Part shown: positions 1-63,727 of the stretch, piece after piece
How the letters are laid out: each line of letters starts with the position of its first letter
Numbering within the stretch: the stretch's first letter is position 1
Source: Gammaproteobacteria bacterium
Lineage (GTDB): Bacteria > Pseudomonadota > Gammaproteobacteria > Steroidobacterales > UBA11654
DNA: 63,727 nucleotides
Reading direction: 5' to 3'
Assembly (NCBI GenBank): GCA_002691465.1
Contig: NZHP01000011.1
Span: forward strand, 1-63,727
The notes under the pieces: model-generated
Database searches by the model: none
The model's input: the letters and a program-made list of their open reading frames with translations, nothing else
Told to the model about the DNA's origin: nothing
Translations under genes and position numbers: made by a program

Positions 1-89
1 CATGGGGCGTTCCAACTAAAGGATATAAAACTAGATCTAACAAAGTGACTGATAAGTTCATAGTTAGAAGAAGGAAGAAGAGAAAATAA
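1..89 (+). CDS. rplB: 50S ribosomal protein L2, 3' end only
   Basis: Partial gene cut by the window edge. The reading frame starting with the TGG at position 3 encodes 28 C-terminal residues, opening [11 protein letters not shown] and ending in a basic RRRKKRK tail, which is the conserved C-terminus of L2. L2 is a core large-subunit protein needed for peptidyl-transferase centre assembly. The stop (TAA 87-89) is one base before rpsS, as in the S10 operon. Confidence 0.93.
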
Positions 90-90
90 T

Positions 91-363
91 ATGCCAAGAT
101 CAATAAAAAAAGGACCTTTTGTAGATTTGCATTTGATGGATAAAGTTCAGAAAGCTTTAGAAGAGGGCGGAAGGGCTAGAATTAAAACATGGTCTAGAAG
201 ATCCATGGTCATACCAGAAATGGTAGGAATGACTATCTCTGTTCACAATGGAAGAGAGCATGTGCCAATATTAATTTCTGAGAATATGGTTGGCCATAAA
301 TTAGGTGAATTTGCCCCAACAAGGACATTTCGGGGACATTCTGGCGATCGTAAAACTAAGTAA
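91..363 (+). CDS. rpsS: 30S ribosomal protein S19
   Basis: Encodes 90 residues (E. coli S19 has 92). It opens with [11 protein letters not shown] and carries [12 protein letters not shown] near the C-terminus, both hallmarks of S19. S19 binds the head of the small subunit with S13 and contacts the A-site region. It lies between rplB and rplV in the canonical S10 order. An AGAAGAAGGAAGAAGAG tract just upstream, in the end of rplB, can serve as ribosome-binding site. Confidence 0.98.
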
Positions 364-374
364 GAGTTAAGAAA

Positions 375-707
375 ATGAAAGTAAAGTCGACATTAAGATA
401 TGCAAGGATTTCTCCTCAAAAGACGAGATTGATCGTCGACATGATTAGAGGCTCTGATGTTCTGGCAGCTATAAGGTTAGTGAAGTTTCTTCCTCAGAAA
501 GCAGCAAAGATTGTTTCAAAGGTTCTTGACTCAGCTATTGCTAATGCTGAAAACAATCTAGGACTAGACATAGATGATTTAAAAGTATCACAAGTCTATG
601 TCAACGAAGCTCCAACCTTTAAAAGGTTTAGAGCAAGAGCAAGAGGTAGAGGAACAAGAATTCTGAAAAGAAATAGTCATATCACAATTGAATTATCGGA
701 CGAGTAA
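375..707 (+). CDS. rplV: 50S ribosomal protein L22
   Basis: 110 residues, the same length as E. coli L22. The N-terminus ([23 protein letters not shown]) and the basic C-terminal stretch [12 protein letters not shown] match L22, which binds 23S rRNA and lines the exit tunnel. It starts 11 bp after rpsS and is followed by rpsC one base after its stop. Confidence 0.98.
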
Positions 708-708
708 T

Positions 709-1347
709 ATGGGACAAAAAGTACATCCAATAGGTATAAGGTTAGGTATTAGTAAGAAGTGGTCTTCAAACTGGTTCTCTGACTCATCAAGTTTCTCAAA
801 GAATGTTCATCAAGATTTTTTGATTAGGGAGCTATTGAATACAAAACTTAAGGATGCTGCTGTAAGCAATATTCAAATTGAGAGGAGTTCCGATAATGTT
901 ACTGTGACTATATTTTCAGCTAGACCAGGAATTGTGATTGGAAAAAAAGGGGAAGGAATTGAAGGCTTAAGAAGAGAAGTGGCTAGCTTAATGAAAACTT
1001 CAATTAATAATGTTCTGCTTAATATAAATGAAATTAAAAAGCCAGAATTAGATGCAAAGCTTGTAGCTTCTTCAATAACGCAACAATTAGAGAGAAGAGT
1101 GCTCTATAGAAGAGCTATGAAGAGAGCTGTTACGAATACTATGAGATTGGGAGCAAATGGAATAAAGGTGAAAGTAGCAGGCAGGCTAAATGGTGCTGAA
1201 ATAGCTAGATCAGAATGGTATCAAGAAGGAAGAGTCCCGCTCCATACCCTAAAAGCGAATATAGATTACGGTGTTTCAGAAGCTATGACTACGTATGGAA
1301 TTATTGGTGTCAAAGTTTGGATTTTTAAAGATGATGACGCGAAGTAA
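709..1347 (+). CDS. rpsC: 30S ribosomal protein S3
   Basis: 212 residues if started at ATG 709, giving the universal [10 protein letters not shown]-terminus. An in-frame upstream ATG at 688 would run through the end of rplV and is rejected. The KH domain has the GKKG loop at residues 78-81. The protein is shorter than E. coli S3 (233) because the C-terminal tail is brief. S3 shapes the mRNA entry channel with S4 and S5. S10 operon. Confidence 0.97.
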
Positions 1348-1365
1348 ATAGATTAGGAAAAGTAA

Positions 1366-1779
1366 ATGTTGCAACCAAAGAGAACAAAGTACAGAAAACA
1401 AATGAAAGGGAAGAATCGAGGCCTTGCTTCGAGAGGAAGTACTGTTTCATTTGGTGAATATGGATTGAAAGCAACTGGCCGAGGAAGGATTACAGCAAGA
1501 CAAATCGAGGCGGCTAGAAGGGCGATGACTAGGCACATTAAAAGAGGTGGTAAGATCTGGATAAGGATTTTCCCTGATAAGCCAATCACTAAAAAGCCAC
1601 TTGAAGTAAGACAAGGAAAAGGTAAAGGTAATGTGGAATATTGGGTCGCACAAATTCAGCCTGGAAAAGTTTTATATGAAATGAGTGGCGTAGAAGAAAG
1701 TCTAGCTCAGGAAGCATTTAAACTTGCTGCAGCAAAACTACCAATCAGCACAAAGTTTGTAAGTAGGCAAATCATATGA
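1366..1779 (+). CDS. rplP: 50S ribosomal protein L16
   Basis: 137 residues (E. coli 136) with the L16 start [15 protein letters not shown] and the loop [12 protein letters not shown]16 organises the A-site of the large subunit. The stop codon overlaps the rpmC start by four bases (ATGA at 1776-1779), implying translational coupling. Confidence 0.98.
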
Positions 1780-1973
1780 TTGATATGAAGGATATAAGAA
1801 GTAAGGGAGCAAAGGATTTAGAGAATATGCTTGATGACCTTTTAGATGAGCAAATGAAGTTAAGGCTTCAATTTGTTACTGGCCAAGTCACGAATTCAGG
1901 TCAATTTAAAAAGATTAGAAAAGATATAGCTAGATTGAAAACAGTTTTGAGTGAGCAAAATAATGGCAATTGA
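1776..1973 (+). CDS. rpmC: 50S ribosomal protein L29
   Basis: 65 residues, close to the 63 of E. coli. The helical hairpin with [28 protein letters not shown] is the L29 signature. The first ATG overlaps rplP (ATGA). A second in-frame ATG at 1785 (MKDIRSKG) would give an N-terminus closer to other L29 proteins, so the start is uncertain by three codons. L29 sits near the exit tunnel and contributes to the trigger-factor/SRP docking surface. Confidence 0.95.
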
Positions 1974-2232
1974 TAATCAAAAAAATACAAGAAGAACTAC
2001 AGGCGTTGTTGTCAGTGACTCAATGGACAAGTCGGCTACTGTCGCTGTGCAAAGGAGGATGAAGCATCCTCTCTATAACAAATATATATACAAGACTACA
2101 AAGATCATGATTCATGACGAAGAAAATGCTTCTAAGTCGGGAGATAAAGTGACAATTAAAGAATGTAAGCCTATATCAAAGAATAAAGCGTGGGTTTTGG
2201 ATCAAATAATAGAGTCTAAAAGAGCGGAGTAA
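1963..2232 (+). CDS. rpsQ: 30S ribosomal protein S17
   Basis: 89 residues when started at ATG 1963 ([19 protein letters not shown]). An earlier in-frame GTG at 1951 is possible but gives an atypical leader. The OB-fold core GVVVSDSMDKSATVAVQRR and KHPLYNKYI are typical of S17, which binds 16S rRNA early in assembly. The start overlaps the end of rpmC by 11 bases. Confidence 0.96.
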   Translation: MAIDNQKNTRRTTGVVVSDSMDKSATVAVQRRMKHPLYNKYIYKTTKIMIHDEENASKSGDKVTIKECKPISKNKAWVLDQIIESKRAE

Positions 2233-2235
2233 TCG

Positions 2236-2604
2236 ATGATTCAAACTGAAACAATGCTTAATATTGCAGATAATAGTGGCGCTAGGAAAGTTCTGTGCAT
2301 AAAAGTGCTAGGCGGCTCAAAAAAGAGATATGCAAGAATCGGGGACATCATCAAGGTTACCGTCAAGGATGCGATTCCAAGAGGTAAAGTTAAGAAGGGT
2401 GATGTTTATGATGCATTGGTTGTAAGAACCAAGTCTGGTGTAAGAAGATCGGATGGTTCACTCATAAGATTTGATGGAAATGCTGCAGTGCTTCTCGATA
2501 ATAAATTAGAGCCTATTGGAACAAGAGTATTTGGACCTGTTACAAGAGAATTAAGAGCAAAGAAGCAACTGAAGATCATCTCCCTTGCTCCAGAAGTTAT
2601 ATAG
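2236..2604 (+). CDS. rplN: 50S ribosomal protein L14
   Basis: 122 residues (E. coli 123). Starts [18 protein letters not shown], the universal L14 N-terminus, and contains [15 protein letters not shown]14 forms an intersubunit bridge. First gene of the spc operon, here following rpsQ by three bases with no room for a separate promoter. Confidence 0.98.
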
Positions 2605-2614
2605 GAATTTTAAA

Positions 2615-2932
2615 TTGAAAAAGATAAAAAAAGGCGACCAAGTAATAGTACTTTCAGGCAAGGATAAAGGAAGGAGTGGCACTGTATTGAGCATACTCAA
2701 GAACTCTAAAGTGCTTGTTGAGAATGTGAATATTGTGAAGAAACATCAAAAGGGTAACCCCAATACTGGACAAGAGGGTGGAATCATAGAAAAAGAAATG
2801 CCAGTTCATATCTCAAATGTGATGTTAATGAACCCTATTACTAACCAACCAGATAGAGTGGGTATTAAGAAGCTTGAGGATGGAACAAAGGTAAGGTTTT
2901 TCAAGTCAAATAATGAGGTTGTGGACATTTAG
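2615..2932 (+). CDS. rplX: 50S ribosomal protein L24
   Basis: 105 residues (E. coli 104) if started at TTG 2615, giving (M)[19 protein letters not shown] with the KOW motif. An AGGA at 2603-2606 lies eight bases upstream, supporting the TTG. An in-frame start at 2585 would add ten residues inside rplN and is unlikely. L24 initiates large-subunit assembly. Confidence 0.95.
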
Positions 2933-2934
2933 AA

Positions 2935-3690
2935 ATGGCAAGGTTAAAAGAGAAATATAATCAAGAAATCAAGACTAATCTTCAGAAGAAGCTCGGACTT
3001 TCTAATGCTATGGAAGTCCCAAAAATAAAAAAAATTACTGTGAATATGGGTGTTGGAGAAGCAGCACAGGATAAGAAAACAATCGAAAAGGCTGTTGCTG
3101 ATCTTGAGAAACTAGCTGGACAAAAAGCATTCATTACTCGCGCAAGAAAATCAGTTGCTTCATTTAAAATCAGAGAGGGAATGCCAATAGGAGTCAAAGT
3201 AACACTCAGAAGAGAAAGGATGTATGAATTTTTGGACAGGCTTATCAATGTTGCGCTTCCCCGTGTAAGAGACTTCAGGGGCCTGAATAGTAAATCTTTT
3301 GATGGCAATGGTAACTATAGTCTGGGAGTAAAAGAGCAGATCATTTTCCCTGAAATTGATTATGACAAAATAGACAAGATAAGAGGTTTAGATATAAGTA
3401 TTACAACAAGTGCAAGGAATGACGAGGAAGGATTAGCATTATTAAAAGAATTTAACTTTCCTTTAAAAGATGCTCCAAAGAAAAAATCAACTGAGGAGTC
3501 AAAGGTAGAAGAAGTTATTGAATTAGCTGATGCAGAGCCTGAAGCTGGAGCTGAAGCAGTAATTGATACAGCTGATGCTAAGAATGAACCAGAAGAAAAA
3601 GAAGCTGCCGTGATATTAGATGCAGAGACTAAATCAGAAGAAGTATCTGAAATAAAAGATAAAGAAACTGAAATTGAGGAAAAAGAATGA
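2935..3690 (+). CDS. rplE: 50S ribosomal protein L5 with long acidic C-terminal tail
   Basis: Residues 1-179 are an ordinary L5 (starts [11 protein letters not shown]; contains [20 protein letters not shown]; ends FNFPLKD), which binds 5S rRNA and contacts P-site tRNA. Residues ~181-251 are an extra tail very rich in Glu (about 20) with Asp, Ala and Lys, low in complexity and probably disordered. E. coli L5 has 179 residues. The frame is continuous and its TGA overlaps the rpsN ATG by four bases, so the tail is not an artefact of a lost stop beyond the gene. Confidence 0.96.
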
Positions 3691-3992
3691 CGAGAAAAGC
3701 AATTGTAGAGAGAGAACTCAAGAGAATGAGAACAGTTGAAAAGTTTGCTGAAAAAAGAGCTTCTCTAAAGGCTATCCTTCGAGATGTCAATGCATCACAA
3801 GAAGAGAGAAACGAAGCAAGAATAAAGTTACAAAAACTGCCAAGAAATGCGAGCCCATCAAGACTAAGAAATCGTTGCTCGATTACAGGCAGGCCAAAGG
3901 GATACTATAGAAAATTTGGACTAGGAAGAAGTAAGCTCAGAGAAGAAGCAATGAAAGGAAATATACCAGGACTGCATAAAGCAAGTTGGTAA
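3687..3992 (+). CDS. rpsN: 30S ribosomal protein S14
   Basis: 101 residues, as in E. coli, of the long zinc-free type: there is only one cysteine (in NRCSITGRP) rather than a four-cysteine ribbon. It ends [20 protein letters not shown], the canonical tail. S14 packs in the 30S head. The ATG overlaps the rplE stop (ATGA). Confidence 0.98.
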
Positions 3993-4008
3993 GAAAGAGG
4001 AAATAGAT

Positions 4009-4407
4009 ATGACAATGACAGATCCAATTGCCGATATGTTAACAAGAATTAGAAACGCTCATAAAATAAGCGCTTCAAGTGTTTCTATTCCTCATTCAAA
4101 AATTAAGGAAAGCATTGCATCAGTTTTATTAGAGGAAGGCTATATCAAAGGGTTTAGTAGCGAAGAGTCTGAAAACAATAAGAGTGATCTAAATATTGAG
4201 TTGAAGTATTTTGACGGCAAACCTGTAATTGAAAAACTAGATAGAGTGAGTAGACCTGGGTTAAGAATATATAAGCAAACATCTGAAATTCCTCGAGTTA
4301 TGGGAGGCTTGGGTGTTGCAATTGTTTCTACCTCATCAGGGGTTATGAGTGACAGAAAAGCAAGAGAAATTGGACAAGGCGGAGAAGTCTTGTGTGTGGT
4401 GTCTTAA
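4009..4407 (+). CDS. rpsH: 30S ribosomal protein S8
   Basis: 132 residues. [16 protein letters not shown] at the start and [16 protein letters not shown] at the end are S8 signatures. An AGAGGA tract about ten bases upstream fits ATG 4009; a second ATG at 4015 is also possible. S8 binds 16S helix 21 and in E. coli autoregulates the spc operon, although no such site was identified here. Confidence 0.98.
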
Positions 4408-4424
4408 ATTAAATAGGTTATAAA

Positions 4425-4967
4425 ATGTCAAGAATAGAAAAACAACCTGTAGTTATACCAGAAGCGGTAGAAGCAAATATTGTTGATTCTGACAATCTAT
4501 TCAGAGTGAAAGGACCTAAAGGGGAACTATCGCTTGATTTAATCAATGATATCTCTGTTGCGATAGAAGATGGTTCAGTAAGTGTATCCTCTGATGGCAA
4601 ATCTCGTTTTTCTAAAGCTGCTGCAGGGACATTTAGAAGTTTGATACAAAATATGGTTATTGGAGTTACTGAAGGGTATGTAAAAGAACTTGAACTAATT
4701 GGTGTGGGATATCGAGCCAAGTCACAAGGTAAGACCTTGAATTTAACACTAGGCTTTTCTCATCCTGTTAACTATGAGATCCCAGAGGGAATTGAAGTAT
4801 CAACCCCTTCTCAAACAGAGATCACCATTGCTGGAATTGATAAGCAGAAAGTTGGACAAGTTGCAGCTGAGCTAAGAGCCATTAGGCCACCTGAGCCTTA
4901 TAAAGGTAAAGGTGTAAGGTATAAAGGTGAGCAAATAACATTAAAAGAGACTAAGAAAGCCGTTTAA
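4425..4967 (+). CDS. rplF: 50S ribosomal protein L6
   Basis: 180 residues (E. coli 177). Two L6 repeats are visible: residues 1-~80 ([12 protein letters not shown]..., [11 protein letters not shown]) and ~85-180, which ends with the diagnostic [17 protein letters not shown]6 lies at the base of the L7/L12 stalk near the sarcin-ricin loop. spc operon position is canonical. Confidence 0.98.
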
Positions 4968-4978
4968 AGAATAAAGTT

Positions 4979-5338
4979 ATGATTTCAAAGATAGATAAAA
5001 GAAAAAGAAGGGCAAAAAAGGCTAGAGCTAAAATAAAAGAACTCGAAGCCCATAGGTTGTGTGTGCATAGATCATCAAATCATATTTACGCACAAATAAT
5101 AGCACCTGATGATCAGACAGTAGCAGCAACTTCAAGTCTAGACCCAGCGGTTAAGAAAATCTTGGGAGATAAGACGAAGGGAAAAATTGAGGTAGCAAAA
5201 GCTGTGGGAAAAGAAATTGCTGAGAAAGCAAAAAAAGCAAAAATTAATAAAGTGGCATTTGATAGATCAGGATTTTTATATCATGGAAGAGTTAAGGCTC
5301 TCGCTGAATCTGCCAGAGAAAATGGATTGGATTTTTAA
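4979..5338 (+). CDS. rplR: 50S ribosomal protein L18
   Basis: 119 residues (E. coli 117). The basic N-terminus ([18 protein letters not shown]), [15 protein letters not shown] and the end [24 protein letters not shown] are L18 features. L18 binds 5S rRNA together with L5. Two bases separate it from rpsE. Confidence 0.98.
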
Positions 5339-5340
5339 AT

Positions 5341-5844
5341 ATGAATATGAATGTAGAAAAACAAGCTGATGAGCTAATAGAGAAATTGGTTGCAGTCAAT
5401 CGTGTTGCAAAAGTAGTCAAAGGAGGAAGACAATTTGGCTTTGCAGCAATCACTGTTGTTGGTGATGGTAGGGGTAAGATTGGTATGGGGTATGGTAAAG
5501 CAAAGGAAGTCCCTCTAGCTATTCAAAAAGCGATGCAGGCTGCGAGAAAAGATTTACACCAAGTTTCATTGAAAGATGACACGATATATTACGAGGTAAA
5601 TGGTAGGCATGGAGCAACAAAAGTCTACATGCAGCCTGCAGCTGATGGTACAGGTATTATTGCAGGTGGTGCTATGAGGGCAGTTTTCGAATGTGTCGGC
5701 ATTAGAAATATTTTGGCAAAAAGTTATGGATCAAGGAATCCAATCAATCTTGTTAGAGCCACAATTAATGCACTGGATTCTATTCATTCACCACAGAGAG
5801 TGGCAAAAAGAAGAGGAATACCAGTATCTAAGATATTTACATAA
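5341..5844 (+). CDS. rpsE: 30S ribosomal protein S5
   Basis: 167 residues, as in E. coli. Contains [21 protein letters not shown] and [18 protein letters not shown] in the double-stranded RNA-binding fold, then the C-terminal domain. S5 contributes to decoding accuracy and mRNA unwinding. No unusual residues were noticed. Confidence 0.98.
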
Positions 5845-5847
5845 ATT

Positions 5848-6042
5848 ATGGCTAAGAAAATAAATAAAGTAAGAATCAAATTGATCAAAAGCCGTTTCGG
5901 AAGAATTAAGAAACATGCAGCATCACTTTCAGGGCTTGGTTTAAGAAAAATTAATCAAGAAGTCATTATTGATGCAACTCCTGAAAATATGGGAATGGTT
6001 AATCAAGTTCATTATCTTTTAGAAGTTGAGGATGTCAAATGA
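5848..6042 (+). CDS. rpmD: 50S ribosomal protein L30
   Basis: 64 residues (E. coli 59). RIKLIKSRFGRIKKHAASL and GLGLRKINQEV are typical L30. Its stop overlaps the rplO start by four bases (ATGA). The last residues (YLLEVEDVK) correspond to the usual C-terminus. Confidence 0.97.
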   Translation: MAKKINKVRIKLIKSRFGRIKKHAASLSGLGLRKINQEVIIDATPENMGMVNQVHYLLEVEDVK

Positions 6043-6470
6043 GATTGAATGAACTAAAACCTAACCCAGGCTCAAAGTCAAAGAAGATTAGAAAAGGAAA
6101 GGGGCATGCCTCTGGTCTTGGAAAAACTTCTGGTAGAGGCCACAAGGGACAAAAAGCCAGATCAGGTGGTTTCCATAAAGTAGGCTTTGAGGGTGGTCAA
6201 ATGCCACTTCAGAGGAGAGTGCCAAAAAGAGGTTTCACATCCAACCAAAAAGATTCTGCAGAACTCAGATTGGATCACCTTGAGAAGATTGAAGCTGAAG
6301 TTATTGATATTGATGCCCTTAAGAATGCAAATATCGTTCCAAGATATATCCAAAGAGTTAAAGTTATTGCATCTGGCTCAATTAAAAAAGCTGTTAAATT
6401 ACAAGGTATTAAATTGACCAAGGGTGCTCAAGAGGCAGTAATAAAAGCTGGCGGAACTATACTGGATTAA
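6039..6470 (+). CDS. rplO: 50S ribosomal protein L15
   Basis: 143 residues (E. coli 144). The Gly/Arg/Lys-rich N-terminus ([15 protein letters not shown], then [19 protein letters not shown]) and KRGFTS identify L15, a late assembly protein of the large subunit. Two bases separate it from secY. Confidence 0.98.
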
Positions 6471-6472
6471 TT

Positions 6473-7813
6473 ATGGCGAATACTATCAACACTGCAGGTG
6501 GATCATTTGCTGATATGTCTAGGTTTACAGAGCTTAGACAGCGCTTGTTTTTTTTGATTGGTGCATTGGTTGTATATAGAATTGGAACATATATACCTGT
6601 TCCAGGCATAGATCCAAACGCTTTACAGAATTTTTTTGAAGAGCAATCTGGCACGATTCTAAGCATGTTCAACATGTTTTCAGGTGGTGCGCTTGAGAGA
6701 TTGAGTATATTCGCTCTTGGAATATTTCCATATATCTCTTGTTCAATAGTGATGCAACTTGCCAGTGCGACCACTCCTGCCCTTAAAGAGCTAAAAAAGG
6801 AAGGAGAGTCGGGAAGAAGGAAAATTACACAATACACTAGATATGGAACAGTTTTTTTGGCTGCTTTTCAGTCCTTTGGAGCCTCAATTGCATTGCAAAA
6901 TCAGGGAGTAGTTGTAGATCCAGGGTTTAATTTTTTATTCACTTCTTGTGTGACACTTACAACAGGCACAATGTTTCTAATGTGGCTTGGAGAACAGATT
7001 ACAGAAAGAGGGATTGGAAATGGGATCTCCATGATTATCTTAGCTAGCATTATTTCTGGCCTACCTTCGGCAATAGGCGGTACTTTAGAATTAGCTAATA
7101 CGGGTGAAATCTCATCTGCACTTGTTCTCATACTTCTTATTCTGATTGTGGCTGTTACAACTTTTGTAGTTTATGTTGAAAGAGGACAAAGAAGAATTCC
7201 TGTAAATTATGCTAAAAGACAGCAGGGCAGGAGAATGATGCAAGGACAGTCCACTCATCTACCTTTTAAAATTAATATGTCAGGAGTTATCCCACCGATA
7301 TTTGCCTCTAGTATCATTTTATTCCCAGCTACAATAGCAAGCTGGTTTGGTACATCAGAGGGTTTTGACTGGCTACAAAATATAGCTGCAAGTTTGGCTC
7401 CTGGGCAGCCAATCTATATTCTTCTTTATGCTGGCATGATCATGTTTTTCTGCTTTTTTTATACCTCTTTGGTCTTTGATTCTAAAGATACCGCCGATAA
7501 TTTACAAAGATCGGGTGCTTTTATGCCAGGGATTAGACCAGGAAGGCAAACTTCAGAATATATAGATAAAGTGTTAACAAGGTTAACTTTTTGGGGCGGA
7601 TTGTATATCATGCTCGTCTGCTTGATTCCAGAGTTCATGATTCTCTACTTTAGAGTGCCATTTTACTTTGGTGGTACATCGCTTTTGATCATAGTGGTTG
7701 TGGCGATGGATTTCATGGCCCAGTTACAGGCATTAATGATGTCTAAGCAATATGAGGGACTCATGAAAAAGGCAAACTTAAAAAACTATGGAAGAGGTGG
7801 TCGACTTAGATAG
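6473..7813 (+). CDS. secY: Preprotein translocase channel subunit SecY
   Basis: 446 residues (E. coli 443), ten hydrophobic segments expected. Residues near the start ([21 protein letters not shown]) and [11 protein letters not shown] are typical. The C-terminal [14 protein letters not shown] resembles the cytosolic tail. SecY forms the inner-membrane channel with SecE and SecG for Sec-dependent export and membrane insertion. Its place between rplO and rpmJ is the normal spc arrangement. Confidence 0.98.
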
Positions 7814-7825
7814 TAGGAAAATGAG

Positions 7826-7939
7826 ATGAAAGTAAGAGCGTCAGTAAAGAAAATTTGTAGAAACTGCAAGGTCATCAGAAGAAATGGCGTTGTCAGAGTT
7901 ATATGTAAAGACCCAAGACATAAACAGAGGCAAGGATAG
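7826..7939 (+). CDS. rpmJ: 50S ribosomal protein L36
   Basis: A 37-codon gene between secY and rpsM. It begins [14 protein letters not shown] and ends DPRHKQRQG. Cys11, Cys14, Cys27 and His32 form the zinc ribbon, so this is the zinc-binding form of L36. A GGAAA run lies just upstream of ATG 7826. The stop is two bases before rpsM. Confidence 0.97.
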
Positions 7940-7941
7940 TC

Positions 7942-8298
7942 ATGGCAAGAATAGCAGGAGTCAATATACCAGACAATAAGCATGTAAGAGTTTCGCTAAC
8001 TTATGTATATGGAGTAGGAAATTCATTAGCTGTTTCAATTTGCGATAAGCTCAGTATTGCTCACGATGCAAAAGTTATGGATTTATCTGAACAGGAGCTT
8101 GAGAGCATTAGGACTGAACTGGGGAACCATCTCGTAGAGGGTGATCTCAGAAGAGACACATCAACAAATATAAAAAGATTAATGGATCTAGGCTGCTATA
8201 GAGGCATTAGACATAGAAGAGGCTTACCAGTTAGGGGTCAGAAAAGTAAAACTAATGCTAGAACCAGAAAAGGGCCCAAGAAGCCTATGAGAGCTTAA
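7942..8298 (+). CDS. rpsM: 30S ribosomal protein S13
   Basis: 118 residues, identical in length to E. coli S13. Starts [14 protein letters not shown] and ends [18 protein letters not shown], the basic tail that contacts tRNA in the P site. First gene of the alpha operon. There is no gap after rpmJ for an alpha-operon leader. Confidence 0.98.
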
Positions 8299-8307
8299 GG
8301 AAGAAAT

Positions 8308-8688
8308 ATGGCTGTTGGAAAGAAAAAGAAAACTAAGAGAAATGTTATTGAAGGTGTTGCACACATTCATGCGTCATTTAATAACACAATCATAACCATT
8401 ACAGATAGATCGGGAAACACATTGGCTTGGGCTACTGCAGGCGGGTCTGGTTTCAGAGGCTCAAGAAAGAGTACACCATTTGCTGCACAAGTTGCAGCTG
8501 AGAGAGCTGGCACAAAAGCTCAAGAATATGGATTAAAAGATATTTCTGTGAAGGTTAAAGGACCGGGGCCTGGCAGGGAATCTGCACTAAGAGCGCTGAA
8601 TGCAATAGGCCTTAATGTTGTAAGCATAGAAGATGTGACGCCATTACCACATAACGGTTGTCGTCCACCTAAACAAAGAAGGGTATAG
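8308..8688 (+). CDS. rpsK: 30S ribosomal protein S11
   Basis: 126 residues (E. coli 129). Contains [30 protein letters not shown] and the end [15 protein letters not shown], all S11 signatures. S11 forms the 30S platform with S6, S18 and S21. Confidence 0.98.
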
Positions 8689-8702
8689 AGAGGTAAATAC
8701 TA

Positions 8703-9326
8703 ATGGCTAGATATTTAGGACCAAAATGCAAGCTTTCAAGAAGAGAAGGCACAGATTTATTTCTAAAAAGTGGGATCAAACCAATCGAGAGCAAATGTAA
8801 GCTTAATTCGATTCCAGGATCAAAGGTAGGTTCTAGAAGAGAGAGATTGTCTGATTATGGCAATCAGTTAAGAGAGAAGCAAAAACTAAGAAGAATGTAT
8901 GGCGTGATGGAAAAGCAGTTCAGAAATTATTATAAAAAAGCTTCTAAGCTAAAAGGATCAACAGGCGAAAATTTGTTAAAACTTCTTGAAGGCAGGCTAG
9001 ATAATATGGTCTACAGAATGGGTTTTGCAGTGACTAGAGCAGAAGCAAGACAGTTAGTAAGCCATAAATCAATTATGGTTAATGGAAAAGTCATTAATAT
9101 TCCATCATATCAAGTCAATGCTAGCGATGAAGTTTCGGTTACTGATAAGGGAAAAGATCAGCTTAGGGTTAAAAATGCAGTAAATATTTCATCACAACTA
9201 GGTATCAGTGAGTGGTTAAGCGTTGATCAGAAGAAACTGAAAGGTATTGTGAATTCAATACCTGAAAGGGAAGATATTTTACCTGATATTCAAGAAAACC
9301 TCGTAGTTGAGTTTTATTCAAAATAA
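8703..9326 (+). CDS. rpsD: 30S ribosomal protein S4
   Basis: 207 residues (E. coli 206). Starts [20 protein letters not shown]. The S4 RNA-binding domain lies at about 95-155 ([19 protein letters not shown], ..HKSIMVNG). S4 starts 30S assembly and in E. coli represses the alpha operon; no leader target was found here. Confidence 0.98.
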
Positions 9327-9344
9327 TTTTTTTGGGAGATTTTT

Positions 9345-10382
9345 ATGTCTGAAAATGAAAGTGAAGTCTTAGATGAGATCGTTGAAACGGAAGAAGTTGA
9401 GAAAGAAGAAATTGTCTTAGATCTTCTAAATCCAATGGTCATTAAGTTGGAGTCTCAAAATGAGCTCCATTCAAGAGTATCCATAGAGCCTTTTGAAAGA
9501 GGTTTCGGTTATACATTGGGTAATGCAATTAGGAGGGTACTCCTCTCTAGTTTGCCGGGTTATGCGATTACAGAAGCTCAAATTGATGGTGTTTTACATG
9601 AGTATACAACCATAGAAGGCGTGCAAGAGGACGTTGTTGAGATTCTATTAAACCTCAAAGGTGTTGCTGTTAATATTCATGATAGAGATTCCGCAGATTT
9701 TGTAATTAGTAAGAAAGGGCCATGCACTGTAACTGCCGGGGACATTCAAGTTGATGGTGACACAGAGATCGTGAATCCTGATCATCATATAGCGACCATC
9801 AGCTCAAAGAAAGAACTGAAGATGCAGATCAAGATTGAAAAGGGAACAGGGTATCGCCCAGTTCCTACTCAAAGCAAAGATGCAGATGTAACAATTGGGC
9901 TTCTAAAGCTTGATGCATCGTTTAGCCCAATAAAAACAGTTACATATTCAGTTGAAGCTGCAAGAGTAGAGAATAGAACAGATTTAGATAAGCTAATTGT
10001 TGATCTAGAAACAGATGGAACTATAGATCCAGAAAGAGCCATAAAGTATGCGGGCGCAATTCTTCAAAATCAACTCAGTATATTTACAAATTTGACGAGA
10101 GTACAAGAGCAGAAGAAAGAGGAAGAAGAGGTTCTGATTGATCCAATTATGCTTAGACCTGTGGACGAGCTTGAGCTAACTGTAAGGTCTGCAAATTGTC
10201 TGAAAGCTGAAAACGCTAATTATATCGGCGATCTTGTTCAAAAAACTGAAGTTGAACTACTTCGTACTCCGAATTTGGGTAAGAAATCTCTTAATGAGAT
10301 CAAGGAAGTTCTCGGAAGCCATGGGCTATCACTTGGAATGGAGCTAGATAATTGGCCACCAAAAGAGGCAGTTGTAGACTAA
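9345..10382 (+). CDS. rpoA: RNA polymerase alpha subunit with acidic N-terminal extension
   Basis: 345 residues versus 329 in E. coli. The assembly domain motif [14 protein letters not shown] starts at residue 51 instead of ~31, because ~20 mostly acidic residues ([20 protein letters not shown]) precede the normal N-terminus. A GGGAG at 9334-9338, six bases before ATG 9345, supports this long start. The C-terminal helix-hairpin domain ([18 protein letters not shown]) that binds UP elements and activators is intact. Sits between rpsD and rplQ as usual. Confidence 0.97.
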
Positions 10383-10411
10383 ACAATTATTGTATTCACT
10401 GAGAGTTTAAG

Positions 10412-10801
10412 ATGAGACATAGAAAGACAGGAAGAAGGCTAGGAAGAACAAGCAGTCATCGCAAAGCAATGTATAGAAATATGGCTGCTTCCTTGATTCA
10501 ACATGAGTCTATTTCTACTACTTTGCCTAAAGCCAAAGAGCTTAGAAAGACAGTCGAACCTCTTATAACTCTAGCAAAAGAGGATGGAGTTTCTAGAAGA
10601 AGGCGTGCTTTTGATTTGCTAAGAGATAAGAAAGCTGTGGGCAAACTTTTCACTGAAATCGGGCCAAGATTTAAGGATCGACCTGGTGGATATTTGAGAA
10701 TCTTAAAAAGCGGTATTCGAAATGGCGATACTGCACCAATGGCAGTTATTCAACTTGTAGACTATAATTTTGATAATCAGTTAAATGAACAATCAGAATA
10801 G
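10412..10801 (+). CDS. rplQ: 50S ribosomal protein L17
   Basis: 129 residues (E. coli 127). Starts [20 protein letters not shown] and contains [22 protein letters not shown]17 lies near the exit tunnel. Normally the last gene of the alpha operon; here trpS follows after only eight bases. Confidence 0.98.
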
Positions 10802-10809
10802 TTTACATT

Positions 10810-11811
10810 TTGAACAGTAAAAAAATTCTTACAGGTATAACCACTACCGGTACACCACATCTAGGAAACTATGTAGGTGCAATAAGACCTGCAATAGCTT
10901 CTTCAGAGGAGCAAGATCATGATTCTTTCTTCTTTCTAGCAGATTACCACGCATTGATAAAAAGTAGAGATAGTGAGAGATTGAGGCAATCATGTTTAGA
11001 GGTTGCAGCAACATGGATAGCATCTGGTCTCGACATTGATCACACCTATTTTTATAGACAATCAGATATTCCAGAAATATTAGAGTTAAATTGGATTCTT
11101 AGTAATTTTACAGCAAAAGGCCTCATGAATAGAGCACATGCATATAAGGCTGCTGTTGATGAAAATGAGAAAGTAGATCCAGATAAGGGAATTACTATGG
11201 GACTTTTTTCTTACCCTGTCTTAATGGCTGCAGACATTCTTATGTTCAACGCCACACATGTGCCTGTAGGGCAAGATCAGATTCAGCATATTGAGATGAC
11301 AAGAGATATAGCGCAACGCTTTAATCATCATTACGGCGAGATTTTTACAATACCAGAAGGTGTCATTGATAATGAATCGTCAATTTTGCCTGGTTTAGAT
11401 GGAAGGAAGATGAGTAAAAGTTATGGGAATATCATTCCACTTTTCTGTGATTCAAAAACACTTCGAAAGCATGTTATGAAGATCAAAACTAATTCATTAG
11501 AGCCAGGAGAGCCAAAATCTACTGATGATTCTCTATTGTTTGATATTTATAAGAGTTTTGCATCAGAGCCACAAATCAATTCAATGAAAAAGAGCCTCGA
11601 AGAAGGAATGTCATGGGGCGATGCAAAAAATGAACTTTATGAGCTGCTTGATGGTCAGCTATCCAATCATAGATTGAAATATGATGAATTGATTGGTGAT
11701 CCCTCATATCTCGATAAAGTTCTTCAGCAAGGAGCAGAGAGAGCAAGAGAGGTGGCAAAATCTAACTTAGATGAAATTAAAAGCGCAATTGGCTTGAGTT
11801 CATTAAGCTAA
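10810..11811 (+). CDS. trpS: Tryptophanyl-tRNA synthetase
   Basis: 333 residues (E. coli 334), class Ic synthetase that charges tRNA-Trp. The HIGH-like motif is TPHLGNY at residues 15-21 and KMSKS is at 200-204. It begins with TTG at 10810, eight bases after rplQ, so it is probably co-transcribed with the ribosomal genes. No ATG lies in a plausible place, because the TTG gives the standard N-terminus ([18 protein letters not shown]). Its last nine bases overlap the convergent uvrA. Confidence 0.96.
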
Positions 11812-14622
11812 TTGTTTTTTTAAATATTTGCCTGTAAATGATTTCCTGTTTTTCGCTACAGATTCTGGCGTACCTGATACAACAATTGTTCCCCCGTTTT
11901 CTCCTCCCTCAGGCCCTAGATCAATGATCCAGTCTGCAGTTTTTATAACATCTAGGTTATGTTCAATTATGATAACGGTATTACCCTCATCTTTGAGCCT
12001 ATGTAGAACAGTTAGAAGTTGATTTACATCATGAAAATGGAGCCCTGTTGTAGGCTCATCAAGAAGATACAGAGTATTTTTATTAACCCTTTTGGATAGT
12101 TCTTTAGATAATTTTATTCTTTGAGCTTCTCCTCCAGAAAGAGTCACTGCATTCTGACCTAGTTTTATGTATCCCAGTCCAACATCAAGCAGTGTTTTTA
12201 ATTTATGATGAATGGTCGGTACATTCTTAAAAAATGCAGCAGCCTCATCAATTGTCATATCTAAAACTTCAAATATATTTTTTCCTTTATAAAGGATTTC
12301 AAGTGTTTCACGATTGAACCTTTTACCCTTGCATATATCGCAAGTTACATAAATATCTGCCAAAAAGTTCATTTCAACCTTTATAAGTCCACCACCTTGG
12401 CATGTTTCACATCTGCCACCTTTGACATTAAAACTGAACCTTCCAGGCTTATAGCCTCTTGAACGAGCTTCCTGTGTGCCTGAGAACAATTCCCTAATAG
12501 GTGTGAATAGGCCAGTATATGTTGCTGGATTTGATCGAGGCGTCCTTCCAATTGGACTCTGGCTAATGTTGACTATTTTTTTCAACTTCTCTGCACCTTC
12601 AAGCCTCTCATTTCCTGTGAGATCATTTGGTTTATTTTCTAGTTGAGTCCTTAGAAGTGGCTTTAAGGTGCCATTAATTAGTGTTGATTTTCCAGAGCCA
12701 GAGACTCCAGTGATACAGGTTAAAATATTTAGAGGTATTTCCACATCTATAGATTTGAGATTATTCCTCTCAGCATTGAGAACTTTGAGGCATTCCTTTT
12801 TGTTAAAGCTCGATCTTTTCTTTGGTATTTTTATTTCTTTTGACCCATTTAGATACTGAGCCGTCAATGACTTATTTTCTTTTAGAATATCTTTTACAGA
12901 ACCCTCACTTACAATAAAGCCCCCATCTTTTCCTGCCCCTGGACCAAGATCCAAAACATGATTTGATGATCTAATGACTTCTTCATCATGCTCAACAACA
13001 ATTACTGTATTGCCAAGATCTCTCAACTTTGTGAGCGTATTAATCAGTCTTTGATTGTCTCTTTGATGAAGACCTATAGTTGGTTCATCGAGTATATACA
13101 TTACACCAACCAAACCTGAGCCGATCTGACTCGCTAATCTAATCCGTTGAGATTCTCCACCTGATAAAGTTTCAGCACTTCTTTCTAGGTTAAGATAGTT
13201 CAGGCCCACATTAGATAGAAACTCTAATCTATCAATGATTTCTTTGATTACACCTTTGGCAATTTCTTGTTTTGTGCCTCTTAGCTTTAAGTTTTTGAAA
13301 TAATCCAGTAATTCCTCTATATTCATTTGAGTAAGATCAGAAATTCTTTCTTTTTTTAGGAAAATGTTTCTTGCGCTTTCATTCAGTCTTGTTCCATCAC
13401 AATTGCCACATGGTTTTGTACTCATAAATTTAGAAAGCGCGTCTTTAACTCTTTGCGAATCAGTTTCTATGTATCTTCTTTGAAGATTTGGAATAACTCC
13501 TTCGAACGCATGATTTTTTCTAATCCTTTTTCCACCTCTACCAGGATAAACAAACGCGATCTTTTCATCTCCGCTTCCACTGAGAAGAATTTCTTTAATT
13601 TTTTGATTGATATTCTTATAAGGCACATCGATATCGAAACCATAATGTTTAGACAAGTTTTTAATTAAGTGGAAATAATAAAAATTCCTTCTATCCCAAC
13701 CACGTATAGCCCCCTCAGAAATACTAAGATCCTCATTTTTTATTACCAAATCTGGACTAAAGAAGTGCTCAACACCCAAGCCATCACATTTTTCACAAGC
13801 GCCAGCAGGATTATTAAATGAAAAGGTTCGAGGCTCGAGCTCAGGTATTGAGTATCCGCACTCAGGACATGCGAACTTATTTGAAAAGATAATATCTATT
13901 GATGAATCATCCAGGGAAATTATTTTAGCGATTCCATTCGATAGTTCTAGGGTGGTTTCCAAAGACTCACTCAATCTATTTTCAATATCAGATTTTACTG
14001 AAAAGCGATCAACAACAACTTCGACGGTATTGTTCTTTTTTGCATCAATCTGAGGAAGCTCATTTATATCATGTACTTCTCCATTTATTCTAAGCCTTAT
14101 GAAACCTCTTGATCTGATATTCTTGATCAGATCCACATGTTCTCCTTTTCTGTTATTAATGACAGGAGCAACCATGGCCATTCGGACATTATTTTCTAGC
14201 TTCATAATTTGATCAACCATTTCACTAACATTCTGGATTCCCAGTTTTCGATCATGATTAGGGCAATATGGATCCCCAACTCTCGCAAAAAGAAGTCTGA
14301 GGTAATCATAGATTTCAGTAACTGTTCCTACTGTCGATCTGGGATTATGTGAAGTAGTTTTTTGCTCAATCGAGATTGCCGGAGATAAGCCTTCAATTAG
14401 ATCAACCTCTGGCTTCTCCATCATTGATAAGAATTGTCTTGCATATGCAGACAAGGATTCCACATACCGACGCTGACCTTCAGCATAAATGGTGTCAAAG
14501 GCCAGTGATGATTTACCAGATCCAGATAGCCCAGTAATCACAATCAGATTATCTCTAGGGAGATTAACATCTAGATTCTTTAGGTTGTGCGTTCTTGCAC
14601 CTTTAATTTCAATATTGCTCAT
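11803..14622 (-). CDS. uvrA: Excinuclease ABC subunit A
   Basis: 939 residues (E. coli 940) when started at ATG 14622 ([17 protein letters not shown]). A 23-residue upstream in-frame extension lacks family resemblance and is rejected. Two ABC modules are visible: Walker [10 protein letters not shown] at 31-39 and a second [10 protein letters not shown], with signatures LSGGESQRI and LSGGEAQRI. Cysteine zinc modules (CPECGY, CEKCDG, CETCQG, CDICKG) are present. UvrA recognises DNA lesions in nucleotide excision repair. Divergent from ssb, as in many gammaproteobacteria. Confidence 0.97.
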
Positions 14623-14675
14623 AAAAAATACCAACCCACCATTGTAAATCTTTTTTTCTAATGGCGCGAAACTAA

Positions 14676-14691
14676 CTGCTTTTTGATACAA
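14676..14691. promoter_or_regulatory. Possible degenerate LexA-like box between uvrA and ssb
   Basis: The sequence CTG-N10-CAA lies in the 112-bp divergent spacer between uvrA and ssb, where E. coli has a shared SOS box (CTG-N10-CAG). It has one mismatch in the outer triplets and a poor AT-rich core, so chance occurrence is quite possible. Confidence 0.2.
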
Positions 14692-14734
14692 TCATTCGTG
14701 GAATATAAAAAAAAGTTTTTTAAGGAAAATAAAT

Positions 14735-15178
14735 ATGGCTAGAGGCGTTAATAAAGTAATCATAGTTGGAAATCTGGGAGCTGACCCAGATAGTAAATCT
14801 ATGCCAAGTGGAAATATGGTTGCTAATTTTAGTGTTGCAACATCTGAATCATGGAATGACAGAGATACAGGCGAAAGACAAGAAAAGACAGAATGGCACA
14901 GAGTGGTCTTTTTTGGAAGATTGGCTGAGATAGCTGATCAATATCTCAGAAAAGGCTCCCAAGTTTATGTAGAAGGAAAACTACAGACTAGAAAATGGGA
15001 GGACAGAGATGGAAATGAAAGGTGGACAACTGAGATTGTAGGCAATCAATTAGAGATGCTTGGCGAGAGAATGAGCTCTGGTTCAAGTCAGTCTAATAAT
15101 ATGGATCAATCAACATCAAAATCAAACTCAAACTCAAACTTCAGTGATGAGGAATTTGATGATGATATACCTTTCTAA
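14735..15178 (+). CDS. ssb: Single-stranded DNA-binding protein
   Basis: 147 residues. N-terminal OB fold (~1-110) with [15 protein letters not shown] and [18 protein letters not shown], then a Ser/Asn/Gln-rich linker and the acidic tip DDDIPF that recruits repair and replication partners. Coats single-stranded DNA in replication and repair. An AAGGA precedes the ATG. The linker is shorter than in E. coli SSB (178 residues). Confidence 0.97.
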
Positions 15179-15196
15179 ATCATTGCTAAAAATTCT

Positions 15197-16519
15197 GTGA
15201 CAAAAAAAGTTTTTATTAAGTCGTTTGGCTGCCAGATGAATGAGTATGATTCATCCAAAATGGTAGACATGATGTGCACAAAACGGAATATGCAACTAAC
15301 AAAAGATCCATCTGAGGCGGACTTAATACTGCTGAATACTTGCTCCATTCGAGAAAAGCCACAGGAAAAAGTTTTTCATCAGCTTGGTCGATGGAAACCC
15401 CTCAAGAAAAAGAAACCCGAGCTCATCATTGGTGTAGGTGGCTGTGTTGCAAGTCAAGAGGGTGAGAATATTATCAAGAGGGCACCATATGTCGATATTG
15501 TATTTGGACCCCAGACTTTGCATCGATTGCCAAAAATGTATGATGATGCCGTAAAAACCAATTTGCCTTCCATTGACACTTCATTTCCTAAAATAGAGAA
15601 ATTCTCAAAGTTTCCAGATGCCATCAATATCAATCCTTCTGCTTTTGTATCCATAATGGAGGGATGCAGTAAATTTTGTAGTTTCTGTGTTGTTCCTAAT
15701 ACAAGAGGTCTAGAAGTAAGCAGACCTCCAGAACAGATTCTTAATGAAATTAAAAAATTGGCTGACAGAGGAGTAAGGGAAATCAATTTGCTTGGTCAGA
15801 ATGTAAATGCATACAGAGCAAAAGATTTTCATGGCATTAAATTGTGTCTTGCAGACTTACTTCATCTTGTTGCAGATATTGATGGCGTTGACCGCATCAG
15901 GTTTACTACATCTCATCCACTTCAATTTACTGATGATTTGATCAATTCCTTTGAAAACAGAAAACTTGCAAATTATCTTCATCTCCCTGTGCAGAGTGGC
16001 TCAGACAGAATTTTAAAGCTAATGGAGAGAAAGCATAAGGTTGAGCGCTATATAGATAGAATCGAAAAATTAAGATCAATACGGCCAGATATTAGTATTT
16101 CCTCGGATTTTATTGTTGGATTTCCAGGTGAAACTGATGCAGATTTTGAGGAAACTATCGATTTGATCAATAAGATTGGATTTGATCAATCATATAGTTT
16201 TATTTTCAGTCCCAGACCTAATACGCCTGCGGCTGATATGGTTGATGATGTTCCCTATGAAGAAAAGCTAAGTCGCTTGAATAAACTTCAGGCTTTAATT
16301 AGTCAGAATTCAAACAAGATAAGTCAATCTATGATTGGAACTAAGCAAAGTGTTTTAGTAGAGAAGCAATCAAAGAAGAATACTGATCAACTTGCAGGCA
16401 GAACCGAGAATAACCGTTGGGTAAATTTTGATGGACCACATGATTTAATAGGTAGTTTTGTGAATCTATCTGTCACAGAGGCATTGCCCAATTCACTCAG
16501 AGCCAGGTTGATCAATTGA
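15197..16519 (+). CDS. miaB: tRNA-2-methylthio-N6-dimethylallyladenosine synthase
   Basis: 440 residues, radical-SAM methylthiotransferase that modifies A37 of tRNAs reading UNN codons. The N-terminal domain has the three cluster cysteines Cys12, Cys49 and Cys83. The radical-SAM motif CxxxCxxC is Cys157, Cys161 and Cys164. A TRAM domain ends the protein. Starts with GTG 15197. The stop overlaps the TTG start of the phoH-like gene, opening a miaB-ybeZ-ybeY-corC-lnt-leuS run typical of gammaproteobacteria. Confidence 0.97.
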
Positions 16520-17478
16520 AAACATCAACATTAGAATTTGAAATCCACCCAATCGATAATTCAATACTCGCAAACCTATTAGGCACATTTGACAGCAATA
16601 TTAGATCAATTGAAAATGAACTAAATATACAAATTAAAAATCGAGGTAATTTATTCCTGCTTGAAGGTCAAAAGAGAAAACTACCGATAGGAGAAAGCAT
16701 ACTTTTGGAGTTACATTCCATTGCAAGCAAAGAAAGCATAGACAAAGAAAAAGTTCATCTTGTTATAAAGAAAATTATGAGCCATCAGGAAAAATCATTT
16801 ACCTCTTCTGAGGAACCGACATACATAAAGACACCCCGAAGGGAAATACAGACTAGAAATCCCAATCAGCTTGAATACATTCAATCGATTAGGAGTCATG
16901 ATGTAACATTTGGAATTGGACCTGCCGGCACTGGTAAAACTTATCTTGCAGTCGCCGCAGCCATTGAGTCTCTTCAAAGACAAGATGTAAAGAGAATCAT
17001 TTTGGTCAGGCCTGCAGTTGAAGCTGGAGAAAATCTTGGGTTTCTCCCAGGCGATTTATCACAGAAAGTTGATCCATATTTAAGACCGATGTATGACTCA
17101 CTTTATGAAATGTTGGGATATGAGCAAGTCTCAAATTTGATAGAAAGAAGGACCATTGAATTGGCACCTTTGGCTTTTATGAGAGGGCGATCCTTGAATG
17201 AAAGTTTCATTATTTTGGATGAAGCGCAAAATACTACTGTGGAACAAATGAAAATGTTTTTGACCAGAATGGGTTTTGGCTCTAAATCCGTTGTCAATGG
17301 AGATATTACTCAAATTGATCTCCCTAGCGAAAAAAAATCTGGCCTTGAGCATGCACTAAATGTTGTATCCGATATTGATAAAATTGCTTCTGTTCACTTT
17401 TCGCATAAAGATGTTGTCAGACATCGAATTGTGCAAGAGATTGTAGAAGCATATGAGAAAAATAAAGATAGCGAATGA
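16516..17478 (+). CDS. ybeZ: PhoH-like ATPase YbeZ
   Basis: 320 residues. PhoH-family P-loop ATPase with Walker A GPAGTGKT at 135-142 and Walker B ILDEAQN (Asp235-Glu236). Partner of YbeY in rRNA processing and ribosome quality control, judging by family studies and by its place directly before ybeY. TTG start at 16516 overlaps the miaB stop, and its own stop overlaps the ybeY ATG. Confidence 0.95.
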
Positions 17479-17939
17479 CTATCTCCGCATCGCATATAGA
17501 GATACAGTCACTTCATAGTGTTCCTAAAAGTATATCAATCGAGCTTATAGAAAATGCGATATTGCTTGCTTATCAGCAGTCAAATAGGGCTTATGATTTT
17601 AATATTTCTGTCAATATAAGAATTGTCGGAAGAGAAGAGGGGACAGTGATTAATAAAAAGTTTAAAAAAAAGAATTCGCCAACAAATGTTCTTGCTTTTG
17701 AGGGCGATCCAGCAAAGGAAAATCAATTGGGAATTGATTCACCATCAATAGGAGACATTGTTGTTTGCTATCCAGTAGTTGAAAAGGAATCATATGAATT
17801 GAAAAAAACGGTAGAGGATCATTTTATACATATGATAATTCATGGATTTCTTCATTTAATGGGATATGACCATCAGGATGATCAGGAAGAACAAGAGATG
17901 AATGACCTCACTTATAAAGTAATAGGTTTGATGACGTAA
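17475..17939 (+). CDS. ybeY: Endoribonuclease YbeY
   Basis: 154 residues (E. coli 155). The metal site HxxxHxxxxxH is His123, His127 and His133 in HGFLHLMGYDH. YbeY matures the 16S rRNA 3' end and takes part in ribosome quality control. Overlaps ybeZ upstream; corC follows with a one-base overlap. Confidence 0.97.
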   Translation: MTISASHIEIQSLHSVPKSISIELIENAILLAYQQSNRAYDFNISVNIRIVGREEGTVINKKFKKKNSPTNVLAFEGDPAKENQLGIDSPSIGDIVVCYPVVEKESYELKKTVEDHFIHMIIHGFLHLMGYDHQDDQEEQEMNDLTYKVIGLMT

Positions 17940-18739
17940 TGAGTTTAATTAAAAGCATTAAGAGTTTCTTTAAAAAAAATAAGAATGATTCTGATGGTTT
18001 TTACTCACTCATTCGTTCAGAGAAATGGAGCAATTTATTAGGCAATGATGAGATTAAGATGATTGAAGGCGTCATTGAGGTGTCTAATCTACAGGTCAGA
18101 GATATCATGATACCGAGATCAAGTATGATTCTTCTCGAGGATGAGATGAGCATTGATCAAATGCTTAAAATAATAATCGATTCTGGGCACTCAAGATTCC
18201 CAGTCATTGGAGACAATAAAGACGAAGTGATTGGAATTCTGCTTGCAAAAGACCTTTTAAGATTCTCGCAAGCAAATAAATCTGACTTTAAACTCAATAA
18301 TTACCTAAGGACAGCAACATTTATTCCTGAAAGCAAGCAATTACAGATTCTCTTGAAAGAATTTAGAAAGAGCAGAAATCATATTGCAATTGTCGTAGAT
18401 GAATATGGAAGAATCGCAGGCTTGCTTACCATTGAAGATGTGTTGGAGCAAATTGTGGGCGATATTGAGGATGAGTATGATCCTCATGATTTACCAATGA
18501 TAAAGGAGATTGGGCATAAGAAATACGTAGTTGAGGCTCTCATTAGAATCGAAGATTTTAATGAATATTTTGAGACAGAATTTCTAGATGAAGACTACGA
18601 CACACTTGGTGGAATGTTAATAAAAATTCAAGGCAGGCTTCCTGAAGTTGAGGAAATCATTAAGGTTGAAAATTTTTCTTTCAGGATTCTAGAAGCTGAT
18701 GATAGAAGATTATCAAGCATCGAGGTTATCCCAGATTGA
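17939..18739 (+). CDS. corC: CorC/HlyC-type CBS-domain protein
   Basis: 266 residues. Starts with a basic region, then two CBS domains (~65-190: MIPRSSMILLEDEMS, HSRFPVIGDNKDEVIGILLAKD; IVVDEYGRIAGLLTIEDVLEQIVGDIEDEYD) and a C-terminal CorC_HlyC domain. Known family roles are magnesium/cobalt efflux support. Unlike larger relatives it has no membrane domain. Position between ybeY and lnt matches E. coli ybeX. Confidence 0.93.
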   Translation: MSLIKSIKSFFKKNKNDSDGFYSLIRSEKWSNLLGNDEIKMIEGVIEVSNLQVRDIMIPRSSMILLEDEMSIDQMLKIIIDSGHSRFPVIGDNKDEVIGILLAKDLLRFSQANKSDFKLNNYLRTATFIPESKQLQILLKEFRKSRNHIAIVVDEYGRIAGLLTIEDVLEQIVGDIEDEYDPHDLPMIKEIGHKKYVVEALIRIEDFNEYFETEFLDEDYDTLGGMLIKIQGRLPEVEEIIKVENFSFRILEADDRRLSSIEVIPD

Positions 18740-20235
18740 TTCATCAATTATCAGGATCCAGATTATATTTTAGTTCCATAATCCTATCACTGGCCTACTT
18801 ACTTGGTTTTGACCCATTTGGGTATCAGCTCATTGGATTGCTTAGTGTCTCTATTTTATTTTATTTCGCATTGAAACTTGATGAAAGGAAAGCAGCATTA
18901 TTATTTTTCCTTTTTGGATTTTTCCTTTATTGCACTGGACTATATTGGCTCTATATTAGCATCCATATAGTAAGTGGAGCCCCTAAAGTACTCGCTCTTT
19001 TACTCATAGCGTTGTTATCTGTGTATCTGTCTATATTTCATTCTATATTTGGTTTTGTTTTCGTAAAGCTACATAGGAGAATTAGCAGCGAATGGATTTC
19101 CCTTCTCTTTGTTGCTCCTTCGCTATGGATATTTCTAGAATTTTTAAGAGGATATTTTTTAACAGGCTTTCCTTGGTTCAGCTTAGGATACATGGAGAGT
19201 GGCAGTCTTATTTCAAGCTGGGCACCTATTGGTGGTATTTACTTGGTATCTATGGTCATGGCCATGATCTCATCTGGAATTTTGTTGATTTTCCTTAAAA
19301 AAAGATTACTGGGTAGCTCAATCATATTTGTCTTAAGCATCTCCAGCTATATTCTTGGCGCAGTTGATTGGACATCGAGATCCAATGAATCCTCATATAA
19401 GGTTGCACTTGTTCAGGGAAACATCCAGCAGGATAAGAAATGGCTAAGAAGTGAATTCGAAAATACACTTACTCAATATGCATCTAGTTTACAGGGCTTA
19501 GATGGCACCGATTTGGTGATTTGGCCTGAGGTGGCGATCCCATCACTAAAGAGAAGCATTGAAGATTACTTGGAGTATCTTGAAATTCAAATGACAGAGA
19601 AAGATATTCAGATGTTAATTTTAGGGATCAATACACAGGACCAAAATGGCCGAATTTATAATTCAATGATCAGTCTAGGTAAAGAGCAGAATATATATCA
19701 AAAGAGACATTTAGTTCCCTTTGGTGAGTACTTTCCTGTGACAGAAGGGATTCGTTCTTGGATGCGATCTATGAATCTACCAAGCAGAGATATCACAATG
19801 GGGGAACGCAATCAAAAACCCTTTAATTTAGGTAACCTTACAATGGCCCCCTCTATTTGTTACGAAGATATTTTTGGGTCTGACTTACTAGATTTTTTCC
19901 CAGAATCAGATGTATTAATAAACGTCACAAATAATGCATGGTTTGGAAAGTCAATTGCATCTGCACAGCATTTCCAAATGTCTAGAATGAGGGCAATAGA
20001 GAGTGGAAGATATCTTCTTCGGTCAACCAATACAGGAATTAGTGCAATCATTGACCCTAAAGGCAATATAAATGAAACCTCAAGACCCCATCAATATGCT
20101 GTGATAACAGGTAATTTCTATTCTATGGAAGGTCGGACTCCCTATATGCTATGGGGAGATGCTTTTTCATTAATTCTCAGTATTTTCCTTATGACAATGG
20201 GGTTAATAATAGGTATGCTTCGTCTTAAAAATTAA
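18736..20235 (+). CDS. lnt: Apolipoprotein N-acyltransferase
   Basis: 499 residues (E. coli 512). About six N-terminal membrane segments followed by a periplasmic nitrilase domain. Catalytic triad residues are Glu265 (WPEVAIP), Lys323 (KRHLVPFGEYFP) and Cys375 (SICYEDIF), matching Glu267/Lys335/Cys387 of E. coli. Adds the third acyl chain to lipoproteins in the inner membrane. TTG start overlaps the corC stop. Confidence 0.96.
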   Translation: MIHQLSGSRLYFSSIILSLAYLLGFDPFGYQLIGLLSVSILFYFALKLDERKAALLFFLFGFFLYCTGLYWLYISIHIVSGAPKVLALLLIALLSVYLSIFHSIFGFVFVKLHRRISSEWISLLFVAPSLWIFLEFLRGYFLTGFPWFSLGYMESGSLISSWAPIGGIYLVSMVMAMISSGILLIFLKKRLLGSSIIFVLSISSYILGAVDWTSRSNESSYKVALVQGNIQQDKKWLRSEFENTLTQYASSLQGLDGTDLVIWPEVAIPSLKRSIEDYLEYLEIQMTEKDIQMLILGINTQDQNGRIYNSMISLGKEQNIYQKRHLVPFGEYFPVTEGIRSWMRSMNLPSRDITMGERNQKPFNLGNLTMAPSICYEDIFGSDLLDFFPESDVLINVTNNAWFGKSIASAQHFQMSRMRAIESGRYLLRSTNTGISAIIDPKGNINETSRPHQYAVITGNFYSMEGRTPYMLWGDAFSLILSIFLMTMGLIIGMLRLKN

Positions 20236-20236
20236 A

Positions 20237-22690
20237 ATGATCGATTCAAAATATAACCCAAGAGAAATAGAAGAATCAGCCCAGAGTTTTTGGGCGGATC
20301 AGCGGGTGTTTGAATCAATTGAAGACCAGAAAAAGGAAAAATATTACTGCCTTTGCATGTTTCCTTACCCGAGTGGACGATTGCACATGGGCCATGTTAG
20401 AAATTATACAATTGGCGATGTCGTATCTAGATACCAAAGAATGCAAGGTAAAAATGTTCTACAGCCAATGGGATGGGATGCTTTTGGTTTGCCTGCTGAA
20501 GGCGCAGCAATAAAAAATAACATGCCTCCATCAAAGTGGACTAGACAGAACATCGATTACATGAAGCATCAATTACAGATGCTTGGTTTTGGCTATGACT
20601 GGAGCAGAGAGCTTGCAACTTGTGATCCTGATTACTACAAATGGGAACAATGGATGTTTACACGTTTGTTTGAGAAGGGAATTGCATATCGAAGCGATGC
20701 CATAGTAAATTGGGATCCTGTCGAGAATACGGTGCTTGCAAATGAGCAGGTGATTGATGGGAAGGGTTGGCGATCAGGAGCAACCATAGAACGAAGAAAT
20801 ATGCCTCAGTGGTTTCTCAGGATAACGGATTACTGCGAAGAACTTCTTGAAGGATTAGATGATCTAGACTGGCCAGAACAAGTCAAAGTAATGCAAAGGA
20901 ATTGGATTGGCCGGTCGGAAGGTTATGAAATAGAATTTAAAATTCCAAACTTAGATACAAGTGTGAGTGTTTACACCACAAGAACAGATACACTTTTTGG
21001 CGCCACATATCTTGCATTGGCTCCAGAGCATCCTATCGTTCAAGAAATAGCAATTTCAGATGAGAATGTTCATAATTTTTTAGAAGATACGAAATCACAA
21101 GCGGTATCTGAGGAAGCTTTAGAGAAGATGGAAAAGAAGGGCGTTGCCCTTGGGTTCAATGCTATCAATCCAATTAATGGTGAAGAGATTCCAGTCTGGA
21201 CCGCAAATTTTGTACTGATGACCTATGGAACAGGCTCGATCATGTCTGTACCAGCCCATGATCAAAGAGATCATGATTTTGCAAAAAAATACGATTTAAC
21301 CATTCATCCAGTGATAAAGCCTACTGAGAAAGATTCAAGCCATGATTTCAATGAAGAAGCCTATACTGAAGAAGGAATTCTTTTTAATTCTGAAAAATAT
21401 GATGGAATCAATTCAGCTGACGCAAAAGATCAAATTGGAGAAATACTCTCTGATGAAAGTGCTGCCAATAAAGTCATTAATTATCGCTTGAGAGATTGGT
21501 TGGTTTCTAGACAACGCTATTGGGGAGCCCCAATTCCAGTGCTGACAAATGAAGATGGTGATCTTGTCTCAGAAACTGATGAAAACCTTCCTGTCTCATT
21601 GCCAGAGGAAGTTGAATTTGATGGCGTTCATTCCCCGCTGAAAACAATGAGTGATTTTTATGAGGTAAATGATAGAGGCATCCCATTGGTTCGTGAAACA
21701 GATACATTCGATACCTTCATGGAGTCTTCCTGGTACTATGCAAGATTTTGCTCAAGTGATTCTGACAAAGCTATGTTGGATGAAAGAGCTAAATATTGGC
21801 TTCCTGTTGATCTATACATCGGCGGAATTGAGCATGCAATCTTACATCTTCTCTATGCAAGGTTTTATCATAAGCTTCTTCGAGATGAGGGACTTGTTGA
21901 AGGGAATGAGCCCTTCAAAAGGCTACTGACTCAAGGCATGGTTCTTAATGATGGCGCCAAGATGTCAAAATCTTTAGGCAACACAGTCGATCCAGAGGAG
22001 ATGATTCAGAATTATGGTGCAGATACTGTTCGTTTATTCATGATGTTTACGTCTCCACCCGAACAATCTTTGGAGTGGTCAGATACAGCAATTAATGGCT
22101 CATATAGGTTTTTAAAGAAGTTATGGAAACTCATAAAGACTCATCAAGACTCCATAAAAGATGTTTCTGAAATTTCTACCAATGATGGATTTAATGAAAA
22201 TCAAAATAAGCTCAGAAGAAAAACGCATCAAACGATCTCAAAAGTTACAGACGATATTGGAAGGAGATATACTTTCAATACCGCAATTGCAGCAGTCATG
22301 GAGCTGGTCAATGAAGTTTCGACTTTCAATGTCAATGACGAATTAGATCTTCAAGTAATCAAGGAGGCAATTGAAAGCATACTGTTATTGCTCTCACCGA
22401 TTGTTCCTCATATTTGTCATCAGCTTTGGTTAGATATTAATCATGAACAGCCAATTATCGATGCTGAGTGGCCAAAATTTGACCCCAGTCTTTTGAAAAG
22501 TGAAACCTCGCTGATTGTGATACAAGTAAATGGTAAATTGAGATCCAAGCTGGAAGTTGATGCTTCAATCAGTGAGGAAGAATTAAAATCAATGGCATTA
22601 TCTGATGAAAAGGTTATGGGTTTTATTGAAGGAAATGAAATCAAGAAAATTATCGTCATACCTGAAAAGTTAGTTAATATCGTAGTTTAG
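20237..22690 (+). CDS. leuS: Leucyl-tRNA synthetase
   Basis: 817 residues (E. coli 860), class Ia synthetase. HMGH at 50-53, CP1 editing domain (~225-415, including TYGTGSIMSVPAHDQRD), and KMSKS at 575-579. Starts one base after lnt. The stop (TAG) shares one base with the GTG start of lptE. Confidence 0.98.
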   Translation: MIDSKYNPREIEESAQSFWADQRVFESIEDQKKEKYYCLCMFPYPSGRLHMGHVRNYTIGDVVSRYQRMQGKNVLQPMGWDAFGLPAEGAAIKNNMPPSKWTRQNIDYMKHQLQMLGFGYDWSRELATCDPDYYKWEQWMFTRLFEKGIAYRSDAIVNWDPVENTVLANEQVIDGKGWRSGATIERRNMPQWFLRITDYCEELLEGLDDLDWPEQVKVMQRNWIGRSEGYEIEFKIPNLDTSVSVYTTRTDTLFGATYLALAPEHPIVQEIAISDENVHNFLEDTKSQAVSEEALEKMEKKGVALGFNAINPINGEEIPVWTANFVLMTYGTGSIMSVPAHDQRDHDFAKKYDLTIHPVIKPTEKDSSHDFNEEAYTEEGILFNSEKYDGINSADAKDQIGEILSDESAANKVINYRLRDWLVSRQRYWGAPIPVLTNEDGDLVSETDENLPVSLPEEVEFDGVHSPLKTMSDFYEVNDRGIPLVRETDTFDTFMESSWYYARFCSSDSDKAMLDERAKYWLPVDLYIGGIEHAILHLLYARFYHKLLRDEGLVEGNEPFKRLLTQGMVLNDGAKMSKSLGNTVDPEEMIQNYGADTVRLFMMFTSPPEQSLEWSDTAINGSYRFLKKLWKLIKTHQDSIKDVSEISTNDGFNENQNKLRRKTHQTISKVTDDIGRRYTFNTAIAAVMELVNEVSTFNVNDELDLQVIKEAIESILLLLSPIVPHICHQLWLDINHEQPIIDAEWPKFDPSLLKSETSLIVIQVNGKLRSKLEVDASISEEELKSMALSDEKVMGFIEGNEIKKIIVIPEKLVNIVV

Positions 22691-23178
22691 TGGGAAATAT
22701 TCAAAAATCATCGATCATTCTATTTTGCCTAATAGCATCGTCTTGTGGTTATGAATTACAAGACACATCTTCTTTAGCCACCAAATCTGGCAATGTTTAT
22801 ATTGAGACAGCTGATCCCTATTCATCTTTTTACAGAGCTCTTAAGAGGAGAATAAAGTTGAGCGGTATCTCATTATCTGAAAGTAGAGCATTAGCTGATA
22901 CGATCATTATTATTAACAATGACGATTTCGAAGACAGAGTTATCACAGTCTCATCATCAAATTACCCAAAAGAATTTGAAATTAATTTAGAAGTAACATG
23001 GACTCTCATTCATCAAAATGAGAGCATCATTGAGAGCGCACAATACAAAGAAGAAGGTGACTATAGTTTCAATAGGAATCAAATATTGGGTAAAGCAAAT
23101 GAATCAAAATTCATCAAAGATTCGCTTGCCGAAAAACTTGTTGAGAAAATATTGCTCAGAATGAACGAGGTATTGTGA
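22690..23178 (+). CDS. lptE: LPS-assembly lipoprotein LptE
   Basis: 162 residues. Short signal peptide with lipobox ending at Cys19 (IASSC-GY), so an outer-membrane lipoprotein. The CGYELQ start of the mature protein and the position directly after leuS match LptE, which plugs the LptD translocon for lipopolysaccharide. GTG start shares its first base with the leuS stop. Confidence 0.88.
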   Translation: MGNIQKSSIILFCLIASSCGYELQDTSSLATKSGNVYIETADPYSSFYRALKRRIKLSGISLSESRALADTIIIINNDDFEDRVITVSSSNYPKEFEINLEVTWTLIHQNESIIESAQYKEEGDYSFNRNQILGKANESKFIKDSLAEKLVEKILLRMNEVL

Positions 23179-23759
23179 TGGCATCGCTTCATTTTATTTA
23201 TTCCACAATGAATGCAGGGAAATCAACAGCATTATTGCAAGCAAGCCATGGTTATCGTGAAAGAGGTCTTGAGACGATGATTTTTACCTCATCAAAGGAC
23301 GATCGTTATGGAGAATCAGAAGTGGTATCAAGAGTTGGTTTAAGATCTCCAGCTCATACTTATTCTGAATCAGACAATATTCTGAAGATGGTTCATCATG
23401 AAAATGAGAAGAATGAATTGAGTTGTATACTGATTGATGAGGCACAATTCCTTACCAAAGATCAGGTTGAGCAATTAGGAAAAATTGTCGATGAAATGAA
23501 GATTACTGTCATGGCTTTTGGGATCAGAACGGACTTTCAAGGTGAATTGTTTGAAGGAAGTAAATATCTGCTAGCTTGGGCAGATAGATTAACAGAGCTT
23601 CGCGCTGTTTGTCATTGCGGAAGCAAAGCAACCATGATCGTTCGTGTTAGCGAAGATGGCACAATAATGAGATCTGGCAATCAGGTTGAAATCGGAGGCA
23701 ACGAAAGATATCTATCGCTCTGTCGAAAATGCTTTTATAGCGGAGCCATTGGTTCTTAG
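23178..23759 (+). CDS. tdk: Thymidine kinase
   Basis: 193 residues, type II thymidine kinase of the nucleotide salvage pathway. P-loop STMNAGKST at residues 9-17, Walker-B-like ILIDEAQFL, and a zinc site from two cysteine pairs (CHC and CRKC). ATG 23178 is preferred over the GTG three bases earlier. The 3' end abuts the convergent nupC gene with no gap. It occupies the place where holA usually follows lptE. Confidence 0.95.
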   Translation: MASLHFIYSTMNAGKSTALLQASHGYRERGLETMIFTSSKDDRYGESEVVSRVGLRSPAHTYSESDNILKMVHHENEKNELSCILIDEAQFLTKDQVEQLGKIVDEMKITVMAFGIRTDFQGELFEGSKYLLAWADRLTELRAVCHCGSKATMIVRVSEDGTIMRSGNQVEIGGNERYLSLCRKCFYSGAIGS

Positions 23760-25019
23760 TTAGGAGATAATTCCTACGATCAATCCAGTAAAGCAGGAAG
23801 CTAAGGTAGCTCCAATCAGTGCTTTGCCGCTTACTGAAATAAGATCTCCCTTCCTTTCTGGAATCATTGTCCCGATCCCGCTGAGCAGAATTCCAACACT
23901 TGATAAGTTTGCAAATCCGCATAGAGCATAAAGCATAATAACCCTGCTTTTTTCTGAAAGTGCCGATGGATCAATAGACGATAGATTGATATATGCAACA
24001 AATTCATTGAGTATAAATTTCACACCGAGAAGGGATCCTGCAAGTTGTATTTCAGAAGATGGTATGCCCATGCACCAAGCAATTGGCGCAAAGATCCAAC
24101 CTGCAATTCTTTCAAGAGTGATTGACTCTCCGCTCACTTGAGGCAGAAGAGCCTCGAGACCCGTGTTAACAAGATTGACTATTGTGATCAATACGAGGAG
24201 TAATGCAGCTATATTAAGTGTGATTTGAAGACCATCTTGAGTTCCACTGGTCAGGGCATCCATAGTGCCTCTATAAAGTTTGGATTGTTCAATCTCACTC
24301 TCATCTTCAGTTTTTAAATCACTCGGCAGCATGATATTTGCATACATGATTGCTGCAGGAACAGAGATAATCGATGCAGTTAAAAAATGACCTATAAGGT
24401 TCTCTGAATAAAGGCCTGACAGCATTGTTACAAAAACCACCATTACGCCGCCTGAGATTGTTGACATTCCAACTGTCATCAGCACCAATAACTCATGCTT
24501 TGACATTTTGCTCAGATAGGGTCTGATCAATAGTGGTGCTTCAACTTGTCCAAAGATGATGTTTGCAGTTGAGCTCAAGCCCACAGGTCCTCCCACGTTG
24601 AGTGGTTTTTTGAAAAGCATAGCTATTGCTTTGATAATAATTGGGAGAATTCTCCAGTGCCAAAAAATTGCTGAAAGAGCAGAAACAACTATAATCAACA
24701 TCAATCCAGAGAAGATAAAAATATTGGCAAATGCTGGATCTATGACCTCAAATGGCTTTGGCGCGCCTTCTGCAAGATAGCCAAACACAAAACCCGTACC
24801 CTTATCAGTGGCCTCTTTTAGCGCCAACACTCCTTTTGACAGAGAATTGAAGGCATTTGTAATTGGCGGTACTTTGATGAGTAAAAAAGAGAGTAAGAAC
24901 TGAAGAGCTATTGCATTGAAAAGGTATAGAGGATTTATCTTTCTAAAATTTCTTGAAAAAATAGCACCCAGAAGAATTAGTGTGATTCCACCTACAATGA
25001 TCTGAAGAATATCCATCAA
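23760..25019 (-). CDS. Concentrative nucleoside transporter, NupC family
   Basis: 419 residues, mostly hydrophobic with about ten membrane segments. Motifs typical of the CNT family: an N-terminal segment, GQVEAPLLIRPYL (substrate-binding QxEAPL), SGGVMVVFV, and CGFANLSSVGILL near the C-terminus (GFANFSSIGI-like). Cation-coupled nucleoside uptake across the inner membrane. Last gene of a hisI-oxygenase-nupC minus-strand run and convergent with tdk, so uptake and phosphorylation of nucleosides lie side by side. Confidence 0.93.
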   Translation of the reverse strand: MMDILQIIVGGITLILLGAIFSRNFRKINPLYLFNAIALQFLLSFLLIKVPPITNAFNSLSKGVLALKEATDKGTGFVFGYLAEGAPKPFEVIDPAFANIFIFSGLMLIIVVSALSAIFWHWRILPIIIKAIAMLFKKPLNVGGPVGLSSTANIIFGQVEAPLLIRPYLSKMSKHELLVLMTVGMSTISGGVMVVFVTMLSGLYSENLIGHFLTASIISVPAAIMYANIMLPSDLKTEDESEIEQSKLYRGTMDALTSGTQDGLQITLNIAALLLVLITIVNLVNTGLEALLPQVSGESITLERIAGWIFAPIAWCMGIPSSEIQLAGSLLGVKFILNEFVAYINLSSIDPSALSEKSRVIMLYALCGFANLSSVGILLSGIGTMIPERKGDLISVSGKALIGATLASCFTGLIVGIIS

Positions 25020-25025
25020 AATAGT

Positions 25026-25952
25026 TTACAGCAATTTAATTTCATATAAACGCTGCTGTAAGAAATCATCAGCCATAATTCCTTCTGGATATAAATCCGG
25101 GTAATCATCGTCTATGCATGAGGACAGTGTTTCAATGAACCAATCAGGATTGGGATGCAAAAAGAAAGGGATAGAATAACGGGATGAACCTTTCACAGCA
25201 TCTGATGGAGTCGTAACTCGGTGCAACACTGATGGCAATCGATTGTTGGTGAATCGTTCTAGCATATCTCCCACATTGCAAACCACAGTGCTCTGTGGCG
25301 TATCAATTGGGTACCAGTTGTCATCAACCAAAATTTCTAAGCCAGGTTTATTCCCTCCAATAAGGAGTGTGATCAGGTTAATATCACCGTGAGCACCAGA
25401 TCTTTCGCCTATGTCTTCATCCACAGGAGGATAATGTATGGTTCTTAAAACACTATTGCCTTCATTAATATGTGACTCAAAGTAATTATTCTCCAGACCT
25501 AAATACATGGCTATCGGTTGCATAAGTTGTTGACCAAAACTATCAAAAACATCAAAAAGCTCAGTGATTTTTGTTTTAAATTCAGGAACTTCTTCGGCAA
25601 CTATGTTTTCAAACATATACTTTGTATAGGGGTGATTGGCCTTGAGATTTCTACCTGTTTGCCAAAACTCTTTTAGGTCTGCATGTTTAGCACCTTTTGC
25701 CGTTTCAATTTTATATGGCGTATAACCTCTAGCACCTCCAATATCTTTAATAAAGTATTTCATTTTGATGTCTTGCGACAAGGCAAAGAACTCTTCAAAC
25801 ATCTCTATTGAATCAGATACCATTTGCTCAGGTATGGGATGATCTTGTATCCCACAAAATCCAGTACGTTTATGATTTTTTCCCAATTGATCGGCAAAGG
25901 CTTCTGGGTCCTTATCCCAGAGTTCATAACTAATTGTATCGACTATGGACAT
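25026..25952 (-). CDS. Isopenicillin-N-synthase-like 2-oxoglutarate/Fe(II) oxygenase
   Basis: 308 residues. The N-terminal DIOX_N half and C-terminal double-stranded beta-helix are visible. The iron triad is His188-x-Asp190 (AHGDIN) and His244 (VLHRV); the 2-oxoglutarate-type Arg258-x-Ser260 (RYS) follows. This places it in the IPNS/flavonol-oxygenase-like superfamily; substrate is unknown. The ATG directly abuts the hisI stop and six bases separate it from nupC, so the three genes are probably one transcript. Confidence 0.88.
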   Translation of the reverse strand: MSIVDTISYELWDKDPEAFADQLGKNHKRTGFCGIQDHPIPEQMVSDSIEMFEEFFALSQDIKMKYFIKDIGGARGYTPYKIETAKGAKHADLKEFWQTGRNLKANHPYTKYMFENIVAEEVPEFKTKITELFDVFDSFGQQLMQPIAMYLGLENNYFESHINEGNSVLRTIHYPPVDEDIGERSGAHGDINLITLLIGGNKPGLEILVDDNWYPIDTPQSTVVCNVGDMLERFTNNRLPSVLHRVTTPSDAVKGSSRYSIPFFLHPNPDWFIETLSSCIDDDYPDLYPEGIMADDFLQQRLYEIKLL

Positions 25953-26408
25953 TTATAACTTAGTTGGATTTGGAGCATCGCCATAGATCTCTTCAGGATC
26001 AAAAACTTTTTCATTGTCCGTGAATTCAAGATGAACCTTCTTTTCCTCGGAAATAATTTTTCGATAAAAGCAACTCCGATATCCGACATGGCAGCTTGCT
26101 CCACCCATCACCTTCACCTTAGCCCAGATTGCATCTTGATCATCATCAATCATCAGTTCATCCACATTCTGATAGAAACCGCTGGTTGCACCTTTGTGCC
26201 AGATAACTTTTCTGCTTCTGCTGAAGTAGTGCATCTGACCAGTTACGATTGTTTTCTCCAGTGCCTCTTGATTCATGTACCCGTGCATCAAGAGCTCTCC
26301 AGATTCCATATCTGAAGTGACAACTGGAATTAAACCATTTGCATCAAACTTTGGAGCTAATCCAATTCCTTCTTCTACTTCTTCGATACTGACTCTTTCT
26401 TGAAACAT
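25953..26408 (-). CDS. hisI: Phosphoribosyl-AMP cyclohydrolase (stand-alone HisI)
   Basis: 151 residues, HisI domain only, without HisE. Hydrolyses phosphoribosyl-AMP in histidine synthesis. Motifs include MHGYMNQEAL, YFSRSRKVIWHKG, and CHVGYRSCFYR with Cys106 and Cys113. The usual DCDxD metal motif reads DDDQD at 88-92, so the first zinc cysteine is replaced by Asp89. No other his genes are nearby. Confidence 0.92.
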   Translation of the reverse strand: MFQERVSIEEVEEGIGLAPKFDANGLIPVVTSDMESGELLMHGYMNQEALEKTIVTGQMHYFSRSRKVIWHKGATSGFYQNVDELMIDDDQDAIWAKVKVMGGASCHVGYRSCFYRKIISEEKKVHLEFTDNEKVFDPEEIYGDAPNPTKL

Positions 26409-26491
26409 CTTTTATTGAATCCACTAATGACCACAGAATCTTATTAAAACATTAGGTATTATAACTTTCATAAATGCAATAAAAACCAAAA

Positions 26492-27847
26492 ATGAAGATC
26501 AATCTTTATAATTCAATCACAAAGAGTAAGGAGCTGTTTGTTCCCATTGACCCTAAGAAGGTCACAATGTATGTGTGTGGGCCCACGGTGTATAGTTTTC
26601 CACATATTGGAAATGCGAGGGGCCCTGTAATATTTGATGTCTTGGCAAATCTCTTGAGAAGAGAATACCAGCTCATATATGTCAGAAATATAACTGATCT
26701 TGACGACAAGATTTATCAGGCAGCAGAAGAGGAAGGTGTTCAAATATCTGAGATTACTCAGCGGTATACGAAAATTTATCAAGAGGATATGAATGCTTTA
26801 GGGGTAAGAGATCCGGATATAGAACCATTGGCGACAGATCACATTGCTGAAATGATTGAAATGATTCAGGGTTTGATTGATAAAAGCCATGCTTATGAGA
26901 GTCAAGGACATGTTTTTTTTAGCATAGATACATTTGATGATTATGGCTTCCTCTCCAATCGGTCAGAAGAGGATCAGATTTCAGGGACACGAATAAAACC
27001 ATCAGAAATAAAAAAGAATCAGAAGGACTTTGTTTTATGGAAGCCATCTACTGGGGATACTCCTGGTTGGGTTAGTCCTTGGGGTTTTGGAAGGCCTGGG
27101 TGGCACCTCGAATGCTCTGCGATGGCAAAAAAATATCTAGGAAAAACATTAGATATTCACGGAGGCGGAAGCGATCTTTTGTTTCCACACCATGAAAATG
27201 AATGTGCTCAGAGCATGTGCTCTCATTCAGGAAAGCCCTTAGCAAACTATTGGATTCACAATGGGATGATCGATTTTGATAACGTAAAGATGTCAAAATC
27301 TGAGGGGAATCTTTTGCTTATTCGGGATCTTCTAAAAGAAATTGGAACAGAGGTTATTCGTATGGCATTTTTAACAACTCACTATCGAAAGCCTATAAAT
27401 TGGAATGATGCTCTTATCACCGATTCTGAGAAGAAGCTCGATCGCTTATATGGTTCCATCAGGAGGCTAGGCAAAGTTTCGCCAGGAGAACCAACAGAAG
27501 AGATGATCAATGCACTTGCAGATGACATCAATACACCCAAGGCCTTGAGTGAGCTATTTGCCATTGCAAAAAGAGTAAATAATGCAAAATCAGAAAATGA
27601 ATACAAACAGCTTGCATCGACCCTCATTGGGTCTGCAAATTTATTGGGTTTGATGAATGAAGATGCTGAAAAATGGTTTGAAAATATTGATGTAAACGAA
27701 GCACTTGTTGATCGACTTTTAAATGAAAGAGAGGCAGCTAGATCGGACAAAGATTTTGAAAAGGCCGATCAGATTAGGCAGGAGATCGAGTCACTTGGTG
27801 TATCAATAGAAGATGGCCCCGATGGCCCTATTTGGAAAAAGCAATAA
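26492..27847 (+). CDS. cysS: Cysteinyl-tRNA synthetase
   Basis: 451 residues (E. coli 461). Zinc-binding Cys29 in VCGPTVYSF, HIGN at 38-41, GWHLECSAM, HHENE zinc ligands, and KMSKS at 266-270. Charges tRNA-Cys. Divergent from hisI across an 83-bp spacer; sufE follows immediately. Confidence 0.98.
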   Translation: MKINLYNSITKSKELFVPIDPKKVTMYVCGPTVYSFPHIGNARGPVIFDVLANLLRREYQLIYVRNITDLDDKIYQAAEEEGVQISEITQRYTKIYQEDMNALGVRDPDIEPLATDHIAEMIEMIQGLIDKSHAYESQGHVFFSIDTFDDYGFLSNRSEEDQISGTRIKPSEIKKNQKDFVLWKPSTGDTPGWVSPWGFGRPGWHLECSAMAKKYLGKTLDIHGGGSDLLFPHHENECAQSMCSHSGKPLANYWIHNGMIDFDNVKMSKSEGNLLLIRDLLKEIGTEVIRMAFLTTHYRKPINWNDALITDSEKKLDRLYGSIRRLGKVSPGEPTEEMINALADDINTPKALSELFAIAKRVNNAKSENEYKQLASTLIGSANLLGLMNEDAEKWFENIDVNEALVDRLLNEREAARSDKDFEKADQIRQEIESLGVSIEDGPDGPIWKKQ

Positions 27848-27850
27848 TTG

Positions 27851-28264
27851 ATGGAATCTTTGGAAAAAATTCAAAAATCGATCTCCGAGGAATTTGATAT
27901 TTTTGATACTTGGATGGAAAAGTATGAGTACATCATTGATTTAGGGAAAAAACTTAAGGATTTTCCAGAAGACCAAATGATTGATGATAATAAAGTGCAT
28001 GGATGTCAATCTAGCGTCTGGTTTGTTACCTCAATGGAGGATGGTTTGTTCAGATGCAAGGCAACGAGTGACTCTGCAATTGTTGCAGGCCTTATCGCAC
28101 TTTTATTGAGAATATATGACAATCAGATACCATCAGAGATTGTTACAGCAGAACCTAAGTTTATTTTTATGATTGGTTTAAATGAGCATCTGAGTCCAAC
28201 AAGAAATAATGGTCTGAATTTAATGATCGAAAGAATAAAGAAAGATGCTAGCTTGATGATCTAG
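27851..28264 (+). CDS. sufE: SufE/CsdE-type cysteine desulfurase sulfur acceptor
   Basis: 137 residues. The acceptor Cys52 lies in [10 protein letters not shown], the conserved SufE motif. It takes persulfide sulfur from SufS for Fe-S cluster assembly. A TTG three bases before ATG 27851 abuts the cysS stop; the ATG gives the more usual N-terminus. No sufS or sufBCD genes are in the window. Confidence 0.94.
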
Positions 28265-28274
28265 GGACTTTCTC

Positions 28275-28508
28275 ATGAGACAGATTATTATTTCCTATCA
28301 AAAGTTTATTTCTCCTTATCTCCCAAATTCTTGTAGGTATTTTCCTACATGCTCTCAATATTCAATCGAGGCAATTGATCGTCATGGTTCAATCAAAGGA
28401 TTCATTCTCATGGTGCTAAGAATCTTGAGATGTAATCCTTTTTTTAAGGGTGGACATGATCCGGTTCCAGAAAAATTTCAAATCCTAGGAAATTCCAGAG
28501 ATAATTAA
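28275..28508 (+). CDS. yidD: Membrane protein insertion efficiency factor YidD
   Basis: 77 residues (E. coli 85). [36 protein letters not shown] and GGHDPVP are the defining YidD motifs. It helps YidC-dependent membrane insertion. Normally found between rnpA and yidC; here it follows sufE by ten bases. Confidence 0.95.
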
Positions 28509-28579
28509 AGTCGAATGATTAATTACTTTAAATTCTCATATGCTTTCATTAGTAAATAAGCTCAGAATGATTGATCAAA

Positions 28580-29581
28580 ATGCCTAACCATAATGAAGGA
28601 AAAATACTCCAACAGATGTACTTAATTCACGGAGCTGAAGACTTACTAATACTTGAGGCCCAAGATGATATTCGAAGCAATGCTTATGCTGAGGGTTTCA
28701 CAGAGCGCTCCAGATTCTACTTTGATGCAAGATCAAATTGGGATGGGGTTTTTGCAGAATTGAAAAGTCCATCACTTTTTGCTGAAAAAAAGATTATAGA
28801 GATCAATCTTCCTTCGGGCAGACCTGGAAAAAGTGGTTCTGCAGCATTATTGGAATTAATGGAAATGATAACGGATGAACACCTATTAATATTGATCTGC
28901 GGAAAATTAGAAAAAGCTGTAGTCAATACAAAATGGTTCAAGACATTTTCCTCTAAGGCCCAAGTTATCGAATGCAAGAAAGTCTATCCCTCTCAGATGT
29001 CTGGGTGGATTTCAAAGAGGCTCCGAGATAAGGGTCTATATATTGATAAGGATGCATTGGATATCTTTGTAGCACTGACTGAAGGAAATCTTTTTTCTGC
29101 AATGCAATCTATTGACCGACTTATGCTGATGGAGATTGATCAACACGTTTCTCTTAATGATATCAATGACTGCGTGGCTGATGGAGCTCATTTCGATCTT
29201 TTTCAGCTGACTGATGCAGCTATTTCTTCCAATAGCACCCGGACATTCAACATCTTTAGACGCCTTCAAAAAGAAGGAATGCAGCCTTTTGAGGTTATGA
29301 GGGTCATTAATTGGGAGATTAAAAATTTATTCAATATGAGTCTAGACATTTCTTGCGGCAATTCTGTCAAGCAAAGCATGGATCGAGCTAAGATCTGGAA
29401 GAGTAAGCAGCAGCTCATCGGTAATTTTCTTAATCGAGTGAATCACGGATACATGGAATCAATTCTAGGGCAAGCATGTTCTACTGACAAAGTGATTAAG
29501 GGAGCAGCAGCCGGTGATTCTTGGGATGAAATTGGAAGGCTTTTATACATGATTACCAATCCACAAAGGAAATCAGTATGA
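28580..29581 (+). CDS. holA: DNA polymerase III delta subunit
   Basis: 333 residues (E. coli 343). AAA+-like clamp-loader subunit: N-terminal Q..YLIHGAEDLLILEAQD, ..RFYFDARSNWDGVF, and a C-terminal helical domain (~240-333) with LLYMI. It opens the beta clamp. ATG 28580 chosen; a TTG at 28571 is possible. The stop overlaps the rsfS ATG. The usual leuS-lptE-holA linkage is broken: lptE lies 5.4 kb upstream. Confidence 0.9.
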   Translation: MPNHNEGKILQQMYLIHGAEDLLILEAQDDIRSNAYAEGFTERSRFYFDARSNWDGVFAELKSPSLFAEKKIIEINLPSGRPGKSGSAALLELMEMITDEHLLILICGKLEKAVVNTKWFKTFSSKAQVIECKKVYPSQMSGWISKRLRDKGLYIDKDALDIFVALTEGNLFSAMQSIDRLMLMEIDQHVSLNDINDCVADGAHFDLFQLTDAAISSNSTRTFNIFRRLQKEGMQPFEVMRVINWEIKNLFNMSLDISCGNSVKQSMDRAKIWKSKQQLIGNFLNRVNHGYMESILGQACSTDKVIKGAAAGDSWDEIGRLLYMITNPQRKSV

Positions 29582-29925
29582 AAGACGATCTCATATTAGA
29601 TTTAGCAAAAGATGTATTGGACGATATGAAGGCTATAGATATCGATGCAATCGATGTAAGAGAATTGACTTCAATCACTGATCACATGATTTTTTGTACT
29701 GGCACATCTAACAGGCATGCTCGCTCAATTGTTGATCGTGTAGTTGAGAAGATGAAAGAAATCAGCATGCCAGTTTTGGGCATTGAGGGCTATGACTCAG
29801 GTCAATGGGTCCTGATAGATCTTGGAGACGCCATTCTCCATGTGATGCTCAGAGATGTGAGAGAGTTTTACAAGTTGGAAGACTTATGGAGTGTCGGAGC
29901 AGACTTTTCTATCAATGAAAATTAA
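29578..29925 (+). CDS. rsfS: Ribosomal silencing factor RsfS
   Basis: 115 residues (E. coli 105). DIDAIDVRELTSITDHMIFCTGTSNRHARSI and GYDSGQWVLIDLGDAILHVM are the RsfS/Iojap signature. Binds L14 to block subunit joining in poor conditions. Overlaps holA by four bases and rlmH by eleven. The nadD gene usually found between holA and rsfS is absent here. Confidence 0.96.
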   Translation: MKDDLILDLAKDVLDDMKAIDIDAIDVRELTSITDHMIFCTGTSNRHARSIVDRVVEKMKEISMPVLGIEGYDSGQWVLIDLGDAILHVMLRDVREFYKLEDLWSVGADFSINEN

Positions 29926-30382
29926 GATCATCACCGTTACCAGTAAAAAAAATCAATTTAAAGACGAAATTGATCGATATTTCAAACTGCTGCCACCCTT
30001 TATGAAGATTGAGCAGCTGGAATTATCAATTTCCAAGCGATCAAAGCAAAAAGCAGTCCAAAAAAATCTTGAAGAAGAGTCTATCAAGATCCTCAGCCAT
30101 GTTGATCCATCAGATTACCTCATCTCAATGGATGAGAAAGGGAAGCAAATAGATACAATCCAATTCTCTGAGTGGCTCAAGAGATGGATGGATGATGGTA
30201 CCCGGCCAACATTTGTGATTGGTGGTCCCGATGGCTTGGCTCAATCCATCAAAGAAAAAGGGAATGTTTCGCTTTCTTTATCGAGCCTGACATACGCGCA
30301 CAGCATGGTTCCTTTAATCCTGGCTGAACAACTCTATAGGGCATGGTCAATCATCGATAATCAACCATATCATCGCTCATAG
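29915..30382 (+). CDS. rlmH: 23S rRNA pseudouridine-1915 N3-methyltransferase
   Basis: 155 residues, exactly the E. coli length, when started at ATG 29915 (MKIKIITVT). SPOUT-fold features: ISMDEKGKQIDT..FSEWL, FVIGGPDGL in the SAM knot, and SLSSLTYAHSMVPLILAEQLYRAWSI at the C-terminus. Methylates position 1915 in helix 69. A longer start at 29891 lies deep in rsfS and is rejected. Confidence 0.96.
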   Translation: MKIKIITVTSKKNQFKDEIDRYFKLLPPFMKIEQLELSISKRSKQKAVQKNLEEESIKILSHVDPSDYLISMDEKGKQIDTIQFSEWLKRWMDDGTRPTFVIGGPDGLAQSIKEKGNVSLSLSSLTYAHSMVPLILAEQLYRAWSIIDNQPYHRS

Positions 30383-30444
30383 ATTCATGTTCTTTTCATA
30401 ATTGCTGAGTATAATTTCTGAACAAACTTATTAACCATATTGCA

Positions 30445-31614
30445 ATGATAAAACTCATAATTTCAATTTTGCTTAAGATTATATTTGCAGCTTTAGTTGT
30501 CTCAATTCTGTCAGTCGGAGTTGCCATGTTCGCTCTATCTTTCGGAAAAACTGAGATTGAAAATCGACTGAATGAAATGGTTATTGAAAATAAGTCGGAG
30601 ATAGTTGAAGCAGTGGAAAATCGATTGTCTCTTAATTTTGAATACGAAAACTTAATCGTTTCTTATGAAAGGTATTCAATCAATGATTTGAAGATTCAGT
30701 TTTCTTTCAGAGACGTTCGAATGGCGCAGGTCAATGATTCATTGCCTGTTGACATTGATGAACTCAGTATTGAAATTGATCTGACTAGATCTATTTTCAG
30801 TCAATTACCAGCAATTACAGCAATCATTATTAATGGCAGTGACATTCAATTTAGTCATAATAATGAGAGCGGTTATATGATCAATAATATTCCAATTACA
30901 CAATTTAGACTCCCAAAAAGAGAGGGATTTAAAAGACCCTCATTGGAGCTGAAGTCCATTTCTTCTAAGGCAATTGATATTGAGCATCTTCAATCAACGG
31001 TTGGTCTCAGTGATGTGATTGAGAGCAATGATGCTTCATTTTTTTTAAATCTAAAATGGGATGAGGTTCCAAGAAAGCAAGAGGTTTTATTTGCTGAAGG
31101 AAAGATTCAACTTTTAATAATGGATGGCGTGATCAATACCAGGGAATCGGTCCCAGGAAAAGCATTATCCATCTTTAGCTTCTCTCAATTGCCAAAGCGT
31201 TTTTTACTTAATTTTGAGGATGTACTTGATGAAGGATTGGTTTTTGACTATATAAAGGGGGATGTTTTACTCAAAGAGAGAACCGCGCTTACTTGCAACC
31301 TTTCTTTGAATACTAAAACAGTGGATGTGTTAATTGTTGGCGCATCAGATCTTCAGCAAAGGACTTATGATCAGATGATGATTGTTGATCCCGATGTTTC
31401 TGACATTTTAACTGGCGGAGCTGCTGTTTTGGCTGGGCCTGCTGCTGCTGCGTCAATGTTTCTCCTATCAAGAATATTAAGCAGACCAGATGAGGATACA
31501 TTGAGCTATTTTGATGTATCAGGAGAATGGAAAAATCCACAGATTGCTCCCATCGAAAGAGAGGAGATCGATGTGTCTTTGATAGAGAATTGTGAACAAT
31601 TTCTTCCAAATTAA
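30445..31614 (+). CDS. Very short YhdP/AsmA-like envelope protein
   Basis: 389 residues. One N-terminal membrane anchor (~residues 5-32) followed by a periplasmic beta-rich region that resembles the start of YhdP (membrane-proximal domain with ENRL..FEYENLIVSYE). The C-terminal ~120 residues resemble the YhdP end: an F.Y..GDV..KERTAL domain, then GGAAVLAGPAAAASMFLLSRIL and a final DVSGEWKNPQI. Full-length YhdP has about 1,270 residues, so most of the middle is missing. The neighbours nitrilase and tldD are the usual yhdP neighbours, supporting orthology. YhdP-family proteins move phospholipid between membranes. Confidence 0.75.
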   Translation: MIKLIISILLKIIFAALVVSILSVGVAMFALSFGKTEIENRLNEMVIENKSEIVEAVENRLSLNFEYENLIVSYERYSINDLKIQFSFRDVRMAQVNDSLPVDIDELSIEIDLTRSIFSQLPAITAIIINGSDIQFSHNNESGYMINNIPITQFRLPKREGFKRPSLELKSISSKAIDIEHLQSTVGLSDVIESNDASFFLNLKWDEVPRKQEVLFAEGKIQLLIMDGVINTRESVPGKALSIFSFSQLPKRFLLNFEDVLDEGLVFDYIKGDVLLKERTALTCNLSLNTKTVDVLIVGASDLQQRTYDQMMIVDPDVSDILTGGAAVLAGPAAAASMFLLSRILSRPDEDTLSYFDVSGEWKNPQIAPIEREEIDVSLIENCEQFLPN

Positions 31615-31640
31615 TACAAATAACTGATTAAATTATTGAA

Positions 31641-32441
31641 ATGAAAGTTGCAGCCATTCAAATGAATTCCTCTGATCAGGTAGATTCTAATCTGGCCAAA
31701 GCAGAGTCATTGGCGATAGAAGCCAAAAATGCTGGGGCTGATATTTGTTTCTTTCCTGAAAACTTCGCATTCATGGGACATCCGAAGGAGATTTTGAGTT
31801 CAGTGATGGAAGACGAGGAAACTGGACCTATTCAATCTTTCGTTTCAAGCATAGCCAAAGAGCATAAAATATGGATCATTGCAGGATCCATTCCAATCAG
31901 GGACCCACAAACAGAGAAAGCATTGTCAAGATCAGTAGCCTTTAATGAGAATGGAGAAGTTGAAGGTTTTTACGATAAAGTTCATCTATTTGATGTCGAA
32001 GTAAACGGAAAGAAATACTATGAATCCGAGGCATTTACTCCAGGCACTGAAACCAAATCAATCAATGCTCCATGGTGTAACATCGGTTTGTCAATTTGTT
32101 ATGATCTCAGGTTTCCAGAACTCTACAGGTCAAAGAAATTTAAAGACATTGAAATTATAAGTGTCCCATCGGCATTCACTAAGGAGACTGGAGAAGCACA
32201 TTGGATGACTCTATTAAAATCAAGAGCAATTGAGAATTTGGCTTATGTTATTGCTCCTAATCAATGCGGAGAACACTTTGGCGCAAGGAAGACTTTTGGT
32301 CACACTGTGATTATCAATCCTTGGGGTGAAGTAATGGACATAAAAGAAAGCGGAGAAGGAATTGTGCTTGCAGAAATTGACATTAAGCGTCTAAAATCAA
32401 TCCGCAGAAAATTTCCTGTTTTAATGCATCGAAAACTATAA
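31641..32441 (+). CDS. Nitrilase-superfamily amidohydrolase (Nit1/Nit2-like)
   Basis: 266 residues. Catalytic triad Glu40 (FFPENF), Lys113 (YDKVHLFD) and Cys153 (SICYDLRFPELY). Closest to the Nit1/YafV-type omega-amidase and deaminated-glutathione amidase branch, which repairs damaged metabolites; substrate not provable here. Located between the YhdP-like gene and tldD, a conserved gammaproteobacterial arrangement. Confidence 0.92.
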   Translation: MKVAAIQMNSSDQVDSNLAKAESLAIEAKNAGADICFFPENFAFMGHPKEILSSVMEDEETGPIQSFVSSIAKEHKIWIIAGSIPIRDPQTEKALSRSVAFNENGEVEGFYDKVHLFDVEVNGKKYYESEAFTPGTETKSINAPWCNIGLSICYDLRFPELYRSKKFKDIEIISVPSAFTKETGEAHWMTLLKSRAIENLAYVIAPNQCGEHFGARKTFGHTVIINPWGEVMDIKESGEGIVLAEIDIKRLKSIRRKFPVLMHRKL

Positions 32442-32463
32442 TCATGGAGAATACTTCATACAT

Positions 32464-33900
32464 ATGCAAAACGTTGAAGAAATCGTAAGGTCTAGACTGC
32501 TCGATCCCTATGGGATCGATGATATGGATCTGCAAACAATGCTCGGTCAAGTTGTCTCAAATGGCATTGAGATGGGCGACATATATTTTCAAAGTGCGGA
32601 AGCAGAGTCTTGGACTTTAGAAGACGGTCAGGTCAAGAAATCATCTTACTCAAGCAGACAGGGCGTGGGCTTTAGATCAATCATAGGAGAGCAAACAGGT
32701 TTGGCATACTCAGAATCTTTTGAGAAAGAGTCTTTGATGACAGCTGCTAAGGCTGCATCCAGTATTGCAAAGGCAGGAAAAAGTGAAGCCCTCCCAATTT
32801 CAAAGAGGGATTTTGGTAAACCATATTACTTAGCAGACAGCCCAATTTTATCGATTGACGATCAACACAAGATTGACATGTTGAATCGCTTGGATGAGAA
32901 AGTCAGGTCACTGGACTCAAGAGTCAAAGAGGTTATTGCTTCGCTTGCAGGAGCCTATGGAACTGTCCTTATCTTGAATCAAGACGGCAGGCTAGCCACT
33001 GATATCAGGCCAATGGTCCGATTGAGTCTCAGCGTCATAGCGGAGGACAATGGTCGACTTGAAAGAGGAACAAGTGGCGGCGGCGGACGAATGACCTATG
33101 ATTTTTTGGATGATGACCAATTGGGTCAATATGCCAAAGAGGCAGTTGACCAAGCATTGATCAATTTGGAAGCAGACGAAGCACCCGCAGGTGAGATGAC
33201 AGTCGTTCTGGGCTCTGGTTGGCCAGGCGTTTTAATACACGAAGCCATTGGTCATGGGCTAGAGGGAGATTTTAATCGCAAGAAAACATCGGCATTCTCT
33301 GGGCTAATGGGTGAAATGGTTGCATCTCCCATCTGCACCATAGTCGACGATGGAACCATCGAGGATGCAAGAGGTTCATTGAACATAGACGATGAAGGCA
33401 ATCAAACCGAAAGAACTGTTTTGATCGAAAATGGCAAGTTGTGCAATTACATGCAGGACAATCTAAATGCAAAATTAATGAAAACCAAATCAACAGGAAA
33501 CGGAAGGCGCGAATCGTATTCTGCTCAAACGATTCCAAGAATGACCAATACATTTATGTTGGCCGGTGAGCATGATCAAGGAGAGATCATTGAATCGGTC
33601 GATAAAGGTTTGTATGCCAAAAATTTCGGTGGCGGTCAGGTGGATATCACATCAGGAAAATTTGTCTTTTCTGCCAGTGAGGCTTATCTAATTGAAAAAG
33701 GAAAGCTTACCAAGCCGGTCAAAGGCGCAATGCTCATTGGCGATGGACCCTCTGCGTTGCATCAAGTTTCCATGGTTGGAAATGATTTGGCCTTGGATCC
33801 AGGGGTTGGCAGCTGTGGAAAAGACGGACAGACTGTTCCTGTCAATGTTGGTCAACCAACAATGAGAATTGAGAAACTAACGGTCGGTGGAACGACCTGA
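32464..33900 (+). CDS. tldD: Metalloprotease TldD
   Basis: 478 residues (E. coli 481). HExxxH zinc motif His259-Glu260-...-His263 in HEAIGHGLEGD. Forms a heterodimer with PmbA/TldE, which cleaves unfolded peptides and matures microcin/CcdA substrates in E. coli. The partner pmbA lies 556 bp downstream, separated only by the opposite-strand purE. It ends one base before the convergent purE stop. Confidence 0.97.
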   Translation: MQNVEEIVRSRLLDPYGIDDMDLQTMLGQVVSNGIEMGDIYFQSAEAESWTLEDGQVKKSSYSSRQGVGFRSIIGEQTGLAYSESFEKESLMTAAKAASSIAKAGKSEALPISKRDFGKPYYLADSPILSIDDQHKIDMLNRLDEKVRSLDSRVKEVIASLAGAYGTVLILNQDGRLATDIRPMVRLSLSVIAEDNGRLERGTSGGGGRMTYDFLDDDQLGQYAKEAVDQALINLEADEAPAGEMTVVLGSGWPGVLIHEAIGHGLEGDFNRKKTSAFSGLMGEMVASPICTIVDDGTIEDARGSLNIDDEGNQTERTVLIENGKLCNYMQDNLNAKLMKTKSTGNGRRESYSAQTIPRMTNTFMLAGEHDQGEIIESVDKGLYAKNFGGGQVDITSGKFVFSASEAYLIEKGKLTKPVKGAMLIGDGPSALHQVSMVGNDLALDPGVGSCGKDGQTVPVNVGQPTMRIEKLTVGGTT

Positions 33901-33901
33901 T

Positions 33902-34384
33902 CTAGCTCAAGTCAGCAGCTAAAACTTTTTCGGCTTGCTCTTTACGGTAGTTTTTTAATTTCTCTGACAAATCGCTGTCATTCACTGCCATCATTGCGAC
34001 TGCATATAAAGCAGCATTAATAGCACCGGGTTTGCCGATCGCTACAGTTCCGACCGGAATTCCAGGGGGCATCTGAACAATCGACATTAAAGCATCCATT
34101 CCGTCAAGACTGCCTGCATTGAGAGGCACGCCAATAACAGGCGTGGTTGTCAACGCGGCGACCACTCCTGGGAGAGCAGCAGATAGTCCTGCTCCTGCGA
34201 TGAAGGCTTTTACTTTTTGGTCTTCGCATTCTCGGATGAATTCCTCGAGTTCTTTGGGTGTTCTGTGTGCAGAAAGAACTCTGCTCTCTGCGTTTACACC
34301 AAATTGATCCAACATTTTTTGTGCGTTTGACATGACATCCCAATCGGACGCTGAACCCATTACAATTGCTACATCTATACTCAT
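33902..34384 (-). CDS. purE: N5-carboxyaminoimidazole ribonucleotide mutase
   Basis: 160 residues (E. coli 169). VMGSASDWDVM, SAHRTP and AGAGLSAALPGVVA are PurE class I motifs. Converts N5-CAIR to CAIR in purine synthesis. Inserted between the two partners tldD and pmbA, on the opposite strand; no purK is adjacent. Confidence 0.97.
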   Translation of the reverse strand: MSIDVAIVMGSASDWDVMSNAQKMLDQFGVNAESRVLSAHRTPKELEEFIRECEDQKVKAFIAGAGLSAALPGVVAALTTTPVIGVPLNAGSLDGMDALMSIVQMPPGIPVGTVAIGKPGAINAALYAVAMMAVNDSDLSEKLKNYRKEQAEKVLAADLS

Positions 34385-34455
34385 TGTTAAAACTCCAGAA
34401 AAATTTTTTATGCGGTCTAGGTAGGGTAGAATAGCACATTAAAATTGTTTTAAAA

Positions 34456-35778
34456 ATGAGCCAAACAGAACACATCGATATTGCTTCCAACGCACTTGCG
34501 TATGCCATGAAAAATGGTGCAGAAGAAGCCTCAATAAAGCTTTCAACGGGCAATGGGTTTTCTGTGGTGTCTCAGAATCAGGCCATCGATTTGGTTGAAC
34601 AATTCAATGATCAGAGTTTTTCAATTTCCGTATATATAGGGAAAGCCATAGGAAGCGCAAGCACCAATGACTTTTCAGAAGAGCAGATTCAAACGACCAT
34701 CGATAAAGCAATGAATTTATCTAAGTTGACGAAAAAAGACGATTGCAACGGATTGGCTGAAAAAGAGTTGATGGCAACAGAAATCAGAGACTTGGAGTTG
34801 CACCAACCATCGGACCTCAGTATCAATATAGCGAAAGAAATGGCCCTTGAGTGTGAGGCTGCAGCATTTGATGCCAATGATCTGGTGGTCAATTCAGAAG
34901 GCGCAACCGTGGGTTCATATGAGGGCCACTCTGTTTATCTCAACTCGCACGATTTTATCGGTGAGACCCAATCAACCGGCCACAATATCAGTTGCGTAGC
35001 GATTGCTGAGAAAGAGGGTCAAATGGAGATGGATTACGACTATTCCAGTACCAGAGGATTGGACGATCTTGAAGATCATGTAAATATTGGTCGTTCAGCA
35101 GGCAATAGAGCTGCAAGCAATCTTGGGGCAAAAAAACTTAAAACACAAAAAGCGCCTGTTTTGTTTTCGCCGAGAATTTCAAAAAGTCTCTTTAGCCATT
35201 TTCTAAATGCCATCAGCGGTACAAGTCTTTATCGAAAATCATCCTTTTTGCTTGATAAGATCGATGAAAAAATTTTTCCAAGCTTTGTTCAAATTCATGA
35301 GAATCCTCATTTGAAGAGAGGATTTGCAAGCACATATTTCGATGCAGAAGGAGTGCAAACGAATCCGAGAGAGCTGATTCAAGACGGCTGTTTAAGGGGT
35401 TATCTTCTTTCCAGTTATTCAGCCAGAAGGCTGGGATTAAAAACCACTGCAAACGCAGGAGGGCATCATAATATTAAGGTTGAGAAATCAGTTGATGAAG
35501 GCTTGGATGAGATCATTAAAGGCATGCAATCTGGGTTCTTGGTAACAGGCTTGATTGGATCTGGAGTGAATATTGTCAACGGCGATTATTCCAGAGGGGC
35601 TAATGGGTTTTGGATTGAAAACGGAGAGATTGTTTATCCAGTGAATGAAGTAACGGTTGCTGGGAATCTCAGTGAGATGTTTTCAAAAATACAAAAAATT
35701 GGTAATGATCCTGAGACAGACGGCTCAGTATTTTGTGGTTCCGTTCTAATCGATGACCTTATGATTGCGGGTGAATGA
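34456..35778 (+). CDS. pmbA: Metalloprotease subunit PmbA (TldE)
   Basis: 440 residues (E. coli 450). TldD/PmbA fold without the HExxxH motif. Ends GNLSEMFSKIQKIGND..FCGSVLIDDLMIAGE, a typical PmbA C-terminus. Inactive partner of TldD. Convergent with purC, five bases apart. Confidence 0.95.
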   Translation: MSQTEHIDIASNALAYAMKNGAEEASIKLSTGNGFSVVSQNQAIDLVEQFNDQSFSISVYIGKAIGSASTNDFSEEQIQTTIDKAMNLSKLTKKDDCNGLAEKELMATEIRDLELHQPSDLSINIAKEMALECEAAAFDANDLVVNSEGATVGSYEGHSVYLNSHDFIGETQSTGHNISCVAIAEKEGQMEMDYDYSSTRGLDDLEDHVNIGRSAGNRAASNLGAKKLKTQKAPVLFSPRISKSLFSHFLNAISGTSLYRKSSFLLDKIDEKIFPSFVQIHENPHLKRGFASTYFDAEGVQTNPRELIQDGCLRGYLLSSYSARRLGLKTTANAGGHHNIKVEKSVDEGLDEIIKGMQSGFLVTGLIGSGVNIVNGDYSRGANGFWIENGEIVYPVNEVTVAGNLSEMFSKIQKIGNDPETDGSVFCGSVLIDDLMIAGE

Positions 35779-35783
35779 GGATC

Positions 35784-36659
35784 TTACTCTGCGATTTGTC
35801 TAAATGCGTTTTTGTATTTTGAAGCCGTATTATCGATGACTTCTTGAGGCAATTCGGGCCCAGGCGCCGTTTTATCCCAATCCAATGTTTCAAGATAGTC
35901 TCTGAGGTATTGTTTATCAAAGCTCGGTGGGCTGGATCCTAGCTCATAATTCTCTATGGCCCAAAACCTTGATGAGTCTGGAGTGAGGACTTCATCAATG
36001 AGGTAAAGATCACCATCGCCGTCCAATCCAAATTCAAATTTGGTATCAGCAATAATGATTCCCTTTTCTCTTGCATGGTTGACACCAAAATTATAAATAT
36101 CAATGGCAATCTGCCTTACTCGGTTGGCAAGTTCTTCGCCGATTAAATCGATCGTTTTTTCATAGGAAATATTTTCATCGTGTTCCCCAACTTCAGCTTT
36201 GGTCGCAGGCGTATAGATTGGCTCAGGCAATTTTTGCGCCATTTGGAGCCCTTCCTCCAATTCAATTCCACACACAGATCCAGTGGCTTGATAATCCTTC
36301 CATCCAGATCCGATGAGATATCCTCGAACCACTGCTTCGATTGGAAGCGGATTCAAACGCTTCACAATCATGCTGCGCTTAGAGAAATAGTCCAATTGAT
36401 CGGGACTATCGAGAAGATCAACGAGCTCAAGATCATCTGTCATATGATTGCTTACAATCGATTGTGTTTTTTCAAACCAAAATTCTGAAAGCTGAGTCAG
36501 CACTTCACCTTTGCCTGGGATTGGATTTGGAAGAACCACATCAAATGCAGACATTCTGTCTGTGGTGACAATCAGCAAGTGATCAGAATCGACCGCATAA
36601 ATATCCCTAACCTTACCTTTGGCGACGAGTTCGAGATTTTTTAATTCCGTAGATTGCAT
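35784..36659 (-). CDS. purC: SAICAR synthetase
   Basis: 291 residues, the longer form of PurC (E. coli 237). Contains KGKVRDIYAV, RMSAFDVVLP, LPIEAVVRGYLIGSGWKDY, and DTKFEFG. Condenses CAIR with aspartate in purine synthesis. Together with purE it is one of two separate purine genes here. Divergent from rpe. Confidence 0.96.
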   Translation of the reverse strand: MQSTELKNLELVAKGKVRDIYAVDSDHLLIVTTDRMSAFDVVLPNPIPGKGEVLTQLSEFWFEKTQSIVSNHMTDDLELVDLLDSPDQLDYFSKRSMIVKRLNPLPIEAVVRGYLIGSGWKDYQATGSVCGIELEEGLQMAQKLPEPIYTPATKAEVGEHDENISYEKTIDLIGEELANRVRQIAIDIYNFGVNHAREKGIIIADTKFEFGLDGDGDLYLIDEVLTPDSSRFWAIENYELGSSPPSFDKQYLRDYLETLDWDKTAPGPELPQEVIDNTASKYKNAFRQIAE

Positions 36660-36764
36660 ATGACTATTTTATGGATAGAGATATCAGTAATCAACATTCT
36701 GTTTTTTTTCTTTAAACCAAGAATTTATCAAGCATAATAGATATCAGTAAAATTATTATTGAAC

Positions 36765-37445
36765 ATGGCCAAAGAATTCAAAATTGCACCCTCAATTCTG
36801 TCTGCTGATTTCGCCAGATTGGGCGAAGAAGTCGAGAGCGTAATCGCTGCAGGCGCTGATTTTGTTCACTTTGACGTTATGGACAATCACTATGTACCAA
36901 ATCTCACTTTCGGTTCAGTGATTTGTAAGTCTTTGAGGGATTTTGGCATTGAAGCCCCTATTGATGTGCATCTTATGGTGCAACCAGTGGATAGATTGAT
37001 CGCTGATTTTGCGGAAGCTGGCGCAACATACATTTCATTTCATCCAGAAGCTTCCGAGGACATTGGTGCCACACTAGATCTAATAAGATCAAATGATTGC
37101 CTTCCTGGTTTAGCAATTAATCCTGCTACACCCCTCAGTTATGTTGAGGAATATCTTGATCAGATCGAGATTATTACCATGATGTCAGTTAATCCAGGGT
37201 TTGCAGGACAAAGTTTTATCCCTGAAGTGCTCGACAAATTGACGGAGACCAGAGCGATGATCGAGAAATCGGGTCGAAAAGTCCTTCTTGAGATTGATGG
37301 GGGAGTGAAGGCCAATAATATTGGTGACATTGCTTCATATGGCGCAGATGTTTTTGTTTCGGGTTCCGGGATATTTGGAACAGATAACTATCGCGACACG
37401 ATTGATGAGATGAGACAAAATCTGGCCCCGCATTTGAATCAATAA
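36765..37445 (+). CDS. rpe: Ribulose-phosphate 3-epimerase
   Basis: 226 residues (E. coli 225). TIM-barrel with [40 protein letters not shown] and EIDGGVK. Interconverts ribulose-5-P and xylulose-5-P. ATG 36765 is preferred over the TTG six bases upstream. rpiA, acting on the same substrate pool, lies 2.5 kb downstream. Confidence 0.97.
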
Positions 37446-37461
37446 TTTTCCCAACATTTCA

Positions 37462-37490
37462 TTGAAAAAACTCATTTGGATGAGTAGACT
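37462..37490 (+). promoter_or_regulatory. Likely sigma70 promoter of rplM-rpsI
   Basis: TTGAAA at 37462-37467 and TAGACT at 37485-37490 are separated by 17 bp, in the 78-bp gap before rplM. The spacer contains a five-base inverted repeat (CTCAT/ATGAG) whose role is unknown. The -35 is strong, the -10 weak. Confidence 0.45.
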
Positions 37491-37523
37491 AGCCTCCTTT
37501 TAATAGGATATGAAAAGCAAAAA

Positions 37524-37952
37524 ATGACGACTGTTTCAGCAAGAAAAGAAGACGTGATACACGATTGGTACTTGGTTGACGCCAAGGACAAGACCCTCGG
37601 TAGGCTATCTACTGAGATTGCTCGTCGTTTGAGGGGCAAACATAAGCCTATTTACACTCCGCATGTCGATACAGGAGATTACATTGTGGTAATCAATGCT
37701 TCTGGCATTAAAGTCACTGGAAACAAGATGAAAGATAAGATGTATCACAAGCACACGGGATACATCGGTAACCTGAAATCAATGAACCTTGAGACCATGA
37801 TGAATAAGAGTCCTGAAAGGGTGCTTACAAAGTCAGTTAGAGGCATGTTACCAAAAACAAAACTTGGCAATGCCATGATTAAAAAACTCAAAGTTTTTGC
37901 TGGACCTGAGCACACTCATGGTTCGCAACAACCTCAAACATTGGAAATATAA
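37524..37952 (+). CDS. rplM: 50S ribosomal protein L13
   Basis: 142 residues, as in E. coli. [35 protein letters not shown] and [11 protein letters not shown] are L13 motifs. L13 is an early 23S-binding protein. Its stop shares a base with the rpsI ATG, as in the conserved rplM-rpsI operon. Confidence 0.98.
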
Positions 37953-38344
37953 TGGCTTCTGAAGTTCACTACGGTACAGGAAGAAGAAAGCGCTCAGTTG
38001 CTAGAGTTTTTATTAAAAGAGGCAAAGGAAACATCCAGGTCAACAAAAAGTCATTGGACGAATTTTTTGATCGTGAAACCGCACGAATGATTGTTAAACA
38101 ACCTCTGGAACAAACAGATCTTTTGGACAAGATTGACGTTGTCGCTACCGTAAGAGGCGGAGGCGGGAGTGGTCAAGCTGGTGCTATCAGACATGGACTT
38201 AGTCGAGCACTTCTTTCATACGATGACAATCTCAGATCAGCCTTAAGAGAAAGAGGCTTTTTAACTCGGGATGCTAGACGTGTCGAGAGAAAGAAGGTTG
38301 GATTAAAGAAAGCACGTAAAGCGACTCAATTCTCTAAGCGTTAA
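37952..38344 (+). CDS. rpsI: 30S ribosomal protein S9
   Basis: 130 residues, as in E. coli. Starts with [16 protein letters not shown] and ends [12 protein letters not shown], the tail that touches P-site tRNA. Convergent with the aldo/keto reductase gene two bases later; a small AGATT-AAAA-AATCT inverted repeat overlies the junction. Confidence 0.98.
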
Positions 38345-38346
38345 GA

Positions 38347-39246
38347 TTAAAAAATCTCAAGCATTCTCCTTTTTGCTCCAGCATCAAGCATTTTGCCCAT
38401 ACCAGCTCTAGTATTATCCAGCATATTTTTAGATTTCGATGTCGCAGGAATGATATTGGTGACTGCGTCATGAGAAATAATGTATTTTAGGAAGAATTGA
38501 CCCCACGAATCAATGTCGTAATCAGAAACCCAAGAAGGCAATTTTTTCTCCTGCGCTTCCCTGAATAATCTCCCTCTCATGAATGGCCTGTTTATGAGTG
38601 TTGCTATCCCATTGTCCTTACAAAAGGGTAGGATATTCTTCTCTGCCTCTCGTTCACCTAGGGAGTAGTTGAATTGTGCAAAATCAATTTTTTCTGCTTT
38701 CATGATTTTGATCATTTCATCGAAGGCACTGGATTTGTAATGTGTGATACCAATGTAGTCAATTCGGCCTTCATCTTTGAGAGATCTGAGTGTTTTGATC
38801 TGTGTTTTCCAATCAAGCAGGTTATGCACTTGGATCAAGCTGATTTTATTGGCCCTCATTTTCTGAAAAGACTCTTCAATTTGTCTCATGCCATTTTCTC
38901 TACCTTCAGTCCAAACTTTAGTGGCAAGAAAGAAACGATTTTTTTCTATATATTTCTTTGCAGTGATCCCAATAATTTCCTCAGACATCCCATACATTGG
39001 CGATGTGTCAATCAGACGACCGCCATTTTTGTAAAAAATATCCAGAATCTCTTTTCGAATATTCAGTTCGTTTTTAGTCGGCTCAATATCAAAAACTCTA
39101 GAAGTGCCCAGTCCAATCACCGGCATTTCCTCTCCAGAGGAGGGGATCACCCTTTTAAGCATGGATTGATTCATTATTGATGCAGTTGACAGGCTTGGCA
39201 ACAATGACAGAGAGCTCAGCGCTATAAAATCTCTTCGACTAAGCAT
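38347..39246 (-). CDS. Aldo/keto reductase with Tat signal peptide
   Basis: 299 residues. The N-terminus is SRRDFIALSSLSLLPSL, a twin-arginine motif followed by a hydrophobic stretch, so export to the periplasm is predicted. The aldo/keto reductase barrel follows: GLGTSRVFD, DTSPMYGMSEE (catalytic Tyr), LATKVW (Lys) and IQVHNL (His). Substrate unknown. Starts where rpiA ends (one shared base), so probably co-transcribed with it. Confidence 0.9.
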   Translation of the reverse strand: MLSRRDFIALSSLSLLPSLSTASIMNQSMLKRVIPSSGEEMPVIGLGTSRVFDIEPTKNELNIRKEILDIFYKNGGRLIDTSPMYGMSEEIIGITAKKYIEKNRFFLATKVWTEGRENGMRQIEESFQKMRANKISLIQVHNLLDWKTQIKTLRSLKDEGRIDYIGITHYKSSAFDEMIKIMKAEKIDFAQFNYSLGEREAEKNILPFCKDNGIATLINRPFMRGRLFREAQEKKLPSWVSDYDIDSWGQFFLKYIISHDAVTNIIPATSKSKNMLDNTRAGMGKMLDAGAKRRMLEIF

Positions 39247-39908
39247 CAGTTTTTAATCTTGGTCTCTGGCCCTGATTCATTGCCAATGATCATTACATCG
39301 GCAGATCTTTGAGCAAATATTCCATTTGTGACAACGCCTGGGATGTTGTTGATGTGGTTTTCAAGATCAACTGGATCAAGAATCTTTAAATTGTGAACAT
39401 CCAAGATTAAATTGCCATTGTCGGTGACAAAATCATGTCTCAGCTCGGGCAAACCGCCCAGTTTGGTCAATTCCCTTGCAACCAATGATTTCGCCATTGG
39501 GATTACCTCAACAGGAAGTGGAAACTTTCCTAGAAGGTCAACGAGTTTTGAGCCATCGATGATGCAGACGAACTTCCTGGAAGCCTCAGCAATGATTTTT
39601 TCTCTTGTGAGTGCACCTCCACCGCCTTTTATCATATGAAAATGCTCAGTGATTTCATCCGCTCCATCAATATAGAGATCAGGTGAGCCAACAGACGAGA
39701 GGTCATCGACTCTGAACCCATTCTCTTCGAGCAACATGGTGCTTGCCTTAGAACTCGATGTGACAGCCTCAATTTTATTTTTTACACTCGGTAAAGCCGC
39801 GATTAAATGATTCACTGTTGAGCCAGTACCGACGCCCAGAACACAATCATCAGCTATGAATTCTAACGATTTAAGTGCGGCTTGTTTTTTTTGTTCTTCT
39901 GAATTCAT
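39246..39908 (-). CDS. rpiA: Ribose-5-phosphate isomerase A
   Basis: 220 residues (E. coli 219). GVGTGSTVNHLIAAL, DGADEI and KGGGGALTREKIIAE are the substrate-binding motifs of RpiA. Pentose phosphate pathway. ATG 39908 chosen over the TTG one codon earlier. Read in the same direction as fthC, 28 bp downstream of it. Confidence 0.97.
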   Translation of the reverse strand: MNSEEQKKQAALKSLEFIADDCVLGVGTGSTVNHLIAALPSVKNKIEAVTSSSKASTMLLEENGFRVDDLSSVGSPDLYIDGADEITEHFHMIKGGGGALTREKIIAEASRKFVCIIDGSKLVDLLGKFPLPVEVIPMAKSLVARELTKLGGLPELRHDFVTDNGNLILDVHNLKILDPVDLENHINNIPGVVTNGIFAQRSADVMIIGNESGPETKIKN

Positions 39909-39936
39909 CAAACTATTTTGACATATGGATGAAGCT

Positions 39937-40500
39937 TTAGGAATGGTAGACGTTTTTTTCTGTCACGATGCAATCAAGAGCGATATCCCATTTATTCGGT
40001 TGAATGTGATCCAATTTTTGGAACTCATAAGCCAGCCCAATCAAGTGCGTCTTTTTTACAGAATCATCGAGAACGGAAAGCGCTTTGTCATAAAAGCCAG
40101 ACCCCATGCCGATTCGATTGCAAGAGCGATCAAAGGCAACAAGCGGTATCAAAATAATATCCAGAGATTGAATGGGAATTTCTTCAGCTTGAGTGACATC
40201 AGGCTCAGATATGCCAAAACGATTTTTTAAAACCAGCGAATCAATCTTGTAGTTATAGAATTTCAAGGAACCTTTGTGCGTAACAGGAAGATAAACTTCT
40301 TTTTCTTCTGACCACAAATAATTGATTAATTCTTCCGTTTGAGGCTCATTCTGAAAAGAAGAAAAAGCAGCGATGCTATTTCCATTATTAAGAATATTGA
40401 GCTCAAGTAAATTTTTTTTGATGACTGAACTTTTTTCATCGACCATGTCCTTGGACATGCCCAATCTCTCTGACTTTTTTTCTTTCCTGATCGTTTCCAT
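39937..40500 (-). CDS. fthC: 5-formyltetrahydrofolate cyclo-ligase
   Basis: 187 residues (E. coli YgfA 182). Contains YLPVTHKGSLKFYNY, DIILIPLVAFDRSCNRIGMGSGFYDK (phosphate/ATP loop) and IGLAYEFQ. Converts 5-formyl-THF to methenyl-THF, returning a stalled folate to the active pool. Directly follows the 6S RNA, the standard ssrS-ygfA arrangement. Confidence 0.95.
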   Translation of the reverse strand: METIRKEKKSERLGMSKDMVDEKSSVIKKNLLELNILNNGNSIAAFSSFQNEPQTEELINYLWSEEKEVYLPVTHKGSLKFYNYKIDSLVLKNRFGISEPDVTQAEEIPIQSLDIILIPLVAFDRSCNRIGMGSGFYDKALSVLDDSVKKTHLIGLAYEFQKLDHIQPNKWDIALDCIVTEKNVYHS

Positions 40501-40507
40501 TGGTTGG

Positions 40508-40701
40508 GAAGAAGATAACCCACAATACCGTGTCCCATTTGTTGCTCTCAGGCCTGAGCATTAGGTGGGCTCTGACACATTAACGTAGGCTTCCCATTAA
40601 ATGGTAATGCTCAATATTAATGTAGACATTGATCCCTGTTTGTTTAATTAAGGGCCGAGAGGTCCTTCAATGAAACTCGAGCACCGCAGGCAATCTTCTG
40701 C
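40508..40701 (-). ncRNA. ssrS: 6S RNA
   Basis: A 203-bp non-coding gap between zapA and fthC is exactly where gammaproteobacteria keep ssrS. On the minus strand the RNA is about 190 nt. Its two ends pair (AGAAGAT from 40699-40693 with ATCTTCT from 40516-40510), and the pairing continues with wobbles through CCTGCGGTG near the 5' end. An inner stem ACATTAA/TTAATGT is also visible. A long imperfect hairpin with a central bubble is the 6S architecture that binds sigma70 RNA polymerase. Exact ends are estimated. Confidence 0.8.
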
Positions 40702-40703
40702 TC

Positions 40704-41042
40704 TTATTGTAGCTTTAAATCAATGTTAGAGTTAAGAGAATTTTCTACATCATGCGATAAATTCTCAATTTTATTTTGAATCTCATCCAGATCCATTTCT
40801 GAGTCGTATTCAGTTCGAATTTTTGAAGCCATATCCGCATTCCCAGTGATCGCATCGTTGGCAATGTTTAGAGCCGCCATAACAGCTATTCTATTTACGC
40901 CATATGCCGTGCCTTGATCGCTGATCTTTTGCATCGCTTCGTGAACCATTTTTGCTGCTTTTATTAAATTGGCTTTTTGATCTGATGGACATTTAATGGT
41001 GAATTGCTCACCCATGATTTCAATAGAGACGGCCTCATTCAT
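40704..41042 (-). CDS. zapA: Cell division protein ZapA
   Basis: 112 residues (E. coli 109). N-terminal FtsZ-binding domain (SIEIMGEQFTIKCPSDQKANLIKAAKMV), RIAVMAALNIANDAI, and a C-terminal coiled coil. Promotes Z-ring bundling. Its start overlaps the upstream coiled-coil gene by four bases, and the 6S RNA follows its stop immediately, so 6S may be processed from or promoted within this gene. Confidence 0.94.
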   Translation of the reverse strand: MNEAVSIEIMGEQFTIKCPSDQKANLIKAAKMVHEAMQKISDQGTAYGVNRIAVMAALNIANDAITGNADMASKIRTEYDSEMDLDEIQNKIENLSHDVENSLNSNIDLKLQ

Positions 41043-41275
41043 ACCAAAGGTTCTATTTCCTCTAGACTCCGCAATACATTTTCCGCTTTCACTCTTGCTT
41101 GATCCTTGAGTGATTCAAGGGACTGTAAAGCTCGAACAAGCTCGTCATTTTTTTTGCTAAGCGATTGATTGTCCTTCGAAAGCTTTTCTTTTTCTTGGAT
41201 CAGTTGACTGATTTTTATCTCCAATTTTTCGACAGACGCAAGGAGTTGTTTTTCTGAGACCTTATTCATAGCCAT
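41039..41275 (-). CDS. Small coiled-coil protein upstream of zapA
   Basis: 78 residues from ATG 41275 (or 76 from ATG 41269). Nearly all heptad-like coiled coil (KLEIKISQLIQEKEKLSKD.., SLSKKNDELVRALQSLESL). Such short coiled-coil genes directly upstream of zapA are common in gammaproteobacteria (TIGR02449-like family) and resemble ZapB in size and form. Overlaps zapA by four bases. A longer in-frame extension reaching 41425 runs into the divergent ygfB and is rejected. Confidence 0.8.
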   Translation of the reverse strand: MAMNKVSEKQLLASVEKLEIKISQLIQEKEKLSKDNQSLSKKNDELVRALQSLESLKDQARVKAENVLRSLEEIEPLV

Positions 41276-41338
41276 TACTATAATTTGTCCTGAGCCATCG
41301 GTCAAATCAGTATAATAATCAGAGGAGAATATTGAAAA

Positions 41339-41875
41339 ATGGATTTTGAAAAACTCGATAGTTTGAGGAAAAGTGCTTCGATCGATATGAAGCTTCCCGA
41401 AGCGCATGGCGGAATTTGCTCCCAAATATGTTTTGATAACGATTATTTTGAGGAATTTGTGCCACTCGATCAGTCCGATGATGGGGCCTCTGTTTCAGTG
41501 CAAATCGGAGCATATAGAAAAGCCTTATTAAAAATCATTGATGAGAATGCTAAAACACTTAAGGATGGAGATTTGGACTTTGAATTAATCATTCCAGACG
41601 AGAATTACACTATCCAAGAAAGAGCTGAAGCGCTTTCAATTTGGTGTCAGGGTTTCATTGACGGCGTCAGCTTTCTCTTGTCAGAGCAGGGTCTTAAGAT
41701 TGACCAATCTGAAAACAAAGAATCATTTGAAATCATTGAAGATTTTACACAAATCTCTACACTGGACTCGCATTCGATCAATGAAGAGGTCGATGAGGAA
41801 TTAGCGCTAATGGAATTGATTGAATTTGTTCGATTGAGTGTGCAAATGATTTATGATGAATTTAGGTCATTTTGA
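41339..41875 (+). CDS. ygfB: YgfB/YecA family protein (UPF0149)
   Basis: 178 residues (E. coli YgfB 192). Helical UPF0149 fold with EAHGGICSQICF near the N-terminus and LSIWCQGFIDGVSF in the middle. In Pseudomonas aeruginosa YgfB acts as a regulator of an autolysin operon; the function here is unknown. Divergent from zapA and overlapping pepP, the classic ygfB-pepP pairing. Confidence 0.92.
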   Translation: MDFEKLDSLRKSASIDMKLPEAHGGICSQICFDNDYFEEFVPLDQSDDGASVSVQIGAYRKALLKIIDENAKTLKDGDLDFELIIPDENYTIQERAEALSIWCQGFIDGVSFLLSEQGLKIDQSENKESFEIIEDFTQISTLDSHSINEEVDEELALMELIEFVRLSVQMIYDEFRSF

Positions 41876-43182
41876 TGAATAAAGAATTTGAAAAAAGAAG
41901 ACGCAAGCTTGCCAAGTTGATTGGAAAAGATGGCATTGCTGTTATTCCTACGGCCAGCACAAGAGTGAGAAGCCGAGACACCGATTATCCCTATAGGCCG
42001 GGCAGTGATTTCTATTATTTTACTGGATTCTCAGAACCGAATGCCGTCATGATTCTTGCGCCTGGCAGAGAGGACGGACCATTCATTGTATGCTTGAGAG
42101 AAAAAAATCCATTGACCGAGATATGGGATGGTCATATGGAAGGACTCAATGGCGTCAAGAAAAATTATGAAGCAGATCAGAGTTTTGATATTGAAGATTT
42201 AGAAACAATTCTTTCCTCTCTATTTTTAGGCCGTCAAAAAGTTTTTTTTACATTGGGTCAAGATGAGGTCTTGGATAAGACTTTAATGAAAAGCTTCAAT
42301 GCTGTCAGAGCAGGGCAGAGAAGAGGCGGAGTTGTCCCGTCCGAGATACAAGCATTGGAGCCGTTGGTTGATGAAATGAGATTGATTAAATCAAAATATG
42401 AAATCAGTTTGATGAAAAAATCAGCAAAGATCTCAGTGGATGCTCATAAGCGAATATTCGAGAATTGTAAACCTGGCGTATTCGAATATCAGATTGAAGC
42501 AGATATTATTCATGAATTCGGGAAACATGGTGCAGTGCCTGCATACACGAGCATTGTAGCCTCTGGTCAAAATGCGTGCACACTCCATTACATCAGTAAT
42601 CGTGACAAAATGAAGGCAGGTCAATTATTGCTGACAGATGCTGGTTGTGAAAATGAGATGTATGCCGCTGACATTACGAGAACGATTCCAGTCTCAGGTG
42701 AATACAGCAAGGAACAAAAAGAGATTTATGAATTAGTTTTGGAGGTCCAAAAAAATGCAATCAATAGCATTAAACCGGGTCAAACATTCGAAGGTTTGCA
42801 ATCGGATGCAATCAAAGGGTTAACAAAAGGCCTCAAAAAATTGGGTTTACTCAAAGGACGCGTTGATCAGTTAATCAAGTCTGAGGCATACAAGGATTTT
42901 TATATGCATGGCATTGGACACTGGCTTGGGATGGATGTTCATGATGTCGGCTCGTATATGGATCAGAAAGGAAAGTCTAGAAAATTTGAAAACGGTATGG
43001 TTTTGACGATTGAGCCTGGAATTTATATTTCCAAAAAGAATAAGAATGTTCCAAATCAATACAGAGGCATAGGAATCAGAATAGAGGACGACGTTCTTGT
43101 CACCAAGAGCGGTTGCGATGTTTTAACGAAAGCTTTGCCTAAAGAGATTGGTGAAATTGAATCAATCATGGCAAGAAATTAA
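41875..43182 (+). CDS. pepP: Xaa-Pro aminopeptidase
   Basis: 435 residues (E. coli 441). Creatinase-like N-domain (RVRSRDTDYPYRPGSDFYYFTGF) and pita-bread metallopeptidase domain. Metal ligands visible in LLTDAGCENEMYAADITR, HGIGHWLGMDVHD, EPGIYI and IRIEDDVLVT. Removes N-terminal residues before proline. ATG 41875 shares one base with the ygfB stop. The ubiH/ubiI genes that often follow are absent. Confidence 0.95.
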   Translation: MNKEFEKRRRKLAKLIGKDGIAVIPTASTRVRSRDTDYPYRPGSDFYYFTGFSEPNAVMILAPGREDGPFIVCLREKNPLTEIWDGHMEGLNGVKKNYEADQSFDIEDLETILSSLFLGRQKVFFTLGQDEVLDKTLMKSFNAVRAGQRRGGVVPSEIQALEPLVDEMRLIKSKYEISLMKKSAKISVDAHKRIFENCKPGVFEYQIEADIIHEFGKHGAVPAYTSIVASGQNACTLHYISNRDKMKAGQLLLTDAGCENEMYAADITRTIPVSGEYSKEQKEIYELVLEVQKNAINSIKPGQTFEGLQSDAIKGLTKGLKKLGLLKGRVDQLIKSEAYKDFYMHGIGHWLGMDVHDVGSYMDQKGKSRKFENGMVLTIEPGIYISKKNKNVPNQYRGIGIRIEDDVLVTKSGCDVLTKALPKEIGEIESIMARN

Positions 43183-43199
43183 TATATAAGGAGTATTTG

Positions 43200-44108
43200 A
43201 TGTCTGTCGTTGTTTGTGGGTCAGTCGCCTATGACTATCTAATGGAGTTTGACGGTGAATTCGGAGACTTCATTCTCCCAGATCAAATTCATATCTTAAG
43301 TGTCGCATTCAATGTTCCAAGACTGAGGAAGGAATTCGGAGGGTGTGCAGGAAATATCGGATTCAACATGAAGAAGTTAGGCATGAAACCGATCATATGT
43401 TCGACTGTGGGCAAAGATTTTGGAGATTATAGAGCTTGGTTGGAATCCAATGATATCTCAATCTCAGGGATCAAGATTATTGAGGATATGTATACGGCAC
43501 AATGCTTCATAACCACAGATCAAAAGAACAATCAGTTGACCTCGTTTCATCCCGGTGCAATGGAGGAGGGGCACAATAATCCAATTCCTGATGTAGAGGG
43601 AGTAGAGATGGTTATTCTTTCACCAGACGGCAAAGAAAGCACCATTTTGCATGCGAATGAGATGCAGAATAAAGGAATACCAATCATGTATGATCCTGGA
43701 CAAGGGCTTCCGATGTTTGAAAAGTCAGAAGTTTTAAAGTTTATTGATCAGGCAGAGTGGATCATTCTCAATGAATACGAGGCAAACCTTCTTTCAGAGA
43801 TCACGGGGCTCAACCAAAATGAGATCAAGGCGAAGGTTTCAGCCATGATCGTGACTAAAGGCGGTCAGGGCTCAGATATTTTTGTTGAAGACCAAGTAAT
43901 TTCGATTGATCCTATTTCAGTTGAAAATGAAGCTGATCCGACCGGTTGTGGCGACGCATATCGCGCTGGATTGATTTATGGAATGACCAATGATTTGGGT
44001 TGGGAAAAATCTGGAAAGCTCGGTTCAATGTTGGGCTCAATTAAAGTTCAATCCCATGGGACCCAGAATCATGTATTCGAACTAGACGCGCTTCTTTCGA
44101 GATTATAA
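43200..44108 (+). CDS. PfkB-family kinase, probably adenosine kinase-like
   Basis: 302 residues. PfkB signatures: GGCAGNIGFNMKKLGM near residues 50-65 and DPTGCGDAYRAGLIYG (catalytic Asp in the GxGD loop) near 245-260. Sequence style matches gammaproteobacterial carbohydrate/adenosine kinases; substrate specificity is inference. An AAGGAG at 43188-43193 supports ATG 43200 over the TTG three bases earlier. The last 40 bases overlap the convergent RND pump gene. Confidence 0.88.
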   Translation: MSVVVCGSVAYDYLMEFDGEFGDFILPDQIHILSVAFNVPRLRKEFGGCAGNIGFNMKKLGMKPIICSTVGKDFGDYRAWLESNDISISGIKIIEDMYTAQCFITTDQKNNQLTSFHPGAMEEGHNNPIPDVEGVEMVILSPDGKESTILHANEMQNKGIPIMYDPGQGLPMFEKSEVLKFIDQAEWIILNEYEANLLSEITGLNQNEIKAKVSAMIVTKGGQGSDIFVEDQVISIDPISVENEADPTGCGDAYRAGLIYGMTNDLGWEKSGKLGSMLGSIKVQSHGTQNHVFELDALLSRL

Positions 44109-47100
44109 AGTCTTTTTCTTTGCTTTCTCTTCTCTGCTGAGGAGTAGACAATCGGTATAATCACCAACGTTAGAAAAGTTGAACTGATCATTCCCCCAAC
44201 AATCGCTATAGCCAAAGGTTGACTCAATTCAACGCCAGAGCCAATCCCCAACGCTGGCATCATCATGGCAAGTATTAATGTCAGTGAGGTCATTAGAATA
44301 GGCCTGAGCCTCCTGGGGCATGCACTCAGCAATGCTTCATCGATATCCAATCCTTTTTCTCTCTCTTGATTCGTTCGATCGATCAATAAGATTGAATTTT
44401 TTGCTACGAGTCCGGTTAGTAAGACCAGCCCAGTCATTGAAAATATATTGAGGTCGGACCCTACTATCCAAATACCAAGCGTTCCACCAATCACTGCGAG
44501 TGGCTGAGAGATCATCACAATCAATGGCTGTCTGAATGAATTGAATTGACTGGCAAGAACCATATAAACCAAGATTAAGCCTGTGAGGAATGCAAAGAGC
44601 ATTTCATTACTGGTTCTTTTAAACTCTTTGGCCCTAGCGAAGAAACCGACTTCGTAACCTACAGGGAGTGTATCGGCAGCAGCATCCTCAATCAGCTGTA
44701 TGGCATTGCTGAGCGATGTTGTTGGGTCACTATAAAAATAAGCGCTGTACATTCGATCCAGCCTGGTTATTTCTGATGGACCAACTGTCTCTTTAAATTG
44801 TGCGACCGTGTCAAGACGAACCAGTTCTTTAGACGGAGTTCTGAGGTAAATCTTATCCAAATCATCAACGGACATATCGTATTCACCTTTTAGTCTCACT
44901 TTATACCTTTCTCCATCTCCGATGGCGTCATTGAAGCGAGCGACATCGATACCTCCAGCAAAGATATTCGCGGCCTCAGCAATCAACCTTGTTGATAAGC
45001 CCATTTCAGATGCAAGCTCTCGATTAATTTCTAAGCTCACTTGAGGTAGATTCAGTTCAATGCTTGAGTCTACATCTCCCAGTTCTGGTGTTTCAGCAAG
45101 CTTATTGAGGAAAACATTGATGGATTCATTCAGAATATTGAGATCTGGCCCTGAAACTGTAAATTGCATGGCCTCACCCCTCGTTCCAGAGGCGAATGAC
45201 ATTGGTGCTGGAAATGCTTTTATGCCAGGAATCTTATTGAGCCTTTCTCTTAGGATAGGAATAAGTTCGTACTGTTTAAAACTCCTAACATTGCTAGGCA
45301 TCAGCCTGACATAGATGACCCCTATATTCACAGCTTGGCTTTCAATGCCAGAACCCATGATGGTGAAATAAGATTCAATGTCTTCGTATTCCTCCAAGAG
45401 TCTTTCTACCAAGGATAAACGGTCATTTGTATAATCTATGCCTGTTCCAACAGGTGTTTTTACAGTGATTGTGAATTGACCTTCGTCTTCCTCTGGAAAG
45501 AAACCGCCACTCAATTGGGTGAATCCAATAAAAGACAGAACAATAAAAAAACTTGCATACGATAAAACTTTCTTCTTTTCACTCAAAGACCACTCAATCA
45601 TTTCACGATAACGATTTTCAATTGCATTGAATCTTTGATTAAAGCCATCAAAGATCCGATTGGATTCTTTTTTTGTTTTTAGAAATTTTGATGCAAGCGT
45701 GGGTGTTAGAGTCAAAGCCACGAAAGTTGAAACGAGAACCCCAGTGGAAACGACAACGCCGAATGATCTAAAAAATCTTGCAGCAATGCCTTCCATAAAA
45801 AAAACAACCGTAAACAATGCGACAAGCACTAGCGTCGATGAAACGATTGGTAAAAAAACTTCATTTGCACCGATGATACTCGCCCTTATTCGTTCTTCGG
45901 GTGTGTCCTCATTTAGATTTCTTTGAGCATTTTCAAGCACAACAATTGCATCATCGACAACAATCCCAATCAGTAAGAGGAGTGCAAGCATGGTCATGGT
46001 ATTCAACGTCAGTCCAAAAGCATACATTATGAAAACTGCACCAAAAAGTGAGACCGGTATGGTGATACTCACAATTGCCATGCTTGAATAACTTCTCAAA
46101 AATAGGAGAACAATCAGCGATGCAACGATAAATCCAATGAATATATTCTGACCAAGTCCGCTGATTAATTCATAGATGTAACTGCTATCGTCTGTGCCAA
46201 TGTCGAGTGTCATTCCAGCCGGCAATGTTGGCTCAATGTCGGATTTGATTTTAGTTTTTACCTTCTCAATGATTTCTACCGTATTTTCTCCGCGAATTTT
46301 GGTTACGCCAATTCCAATGGATGGGTCACCATTGAATCGACCCATGCTTCTTAGATCTTTAACATCATCTTTTACCTCAGCGATGTCTTTTAGCTTGATT
46401 GCACGATTTTGGTCATAGGTGACAATGATGTTTTCAATTTCTTCAACATTGTGTGACTCAAGATCCAGCTTCAATAAGTCTTCTTTGCTGTTATCAATGA
46501 GAAATCCACCGGGCAGCTTGATGTGCTCATTTTTAAATGCCATGACAATGTCTTGAACAGTGATGCCGAACGCACTCATTCGATCAAAATCAAGATTGAC
46601 TCGAATATTTCGTTCCTGCTCGCCCCCAATAACAACACTGCCGACACCATTAATGGTTTCCAGTTTTCTTTTTACGGTATTTTTTGCATAAACGCTCAAA
46701 TCTTGAAGCGTCCTATTGCCTCTCAAAGCCAGCCAGATGATGGGTATTTCGCCAGTTTCAATTTTACTGATGATTGGTGTTTCTGCATCATCGGGCAATT
46801 GCGAATTGATCTGCCCAACTTTTGATTGAACTTCATTGAAGGCGATATCAAGATCTTTTTCCAATAAAAACTGTATGAAAACATTGGATACACCTGGCGC
46901 TGATCTGGATCGAACATCATCAATTCCAGGAATGCTATTCACCGAACTCTCGATGATATTAGTCACGCTGGAGTCGACAACATCGGGATTAGCACCCGGC
47001 AAAATAGTTGTGACTGAGATCAATGAAAAGTCGATATCCGGAGAGCGATCTATTGAGATTCGATTGACGGATATTAAGCCGAAAAGAACAATAACCAAAT

Positions 47101-47152
47101 TGATCATTACAGCAAAAACAAAGCGTCTAACGGATACCTCTGGTAAGCTCAT
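44069..47152 (-). CDS. RND-family efflux transporter, inner-membrane pump
   Basis: 1027 residues, AcrB/MexF-like (HAE1) size. Twelve membrane segments expected: one at ~12-30, then clusters at ~335-475 and ~850-1010, with two large periplasmic loops. The proton-relay pair is in IGIVVDDAIVVLENAQRN. Operon order is tetR - membrane fusion protein - pump, with one base between the last two. No outer-membrane channel is encoded nearby, so it probably uses TolC from elsewhere. Substrates unknown. Confidence 0.95.
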   Translation of the reverse strand: MSLPEVSVRRFVFAVMINLVIVLFGLISVNRISIDRSPDIDFSLISVTTILPGANPDVVDSSVTNIIESSVNSIPGIDDVRSRSAPGVSNVFIQFLLEKDLDIAFNEVQSKVGQINSQLPDDAETPIISKIETGEIPIIWLALRGNRTLQDLSVYAKNTVKRKLETINGVGSVVIGGEQERNIRVNLDFDRMSAFGITVQDIVMAFKNEHIKLPGGFLIDNSKEDLLKLDLESHNVEEIENIIVTYDQNRAIKLKDIAEVKDDVKDLRSMGRFNGDPSIGIGVTKIRGENTVEIIEKVKTKIKSDIEPTLPAGMTLDIGTDDSSYIYELISGLGQNIFIGFIVASLIVLLFLRSYSSMAIVSITIPVSLFGAVFIMYAFGLTLNTMTMLALLLLIGIVVDDAIVVLENAQRNLNEDTPEERIRASIIGANEVFLPIVSSTLVLVALFTVVFFMEGIAARFFRSFGVVVSTGVLVSTFVALTLTPTLASKFLKTKKESNRIFDGFNQRFNAIENRYREMIEWSLSEKKKVLSYASFFIVLSFIGFTQLSGGFFPEEDEGQFTITVKTPVGTGIDYTNDRLSLVERLLEEYEDIESYFTIMGSGIESQAVNIGVIYVRLMPSNVRSFKQYELIPILRERLNKIPGIKAFPAPMSFASGTRGEAMQFTVSGPDLNILNESINVFLNKLAETPELGDVDSSIELNLPQVSLEINRELASEMGLSTRLIAEAANIFAGGIDVARFNDAIGDGERYKVRLKGEYDMSVDDLDKIYLRTPSKELVRLDTVAQFKETVGPSEITRLDRMYSAYFYSDPTTSLSNAIQLIEDAAADTLPVGYEVGFFARAKEFKRTSNEMLFAFLTGLILVYMVLASQFNSFRQPLIVMISQPLAVIGGTLGIWIVGSDLNIFSMTGLVLLTGLVAKNSILLIDRTNQEREKGLDIDEALLSACPRRLRPILMTSLTLILAMMMPALGIGSGVELSQPLAIAIVGGMISSTFLTLVIIPIVYSSAEKRKQRKRLYNLERSASSSNT

Positions 47153-47153
47153 A

Positions 47154-48200
47154 TCAATTCACTATTTCTATGATGGAAGAGTCAGTGAGGAAGCCAGCGC
47201 CGTCTTTAACGATTTCATCATTGAGCGTGATGCCCTCTATTATTTGAATATACCCTTCTTTTCGTAGTCCAGTTTTTACAGGGATTTCTTTCACAGTGTT
47301 TTGTTTCACAACATAGATGACCTCACCAATTGATCTTCTTACCACGCTGATTTGAGGAACAACAATTGCATTCTCAAATTTAGAAAACACGACTGTTGCC
47401 CTTGAACTTGCTCCAGGCAACCAAGTGCCTGGATTTTCAAATTCAATAATTGTCGTCAATGATTTGTTTCGTGCATCGATGTTTGGCTTGATGTCCTTAA
47501 TTTTTGATACAACCGTCTCGTTTGGATTGGTAGGAGAAGTGATAACAACCTCAAGACCTCTTCTCAATTTGGGACTTAAGTATTCAGGAAAAGACAAATC
47601 AACTCTCAAGTTTTTCGTGTCTACGAGCTCATATACAATCATTCCTGGTTGTACATAATCACCTGCATCAATATGTTTAATGGAAACCTCCGATTCAATT
47701 GGTGCCTTTATATTGGTTTCCTCAATGAGCCTCTTCGCATTTCGAAGTTGAGCATCTGCAGCATTCATTTGCTCCTTTAGCGCATTAAAATCAGCCCTGG
47801 TTCGACCCATCATCTCTTCAGAGACAAGATTGTCTTTAAAGAGTTTTTCAGCTCGTTGAAGATCCAATTCCTGATTCATCAGAAGGGCGTCGAGTCTGGC
47901 AATTTCTGCTTTTGCTTGTGAGTGCTGAAGATTGTATTTTTCTGAATCAATCCTAGCTAAAATATCCCCGGCCTTTACCTCATCCCCAACATCGGCAATG
48001 ATTTCAACCACTCGGCCAGATACCTCCACTGCCAAACTTGGGGATGATTTGCTGTAAATAAGTCCCAACAATTTTTCTTCCTCATTCATTTCTTGAGTAG
48101 TTGGGAAGGTTGTACTGACTACAATCTGAGAGTTCACTTCAAATGTAAATAGAACAAATGGCAAAATGATCAGCATGATTCTCTTATGCAAATTAGTCAT
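47154..48200 (-). CDS. RND efflux periplasmic adaptor (membrane fusion protein)
   Basis: 348 residues from ATG 48200 (MTNLHKRIMLIILPFVLF), giving an N-terminal membrane/signal segment. A longer start inside tetR is rejected. The lipoyl half-motifs VEVSGRVVEIIADVGDEVKAG and ..IKHIDAGDYVQPG flank an alpha-helical hairpin (~100-160), then beta-barrel and membrane-proximal domains. Links the pump to an outer-membrane channel. Its start overlaps the tetR end by eight bases. Confidence 0.93.
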   Translation of the reverse strand: MTNLHKRIMLIILPFVLFTFEVNSQIVVSTTFPTTQEMNEEEKLLGLIYSKSSPSLAVEVSGRVVEIIADVGDEVKAGDILARIDSEKYNLQHSQAKAEIARLDALLMNQELDLQRAEKLFKDNLVSEEMMGRTRADFNALKEQMNAADAQLRNAKRLIEETNIKAPIESEVSIKHIDAGDYVQPGMIVYELVDTKNLRVDLSFPEYLSPKLRRGLEVVITSPTNPNETVVSKIKDIKPNIDARNKSLTTIIEFENPGTWLPGASSRATVVFSKFENAIVVPQISVVRRSIGEVIYVVKQNTVKEIPVKTGLRKEGYIQIIEGITLNDEIVKDGAGFLTDSSIIEIVN

Positions 48201-48789
48201 TCCGTTTAACTCCTCTAAGAAGATTGTTGGTGAGTGTTTTTGAAAAACTCTCATTTGAAGATGGGCCAAGACCTTCAAATACTGAATCAAACAAGTTTTG
48301 ATGAGTGATGTAAGTTAAGTTAGGTGAAAGCAATTGATAAGCGAGCAATCTGCTGTTTGTGTCTTCAACGATCTCATTATTGTTTTTTGCTTGATCTATC
48401 AAATTTACTATTTGCGATAGATTTTGCTCCATCAGTCCGACGCTTGGCATTGCACGAGAGGTGAAACCGAGGTCAGAAAACTCTCTTGCCAGCAGCTTAT
48501 ACTTCATTGGATCTTTGAGCATTTGGTTCAAATGTTCATTAATAAAAAACTCAATTTTTTCGATGTATGTTCCACTGATTTCTTTGGTTTTTTCCAGAAT
48601 ATTTTGTGTGTTTTTCTGAGCTCGGGTGAGAATTTGTGTGTAGAGGTCTTCCTTTGAAGAAAAATGATGATAAAGATTTGCTTTGCTCATCTTGCAAGCA
48701 TTGGCAATGCTGGTCATGGAGACGGATCCAAAACCTGAATCCGCAAACAGCTTTTCTGCTTTATTTAATATGATTTCAGTGCTTTCCAT
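48193..48789 (-). CDS. TetR-family repressor of the RND operon
   Basis: 198 residues. N-terminal helix-turn-helix (~1-50): AEKLFADSGFGSVSMTSIA followed by ACKMSKANLYHHFSSKEDLY, then a helical ligand-binding domain. First gene of the operon, so it probably represses itself and the pump. A palindromic operator lies just upstream at 48796-48821. Confidence 0.93.
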   Translation of the reverse strand: MESTEIILNKAEKLFADSGFGSVSMTSIANACKMSKANLYHHFSSKEDLYTQILTRAQKNTQNILEKTKEISGTYIEKIEFFINEHLNQMLKDPMKYKLLAREFSDLGFTSRAMPSVGLMEQNLSQIVNLIDQAKNNNEIVEDTNSRLLAYQLLSPNLTYITHQNLFDSVFEGLGPSSNESFSKTLTNNLLRGVKRND

Positions 48790-48795
48790 AATTCT

Positions 48796-48821
48796 ATACT
48801 TACCGATCGGTCGGTCAGTAT
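48796..48821. promoter_or_regulatory. Palindromic TetR operator
   Basis: A 26-bp near-perfect palindrome: outer arms ATACT (48796-48800) and AGTAT (48817-48821) flank TACCGATCGGTCGGTC. The ACCGAyCGrTCGGT core is a classic TetR-family site. It starts seven bases upstream of the tetR ATG, placed to block transcription of tetR and the pump genes. Confidence 0.8.
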
Positions 48822-48846
48822 ATAGACAAAAAAAAGTTTTACAAGG

Positions 48847-49557
48847 TTATTGAATCAGCTGAACTAGGTTTGCTTCAAAATTCACTTTATTGTCCTCAGT
48901 TTGCTCAAGTTTAACAGGGATAAAGTCTAAGCCTGGTGCCAACCAAAAGGTATTTATGCGATTTGAATTCTTTGATTGATGAGAAACTTTTACCACATCA
49001 TATGAGCCAAAAGGAACAGAAATCTTTTTTCCTGTATTTGATGAAGTTATGTCTATTTGTTTGATTTCATCTTTATCAATAATCAGATAGGAGTCTTGCA
49101 AGTTATTCTTTTGTTTCTCATGCATGATTTCTATTTGCAGAAGTATCCTTGTCAGGATCGGCTCCTCCAGTTTAAAGTTGATGGCTCGATCTTTGTAGAA
49201 ACCCTCGATCACTTTTTTGCTCCAATCGAAGTCAACCTCAGACTTTCTCGCATTTCGTCTGATCGTATCCATGAGCCTGTAATTAATAGGCCTTATTTTT
49301 TCATCGATGATCTCAAATTCACTTGACTCATTGATTGCCCCATTGGCGATGAGCTTCCAAAAGCCCGTTGGTTGTGTTTTCAGGCTAAAAATATACCTTC
49401 CGTCTTTGCTTTCTAGTTTAGCCCTTAATGTTCCATCTGCTTGCATAAGCTTTACCGAATAGATAGCCTCATAGTCGTCAGGCATTGCATTTAATGTTTC
49501 AATAGGTAACAAAATGCAAGCTAGAATTAAAAATTGATGCATTGTAAAAGCTTTCAT
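48847..49557 (-). CDS. DUF3108-family exported protein
   Basis: 236 residues. A signal peptide is visible (MHQFLILACILLPIETLNA). The mature part matches the DUF3108 pattern: YEAIYSVKLMQADGTLRAKL, then SKDGRYIFSLKTQPTGFWKLIANG, and a late PVKLEQTEDN. Members are predicted periplasmic beta-rich proteins, often near purine or folate genes; function unknown. Independent of the RND operon: read in the same direction but ending before the TetR operator. Confidence 0.78.
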   Translation of the reverse strand: MKAFTMHQFLILACILLPIETLNAMPDDYEAIYSVKLMQADGTLRAKLESKDGRYIFSLKTQPTGFWKLIANGAINESSEFEIIDEKIRPINYRLMDTIRRNARKSEVDFDWSKKVIEGFYKDRAINFKLEEPILTRILLQIEIMHEKQKNNLQDSYLIIDKDEIKQIDITSSNTGKKISVPFGSYDVVKVSHQSKNSNRINTFWLAPGLDFIPVKLEQTEDNKVNFEANLVQLIQ

Positions 49558-49640
49558 ATCTTTTTTATAACATATTAGTGATTCATAAAAATGAAGTTAA
49601 TTTGAAAATCTATGATGCACAATGAATCGAAGATTTGAAT

Positions 49641-50180
49641 ATGAAATTGTTTTTTTTAGTGTCTATAATTCTTTTTATGACCGATCAAGCAGGCGCATAC
49701 ATTATCGATGATCTGAGTAATCCCAATGATCGCAACTGGGTTTATTTTACAGACACTGTTATGGGCGGGGTTTCAAAGGGAAAATTAGAATTTCGTCAAG
49801 ACAAAGACGAGAGTTATTATCGACTGACTGGGTTTGTAAACAAAGACAACAATGGTGGATTTATTCAGTTCGCTACAGGCATTTCAGGCATACCCCAGAA
49901 GAAATATGAGGGCATTCGTATTAAAGTCAGGGGGAATAATGAAAATTATGAACTTCACATCAGAACTCGCTTAACTCCAGCACCTTGGCAGTATTATTCA
50001 TATCAGTTTTTTGCTTCCGATGGCTGGCAAACAATTGAATTGCCTCTTGATAGTTTTATCAAATCAAACTTCTATCAGCCTAAATCATTTAATGCTTCAA
50101 ATATCAGATCGATTGGAATCGTTGCAATTGGCAAAGAATATGATGCTCAAATTGATTTAGCCAGGATCGAACTTTATTGA
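49641..50180 (+). CDS. CIA30-domain (NDUFAF1-like) exported protein
   Basis: 179 residues. N-terminal signal peptide (MKLFFLVSIILFMTDQAGA), then a CIA30 beta-sandwich: WVYFTDTVMGGVSKG, GGFIQFATG, YEGIRIKVRGN and ..YYSYQFFASDGWQTIELPL. In mitochondria the family aids complex I assembly; bacterial members are uncharacterised and this one is predicted to be exported. ATG 49641 is preferred to the TTG two codons earlier. Confidence 0.85.
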   Translation: MKLFFLVSIILFMTDQAGAYIIDDLSNPNDRNWVYFTDTVMGGVSKGKLEFRQDKDESYYRLTGFVNKDNNGGFIQFATGISGIPQKKYEGIRIKVRGNNENYELHIRTRLTPAPWQYYSYQFFASDGWQTIELPLDSFIKSNFYQPKSFNASNIRSIGIVAIGKEYDAQIDLARIELY

Positions 50181-50206
50181 TTTCAATAAAGGCTAAAATA
50201 TTAGCC
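50173..50206 (+). terminator. Two back-to-back hairpins after the CIA30 gene
   Basis: TTTATTG-ATTT-CAATAAA (50173-50190) is immediately followed by GGCTAA-AATA-TTAGCC (50191-50206). Both stems are perfect. There is no T-run after the second, so classical intrinsic termination is doubtful. A TATAAT hexamer lies just downstream at 50217-50222. Confidence 0.4.
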
Positions 50207-50216
50207 GGCATCTGAG

Positions 50217-50222
50217 TATAAT
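50217..50222 (+). promoter_or_regulatory. Possible -10 element of the S9 peptidase gene
   Basis: A perfect TATAAT lies 41 bp before the ATG at 50263. No convincing -35 is present at the right distance; the upstream region is occupied by two hairpins. A GAGGTGA ribosome-binding site is at 50251-50257. Confidence 0.35.
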
Positions 50223-50262
50223 TTTAGTCCCACAAATTATCTTAAAACTGAGGTGATTCAGT

Positions 50263-52203
50263 ATGAGAAAACATCTTTTTTTAGTTTCTTGCTTATTTCT
50301 ATTTTCATCAGTCATTGCATTTGCAAATGAAAGAACTGAAAACAATGGCAATTTAATACTTAAAAATATTCCAATAATCCCTGAAAACATTAAAAACGAC
50401 CTTACTCGTTACCAGAATATAAGATCGGCACCTTTCAGAGGATTCAATCGCGAAGGCAATGGAATATTTATTACAACTCGTTTTGGGAATGTCAGCCAAT
50501 TGCATAGAGTTAGGAAACAAGGTGGAGCAAGGGAGCAAATTACATTCTTTGAAGAGCCAATCGGTTCGATATCGAGAAAACCTGGAGGCCAATTAATTGC
50601 ATTTACGATGGATGCGGGGGGCACTGAAAACAATCAAATTTTCCTTTTGGATCCAAAGAACGGTTCATCAGTGATGTTGACAGATGGCAAATCAAGAAAT
50701 GGCGGAGCATTATGGGAAAAAAATGGTTCTCGAATTGCATATCAGAGCACACGCCGTAATGGACAATCCAATGATGTTTGGATAATGGATTCCAAAGATT
50801 TAAATTCAGCAGAGATGATTCTAGAGTCCCCCGATGGAACTTGGTGGGGTGCGAGTGATTGGTCAGAGGATGGCAAAAAGATTTTGATTCAAAACTACAT
50901 ATCAATCACAAATGCAAAAGCTTACCTTTTGGATGTTCAATCGAAAAAGATAGAAATGATTCTCGGTTCAAATGAGAATGAATCATACAATGCGATTTTG
51001 TCATTTGACCGATCCCAGAATGGCATATTCTTTCTGACCAATGAGTATGGCGAGTTCAATCAACTCGCGCACAAAGACTTAAAGACAAATAAAATCAACG
51101 TCTTGACAGAGGGAATACCATGGGATATCGATGGTTATGCCATTTCATCCGACCATAAAAAGGCCGCTTTTACAGTCAACGAGGGCGGCATGGGTTCTTT
51201 GTACCTCATGGACACAGAATCAAAAAAATACAGAAAAGTGAGTAACATACCCATCGGCCTCATCGGTGGCATTGAGTTTAGTGAAGATGGGACCAAGTTG
51301 GGCTTGACCATCAATAGTTATCAATCTCCATCCGACAGTTATGTACTAGATCTGAAAAAAAATCCTCTGCTCTATGGCAATTTAAACCGCTGGACTGTTT
51401 CTGAGATTGGTGGATTGGATGTTTCTGAATTTGTTTCACCGAAACTCATCTCTTATGAGAGTTTTGATGGAAGAATGATCCCTGCATTTATTTATGCGAA
51501 TGAGTGTACTGAGCCACAACCCGTAATCATATCAATCCATGGTGGCCCAGAGAGTCAATCAAGGCCTTCGTTTAGCCAGAGAGTTCAACTGTGGTCCAAG
51601 AGACTTGGCGCAGCAGTGATCACACCGAATGTGAGAGGGAGCGACGGTTATGGGAAGAATTATTTGGGTCTGGACAATGGCTTCCTGAGAGAGGACTCTG
51701 TGAAAGACATCGGCGCACTTCTGGACTGGGTAGAAGCTCAACCATGCCTTGATTCTGATAGAGTTGCAGTGATTGGAGGATCTTACGGAGGCTATATGGT
51801 TCTTGCGAGTGCCACGCATTACTCTGATCGCCTTAGAGCCGCTGTTGATATTGTTGGCATTTCCAACTTCGTTACCTTCTTGGAAAACACTGAAGACTAT
51901 AGAAGAGATTTAAGACGAGTAGAGTATGGAGATGAGAGGGATCCTGAAATGAGGGAACACCTTCAGTCGATCAGTCCGAATAATAATATTGAGAAAATCA
52001 ATGTCCCAATTCTTGTTGTTCAGGGTGAAAATGACCCCAGAGTACCAGTGACCGAATCAGAACAAGTCGTGAAATCTCTTGAAGAGAAACAAAAAACTGT
52101 ATGGTATATGAATGCGTTAAATGAGGGACATGGATTTAGAAAAAAAGAAAACAGAGACATTTATGAGCAAACCGTTATTTTATTCTTTGAAAAATATCTC
52201 TAG
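50263..52203 (+). CDS. S9-family serine peptidase (dipeptidyl/acylaminoacyl peptidase-like)
   Basis: 646 residues. Signal peptide (MRKHLFLVSCLFLFSSVIAFA), beta-propeller (~60-370, with repeats such as IAFTMDAGGTENNQIFLLD), then the hydrolase domain. Catalytic residues Ser507 (GGSYGGYM), Asp591 (GENDPRVPV) and His623 (NEGHGF). Predicted periplasmic breakdown of small peptides. Followed by a second, distinct S9 peptidase that overlaps its 3' end. Confidence 0.93.
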   Translation: MRKHLFLVSCLFLFSSVIAFANERTENNGNLILKNIPIIPENIKNDLTRYQNIRSAPFRGFNREGNGIFITTRFGNVSQLHRVRKQGGAREQITFFEEPIGSISRKPGGQLIAFTMDAGGTENNQIFLLDPKNGSSVMLTDGKSRNGGALWEKNGSRIAYQSTRRNGQSNDVWIMDSKDLNSAEMILESPDGTWWGASDWSEDGKKILIQNYISITNAKAYLLDVQSKKIEMILGSNENESYNAILSFDRSQNGIFFLTNEYGEFNQLAHKDLKTNKINVLTEGIPWDIDGYAISSDHKKAAFTVNEGGMGSLYLMDTESKKYRKVSNIPIGLIGGIEFSEDGTKLGLTINSYQSPSDSYVLDLKKNPLLYGNLNRWTVSEIGGLDVSEFVSPKLISYESFDGRMIPAFIYANECTEPQPVIISIHGGPESQSRPSFSQRVQLWSKRLGAAVITPNVRGSDGYGKNYLGLDNGFLREDSVKDIGALLDWVEAQPCLDSDRVAVIGGSYGGYMVLASATHYSDRLRAAVDIVGISNFVTFLENTEDYRRDLRRVEYGDERDPEMREHLQSISPNNNIEKINVPILVVQGENDPRVPVTESEQVVKSLEEKQKTVWYMNALNEGHGFRKKENRDIYEQTVILFFEKYL

Positions 52204-54298
52204 AAAGAAAATTAGCTTGAAGACAGGCCAATACTGTCTATATTTTCTCTTCCTTTTTTCACTGAACCAAAGTGTAATCTCGTCCGATTTAGATCCTTAT
52301 CTTTGGCTTGAGGAAGTTGAAGGTGAAAAGTCGCTGGCTTGGGTTGAGGAGCAGAATGAAGAGACGTTTACTCGATACACCCAGTCAAATGCATTCAAAA
52401 AGAAATACGAAAGAATCAAGAAAGAACTCAATGACGATGAGAGGATTCCAAGTGCTTACTATCAGAATGGTGAAATGTACAATTTTTGGAGGGATGAGAA
52501 AAATGTAAGGGGGATTTGGAGGAAAACTTCATTCAAGTCTTATCTAAAAGACGAGCCTATTTGGGAGAATATCCTTGATATTGATCAACTTGCAAAGGAT
52601 GAAGGCATCAATTGGCTCTACAAAGGAGCCGATTGTCTTGCACCAGAATATAAGCGTTGTCTCATTAGACTTTCTGACGGCGGGACAGATGCAGTCACAA
52701 TACGTGAGTTCGACTTAAAGGAAAAAAAATTCGTAAAAGATGGATTTAACACCTATCCATCAAAGCAAAATGCATCTTGGGTCAATGAAGATCAGATTCT
52801 AATTGGAGCTGATTTTGGCGAAGGAAGTATGAATGAGTCTGGTTACCCCATGCAGGTCAAATTGTGGAATCGGGGAGAGTCTCTTGAGGAGGCAAAAATC
52901 TTCTTCTCAGGATCATATGAAAAAATATTCAATTTTCCATTTGTCAGTATTAGACCGGATGGAAAGTACTATGGAATCATTGAAGGCCCAACATTCTTCT
53001 CGGAAGTATTGCATCTCTTTGATGGCGAAAAACTCATAAAGATCAATCTTCCACAAATGATTGATATTCATGGTTTTTTCAATGAATCACTCATCTTAAG
53101 CATTGAGGAAGATTGGGAAATCTTTAAATCTGGATCTTTGTTAGAGATTAATGTGAATTCACTTCTTGCAAATAGTATCGATGAGAGTGATGTTAAAATT
53201 ATTTTTGAACCGGATGGTCAACGCTTTATTTCTGGAGTTAGCATTGGCAAGCATCAGTTAATGGTTAGCATGCTTGAAAACGTCAATGGAAAAATTACAA
53301 GGTTTATGAAAAAAGATGATCGTTGGGATTCCAAGGATATTGAAGGATTTCAAAATTCAACGATGAATATTTATGGACAGGATGTTTGGTCAGATAATTC
53401 CTTCATATCCGTCTCGAATTTTTTAGAGCCTTCAAGTATTTATCATGCTTCTGATGGCGCAGATTACAAAAAAATTAAATCTAGAAAAAATTCCATCGAT
53501 CCAGAAAAGTACAGAGTAGAACAAAATTTTGTTTCTTCTTCAGACGGTACATCGATTCCATACTTTCTTATTTCCAGGAAAGGCATCAATTTAGATGGGA
53601 AGAATCCAACCATTCTATATGGTTATGGGGGTTTTCAAATCTCAAAACCACCATCGTATCTGGGTGGCTCAATTGCTGAATACTGGCTTAATTCGGGCGG
53701 TGTTTATGTTGTTTCGAATATTCGGGGCGGTGGTGAATATGGGCCAGCATGGCATCAATCTGCCCTCAAAGAGAATCGTCAAAGAGCCTACGATGATTTC
53801 ATTGCTATTGCCATCGACTTGATCGAAGAAGGAATTACTTCTAAAGATCATCTTGGGATTGAAGGCAGATCCAATGGCGGATTATTGGTTGGCGCTACTT
53901 TTACCCAAAGACCTGATTTATTCAATGCAGTGATATGCGGTGTCCCACTATTGGACATGTATCGCTATGATAAATTACTGGCCGGTGCTTCATGGGTTGA
54001 TGAGTACGGTGATCCTGACAATCCTGAAGAGTGGGAGTACATCAGAAAATACTCGCCCTATCAAAACTTAAAAAAGGGCACTGAATATCCCGAAGTATTC
54101 TTTTATACCTCTACAAAAGATGATCGCGTTCATCCTGGACATGCCAGGAAAATGGCAAAGAAGATGACTGATATGGGATCACCAATCGTTTATTATGAGA
54201 ATACAGAAGGAGGGCATGCTGGAACATCAAACATAGATCAGTTTTCCTTCCTCTTGGCTTTACAGCTGGCTTATTTAGAAGATAAGTTGATGAATTAA
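52163..54298 (+). CDS. Prolyl oligopeptidase family peptidase (S9A)
   Basis: 711 residues from ATG 52163. Alternative in-frame starts are ATG 52121 and TTG 52217; the last gives a compact signal peptide (KTGQYCLYFLFLFSLNQSVISS). Mature start DPYLWLEEVEGEKSLAWV is the S9A hallmark. From ATG 52163 the triad is Ser570 (GRSNGGLL), the Asp in DDRVHP (~653) and His685 (GGHAGTS). Cleaves after proline in short peptides; export to the periplasm predicted. Confidence 0.92.
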   Translation: MSKPLFYSLKNISRKKISLKTGQYCLYFLFLFSLNQSVISSDLDPYLWLEEVEGEKSLAWVEEQNEETFTRYTQSNAFKKKYERIKKELNDDERIPSAYYQNGEMYNFWRDEKNVRGIWRKTSFKSYLKDEPIWENILDIDQLAKDEGINWLYKGADCLAPEYKRCLIRLSDGGTDAVTIREFDLKEKKFVKDGFNTYPSKQNASWVNEDQILIGADFGEGSMNESGYPMQVKLWNRGESLEEAKIFFSGSYEKIFNFPFVSIRPDGKYYGIIEGPTFFSEVLHLFDGEKLIKINLPQMIDIHGFFNESLILSIEEDWEIFKSGSLLEINVNSLLANSIDESDVKIIFEPDGQRFISGVSIGKHQLMVSMLENVNGKITRFMKKDDRWDSKDIEGFQNSTMNIYGQDVWSDNSFISVSNFLEPSSIYHASDGADYKKIKSRKNSIDPEKYRVEQNFVSSSDGTSIPYFLISRKGINLDGKNPTILYGYGGFQISKPPSYLGGSIAEYWLNSGGVYVVSNIRGGGEYGPAWHQSALKENRQRAYDDFIAIAIDLIEEGITSKDHLGIEGRSNGGLLVGATFTQRPDLFNAVICGVPLLDMYRYDKLLAGASWVDEYGDPDNPEEWEYIRKYSPYQNLKKGTEYPEVFFYTSTKDDRVHPGHARKMAKKMTDMGSPIVYYENTEGGHAGTSNIDQFSFLLALQLAYLEDKLMN

Positions 54299-54314
54299 TT
54301 ATCGAGTTAAAATT

Positions 54315-55508
54315 ATGGAAAAAGATATAGATATTATTGTTTATGGCGCAACCGGTTTCACTGGGAAACTCTGTGTGGAATACCTGGCATCTAAAGAGAG
54401 GTCCACAAAATGGGCAATTGCAGGAAGAAACCAAGAAAAACTGAAAACAGTTGCTGATGAATTATGCCCTGAAGTAGAAATTCTAATCGCAGATTCGGAT
54501 GATGAAGATGCACTTGATCAATTAACTCAGAGAGCAAGAGTCGTCTTATCGACTGCAGGACCGTTTCATCGCTACGGGTCTAAATTGGTTGCATCGTGTG
54601 TGAAAAATAACACTCATTATGTGGACATCACAGGCGAGAATTTTTGGGTCAAAGGACTGATTGATAAGCACCACGATGAGGCATCAAAAAAAGGGGTTAG
54701 AATCATTCCATCTTGCGGATATGATTCGATTCCATCTGATTTAGGCAGCCTTCATTGCGTCGAATCCATGAATAAACCCATTAAGCGCATTGAAGCCTTT
54801 CATACCATGAAAGGAGAGGCATCTGGAGGGACTTTGGAGACGATGTTTTCTCTTGCCGATCTTGATCTAGGAAAGTCTTTATTTGACCCCTTCTTGCTCA
54901 ATCCCGAAGGCACAGTTTCTGAAGAACAGAGAAAACAGAGCAAAGATAAGACAGGCGTACTTGAACAGGATGCAATCAATGGATGGTCAGGACCTTTTAT
55001 CATGGCAGCAGCCAATACAAGAGTTGTCAGGCGAAGCGCAGCATTGCATGAGCAAAAAGGAGAACAATACGGGAAGGACTTTACGTATCAAGAATTTACC
55101 TTTCATAAGAAAAAAACGGGTGCTTATATGGCACTGAGTTTTTTAGCCATCTTTGGGTTAGTTCTTATGACGCCTCTTAGAAAAATTGTCAGACCATTGA
55201 TGAAAAAACCCGGAGAAGGTCCTTCTAGAGAGGCCAGAGAAAACGGGTGGTTCAGTGCAACTTATAAGGCCTTGGCTGAGGATGGAGATGTTTCTATTTT
55301 TAAAATGTATGGCAAAGGAGATCCAGGATATAAAATCACATCCTTAATGGTTACTGAATCCGCACTATGCTTAGTTGAAAACCATCAAGATCTTCCTGGA
55401 GGCCCTAGTTATGGTGGAATACTCACGAGTGCATCCGGTCTTGGCGGAGCTTTGATTTCAAGATTAAAGAATGCTGGAATCGTCTTCGAAGGCCCAATGC
55501 AGAATTGA
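54315..55508 (+). CDS. Saccharopine-dehydrogenase-like NAD(P)-binding reductase
   Basis: 397 residues. Rossmann motif VYGATGFTGKLCVEYLA at the N-terminus, then LSTAGPFHRYGSKLVASCV, HYVDITGE and CGYDSIPSDLG. These match the saccharopine dehydrogenase-like group that includes the trans-acting enoyl reductases of mycobacteria rather than true saccharopine dehydrogenase. Substrate unknown. 22 bp before the haloalkane-dehalogenase-like gene. Confidence 0.85.
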   Translation: MEKDIDIIVYGATGFTGKLCVEYLASKERSTKWAIAGRNQEKLKTVADELCPEVEILIADSDDEDALDQLTQRARVVLSTAGPFHRYGSKLVASCVKNNTHYVDITGENFWVKGLIDKHHDEASKKGVRIIPSCGYDSIPSDLGSLHCVESMNKPIKRIEAFHTMKGEASGGTLETMFSLADLDLGKSLFDPFLLNPEGTVSEEQRKQSKDKTGVLEQDAINGWSGPFIMAAANTRVVRRSAALHEQKGEQYGKDFTYQEFTFHKKKTGAYMALSFLAIFGLVLMTPLRKIVRPLMKKPGEGPSREARENGWFSATYKALAEDGDVSIFKMYGKGDPGYKITSLMVTESALCLVENHQDLPGGPSYGGILTSASGLGGALISRLKNAGIVFEGPMQN

Positions 55509-55530
55509 GACAATCATATAAAGAGAAAGG

Positions 55531-56616
55531 ATGGAAATTCTAAGAACACCTGATCAAAGATTTGAAAGCATCAAGGGTTATCCTTTTGAACCCCATTACA
55601 CAAATATCACAACACATGATGGCTCGGAACTTCGCATTCATCATATTGATGAAGGCCCCAGAGATGGACCAATTCTATTGGCCATGCATGGACAGCCGGT
55701 ATGGAGTTATCTGTATTCAAGAATGATTCCATTCTTAACTGCTGCAGGGATAAGAGTGATTGCACCTGATTTACCAGGCTATGGAAAGTCTGACAAGCCA
55801 GCTGCGAGAGAAGATTACAGCTATCAGAGACAGGTTGATTGGATGGGCCAGTGGTTGGCTGAGAATGATTTCTCTGAAATTACTTTTTTTGGTCAAGATT
55901 GGGGAGGCCTTATCGGTCTTAGAATAGTTGCACAAGACCCAGACCGATTCATCCAAATTTCTATTGGAAACACAGGTCTGCCATATAATCCAGATGTTCC
56001 CAAAGAAGTCGTTGATAAAATCAAAGCTTTTAGAGAGAGCGATAAAAAATTAACAATGATGGAGATGGCTAAGCAGATTAGGCAGATGGATGGCAAAAGC
56101 TTGTCGGAAGAGAGGACATGGAAAACGCATCCTGCACTTAAGTTCATGTATTGGCAAAAGTTCTGTTGGGATACAGAGAATCTACCCATTGGTCTTGTAA
56201 ACTCATTTTCAATGGAGAGGCGATCTAAAATTTCTTTATCAATAGAATACCTCTTCCATCGAATTGGTTTGGATGGATTTTCGCCATTTACTTCTGATTT
56301 AGTAAAAGCATATGATGCCCCATTTCCTGATCCAACCTACAAAATGGGACCAAGAGCAATGCCCAGCCAGGTTCCTATTATTCCAGATGCCTCATTGGAA
56401 GCACAAAGAATAGCCAGAGAGTTTTTTGCAAAATCAAATAAACCATTTCTATCCGTATTTGCTGGGAACGATCCAGTAACAAATGGTATTGAGAAGGATG
56501 TGCTTAGAATGGCACCCAATGCCATAAGCGCACCTCACATTGGAGGAGGCCATTTTTACCAATGGACCAAGCCTGAGAAACTATCAGGAATATTGGCAGA
56601 TTTTATCAATGAATGA
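55531..56616 (+). CDS. Haloalkane dehalogenase-like alpha/beta hydrolase
   Basis: 361 residues (typical dehalogenases ~300). The oxyanion region is HGQPVWSYLYSRM and the nucleophile is Asp123 followed by the halide-binding Trp124 (GQDWGG). Other likely catalytic residues are Asp314 (FAGNDPVT) and His341 (GGGHFYQ). The motif set is closest to the DhlA type. An Asp rather than Ser nucleophile with adjacent Trp supports dehalogenase chemistry, but epoxide hydrolase or another role cannot be excluded. Confidence 0.85.
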   Translation: MEILRTPDQRFESIKGYPFEPHYTNITTHDGSELRIHHIDEGPRDGPILLAMHGQPVWSYLYSRMIPFLTAAGIRVIAPDLPGYGKSDKPAAREDYSYQRQVDWMGQWLAENDFSEITFFGQDWGGLIGLRIVAQDPDRFIQISIGNTGLPYNPDVPKEVVDKIKAFRESDKKLTMMEMAKQIRQMDGKSLSEERTWKTHPALKFMYWQKFCWDTENLPIGLVNSFSMERRSKISLSIEYLFHRIGLDGFSPFTSDLVKAYDAPFPDPTYKMGPRAMPSQVPIIPDASLEAQRIAREFFAKSNKPFLSVFAGNDPVTNGIEKDVLRMAPNAISAPHIGGGHFYQWTKPEKLSGILADFINE

Positions 56617-56638
56617 ATGTTGATTTTTCAATTAAGAA

Positions 56639-56851
56639 TCAGGGAAGCTTAAATAAGTCCTCAACTTTGCATCCAAGTGTTTTTGCAATCTTTAGGGCAA
56701 GAACGGTTGAGGGCACATAGATTCCATTCTCAATCGCATTAATACTCTTTCTAGATACTTCAGCACTATCTGATAACTCTTGTTGTGTTAGACCAGCAGA
56801 CCGCCTCAGTTCCTCAAGATTATTGAGCAGCTTTTTATGATTCTTGCCCAA
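56639..56851 (-). CDS. Small XRE-family transcriptional regulator
   Basis: 70 residues, a single Cro/CI helix-turn-helix: LRRSAGLTQQELSDSAEVSRKSINAIENG, ending VEDLFKLP. This compact type often controls a neighbouring membrane-protein gene. TTG start at 56851, two bases after the stop of the upstream membrane-protein gene. Confidence 0.88.
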   Translation of the reverse strand: MGKNHKKLLNNLEELRRSAGLTQQELSDSAEVSRKSINAIENGIYVPSTVLALKIAKTLGCKVEDLFKLP

Positions 56852-56853
56852 TT

Positions 56854-57069
56854 TTATCTCTTTTCAAATTCTTCAATTATTCTATCCAGATCCTCTGCCT
56901 CATTTGCCTTCATGAATGATGAAATGGCAAGGCAGATACCAAATGCCAATAAGAAACTAAAAACAAAATTCATTTCAAAAAAATGTAAGGGCAGAAAAAT
57001 TAAAAAGAATGTAATGACACCTATGCCATCTGCAAATTCTTCTCTATTTTTTATAAAAAAATTGTTCAT
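56854..57069 (-). CDS. Small hydrophobic membrane protein, unknown
   Basis: 71 residues with two hydrophobic stretches (GVITFFLIFLPL and FVFSFLLAFGICLAISSF) and an acidic tail ending DRIIEEFEKR. Not recognised. Its ATG shares one base with the preceding stop (TAATG), and the XRE gene follows within two bases, so the three genes form one operon. Its tail resembles the end of its upstream neighbour (EDFEKRK). Confidence 0.7.
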   Translation of the reverse strand: MNNFFIKNREEFADGIGVITFFLIFLPLHFFEMNFVFSFLLAFGICLAISSFMKANEAEDLDRIIEEFEKR

Positions 57070-57467
57070 TATTTTCTTTTCTCGAAGTCTTCTACCGCCT
57101 CAGTAATCTCCTCGCTTTCTCTAGGATAGAGGTAACCTGCAATTATTTGACCGGCTCCAATAGCGACAACCAAGGCTCCAACGCCTATTAAGATGTCTCC
57201 AAGAAAGAAAATACCAAAAAGAATTAAACCGATGCCGACAAATAAAGTCACCACACCAGTTCTTCTGTAATCTATGGGTTTTTGTGGTTTGTCACCAGAG
57301 TTTAATGTTCTGATTAATTCTTTAATTTCTTTCGGATCATCAATTTGTTTCGCCATCTCAAGTATGGTTTCATTCTTATTCTTATCGGATAGATATAGCC
57401 AAAGAAATACGCCTAGAGGGATTATCATCCCTGTAAGGACTCCTAAAACAGGTACCAATTCTCCCAT
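57069..57467 (-). CDS. Membrane protein of DUF6249-like type
   Basis: 132 residues. One N-terminal membrane segment (VLGVLTGMIIPLGVFLWLYL), a soluble linker with KEIKELIRTLNSGDKPQK, then two C-terminal segments (VTLFVGIGLILFGIFFLGDI; GVGALVVAIGAGQIIAGYLY). The layout resembles DUF6249 proteins; function unknown. AGGAGATAGAAATG gives a good ribosome-binding site. First gene of the small XRE operon. Confidence 0.75.
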   Translation of the reverse strand: MGELVPVLGVLTGMIIPLGVFLWLYLSDKNKNETILEMAKQIDDPKEIKELIRTLNSGDKPQKPIDYRRTGVVTLFVGIGLILFGIFFLGDILIGVGALVVAIGAGQIIAGYLYPRESEEITEAVEDFEKRK

Positions 57468-57552
57468 TTCTATCTCCTATATTAATTCAATGTAACGCAA
57501 ACTTACCATCATTATGATGGGAAGTAAAGGTTACATATGATATTTTTACGAC

Positions 57553-57730
57553 TCAGAATTGTCTGCTTAGATAAAGCCTAATTTGTCTTGGCTCGAATAT
57601 GTGGTAATGGATATCCTCATAGCCAACCAGTGGCTCTCCTGCCAAGAAGCATTTCATCAACATGAGTAAGAACATTGTCAGTTGCAATCGTGAAAGTAAA
57701 TATGAGAAAAACAAGGAAGTGTCTTTTCAC
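57553..57730 (-). pseudogene. Possible frameshifted small exported-protein gene
   Basis: Between the membrane-protein operon and the metF-like gene. GTG at 57730, with AAGGA about eight bases upstream, opens 37 codons starting with a signal-peptide-like KRHFLVFLIFTFTIATD and ending at TGA 57617-57619. A second frame continues plausibly as GEPLVGYEDIHYHIFEPR and stops at 57553-57555. A single-base slip could join them. May be non-coding; the rest of this 293-bp gap shows nothing else. Confidence 0.25.
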
Positions 57731-57760
57731 TTAGGATTCCTTTTGGTTGTTTATTATTGA

Positions 57761-58618
57761 TTAATTAAGAGCAGAGATTCTTTCGGTGCGCCATTTTTCA
57801 GTTGTTTCAATCTGGTTGAAGCAATAAATATGGTAGCCGGCAAGCTTGGAATCGTTGATATCAATTTGCTCAGTAATATCCCTTACCAAATCATCAGGAT
57901 TATAAATACTAGATTTCATCAGTTCCGTTGCAACTTGCGATTTCTTTCTTAAGAATCGCAAGGAATCACCAACACCTATTCTAAGAGAGGTTTTCAGTAG
58001 ACGACCTCGTTCGATTACACCAGGCAGCCCTACCCAAACAGGAAGTTCTATACCTTTATTATGAATCTGATTCATCCAATCATTCAAAATCTCTGCATCG
58101 AAACACATTTGAGTGACAATAAAATCTGCAAGATCTTTCTTTTCTTCAAGCGCTTCCATTAGGATTTCATCGCTCACATCTGGGTGACCCTCGGGATGTG
58201 CAGCCATACCGATTTTATTTAAGTTATGCCCAAGCTTCTTTAAAGCTTTGAGAAGATCAAGGGCATTATTGAAATCACCCATTGGTTCCGGTCTATCGCC
58301 GCCAGGCACAAAAATGCTTTCAATGCCCAATTCATCAAGTTTTTTTATGATCGCTTCAAGGTGTTTTTCACCACTAACGCATTTCGATGCGATATGCGGT
58401 GTTACCTTAAAGCCTCTTTCGATGAGCTTTTCACTAAGCTCCAAGGTTTCATCCACTCCTTTTGTAGGAGAACAGGTGACCGCTAAATACATGTCCGAGG
58501 GGAGAGAGTCTAGTTTATCCTCAATGCCTGGTACCGGAATAATTTCCATATAAGATTTCTGAAGATCTTGTCTTATTCGTTTAGCAACTGTTTCTGATAT
58601 TTGGTTTAAATCATTCAT
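57761..58618 (-). CDS. Methylenetetrahydrofolate reductase (MetF-like)
   Basis: 285 residues (E. coli MetF 296). TIM-barrel flavoprotein features: AVTCSPTKGVDETLEL, VTPHIASKCVSG, IFVPGGDRPEP, GMAAHPEGHPD, DFIVTQMCFDAEIL and PVWVGLPGVIERGRLL. Last gene of the betaine-type operon, 52 bp after the corrinoid protein. In this setting it more likely oxidises methyl-THF to methylene-THF than supplies methionine synthesis; direction is inference. Confidence 0.88.
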   Translation of the reverse strand: MNDLNQISETVAKRIRQDLQKSYMEIIPVPGIEDKLDSLPSDMYLAVTCSPTKGVDETLELSEKLIERGFKVTPHIASKCVSGEKHLEAIIKKLDELGIESIFVPGGDRPEPMGDFNNALDLLKALKKLGHNLNKIGMAAHPEGHPDVSDEILMEALEEKKDLADFIVTQMCFDAEILNDWMNQIHNKGIELPVWVGLPGVIERGRLLKTSLRIGVGDSLRFLRKKSQVATELMKSSIYNPDDLVRDITEQIDINDSKLAGYHIYCFNQIETTEKWRTERISALN

Positions 58619-58670
58619 GTCTTGATAACTATTCGGCTAGATTTGCAATCAGTTTTTGATCAGTTAAAAA

Positions 58671-59381
58671 TTAAGCGGAGCTTTCCTGACGTTCTGTCAC
58701 CATTGCCATCGCAACAGCAGCAGCTTCGGCCGAATCTCTGCAGTATCGATCTGCACCAACAGCCTCTCCAAATTCTTCATTCAATGGAGCACCTCCAACC
58801 AATACAATATAGTCATCTCGTATTCCCTTGTTTACCATTTCATCTATGACGACTTTCATATATGGCATTGTTGTGGTGAGGAGGGCAGACATTCCCAATA
58901 TGTCCGGTTTATGTTTTTCCAGTGCCTCAAAATAATCTTCCACTGAATTATTGATGCCAATGTCGACGACCTCGAAACCCGCGCCTTCGCACATCATGCC
59001 AACAAGGTTCTTTCCAATATCATGAATGTCCCCTTTAACAGTCCCAATTACCATTGAGCCAACAGGCTTGGCACCTGTTTCAGCCAATAAAGGCTTAAGG
59101 ATCTCCATTCCACCTTTCATGGCATTAGCCGCCAATAAAACTTCTGGAACAAAAAGGATCCCGTCTCTAAAATCTATTCCAACAATGGTCATTCCGGCTA
59201 CAAGCGCCTCGTTGAGGACCTTTTCTGGAGACCAACCACGGGATAATAAGATATCTGTGCCTTCTTCTATTTCTTCCTTTAGGCCGTCATACAAGTCATC
59301 ATGCATTTGCTCGACGAGCTCATCATCCGATAAGTCGGCTAAGATAATATCTTCTTCATTTTCTATATATGAGTCACCCAT
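58671..59381 (-). CDS. Methyltransferase cognate corrinoid protein (MttC/MtbC-like)
   Basis: 236 residues. N-terminal helical cap (~25-110), then a B12-binding Rossmann domain. The cobalt ligand is His120 in GDIHDIGKNLV (DxHxxG). Further B12 contacts appear in ILGMSALLTTTM and VLVGGAPLN. Carries the methyl group from the MttB-family enzyme to a folate acceptor. Residues 1-25 form an acidic extension. ATG lies three bases after the MttB-like stop, so the pair is translationally linked. Confidence 0.94.
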   Translation of the reverse strand: MGDSYIENEEDIILADLSDDELVEQMHDDLYDGLKEEIEEGTDILLSRGWSPEKVLNEALVAGMTIVGIDFRDGILFVPEVLLAANAMKGGMEILKPLLAETGAKPVGSMVIGTVKGDIHDIGKNLVGMMCEGAGFEVVDIGINNSVEDYFEALEKHKPDILGMSALLTTTMPYMKVVIDEMVNKGIRDDYIVLVGGAPLNEEFGEAVGADRYCRDSAEAAAVAMAMVTERQESSA

Positions 59382-59384
59382 AAA

Positions 59385-60926
59385 TCAATAATCTCTGTCT
59401 TCAAATTCAGATTTTCTCTTAGCTATAAACTCAAGTAAAGCTTCATCTATTGCAGGATCCAATTCTGGCGCCTCGTATTCTTTCAGCAGTTGCTTCCATT
59501 TTGAATTGGCACGCATTGCAGCGTCCATGCTACCTTCTTCTTCCCATTGCTCAAAGCTATTATTATCGGCAATTTCAGAACGATAAAACGCTGATTCAAA
59601 ATTCGCTTGAGTATGGGCTGCACCAAGGAAGTGACCACCTGGTCCAATTTCTCTGAACGCATCCATTGCCATGGAATTTTCAGACAATTCAACTCCATCA
59701 AGAAGCACGGCGAGCATTCCCGCCTGATCTGCATCCATCATAAATTTTTCATAGCCCATGGCAAGACCGCCCTCTAGCCAGCCAGCTGTGTGTAACATAA
59801 AATTGACCCCAGCTAAGGCAGATGCTTGCAATGTATTCGCCGACTCATATGCAGCTTGTGCATCTGGTATTTTTGAAGCACACAATCCGCCACCACTTCT
59901 GAATGGCACGCCCAATCTTCTGGCCAGTGAACCTACAATTGTCATCACGTGGCTTGGTTCTGGCGTACCAAATGTTGGCGCTCCTGTTTGCATTGAGACC
60001 GCACTAGCAAAAGTACCAAAAATGACTGGAGCACCTGGTTTTACAAGCTGTATATAAGCCATTCCAGCAAGTGCTTCTGCCAGAATCTGTGTGACTGTGC
60101 CTGCTATTGTGACCGGAGACATCGCACCAGCCAAAATAAATGGAGAAATTATCGTTGCTTGATTATTTTCAGCATAAACCGCGGCAGCACCGAGCATTGT
60201 TTCATCAAACGTTAAAGGTGAATTGGCATTAATCAAGCTGGTTAAAACGGTGTTCTCCTCTACAAAGCTTTCCCCAAAAACCAGTTTTGCCATTGCGACG
60301 GTGTCTTCAGCCCTTTTGGGATGTGTAACAGATCCCATAAAAGCTTTATCACTGTATTTGATATGACTGTAGATCATGTCGAAGTGACGTTTATTGACAG
60401 GAACATCAACGGGCTCACATATGGTCCCACCGGAATGATGAAGATTTGGACTCATGTAGGCTAATTTTACAAAATTCTGAAAATCTTCAAGTGTCGCGTA
60501 TCTTCGACCTTTGTCTAAATCTCTTACAAATGGAGGCCCATAAGCTGGAACAAGTACGGTATTTCGACCACCTATGATTACATTATTTTTTGGATTTCTT
60601 GCATGTTGTGTATATTCACTTGGTGCATTTGCCTGGATCAGCTCCCGACATAAACCTTGTGGGAAGCGCACTTTTTCACCATCAATATCTGCTCCTGCAT
60701 TCTTGAATAATTCTACAGCTCTTGGAGAATCTCGAAACTCAATTCCAATCTCCTCAAGTATGATGTCTGCATTTTTTTCAATTGATGTAAGGCCTTCTTC
60801 ATCCAATATTTCAAAATATGGAATTTTGCGTTCAATATATGGTCGATAATTAACCGCACCTTGTTCTCTGGCCGCTAATTTCTTTCTTCTTCCGCCTGCT
60901 TTTCTTCTGCGTTTTCTTTCAGGCAT
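59385..60926 (-). CDS. MttB-family corrinoid methyltransferase, no amber codon
   Basis: 513 residues from ATG 60926 (MPERKRRRKAGGRRKK), supported by a GAGGAG eight bases upstream; a TTG start six codons earlier is possible. Strongly basic first ~25 residues, then an MttB-type TIM barrel (LEEIGIEFRD, GRRYATLEDFQNFVKL, AGAMSPVTIAGT, FRSGGGLCASKIPDAQAAYE, FREIGPGGHFLGAAHTQANFESAFYR). The reading frame has no internal TAG, so it is a pyrrolysine-free member like the glycine betaine enzyme MtgB, not trimethylamine MttB. It probably methylates the adjacent corrinoid protein from a quaternary amine. Confidence 0.92.
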   Translation of the reverse strand: MPERKRRRKAGGRRKKLAAREQGAVNYRPYIERKIPYFEILDEEGLTSIEKNADIILEEIGIEFRDSPRAVELFKNAGADIDGEKVRFPQGLCRELIQANAPSEYTQHARNPKNNVIIGGRNTVLVPAYGPPFVRDLDKGRRYATLEDFQNFVKLAYMSPNLHHSGGTICEPVDVPVNKRHFDMIYSHIKYSDKAFMGSVTHPKRAEDTVAMAKLVFGESFVEENTVLTSLINANSPLTFDETMLGAAAVYAENNQATIISPFILAGAMSPVTIAGTVTQILAEALAGMAYIQLVKPGAPVIFGTFASAVSMQTGAPTFGTPEPSHVMTIVGSLARRLGVPFRSGGGLCASKIPDAQAAYESANTLQASALAGVNFMLHTAGWLEGGLAMGYEKFMMDADQAGMLAVLLDGVELSENSMAMDAFREIGPGGHFLGAAHTQANFESAFYRSEIADNNSFEQWEEEGSMDAAMRANSKWKQLLKEYEAPELDPAIDEALLEFIAKRKSEFEDRDY

Positions 60927-60949
60927 ACATTCTCCTCGCTCCAATCAAT

Positions 60950-63544
60950 TTATGAACGAACCTTTTCATTTTTCGGATCGTATAGACAGCCCTTGCCAAC
61001 TATCTGAACGGTCATAGGATACATACCATCACCATTTTCATTAAAGTATTCCAGTGTAAGCTGCTTCCCAGGGTCAGCAATCTCATTAGGAAGATAACCC
61101 ATCACGACATGTTTCTTAATTGATGGACAGTAAGACATGCTGGTGCTGTAGGATCTTCGGCCTTTGCTATCGATTGGAACTTCACCTGAATCAGGATCAA
61201 TGATTGGTGAAATACCGACAGGGTAACGCGAACCACCACCGGAAACTTCCAAATCATCCAACGTCATGGTGCATAGAATTGCACTAGGCTCTTCTTCTCG
61301 ATGGACAAGGTGAGCTTTTTTCCCATGAAAATCCGCTTCTTTAACTTTGGGTCTTTGAACAGCGGATTCGCAAGCATTGTATTCGGTTAATAAGTCAGCG
61401 CCTTGAAGTCTGAAGCTCTTCTCAAGCCGTCGACTATTTGCATAAGTTTCTATACCTACTGGAATAACTCCAACCTCAAGGAGAGAATCATAAAGAGCTA
61501 GACCATCCTCACTGTCATTATTCAAATAGATTTCCCAACCACTCTCTCCGACATAAGAAATACGGGCTGCCCAAACATCAATTGCTTTCCCTCCAGATAA
61601 ATTGAGGGTGAGATGTTTTGCCGCTACAAAAGGAAAATTCTCGATACTGATCTCATTGGGATCAATAAAATGACCGAGTGCATCTTTCGCTTTAGGCCCC
61701 CATAATCCTAAAGTTGCCATATCATGTGTTCGAATCTTCATATCTGCATTAAAGCCCATGTCATCTCGGTAATTACGCATTGTGATCCAGTCACGGTTTC
61801 CATCAGCACCACCGGTAACGACTCGATAACTATCAGATCCCAAACGCGAGATGGTTAGGTCTGCATGTACACCGCCATCTTCATCTAAAAAATTGGTATA
61901 GATAATTTTATCTTCAGGAGTATCGCCACCAACTTTGGCAACCGAAAGATCTTCTAGCATCTGCTCTGCATCAGGACCCTCGACATCAACGATCGCAAAA
62001 TGGGATAGATTGATCATCCCAGCAGAATCACTCATTGCTAAATGTTCGGCATTGGCAATTTCATATGGCACATGCCTTCTGTCCCATTCGTTTTCTCTAA
62101 TCGGGACCTCTTGCATGTAATTATCCAGTTTTTCGCGATTGCTCTCATAGGCAAATGCTCGTTCCCATCCTCCAATCTCATTTTCAAAGTGGCCGCCCAG
62201 TTCTTTTTCTCTTGCATAAAAAGGACTAACGTATAATTCTCGACTGCTGATATAGGGTTCCTTTGGATGGACGGGTGGAGTGTATATGGTTTGTGCATTT
62301 TCAAAAGACCTTGATTTGACAAAAGCTTTTTCCTTTTGTGCAGGATAAAATCTGGCAATGTCAAAGGAGTGTATGTCCATCTGTGTCTTACCATTGGTCA
62401 TCCATTCAGCACAGAGTCTGGCACAACCGGGACCATCTTTCACCCAAACCGCTTCGCATAACCAAAAGCCTCTGATTTCTGGGCTTTCACCTATTAAAGA
62501 ACCACCATCAGGCGTTACAGATAGCAATCCATTAAAGGAACTTCTTTCATCCCAGCCCAGTTCAGCGAGTATCGGTGTTGTTTCAAAAGCTTTTTCTAGA
62601 GGCTCAGCAACTTCTTCGAGATCAAGGTATCTCATCGAATCAGACATCATAGTCTTTTCAGGATTACCAATGTCCTCGGCATCAACAAGCCTAGGTTCTT
62701 TATCTTCATAAAAACCCCATTCAAGCATGCCACCATGCAGTTTGCCTGTGTCTCGAACATAAGCAGAGTTTCCCTGGTCTCTCATCAGGGGATAAACAAG
62801 AAAATCTTCAGCACCTTGTGCTTCAGGCAGCGGACCAAAGAACAATAATGGATGTTCAACTGGCATTAATGGAACTGAAACACCAGCCATCTCTCCAACC
62901 AAAGGCCCCCAGATTCCAGATGCGATGACCACCTTGTCAGTTTTGATTGTTCCTTTTTCTGTTTTTACAGCAGTAATTCGTCCATCCTCAATCTCAAAAC
63001 CAGTTGCAGGTGTATCGGCATATGTTTGAAGCGCACCTTTTTCTTTTGCTTCCTCAACAGCAAACCGAACCACATCCTGAGAGCGAGGCGTTACAAGACC
63101 GGCATCCGGATCCCACATTGCTCCTCGTATTGAATCTTCGTCTAATAAAGGAAATTTTTCTTTGGCTTCAGCGGCAGAAATTAACCTTACATTGGTTCCA
63201 AAAGCCTTGCCTGATGCCACTTTTCGTTTCAGCTCTTCCCAGAGAACATCATCATCTTTTCGACAGATCTCTAAGCCTCCTTTTTTTAAGAAAAAGCCAT
63301 TGTCATCGTAAAAATTACGACTGAAAGCTGTCGACCAGTTGCCGAGTTTGTCGTGTGTAGTGTTGTAGACAAAATCTGAAGCGTGAGCTGTAGATCCCAT
63401 ATCAGAGGGAATGACACTCGATTTTTCCAATCCTACTATGTTTTTTTGACCAAGCTCTGTAAGCCAGTATGCGATCATCGATCCAACGATGCCGCCAATG
63501 CCAACTATGACGACTTCAGCCTCGCTTGGAAACTTAGAGGCCAT
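60950..63544 (-). CDS. Dimethylglycine/sarcosine dehydrogenase-like flavoprotein with GcvT domain
   Basis: 864 residues, two parts. Residues 1-~400 are a DAO-type FAD oxidoreductase: VVIVGIGGIVGSMIAYWL (dinucleotide fold) and GSTAHASDFV, where the His corresponds to the covalent flavin site. Residues ~430-864 are a GcvT aminomethyltransferase-like domain that binds THF (AISYVGESGWEIYL-type, SFRLQGADLLTEYNACESAV). Removes an N-methyl group from dimethylglycine or sarcosine and traps it as methylene-THF. Second in the operon after the transporter, 23 bp before the MttB-like gene. Confidence 0.9.
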   Translation of the reverse strand: MASKFPSEAEVVIVGIGGIVGSMIAYWLTELGQKNIVGLEKSSVIPSDMGSTAHASDFVYNTTHDKLGNWSTAFSRNFYDDNGFFLKKGGLEICRKDDDVLWEELKRKVASGKAFGTNVRLISAAEAKEKFPLLDEDSIRGAMWDPDAGLVTPRSQDVVRFAVEEAKEKGALQTYADTPATGFEIEDGRITAVKTEKGTIKTDKVVIASGIWGPLVGEMAGVSVPLMPVEHPLLFFGPLPEAQGAEDFLVYPLMRDQGNSAYVRDTGKLHGGMLEWGFYEDKEPRLVDAEDIGNPEKTMMSDSMRYLDLEEVAEPLEKAFETTPILAELGWDERSSFNGLLSVTPDGGSLIGESPEIRGFWLCEAVWVKDGPGCARLCAEWMTNGKTQMDIHSFDIARFYPAQKEKAFVKSRSFENAQTIYTPPVHPKEPYISSRELYVSPFYAREKELGGHFENEIGGWERAFAYESNREKLDNYMQEVPIRENEWDRRHVPYEIANAEHLAMSDSAGMINLSHFAIVDVEGPDAEQMLEDLSVAKVGGDTPEDKIIYTNFLDEDGGVHADLTISRLGSDSYRVVTGGADGNRDWITMRNYRDDMGFNADMKIRTHDMATLGLWGPKAKDALGHFIDPNEISIENFPFVAAKHLTLNLSGGKAIDVWAARISYVGESGWEIYLNNDSEDGLALYDSLLEVGVIPVGIETYANSRRLEKSFRLQGADLLTEYNACESAVQRPKVKEADFHGKKAHLVHREEEPSAILCTMTLDDLEVSGGGSRYPVGISPIIDPDSGEVPIDSKGRRSYSTSMSYCPSIKKHVVMGYLPNEIADPGKQLTLEYFNENGDGMYPMTVQIVGKGCLYDPKNEKVRS

Positions 63545-63603
63545 GGGTGTGAAATATATAGGATTTTTTGGTCATAATATGGATCATCAGACCACTAAAT
63601 TTT

Positions 63604-63639
63604 ATTGGAATCAATCTTTTTTAATTGGAATCAATCTTT
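63604..63639. repeat. Tandem 20-bp duplication at the transporter 3' end
   Basis: ATTGGAATCAATCTTT occurs at 63604-63619 and again at 63624-63639, exactly 20 bp apart. The second copy encodes the last residues and stop of the BCCT-like gene; the first lies in the intergenic gap. It looks like a recent small duplication. Confidence 0.85.
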
Positions 63640-63727
63640 AATTTTTTATATAAGTTTCTAGCAGCAATACAGGCAATCAATGCAAAGGGCAGACCAGTTG
63701 CAATAACCGATGTCTGAAGTGCTGATA
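63621..63727 (-). CDS. BCCT-family transporter, C-terminal end only
   Basis: Partial gene entering from the right edge. 34 codons are visible, opening SALQTSVIATGLPFALIACI and ending AARNLYKKLKIDSN. The (A)LQT..I.TGLPFA pattern in a last membrane helix is typical of betaine/choline/carnitine transporters. It lies 76 bp upstream of the flavoprotein start on the same strand, so it is probably the first or an early gene of the quaternary-amine operon. The match rests on a short segment. Confidence 0.7.
   Translation of the reverse strand, partial: SALQTSVIATGLPFALIACIAARNLYKKLKIDSN

Follow-up and report, generated by a model that had tools for sequence, protein, structure and literature searches.

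In E. coli the long AsmA-like proteins are collectively essential, and a role in phospholipid transport to the outer membrane was assigned to them recently. In the members that bridge the periplasm, the beta-rich domain exceeds 700 residues, and AsmA works apart from YhdP and TamB in E. coli (PMC8593681, excerpt). According to simulations, the C-terminus of full-length YhdP can insert in the outer membrane (PMC11226057, excerpt). For YdbH, an interaction with YnbE, a lipoprotein of the outer membrane, is reported (PMC12977461, excerpt). PA2708 of P. aeruginosa, an AsmA-like protein of 361 residues, is non-essential and was judged to need help in order to cross the periplasm (PMC10900882, excerpt).

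Here we describe a gene of 389 codons that is the positional orthologue of yhdP. It lies in a stretch of 63,727 nucleotides from a Gammaproteobacteria bacterium (GCA_002691465.1, contig NZHP01000011.1), referred to here as the window. Its product resembles YhdP (1,266 residues in E. coli) in having both ends, a carbon-nitrogen (CN) hydrolase gene and tldD as neighbours, a predicted anchor helix and a hydrophobic helix near the C-terminus, and its cysteine pair is present in some YhdP members. It differs from YhdP in length (389 against about 1,270 residues), in the loss of about 41 predicted middle strands, and in that a paralogue was undetected in the genome. With YdbH and YnbE the likeness is that a shorter AsmA-like protein is reported to reach the outer membrane via a partner (PMC12977461, excerpt), but YdbH belongs to PF11739 and has 879 residues. 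TamB, acting with TamA, is related by superfamily, by proposed function and by a weak structural match (Z 5.2), yet no TamB profile match was found in short YhdP or in its genome. PA2708, also deemed too short for the periplasm alone (PMC10900882, excerpt), is of similar size; it has six longer paralogues and is non-essential, whereas short YhdP is the only AsmA-like protein detected. We found no account of a shortened YhdP in the open-licence literature searched.

The two ends of YhdP and the missing middle

Against the Pfam YhdP profile PF13116, the protein scores 103.7 bits (cut-off 46; E 9.6e-30). The strongest part of the match spans residues 178-367 and corresponds to profile positions 1033-1224 of 1224, that is, the last 192 positions at the C-terminal end. 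The sole other Pfam match listed is DUF1464, at 18.8 bits and under its cut-off; neither TamB (PF04357) nor AsmA (PF05170) is among the Pfam matches up to E 1. When a profile of the whole short proteins was compared using hhalign, residues 175-388 aligned with residues 956-1170 of the 1171-residue YhdP of a relative (G015) with a probability of 100 (E 1.4e-43), and the mapping of this C part agrees with that in a MAFFT alignment.

For the other end, the N-terminal parts of the ten short proteins were made into a profile, which was compared with one built from 18 full-length YhdPs of the same taxonomic order and was left free to align anywhere along it. The profile of the short proteins landed on the extreme N-terminus, with residues 46-153 matching 28-129 of the 1171-residue protein (hhalign probability 95.9, E 6.4e-9). 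A separate N-terminal PF13116 match (profile positions about 8-124) was listed in six of the ten genus genomes in the whole-genome Pfam search. The MAFFT alignment placed the short N part across the middle of full-length YhdP, and is superseded by the local profile comparison. By these profile comparisons, short YhdP is homologous to full-length YhdP at its inner-membrane end as well as at its outer-membrane end, and some 826 residues of the full-length protein are replaced by about 21.

Table 1. Features of the short yhdP locus, in window coordinates
Feature	Position	Strand	Basis or content
Short yhdP gene	30445..31614	+	ATG start; 389 codons plus stop; internal stops 0
Predicted inner-membrane anchor helix, residues 2-33	30448..30543	+	AF2 helix (block pLDDT 52-67); hydropathy
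N-terminal YhdP part, residues 46-153	30580..30903	+	hhalign vs full-length YhdP
Junction, residues 154-174	30904..30966	+	In place of ~826 residues (positions 130-955 in the 1171-aa relative)
C-terminal YhdP part, residues 175-388	30967..31608	+	hhalign; strand mapping
Hydrophobic helix near C-terminus, residues 321-345	31405..31479	+	AF2 helix (block pLDDT 52-54)
Cys284 codon	31294..31296	+	Probable disulfide with Cys383; Cys conservation
Cys383 codon	31591..31593	+	Probable disulfide with Cys284; Cys conservation
Carbon-nitrogen hydrolase, downstream neighbour	31641..32441	+	PF00795
tldD, downstream neighbour	32464..33900	+	PF19289, PF19290, PF01523

These results uphold the first-pass annotation, which had proposed from the letters alone a 389-residue protein keeping the membrane anchor and the C-terminal segment of YhdP and lacking most of the middle, with the qualification that the anchor itself is predicted. 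What it had named as evidence to the contrary was not encountered: the C-terminal similarity is strong, and the open frame, unbroken here, is conserved in ten of ten genus genomes. Neither the gene nor its flanks (62 bp on the 5' side and 26 bp on the 3' side) contain a frame break or a residual middle.

The AF2 model of short YhdP, calculated from a 43-row alignment, has a mean pLDDT of 77.6 and a pTM of 0.73. It consists of the anchor helix (residues 2-33), two more helices, beta strands, and a low-confidence helix at residues 321-345. The best 19-residue mean hydropathy of the predicted anchor region is 2.53, and the region of residues 321-345 contains the most hydrophobic 19-mer past residue 60 (mean 1.62). 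The model of the 1171-residue relative (pLDDT 77.1, pTM 0.45) was based on a MAFFT alignment of 21 rows, two of them short proteins. Counting predicted strands of at least six residues, there are 13 in short YhdP versus 55 in the relative. Nine strands in the C part, including strand 166-176, pair one by one with the last strands of full-length YhdP, and 41 predicted strands of the relative fall between its residues 124 and 945. Strands are spaced 4.8 angstroms apart; the groove would thus be about 62 angstroms long in short YhdP versus 264 angstroms in the relative. The roughly 350 periplasmic residues of short YhdP fall below the length of beta-rich domain, more than 700 residues, that is a feature of spanning bridges (PMC8593681, excerpt), and we therefore class the protein as a YhdP homologue by descent and not as a spanning bridge. 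The strand counts and this length support the earlier suggestion that it would be too short to bridge the membranes alone.

The best Foldseek match of the model in the PDB was an N-terminal fragment of Vps13, which was not significant (E 0.047), and no Foldseek match reached E 0.001 or better. A second aligner returned TamB of TamAB at Z 5.2, with porins making up most of the rows above TamB (9xdd_B, 9xdc_B), and also listed two rows from the TOC complex. A sequence search of solved structures up to E 1 gave no match to short YhdP, and the one-sided hydrophobicity of its strands was not significant (p = 0.14).

Distribution and constraint

All 59 genomes searched contain a YhdP profile match. 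The short form occurs in each of the ten genomes of the window's genus, in the same neighbourhood, with open frames of 387-405 codons, lengths of 381-395 residues from the first start codon, and 35-94% identity to the window protein. Its carriers are uncultured gammaproteobacteria, including AG-447-O13, AG-365-L08 and AG-435-A22, which we take to be single-cell names; a marine origin is suggested by titles including MED656, TaraRedSea and CM1_200m. An eleventh short YhdP, of 388 residues (L062), was found in a record that bears the title Dehalococcoidia; given that it carries a gammaproteobacterial short yhdP, this record is probably misassigned.

The search covered one further genus of the family, the sister genus, where the YhdP at the same place is 659 residues long (G010). 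In other families of the order, whole yhdP frames are mostly 1170-1400: they are mainly of 1,250-1,400, with 1174 in the relative used above (G015), a reduced genome of another family. A few frames of the order are shorter or fragmented (G028 1164, G047 817, and also G017, G038 and G052). Two further candidates for the short form were discarded. First, the 664-codon open frame of L085/G208 appears to reach the contig end. Second, in L070 a yhdP is interrupted and reads as two ORFs (49-1626 and 1712-3616), one of which gives the 634-residue protein, and a repeated stretch at the break suggests an assembly join.

The class-wide draw comprised 275 genomes, 253 of which match the YhdP profile; among the matches listed (best E down to 5.4e-194), every frame has at least 1013 codons, and shorter ones may occur among the matches that rank between these and the weakest. 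A closer look covered 21 of the 24 weakest matches (E above 1e-82, G000 set aside), the other three being G224, G270 and G318. The shortest seemingly whole frames among these 21 are 788 (G319), 816 (G292) and 826 (G156 and G267); G208 is also one of the 21, G287 has a possibly incomplete frame of 737, G115 is in pieces, and G086, at 666, is under the cut-off. No whole frame near 390 was seen among the 21 matches re-examined.

Short yhdP is conserved and under purifying selection, with dN/dS (Nei-Gojobori, eight pairs) of 0.093-0.164. When four pairs were split at residue 170, dN/dS was 0.154-0.347 for the N part and 0.041-0.098 for the C part; the lower values of the latter identify the outer-membrane end as the most constrained part.

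Exactly two cysteines, 99-100 residues apart, are present in all ten short proteins, and the 659-residue protein of the sister genus has cysteines at both homologous sites. Among 30 longer frames (L070 included), six carry two cysteines at these sites, spaced by 100-101 residues; six more have two cysteines elsewhere, 24 residues apart, and the last 260 residues of the remaining 18 lack cysteine. A lone cysteine in this region occurs in none of the 30. That the two cysteines are kept in all short forms and are never single in the longer frames suggests a disulfide between Cys284 and Cys383, which would close the C-terminal domain. The occurrence of cysteines at these sites in six longer frames rules out that the pair is new to the short form.

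Possible lipid transport by a quarter-length protein

We searched for other lipid carriers in 11 family genomes, namely the ten of the window's genus and that of the sister genus, with completeness of 64-92%. None of the 11 has a match to TamB (PF04357; present in 22 of 29 others), AsmA (PF05170; 25 of 29), YdbH (PF11739; 2 of 29), MCE/MlaD (PF02470; 14 of 19) or DUF748 (PF05359; 8 of 9, five of them above the cut-off and several in AsmA-type frames). With nothing found by these five Pfam profiles, short YhdP is the sole AsmA-like protein detected in the family. The first-pass annotation had raised the question of another long AsmA, TamB or YdbH protein in the genome; this result, together with the genus-wide occurrence of the short form (10/10), goes beyond it. 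Incompleteness is unlikely to be the cause of absence from all 11 genomes; a highly divergent carrier, beyond the Pfam profiles, may be present. The reduced genome with the 1171-residue YhdP is likewise without TamB, AsmA, YdbH and DUF748 matches, and has an MCE protein.

The markers of an outer membrane are largely in place. LptD (PF04453) was found in nine of the 11 genomes (none in G006 and G008), with frames of 723-745 residues in seven of the nine; the others are 487 (G007) and 649 (G010, where the match is in two stretches of one frame). Omp85 (PF01103) was found in ten, all but G003, and each of these carries one frame with the size expected of BamA (798-832 residues). Within the window there are genes for LptE, apolipoprotein N-acyltransferase, an RND pump (1027 residues) and its adaptor (378 residues). 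Judged by these markers, the family would have an outer membrane of the usual kind, and the prevalence of LptD and of the BamA-sized Omp85 points to continued assembly of an LPS outer membrane, for which phospholipid is needed.

Two side observations concern these families. In G009, a second Omp85 lies in three pieces (C1:508474-509519; open frames of 97, 179 and 571 codons), possibly a TamA remnant or another Omp85; this genome is without a TamB match. Among 14 genomes selected for weak or short YhdP matches, TamB was found in two, and the 12 without it, mostly small genomes, are G208, G156, G267, G319, G061, G093, G323, G189, G294, G155, G266 and G330. YhdP may thus outlast TamB during genome reduction, as judged from these 14 selected genomes.

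Our preferred reading, to which we assign a probability of about 0.45, is that short YhdP is a conserved, functional protein made of both ends of YhdP without the repeating middle, and serves as a lipid carrier that needs help with distance. It is supported by the homology of both ends, the conserved size and place in the ten genus genomes and L062, the low dN/dS, the absence of matches to the five other families where LptD and Omp85 persist, and the strand count. On this reading, it would touch both membranes and be unable to span the gap alone, so that it would depend on a partner or on a close contact, or else have a changed role. Uptake of phospholipid at the inner membrane would remain the task of the anchor and N-terminal cap, the lipid would follow a short groove of some 13 strands, and the C-terminal domain with its hydrophobic helix would still dock on or insert in the outer membrane. 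Since about 60 angstroms is insufficient for an ordinary periplasm, short YhdP should work with a helper that makes up the distance, either a partner that extends inward from the outer membrane or a place where the membranes come into local contact. We favour a partner on the outer-membrane side, of which a lipoprotein, as YnbE is for YdbH, or a POTRA arm of BamA would be candidate types. The interaction of YdbH with YnbE provides a precedent for a partner extending a shorter AsmA-like protein (PMC12977461, excerpt). Counting against the lipid-carrier reading are the nonsignificant hydrophobic face, the weak fold matches and the completeness of 64-92%. By analogy, PA2708 would also count against it, being the sole published AsmA-like protein near this size that we found.

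It is doubtful that all inner-to-outer-membrane phospholipid transport in this lineage runs via the quarter-length protein, such that a continuous single-protein bridge would be dispensable, the two membrane-facing ends essential, and the middle a replaceable spacer. A lineage that has the LPS outer-membrane markers but only the two ends of YhdP separates membrane contact from gap filling, and short YhdP is a natural minimal construct for asking whether length, partner or contact site counts.

In the main rival reading, short YhdP would instead have changed its role to that of a local inner-membrane or envelope factor like AsmA or PA2708, with phospholipid transported via a carrier yet unrecognised. 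Its length alone would fit this role, as would the weak groove signal (p = 0.14) and the precedents of PA2708 and of AsmA, which in E. coli is separate from YhdP and TamB (PMC8593681, excerpt). We nevertheless consider a changed role rather unlikely, given that the outer-membrane end is the most conserved, unlike the prediction for a purely inner-membrane role, and that the five other families are unmatched in 11 of 11 genomes, so that an unrecognised carrier would be required.

A narrow periplasm, or narrow contact sites, that short YhdP could bridge alone is less probable still. The 659-residue intermediate in the sister genus looks as though length tracked a changing gap, and several other reduced genomes have shorter YhdP frames. 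However, the pump and adaptor in the window are of ordinary size, as are LptD (7/9) and the Omp85 frames (10 genomes) of the family, from which we infer an ordinary gap where these proteins sit. In addition, the groove of about 60 angstroms compares with a periplasm of 24.2 nm measured in another diderm (PMC10665443, excerpt).

A split bridge, in which a separate gene supplies the missing middle, is quite improbable. The ends are both kept, as though capping a separate segment, but in none of the ten genus genomes does the YhdP profile hit another locus, and extra matches all lie in the same frame. The same search, which would miss a very divergent middle, does detect middle pieces elsewhere, in G115 (profile positions 398-869) and within G010 (662-848), and lends the split gene no support. 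Finally, a decaying remnant, as reduced genomes with lost neighbours and paralogues might lead one to expect, is rejected as barely conceivable given intact frames in 10/10 genus genomes, low dN/dS (0.09-0.16) and two cysteines in all ten.

The surrounding genes

By Pfam, the order in the window is an rlmH-type methyltransferase gene, short yhdP, the CN hydrolase gene, a TldD/PmbA-family gene (tldD), a gene on the opposite strand, and a second TldD/PmbA-family gene. The gene at 29578 is presumably rsfS, and we take the opposite-strand gene at 33902, between the two TldD/PmbA-family genes, to be purE. The first-pass annotation had also described the neighbours as conserved. This holds for the rlmH-type gene, the CN hydrolase gene and tldD: the compared neighbours are collinear in the window and in nine other loci of the genus, with the contig of G007 stopping beyond tldD, and the CN hydrolase gene and/or tldD adjoin the longer yhdP in 33 of 34 relatives' loci. 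In G009, and only there among the loci compared, the CN hydrolase gene is split over two overlapping frames of 222 and 85 residues (L052, 7701-8509).

In the window's family, rlmH lies immediately 5' of short yhdP (window gap 30383-30444), versus about 2.1-2.2 kb 5' of yhdP in three more distant relatives (L066-L068); the intervening genes, which we assume to be maf and rng, have therefore been lost or moved. A small ORF, presumably YidD-like, at 28275-28508 in the window, precedes holA in all 12 loci inspected (the window and L044-L054). It is followed in nine of the 12 by a second small ORF of 80-86 residues, which we take to be Trm112-like and which is absent in the window, L045 and L051. 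Elsewhere in the window, at 50263-54298, there are two adjacent frames of the prolyl-oligopeptidase family (S9), which overlap by about 80 bases.

What the first reader, a model, noticed from the sequence alone, without database searches (positions are those of the whole stretch)
57761..63727. Compact corrinoid-dependent quaternary-amine demethylation operon in an apparently aerobic gammaproteobacterium
Read on the minus strand: BCCT transporter end, DMGDH-like flavoprotein, MttB-family methyltransferase, corrinoid protein, MetF-like reductase. Seen: family motifs, 3-76 bp spacing, one strand. Known: MtgB-type enzymes demethylate glycine betaine to dimethylglycine, and DMGDH demethylates dimethylglycine to sarcosine. 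Inferred: one operon imports betaine and strips two methyl groups, one by cobalamin and one by flavin/THF, feeding both into folate for energy or biosynthesis. MttB systems are best known from anaerobes, so this pairing with a flavin demethylase is worth following.
Basis: partly seen in the sequence, partly recalled or inferred. Interest (0 to 1): 0.75.

Follow-up and report, generated by a model that had tools for sequence, protein, structure and literature searches.

The report
Vitamin-B12 betaine-eating operon, marine gammaproteobacterium
This is a real gene cluster that lets a small, oxygen-respiring ocean bacterium import glycine betaine and strip methyl groups from it with a vitamin-B12 protein and a flavin enzyme; the same B12 system was published in 2025 for other marine bacteria, so this is a new, slightly rearranged member of a known kind.

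Summary
The minus strand carries the end of a BCCT transporter, then a DMGDH-type flavoprotein, an MttB-family methyltransferase, a corrinoid protein and a MetF-like reductase. The order is kept in sister genomes, where the transporter is whole. The proposed function is largely right but no longer new: Mausz et al. (PNAS 2025, PMC12478193) describe this MtgBCD system in aerobic marine bacteria, gammaproteobacteria included, often beside the later demethylation genes. The MttB protein groups with the Sinorhizobium MtgB of the mtgBCDE locus (68% identity; the corrinoid protein is 80%). The flavoprotein groups with alphaproteobacterial enzymes encoded among betaine-oxygenase (GbcAB-like), sarcosine-oxidase and BCCT genes, which supports a dimethylglycine role. 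One correction: the window operon is not self-sufficient. MtgD (methyl-corrinoid:THF transfer), the RamA reactivase and DUF1638 lie together on another contig. Three details are specific to this lineage: an alpha-type DMGDH, unlike most other gammaproteobacterial mtgB loci examined; a divergent MetF type; and, in the window organism, mtgE (the methionine-synthase arm) missing at its syntenic place. No sarcosine oxidase was found. The substrate is inferred, not tested.

The parts
63621..63727 (-). C-terminal 34 codons and stop of a BCCT betaine/carnitine/choline transporter, cut by the contig end
   Evidence: Frame reads SALQTSVIATGLPFALIACIAARNLYKKLKIDSN*; identical to the end of the complete BCCT upstream of the same operon in G007 (PF02028 542 bits).
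60950..63544 (-). Dimethylglycine dehydrogenase-type flavoprotein (DAO + FAO_M + GCV_T), 864 aa; inferred DMG -> sarcosine with the methyl carried to THF
   Evidence: Pfam; best solved relative is Arthrobacter N,N-dimethylglycine oxidase, E=7e-108; DMGO residues H48, H225, Y259 and D552 all conserved; about 50% identical to alphaproteobacterial proteins in gbcAB/sox/BCCT clusters.
59385..60926 (-). mtgB: non-pyrrolysine MttB-family betaine:corrinoid methyltransferase (ATG start at 60926 preferred; TTG at 60944 possible)
   Evidence: PF06253 E=2.5e-232; 68% identical to S. meliloti MtgB, which is the same protein as PDB 4yyc; no in-frame TAG.
58671..59381 (-). mtgC: cobalamin-binding methyl carrier, 236 aa, GDIHDIG motif at residue 117
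   Evidence: PF02607 + PF02310; 80% identical to the MtgC of the S. meliloti mtg locus; motif.
57761..58618 (-). MetF-like methylenetetrahydrofolate reductase of a divergent type (285 aa); inferred to run as 5-methyl-THF -> 5,10-methylene-THF
   Evidence: PF02219 E=1e-16; best solved relative 7xg9, Sphingobium SYK-6 type (organism from own knowledge), E=4e-31, 30% identity; same operon position in sister genomes.

Best explanation
The locus is the entry part of a cobalamin-dependent glycine betaine (GBT) catabolic pathway of the aerobic MtgBCD type. The BCCT protein imports GBT. MtgB moves one methyl to Co(I)-MtgC and releases dimethylglycine. MtgD, encoded elsewhere in the genome with the reactivase RamA and DUF1638, moves the methyl from MtgC to THF. 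MetF oxidises methyl-THF to methylene-THF. The DMGDH-type flavoprotein oxidises dimethylglycine to sarcosine and delivers its methyl to THF as methylene-THF. Methylene-THF then feeds the C1 pool and energy (Fhs present). Shown here: gene content, order, conservation, family and clade membership, conserved catalytic residues, partner genes in the same genome. Inferred from published work on relatives: reaction directions and the substrate. Not shown: expression, activity, co-transcription.
For: Family and PDB matches. MtgB 68%, MtgC 80%, MtgD 58%, RamA 51%, DUF1638 43% identical to the S. meliloti mtg locus; PMC12478193 reports an mtgBCDE locus in S. meliloti. MtgB tree places the window inside the clade holding S. 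meliloti MtgB/4yyc and Azoarcus (near betA/betB), apart from more distant alpha paralogs. Partner cluster on own contig C15: BCCT, MetF, DUF1638, MtgD, RamA. DMGDH clades with alpha proteins lying among gbcAB-like, soxBDAG and BCCT genes and with a gamma homologue in a locus with soxB/soxA, ramA, mtgB, mtgC, DUF1638, mtgD, GbdR and fhs. Own genome has COX1 and Fhs. Ruegeria genetics and proteomics (PMC12478193).
Against: I found no direct assay of a member of this MtgB clade; in Ruegeria, MtgB rests on proteomics while MtgC and MtgD rest on mutants. MttB-family paralogs act on several betaines and clade membership does not prove GBT. No sarcosine dehydrogenase or oxidase with a GCV_T domain was found in the own genome (84% complete), so the pathway is not shown to reach glycine. 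A second BCCT and a Rieske protein in the own genome leave room for other quaternary amines.
Confidence: 0.82

Rival explanations
1. The same machinery, but the main substrate of this MtgB is another quaternary amine (for example proline betaine, carnitine or choline), with the flavoprotein demethylating the matching N-methyl product.
For: MttB-family enzymes of Eubacterium act on proline betaine, carnitine, gamma-butyrobetaine and others (PMC12478193). BCCT carriers are not substrate-specific by sequence. The own genome also holds a Rieske oxygenase whose nearest solved relatives include proteins deposited as demethylases.
Against: MtgB groups with S. meliloti MtgB of the mtgBCDE locus. The flavoprotein's relatives lie beside gbcAB-like and sarcosine-oxidase genes and beside GbdR in a mtg/sox locus, all of which points to the GBT-DMG-sarcosine series. 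DMGO catalytic residues are conserved.
Confidence: 0.13
2. The mtgBC genes serve mainly methionine synthesis (the split methionine synthase), and betaine demethylation is minor.
For: In Ruegeria MtgC and MtgD are needed for methionine synthesis as well (PMC12478193); sister genomes keep mtgE beside mtgD.
Against: mtgE is absent from its syntenic place in the window organism while mtgB, mtgC, mtgD and ramA stay intact. mtgB, DMGDH and a methyl-THF-oxidising MetF have no role in the methionine arm. A core-MetE-type protein (351 aa) is present.
Confidence: 0.03
3. The operon is decaying or non-functional in this organism.
For: Two same-genus genomes lack mtgC in the operon (G008, G004) and in G004 mtgB is broken.
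Against: All four window frames are complete, without stops, 98-99% identical to a sister, with intact partners on C15.
Confidence: 0.02

Closest known systems
MtgBCD(E) glycine betaine demethylase / split methionine synthase of Ruegeria pomeroyi, Phaeobacter and Sinorhizobium (Mausz et al. 2025, PMC12478193)
   Same: Non-Pyl MttB-family MtgB, stand-alone MtgC, MtgD, RamA, DUF1638, MetF paralog, BCCT, aerobic host, no MetH detected in the own genome; MtgC 80% and MtgB 68% identical to S. meliloti.
   Different: mtgB and mtgC sit in one operon with DMGDH and a divergent MetF, while mtgD/ramA/DUF1638 are elsewhere; mtgE missing in the window organism; the operon's MetF is not the S. meliloti type.
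MtgBAC system of Desulfitobacterium hafniense (MtgB = PDB 2qne)
   Same: Same reaction logic and protein family (E=1.6e-135).
   Different: Anaerobe; far more distant in the MtgB tree.
N,N-dimethylglycine oxidase (Arthrobacter, 1pj5) / dimethylglycine dehydrogenase
   Same: DAO + FAO_M + GCV_T architecture; H48, H225, Y259, D552 conserved.
   Different: Forms a clade with alphaproteobacterial homologues (about 50% identical), nearer to DMGO than to the human DMGDH in the tree; electron acceptor (oxygen or ETF) not known.
GbcAB (Rieske) - DMGDH - SoxBDAG pathway
   Same: Same DMGDH type and BCCT.
   Different: First methyl removed by MtgBC instead of GbcAB; no sox genes found in the own genome.

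Membership tests
Aerobic MtgBCD system | PF06253 non-Pyl methyltransferase of the MtgB clade | tested here: met
Aerobic MtgBCD system | Stand-alone cobalamin-binding MtgC | tested here: met
   (80% identical to S. meliloti MtgC); below the strict NCBIfam cut-offs of the MtgC models
Aerobic MtgBCD system | MtgD methyl-corrinoid:THF methyltransferase in the genome | tested here: met
   Contig C15, PF00809 and NF005719 over cut-off; not in the window operon
Aerobic MtgBCD system | RamA-type reactivase and DUF1638 in the genome | tested here: met
   Beside mtgD on C15
Aerobic MtgBCD system | Classical MetH absent (usual, about 70% of carriers in PMC12478193) | tested here: met
   No multidomain MetH in the own genome (84% complete); among the genus only G003 has a 1220-aa frame with the MetH domains
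Aerobic MtgBCD system | mtgE (homocysteine module) shared with the system | tested here: not met
   Missing at the syntenic place in the own genome, present in sister G007. mtgE is needed for the methionine arm, not for betaine demethylation, so this bears on the dual function only
Aerobic MtgBCD system | GBT-dependent methylation of MtgC / growth on GBT | not testable with these tools
   Needs enzymes or cultures
Dimethylglycine dehydrogenase/oxidase | DAO + FAO_M + GCV_T domains and catalytic residues H48/H225/Y259/D552 (DMGO numbering) | tested here: met
Dimethylglycine dehydrogenase/oxidase | Activity on dimethylglycine | not testable with these tools
   Only genomic context supports it
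MetF / MTHFR | PF02219 over cut-off and a solved MTHFR homologue | tested here: met
   61.6 bits against 24; 7xg9 E=4e-31; far below the NCBIfam equivalog cut-offs, hence a divergent type
BCCT transporter | PF02028 | tested here: met
   Fragment only in the window (17 bits, below cut-off); complete in sister G007 (542 bits)
Pyrrolysine MttB | In-frame TAG (pyrrolysine) | tested here: not met
   No in-frame stop; Rfam PYLIS_3 hits only by sequence likeness

The most novel reading that the evidence does not exclude
In this lineage the corrinoid module has been cut loose from methionine synthesis: mtgE is deleted, mtgBC is packed with an alpha-type DMGDH and a divergent catabolic MetF, and a bacterium without detected cobalamin ring synthesis imports B12 largely to burn betaine methyl groups.
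Probability: 0.3. Interest if true: 0.45.

Novelty: new member of a known kind. Interest (0 to 1): 0.3.

Why it matters
It places the recently described B12-dependent betaine demethylation in a small-genome marine gammaproteobacterial genus, probably dependent on outside B12 (no CbiC in 11 family genomes), and shows how the modules are reshuffled. If the mtgE loss is real, it separates the catabolic from the methionine role of MtgC, which the 2025 paper found joined, and gives a natural test of that coupling.

Tried and rejected
Pyrrolysine: Rfam PYLIS_3 matched the mtgB coding strand in the window and in sister L192, but there is no in-frame TAG, so it was rejected. One multi-region request failed on a size limit and was repeated. 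The idea that the operon is self-sufficient was rejected because MtgD/RamA/DUF1638 are on another contig. The idea that this DMGDH is the one usual at gammaproteobacterial mtgB loci was rejected by the tree. The MtgB tree used the quick method and has several long rows; only the placement of the window with S. meliloti/Azoarcus-type MtgB against the distant paralogs is used. A paper search joining DMGDH, MttB, Gammaproteobacteria and cobalamin returned nothing. Structure prediction was not used because solved homologues exist.

Full report
WHAT IS THERE. The window is the whole of contig C31 as held, from a 1.40-Mb, 84%-complete genome in 41 contigs. At its right end, read on the minus strand, are the last 34 codons of a BCCT transporter, then a DAO/FAO_M/GCV_T flavoprotein (864 aa), an MttB-family protein (513 aa from the ATG at 60926), a corrinoid protein (236 aa) and a MetF-like protein (285 aa). 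The gaps are 76, 23, 3 and 52 bp. Sister genome G007 has the complete BCCT gene in front of the same four genes, and its last 34 residues equal the window fragment.

CONSERVATION. Close relatives in named public contigs (uncultured marine gammaproteobacteria such as AG-365-L08, AG-447-O13, SP335, MED656) keep the order dmgdh-mtgB-mtgC-metF. Within the genus, G008 and G004 lack mtgC between mtgB and metF, and mtgB is broken by stops or frameshifts in G004. G004 keeps a second mtgC beside mtgE elsewhere. A next group (AG-319-E21, ANT-115, MED-G80, FRAM18) has mtgB-mtgC-metF without the window-type flavoprotein in front.

THE MISSING PARTNERS. The operon has no enzyme to pass the methyl from MtgC to THF and no reactivase. 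Both are on contig C15 of the same genome: BCCT, MetF of another type (302 aa), DUF1638, MtgD (NF005719 over cut-off) and RamA (RACo_C_ter), followed by a GbcA/Stc2-like Rieske protein. In sister G007 the homocysteine module mtgE lies just before DUF1638. In the window genome the flanks align on either side of a missing stretch of about 1.2 kb that holds mtgE. The identity to G007 is 97% left and 91% right of the junction, so a chimeric assembly is not fully excluded. A core-MetE-type protein of 351 aa could serve methionine synthesis.

WHICH SUBSTRATE. The MttB protein is 68% and the corrinoid protein 80% identical to those of a S. meliloti pSymB locus that also holds MtgD, RamA, DUF1638 and bmt. 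PDB 4yyc is that same S. meliloti MttB protein (zero branch in the tree). The tree holds S. meliloti, Azoarcus (near betA and betB) and the gammaproteobacteria nearer to one another than to the more distant alphaproteobacterial paralogs and D. hafniense MtgB. The flavoprotein is nearest, among solved structures, to Arthrobacter dimethylglycine oxidase, with H48, H225, Y259 and D552 kept (residue roles from general knowledge of DMGO). Its 50%-identical relatives in Thalassospira and Ponticoccus lie with a GbcAB-like pair, BCCT, ETF and sarcosine-oxidase genes. A gammaproteobacterial relative (L050, 55%) lies in a locus with soxB, soxA, ramA, mtgB, mtgC, DUF1638, mtgD, a GbdR-type regulator over its cut-off and fhs. 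The flavoproteins near mtgB in most other gammaproteobacteria examined form other clades, one of them with human DMGDH. So this lineage appears to use an alpha-type DMGDH. How it was gained was not tested.

METF. The operon's MetF-like protein is a divergent MTHFR: 61.6 bits in Pfam, best solved match 7xg9. Members at other gammaproteobacterial mtg loci are 25-27% identical to it and 33-34% to 7xg9. Oxidation of methyl-THF is inferred from the proposed role of MetF2 in Ruegeria (PMC12478193).

MECHANISM. Shown: gene content, order, families, clades, conserved residues and partner genes. Inferred: BCCT imports GBT; MtgB methylates MtgC and gives dimethylglycine; MtgD passes the methyl to THF; RamA and DUF1638 reactivate the corrinoid; MetF gives methylene-THF; the flavoprotein gives sarcosine and a second methylene-THF. 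Open: no SoxA or other large GCV_T sarcosine enzyme was found in the own genome, so sarcosine may be handled by the same flavoprotein, by another oxidase or by genes missing from the assembly. The host has COX1 and Fhs. No CbiC was found in any of 11 family genomes, which suggests but does not prove dependence on outside B12.

WHAT IS KNOWN. Mausz et al. 2025 (PMC12478193) established MtgC and MtgD as essential for GBT growth and methionine synthesis in Ruegeria pomeroyi, proposed MetF2 as the methyl-THF oxidase, found mtgBCD in marine alpha-, gamma- and deltaproteobacteria, and noted that genes for the following demethylation steps are often nearby. The window is a member of that kind.

VERDICT. 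Real, conserved, and most likely a GBT demethylation operon of the MtgBCD type; ordinary in kind. The lineage-specific points are the operon layout, the DMGDH type and the apparent loss of mtgE.

Noticed in passing
L181 (own contig C15) 9560-9860: mtgE is missing at its syntenic place relative to G007, while DUF1638, mtgD and ramA are intact; identity to G007 changes from 97% to 91% at the junction, so an assembly chimera is possible.
   Followed up: partly
L191 (G008) 9427-9550 and L195 (G004) 7378-9000: mtgC is absent between mtgB and metF in both genomes, and mtgB is broken in G004, which keeps another mtgC near mtgE.
   Followed up: partly
L181 13681-14886: A Rieske oxygenase of the GbcA/Stc2 kind (below the GbcA cut-off) lies directly after ramA, followed by a probable S-formylglutathione hydrolase (read from the sequence, no family search); the genome may hold an oxygen-dependent quaternary-amine demethylase as well.
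   Followed up: partly
L181 4638-5831: A GcvT-like protein just over the NCBIfam cut-off for DMSP demethylase DmdA (412.4 against 410), next to an acyl-CoA dehydrogenase.
   Followed up: partly
window 59786-59885 (-): Rfam PYLIS_3 (pyrrolysine insertion element of mttB) scores over its gathering threshold in a non-Pyl mttB gene; a sequence-likeness match.
   Followed up: yes
window 40513-40695 (-): 6S RNA (Rfam RF00013, 68.1 bits).
   Followed up: no
L050 19419-20297: A MetF-like protein at an mtg locus with no Pfam match at 1e-6, yet clearly related to solved MTHFR 7xg9 (E=2.6e-45).
   Followed up: partly
L008, L010, L011 (about 14.5-21 kb in L008): Clusters of two DMGDH-type flavoproteins and a distant MttB paralog (about 25% identical to the window mtgB); substrate unknown.
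   Followed up: no
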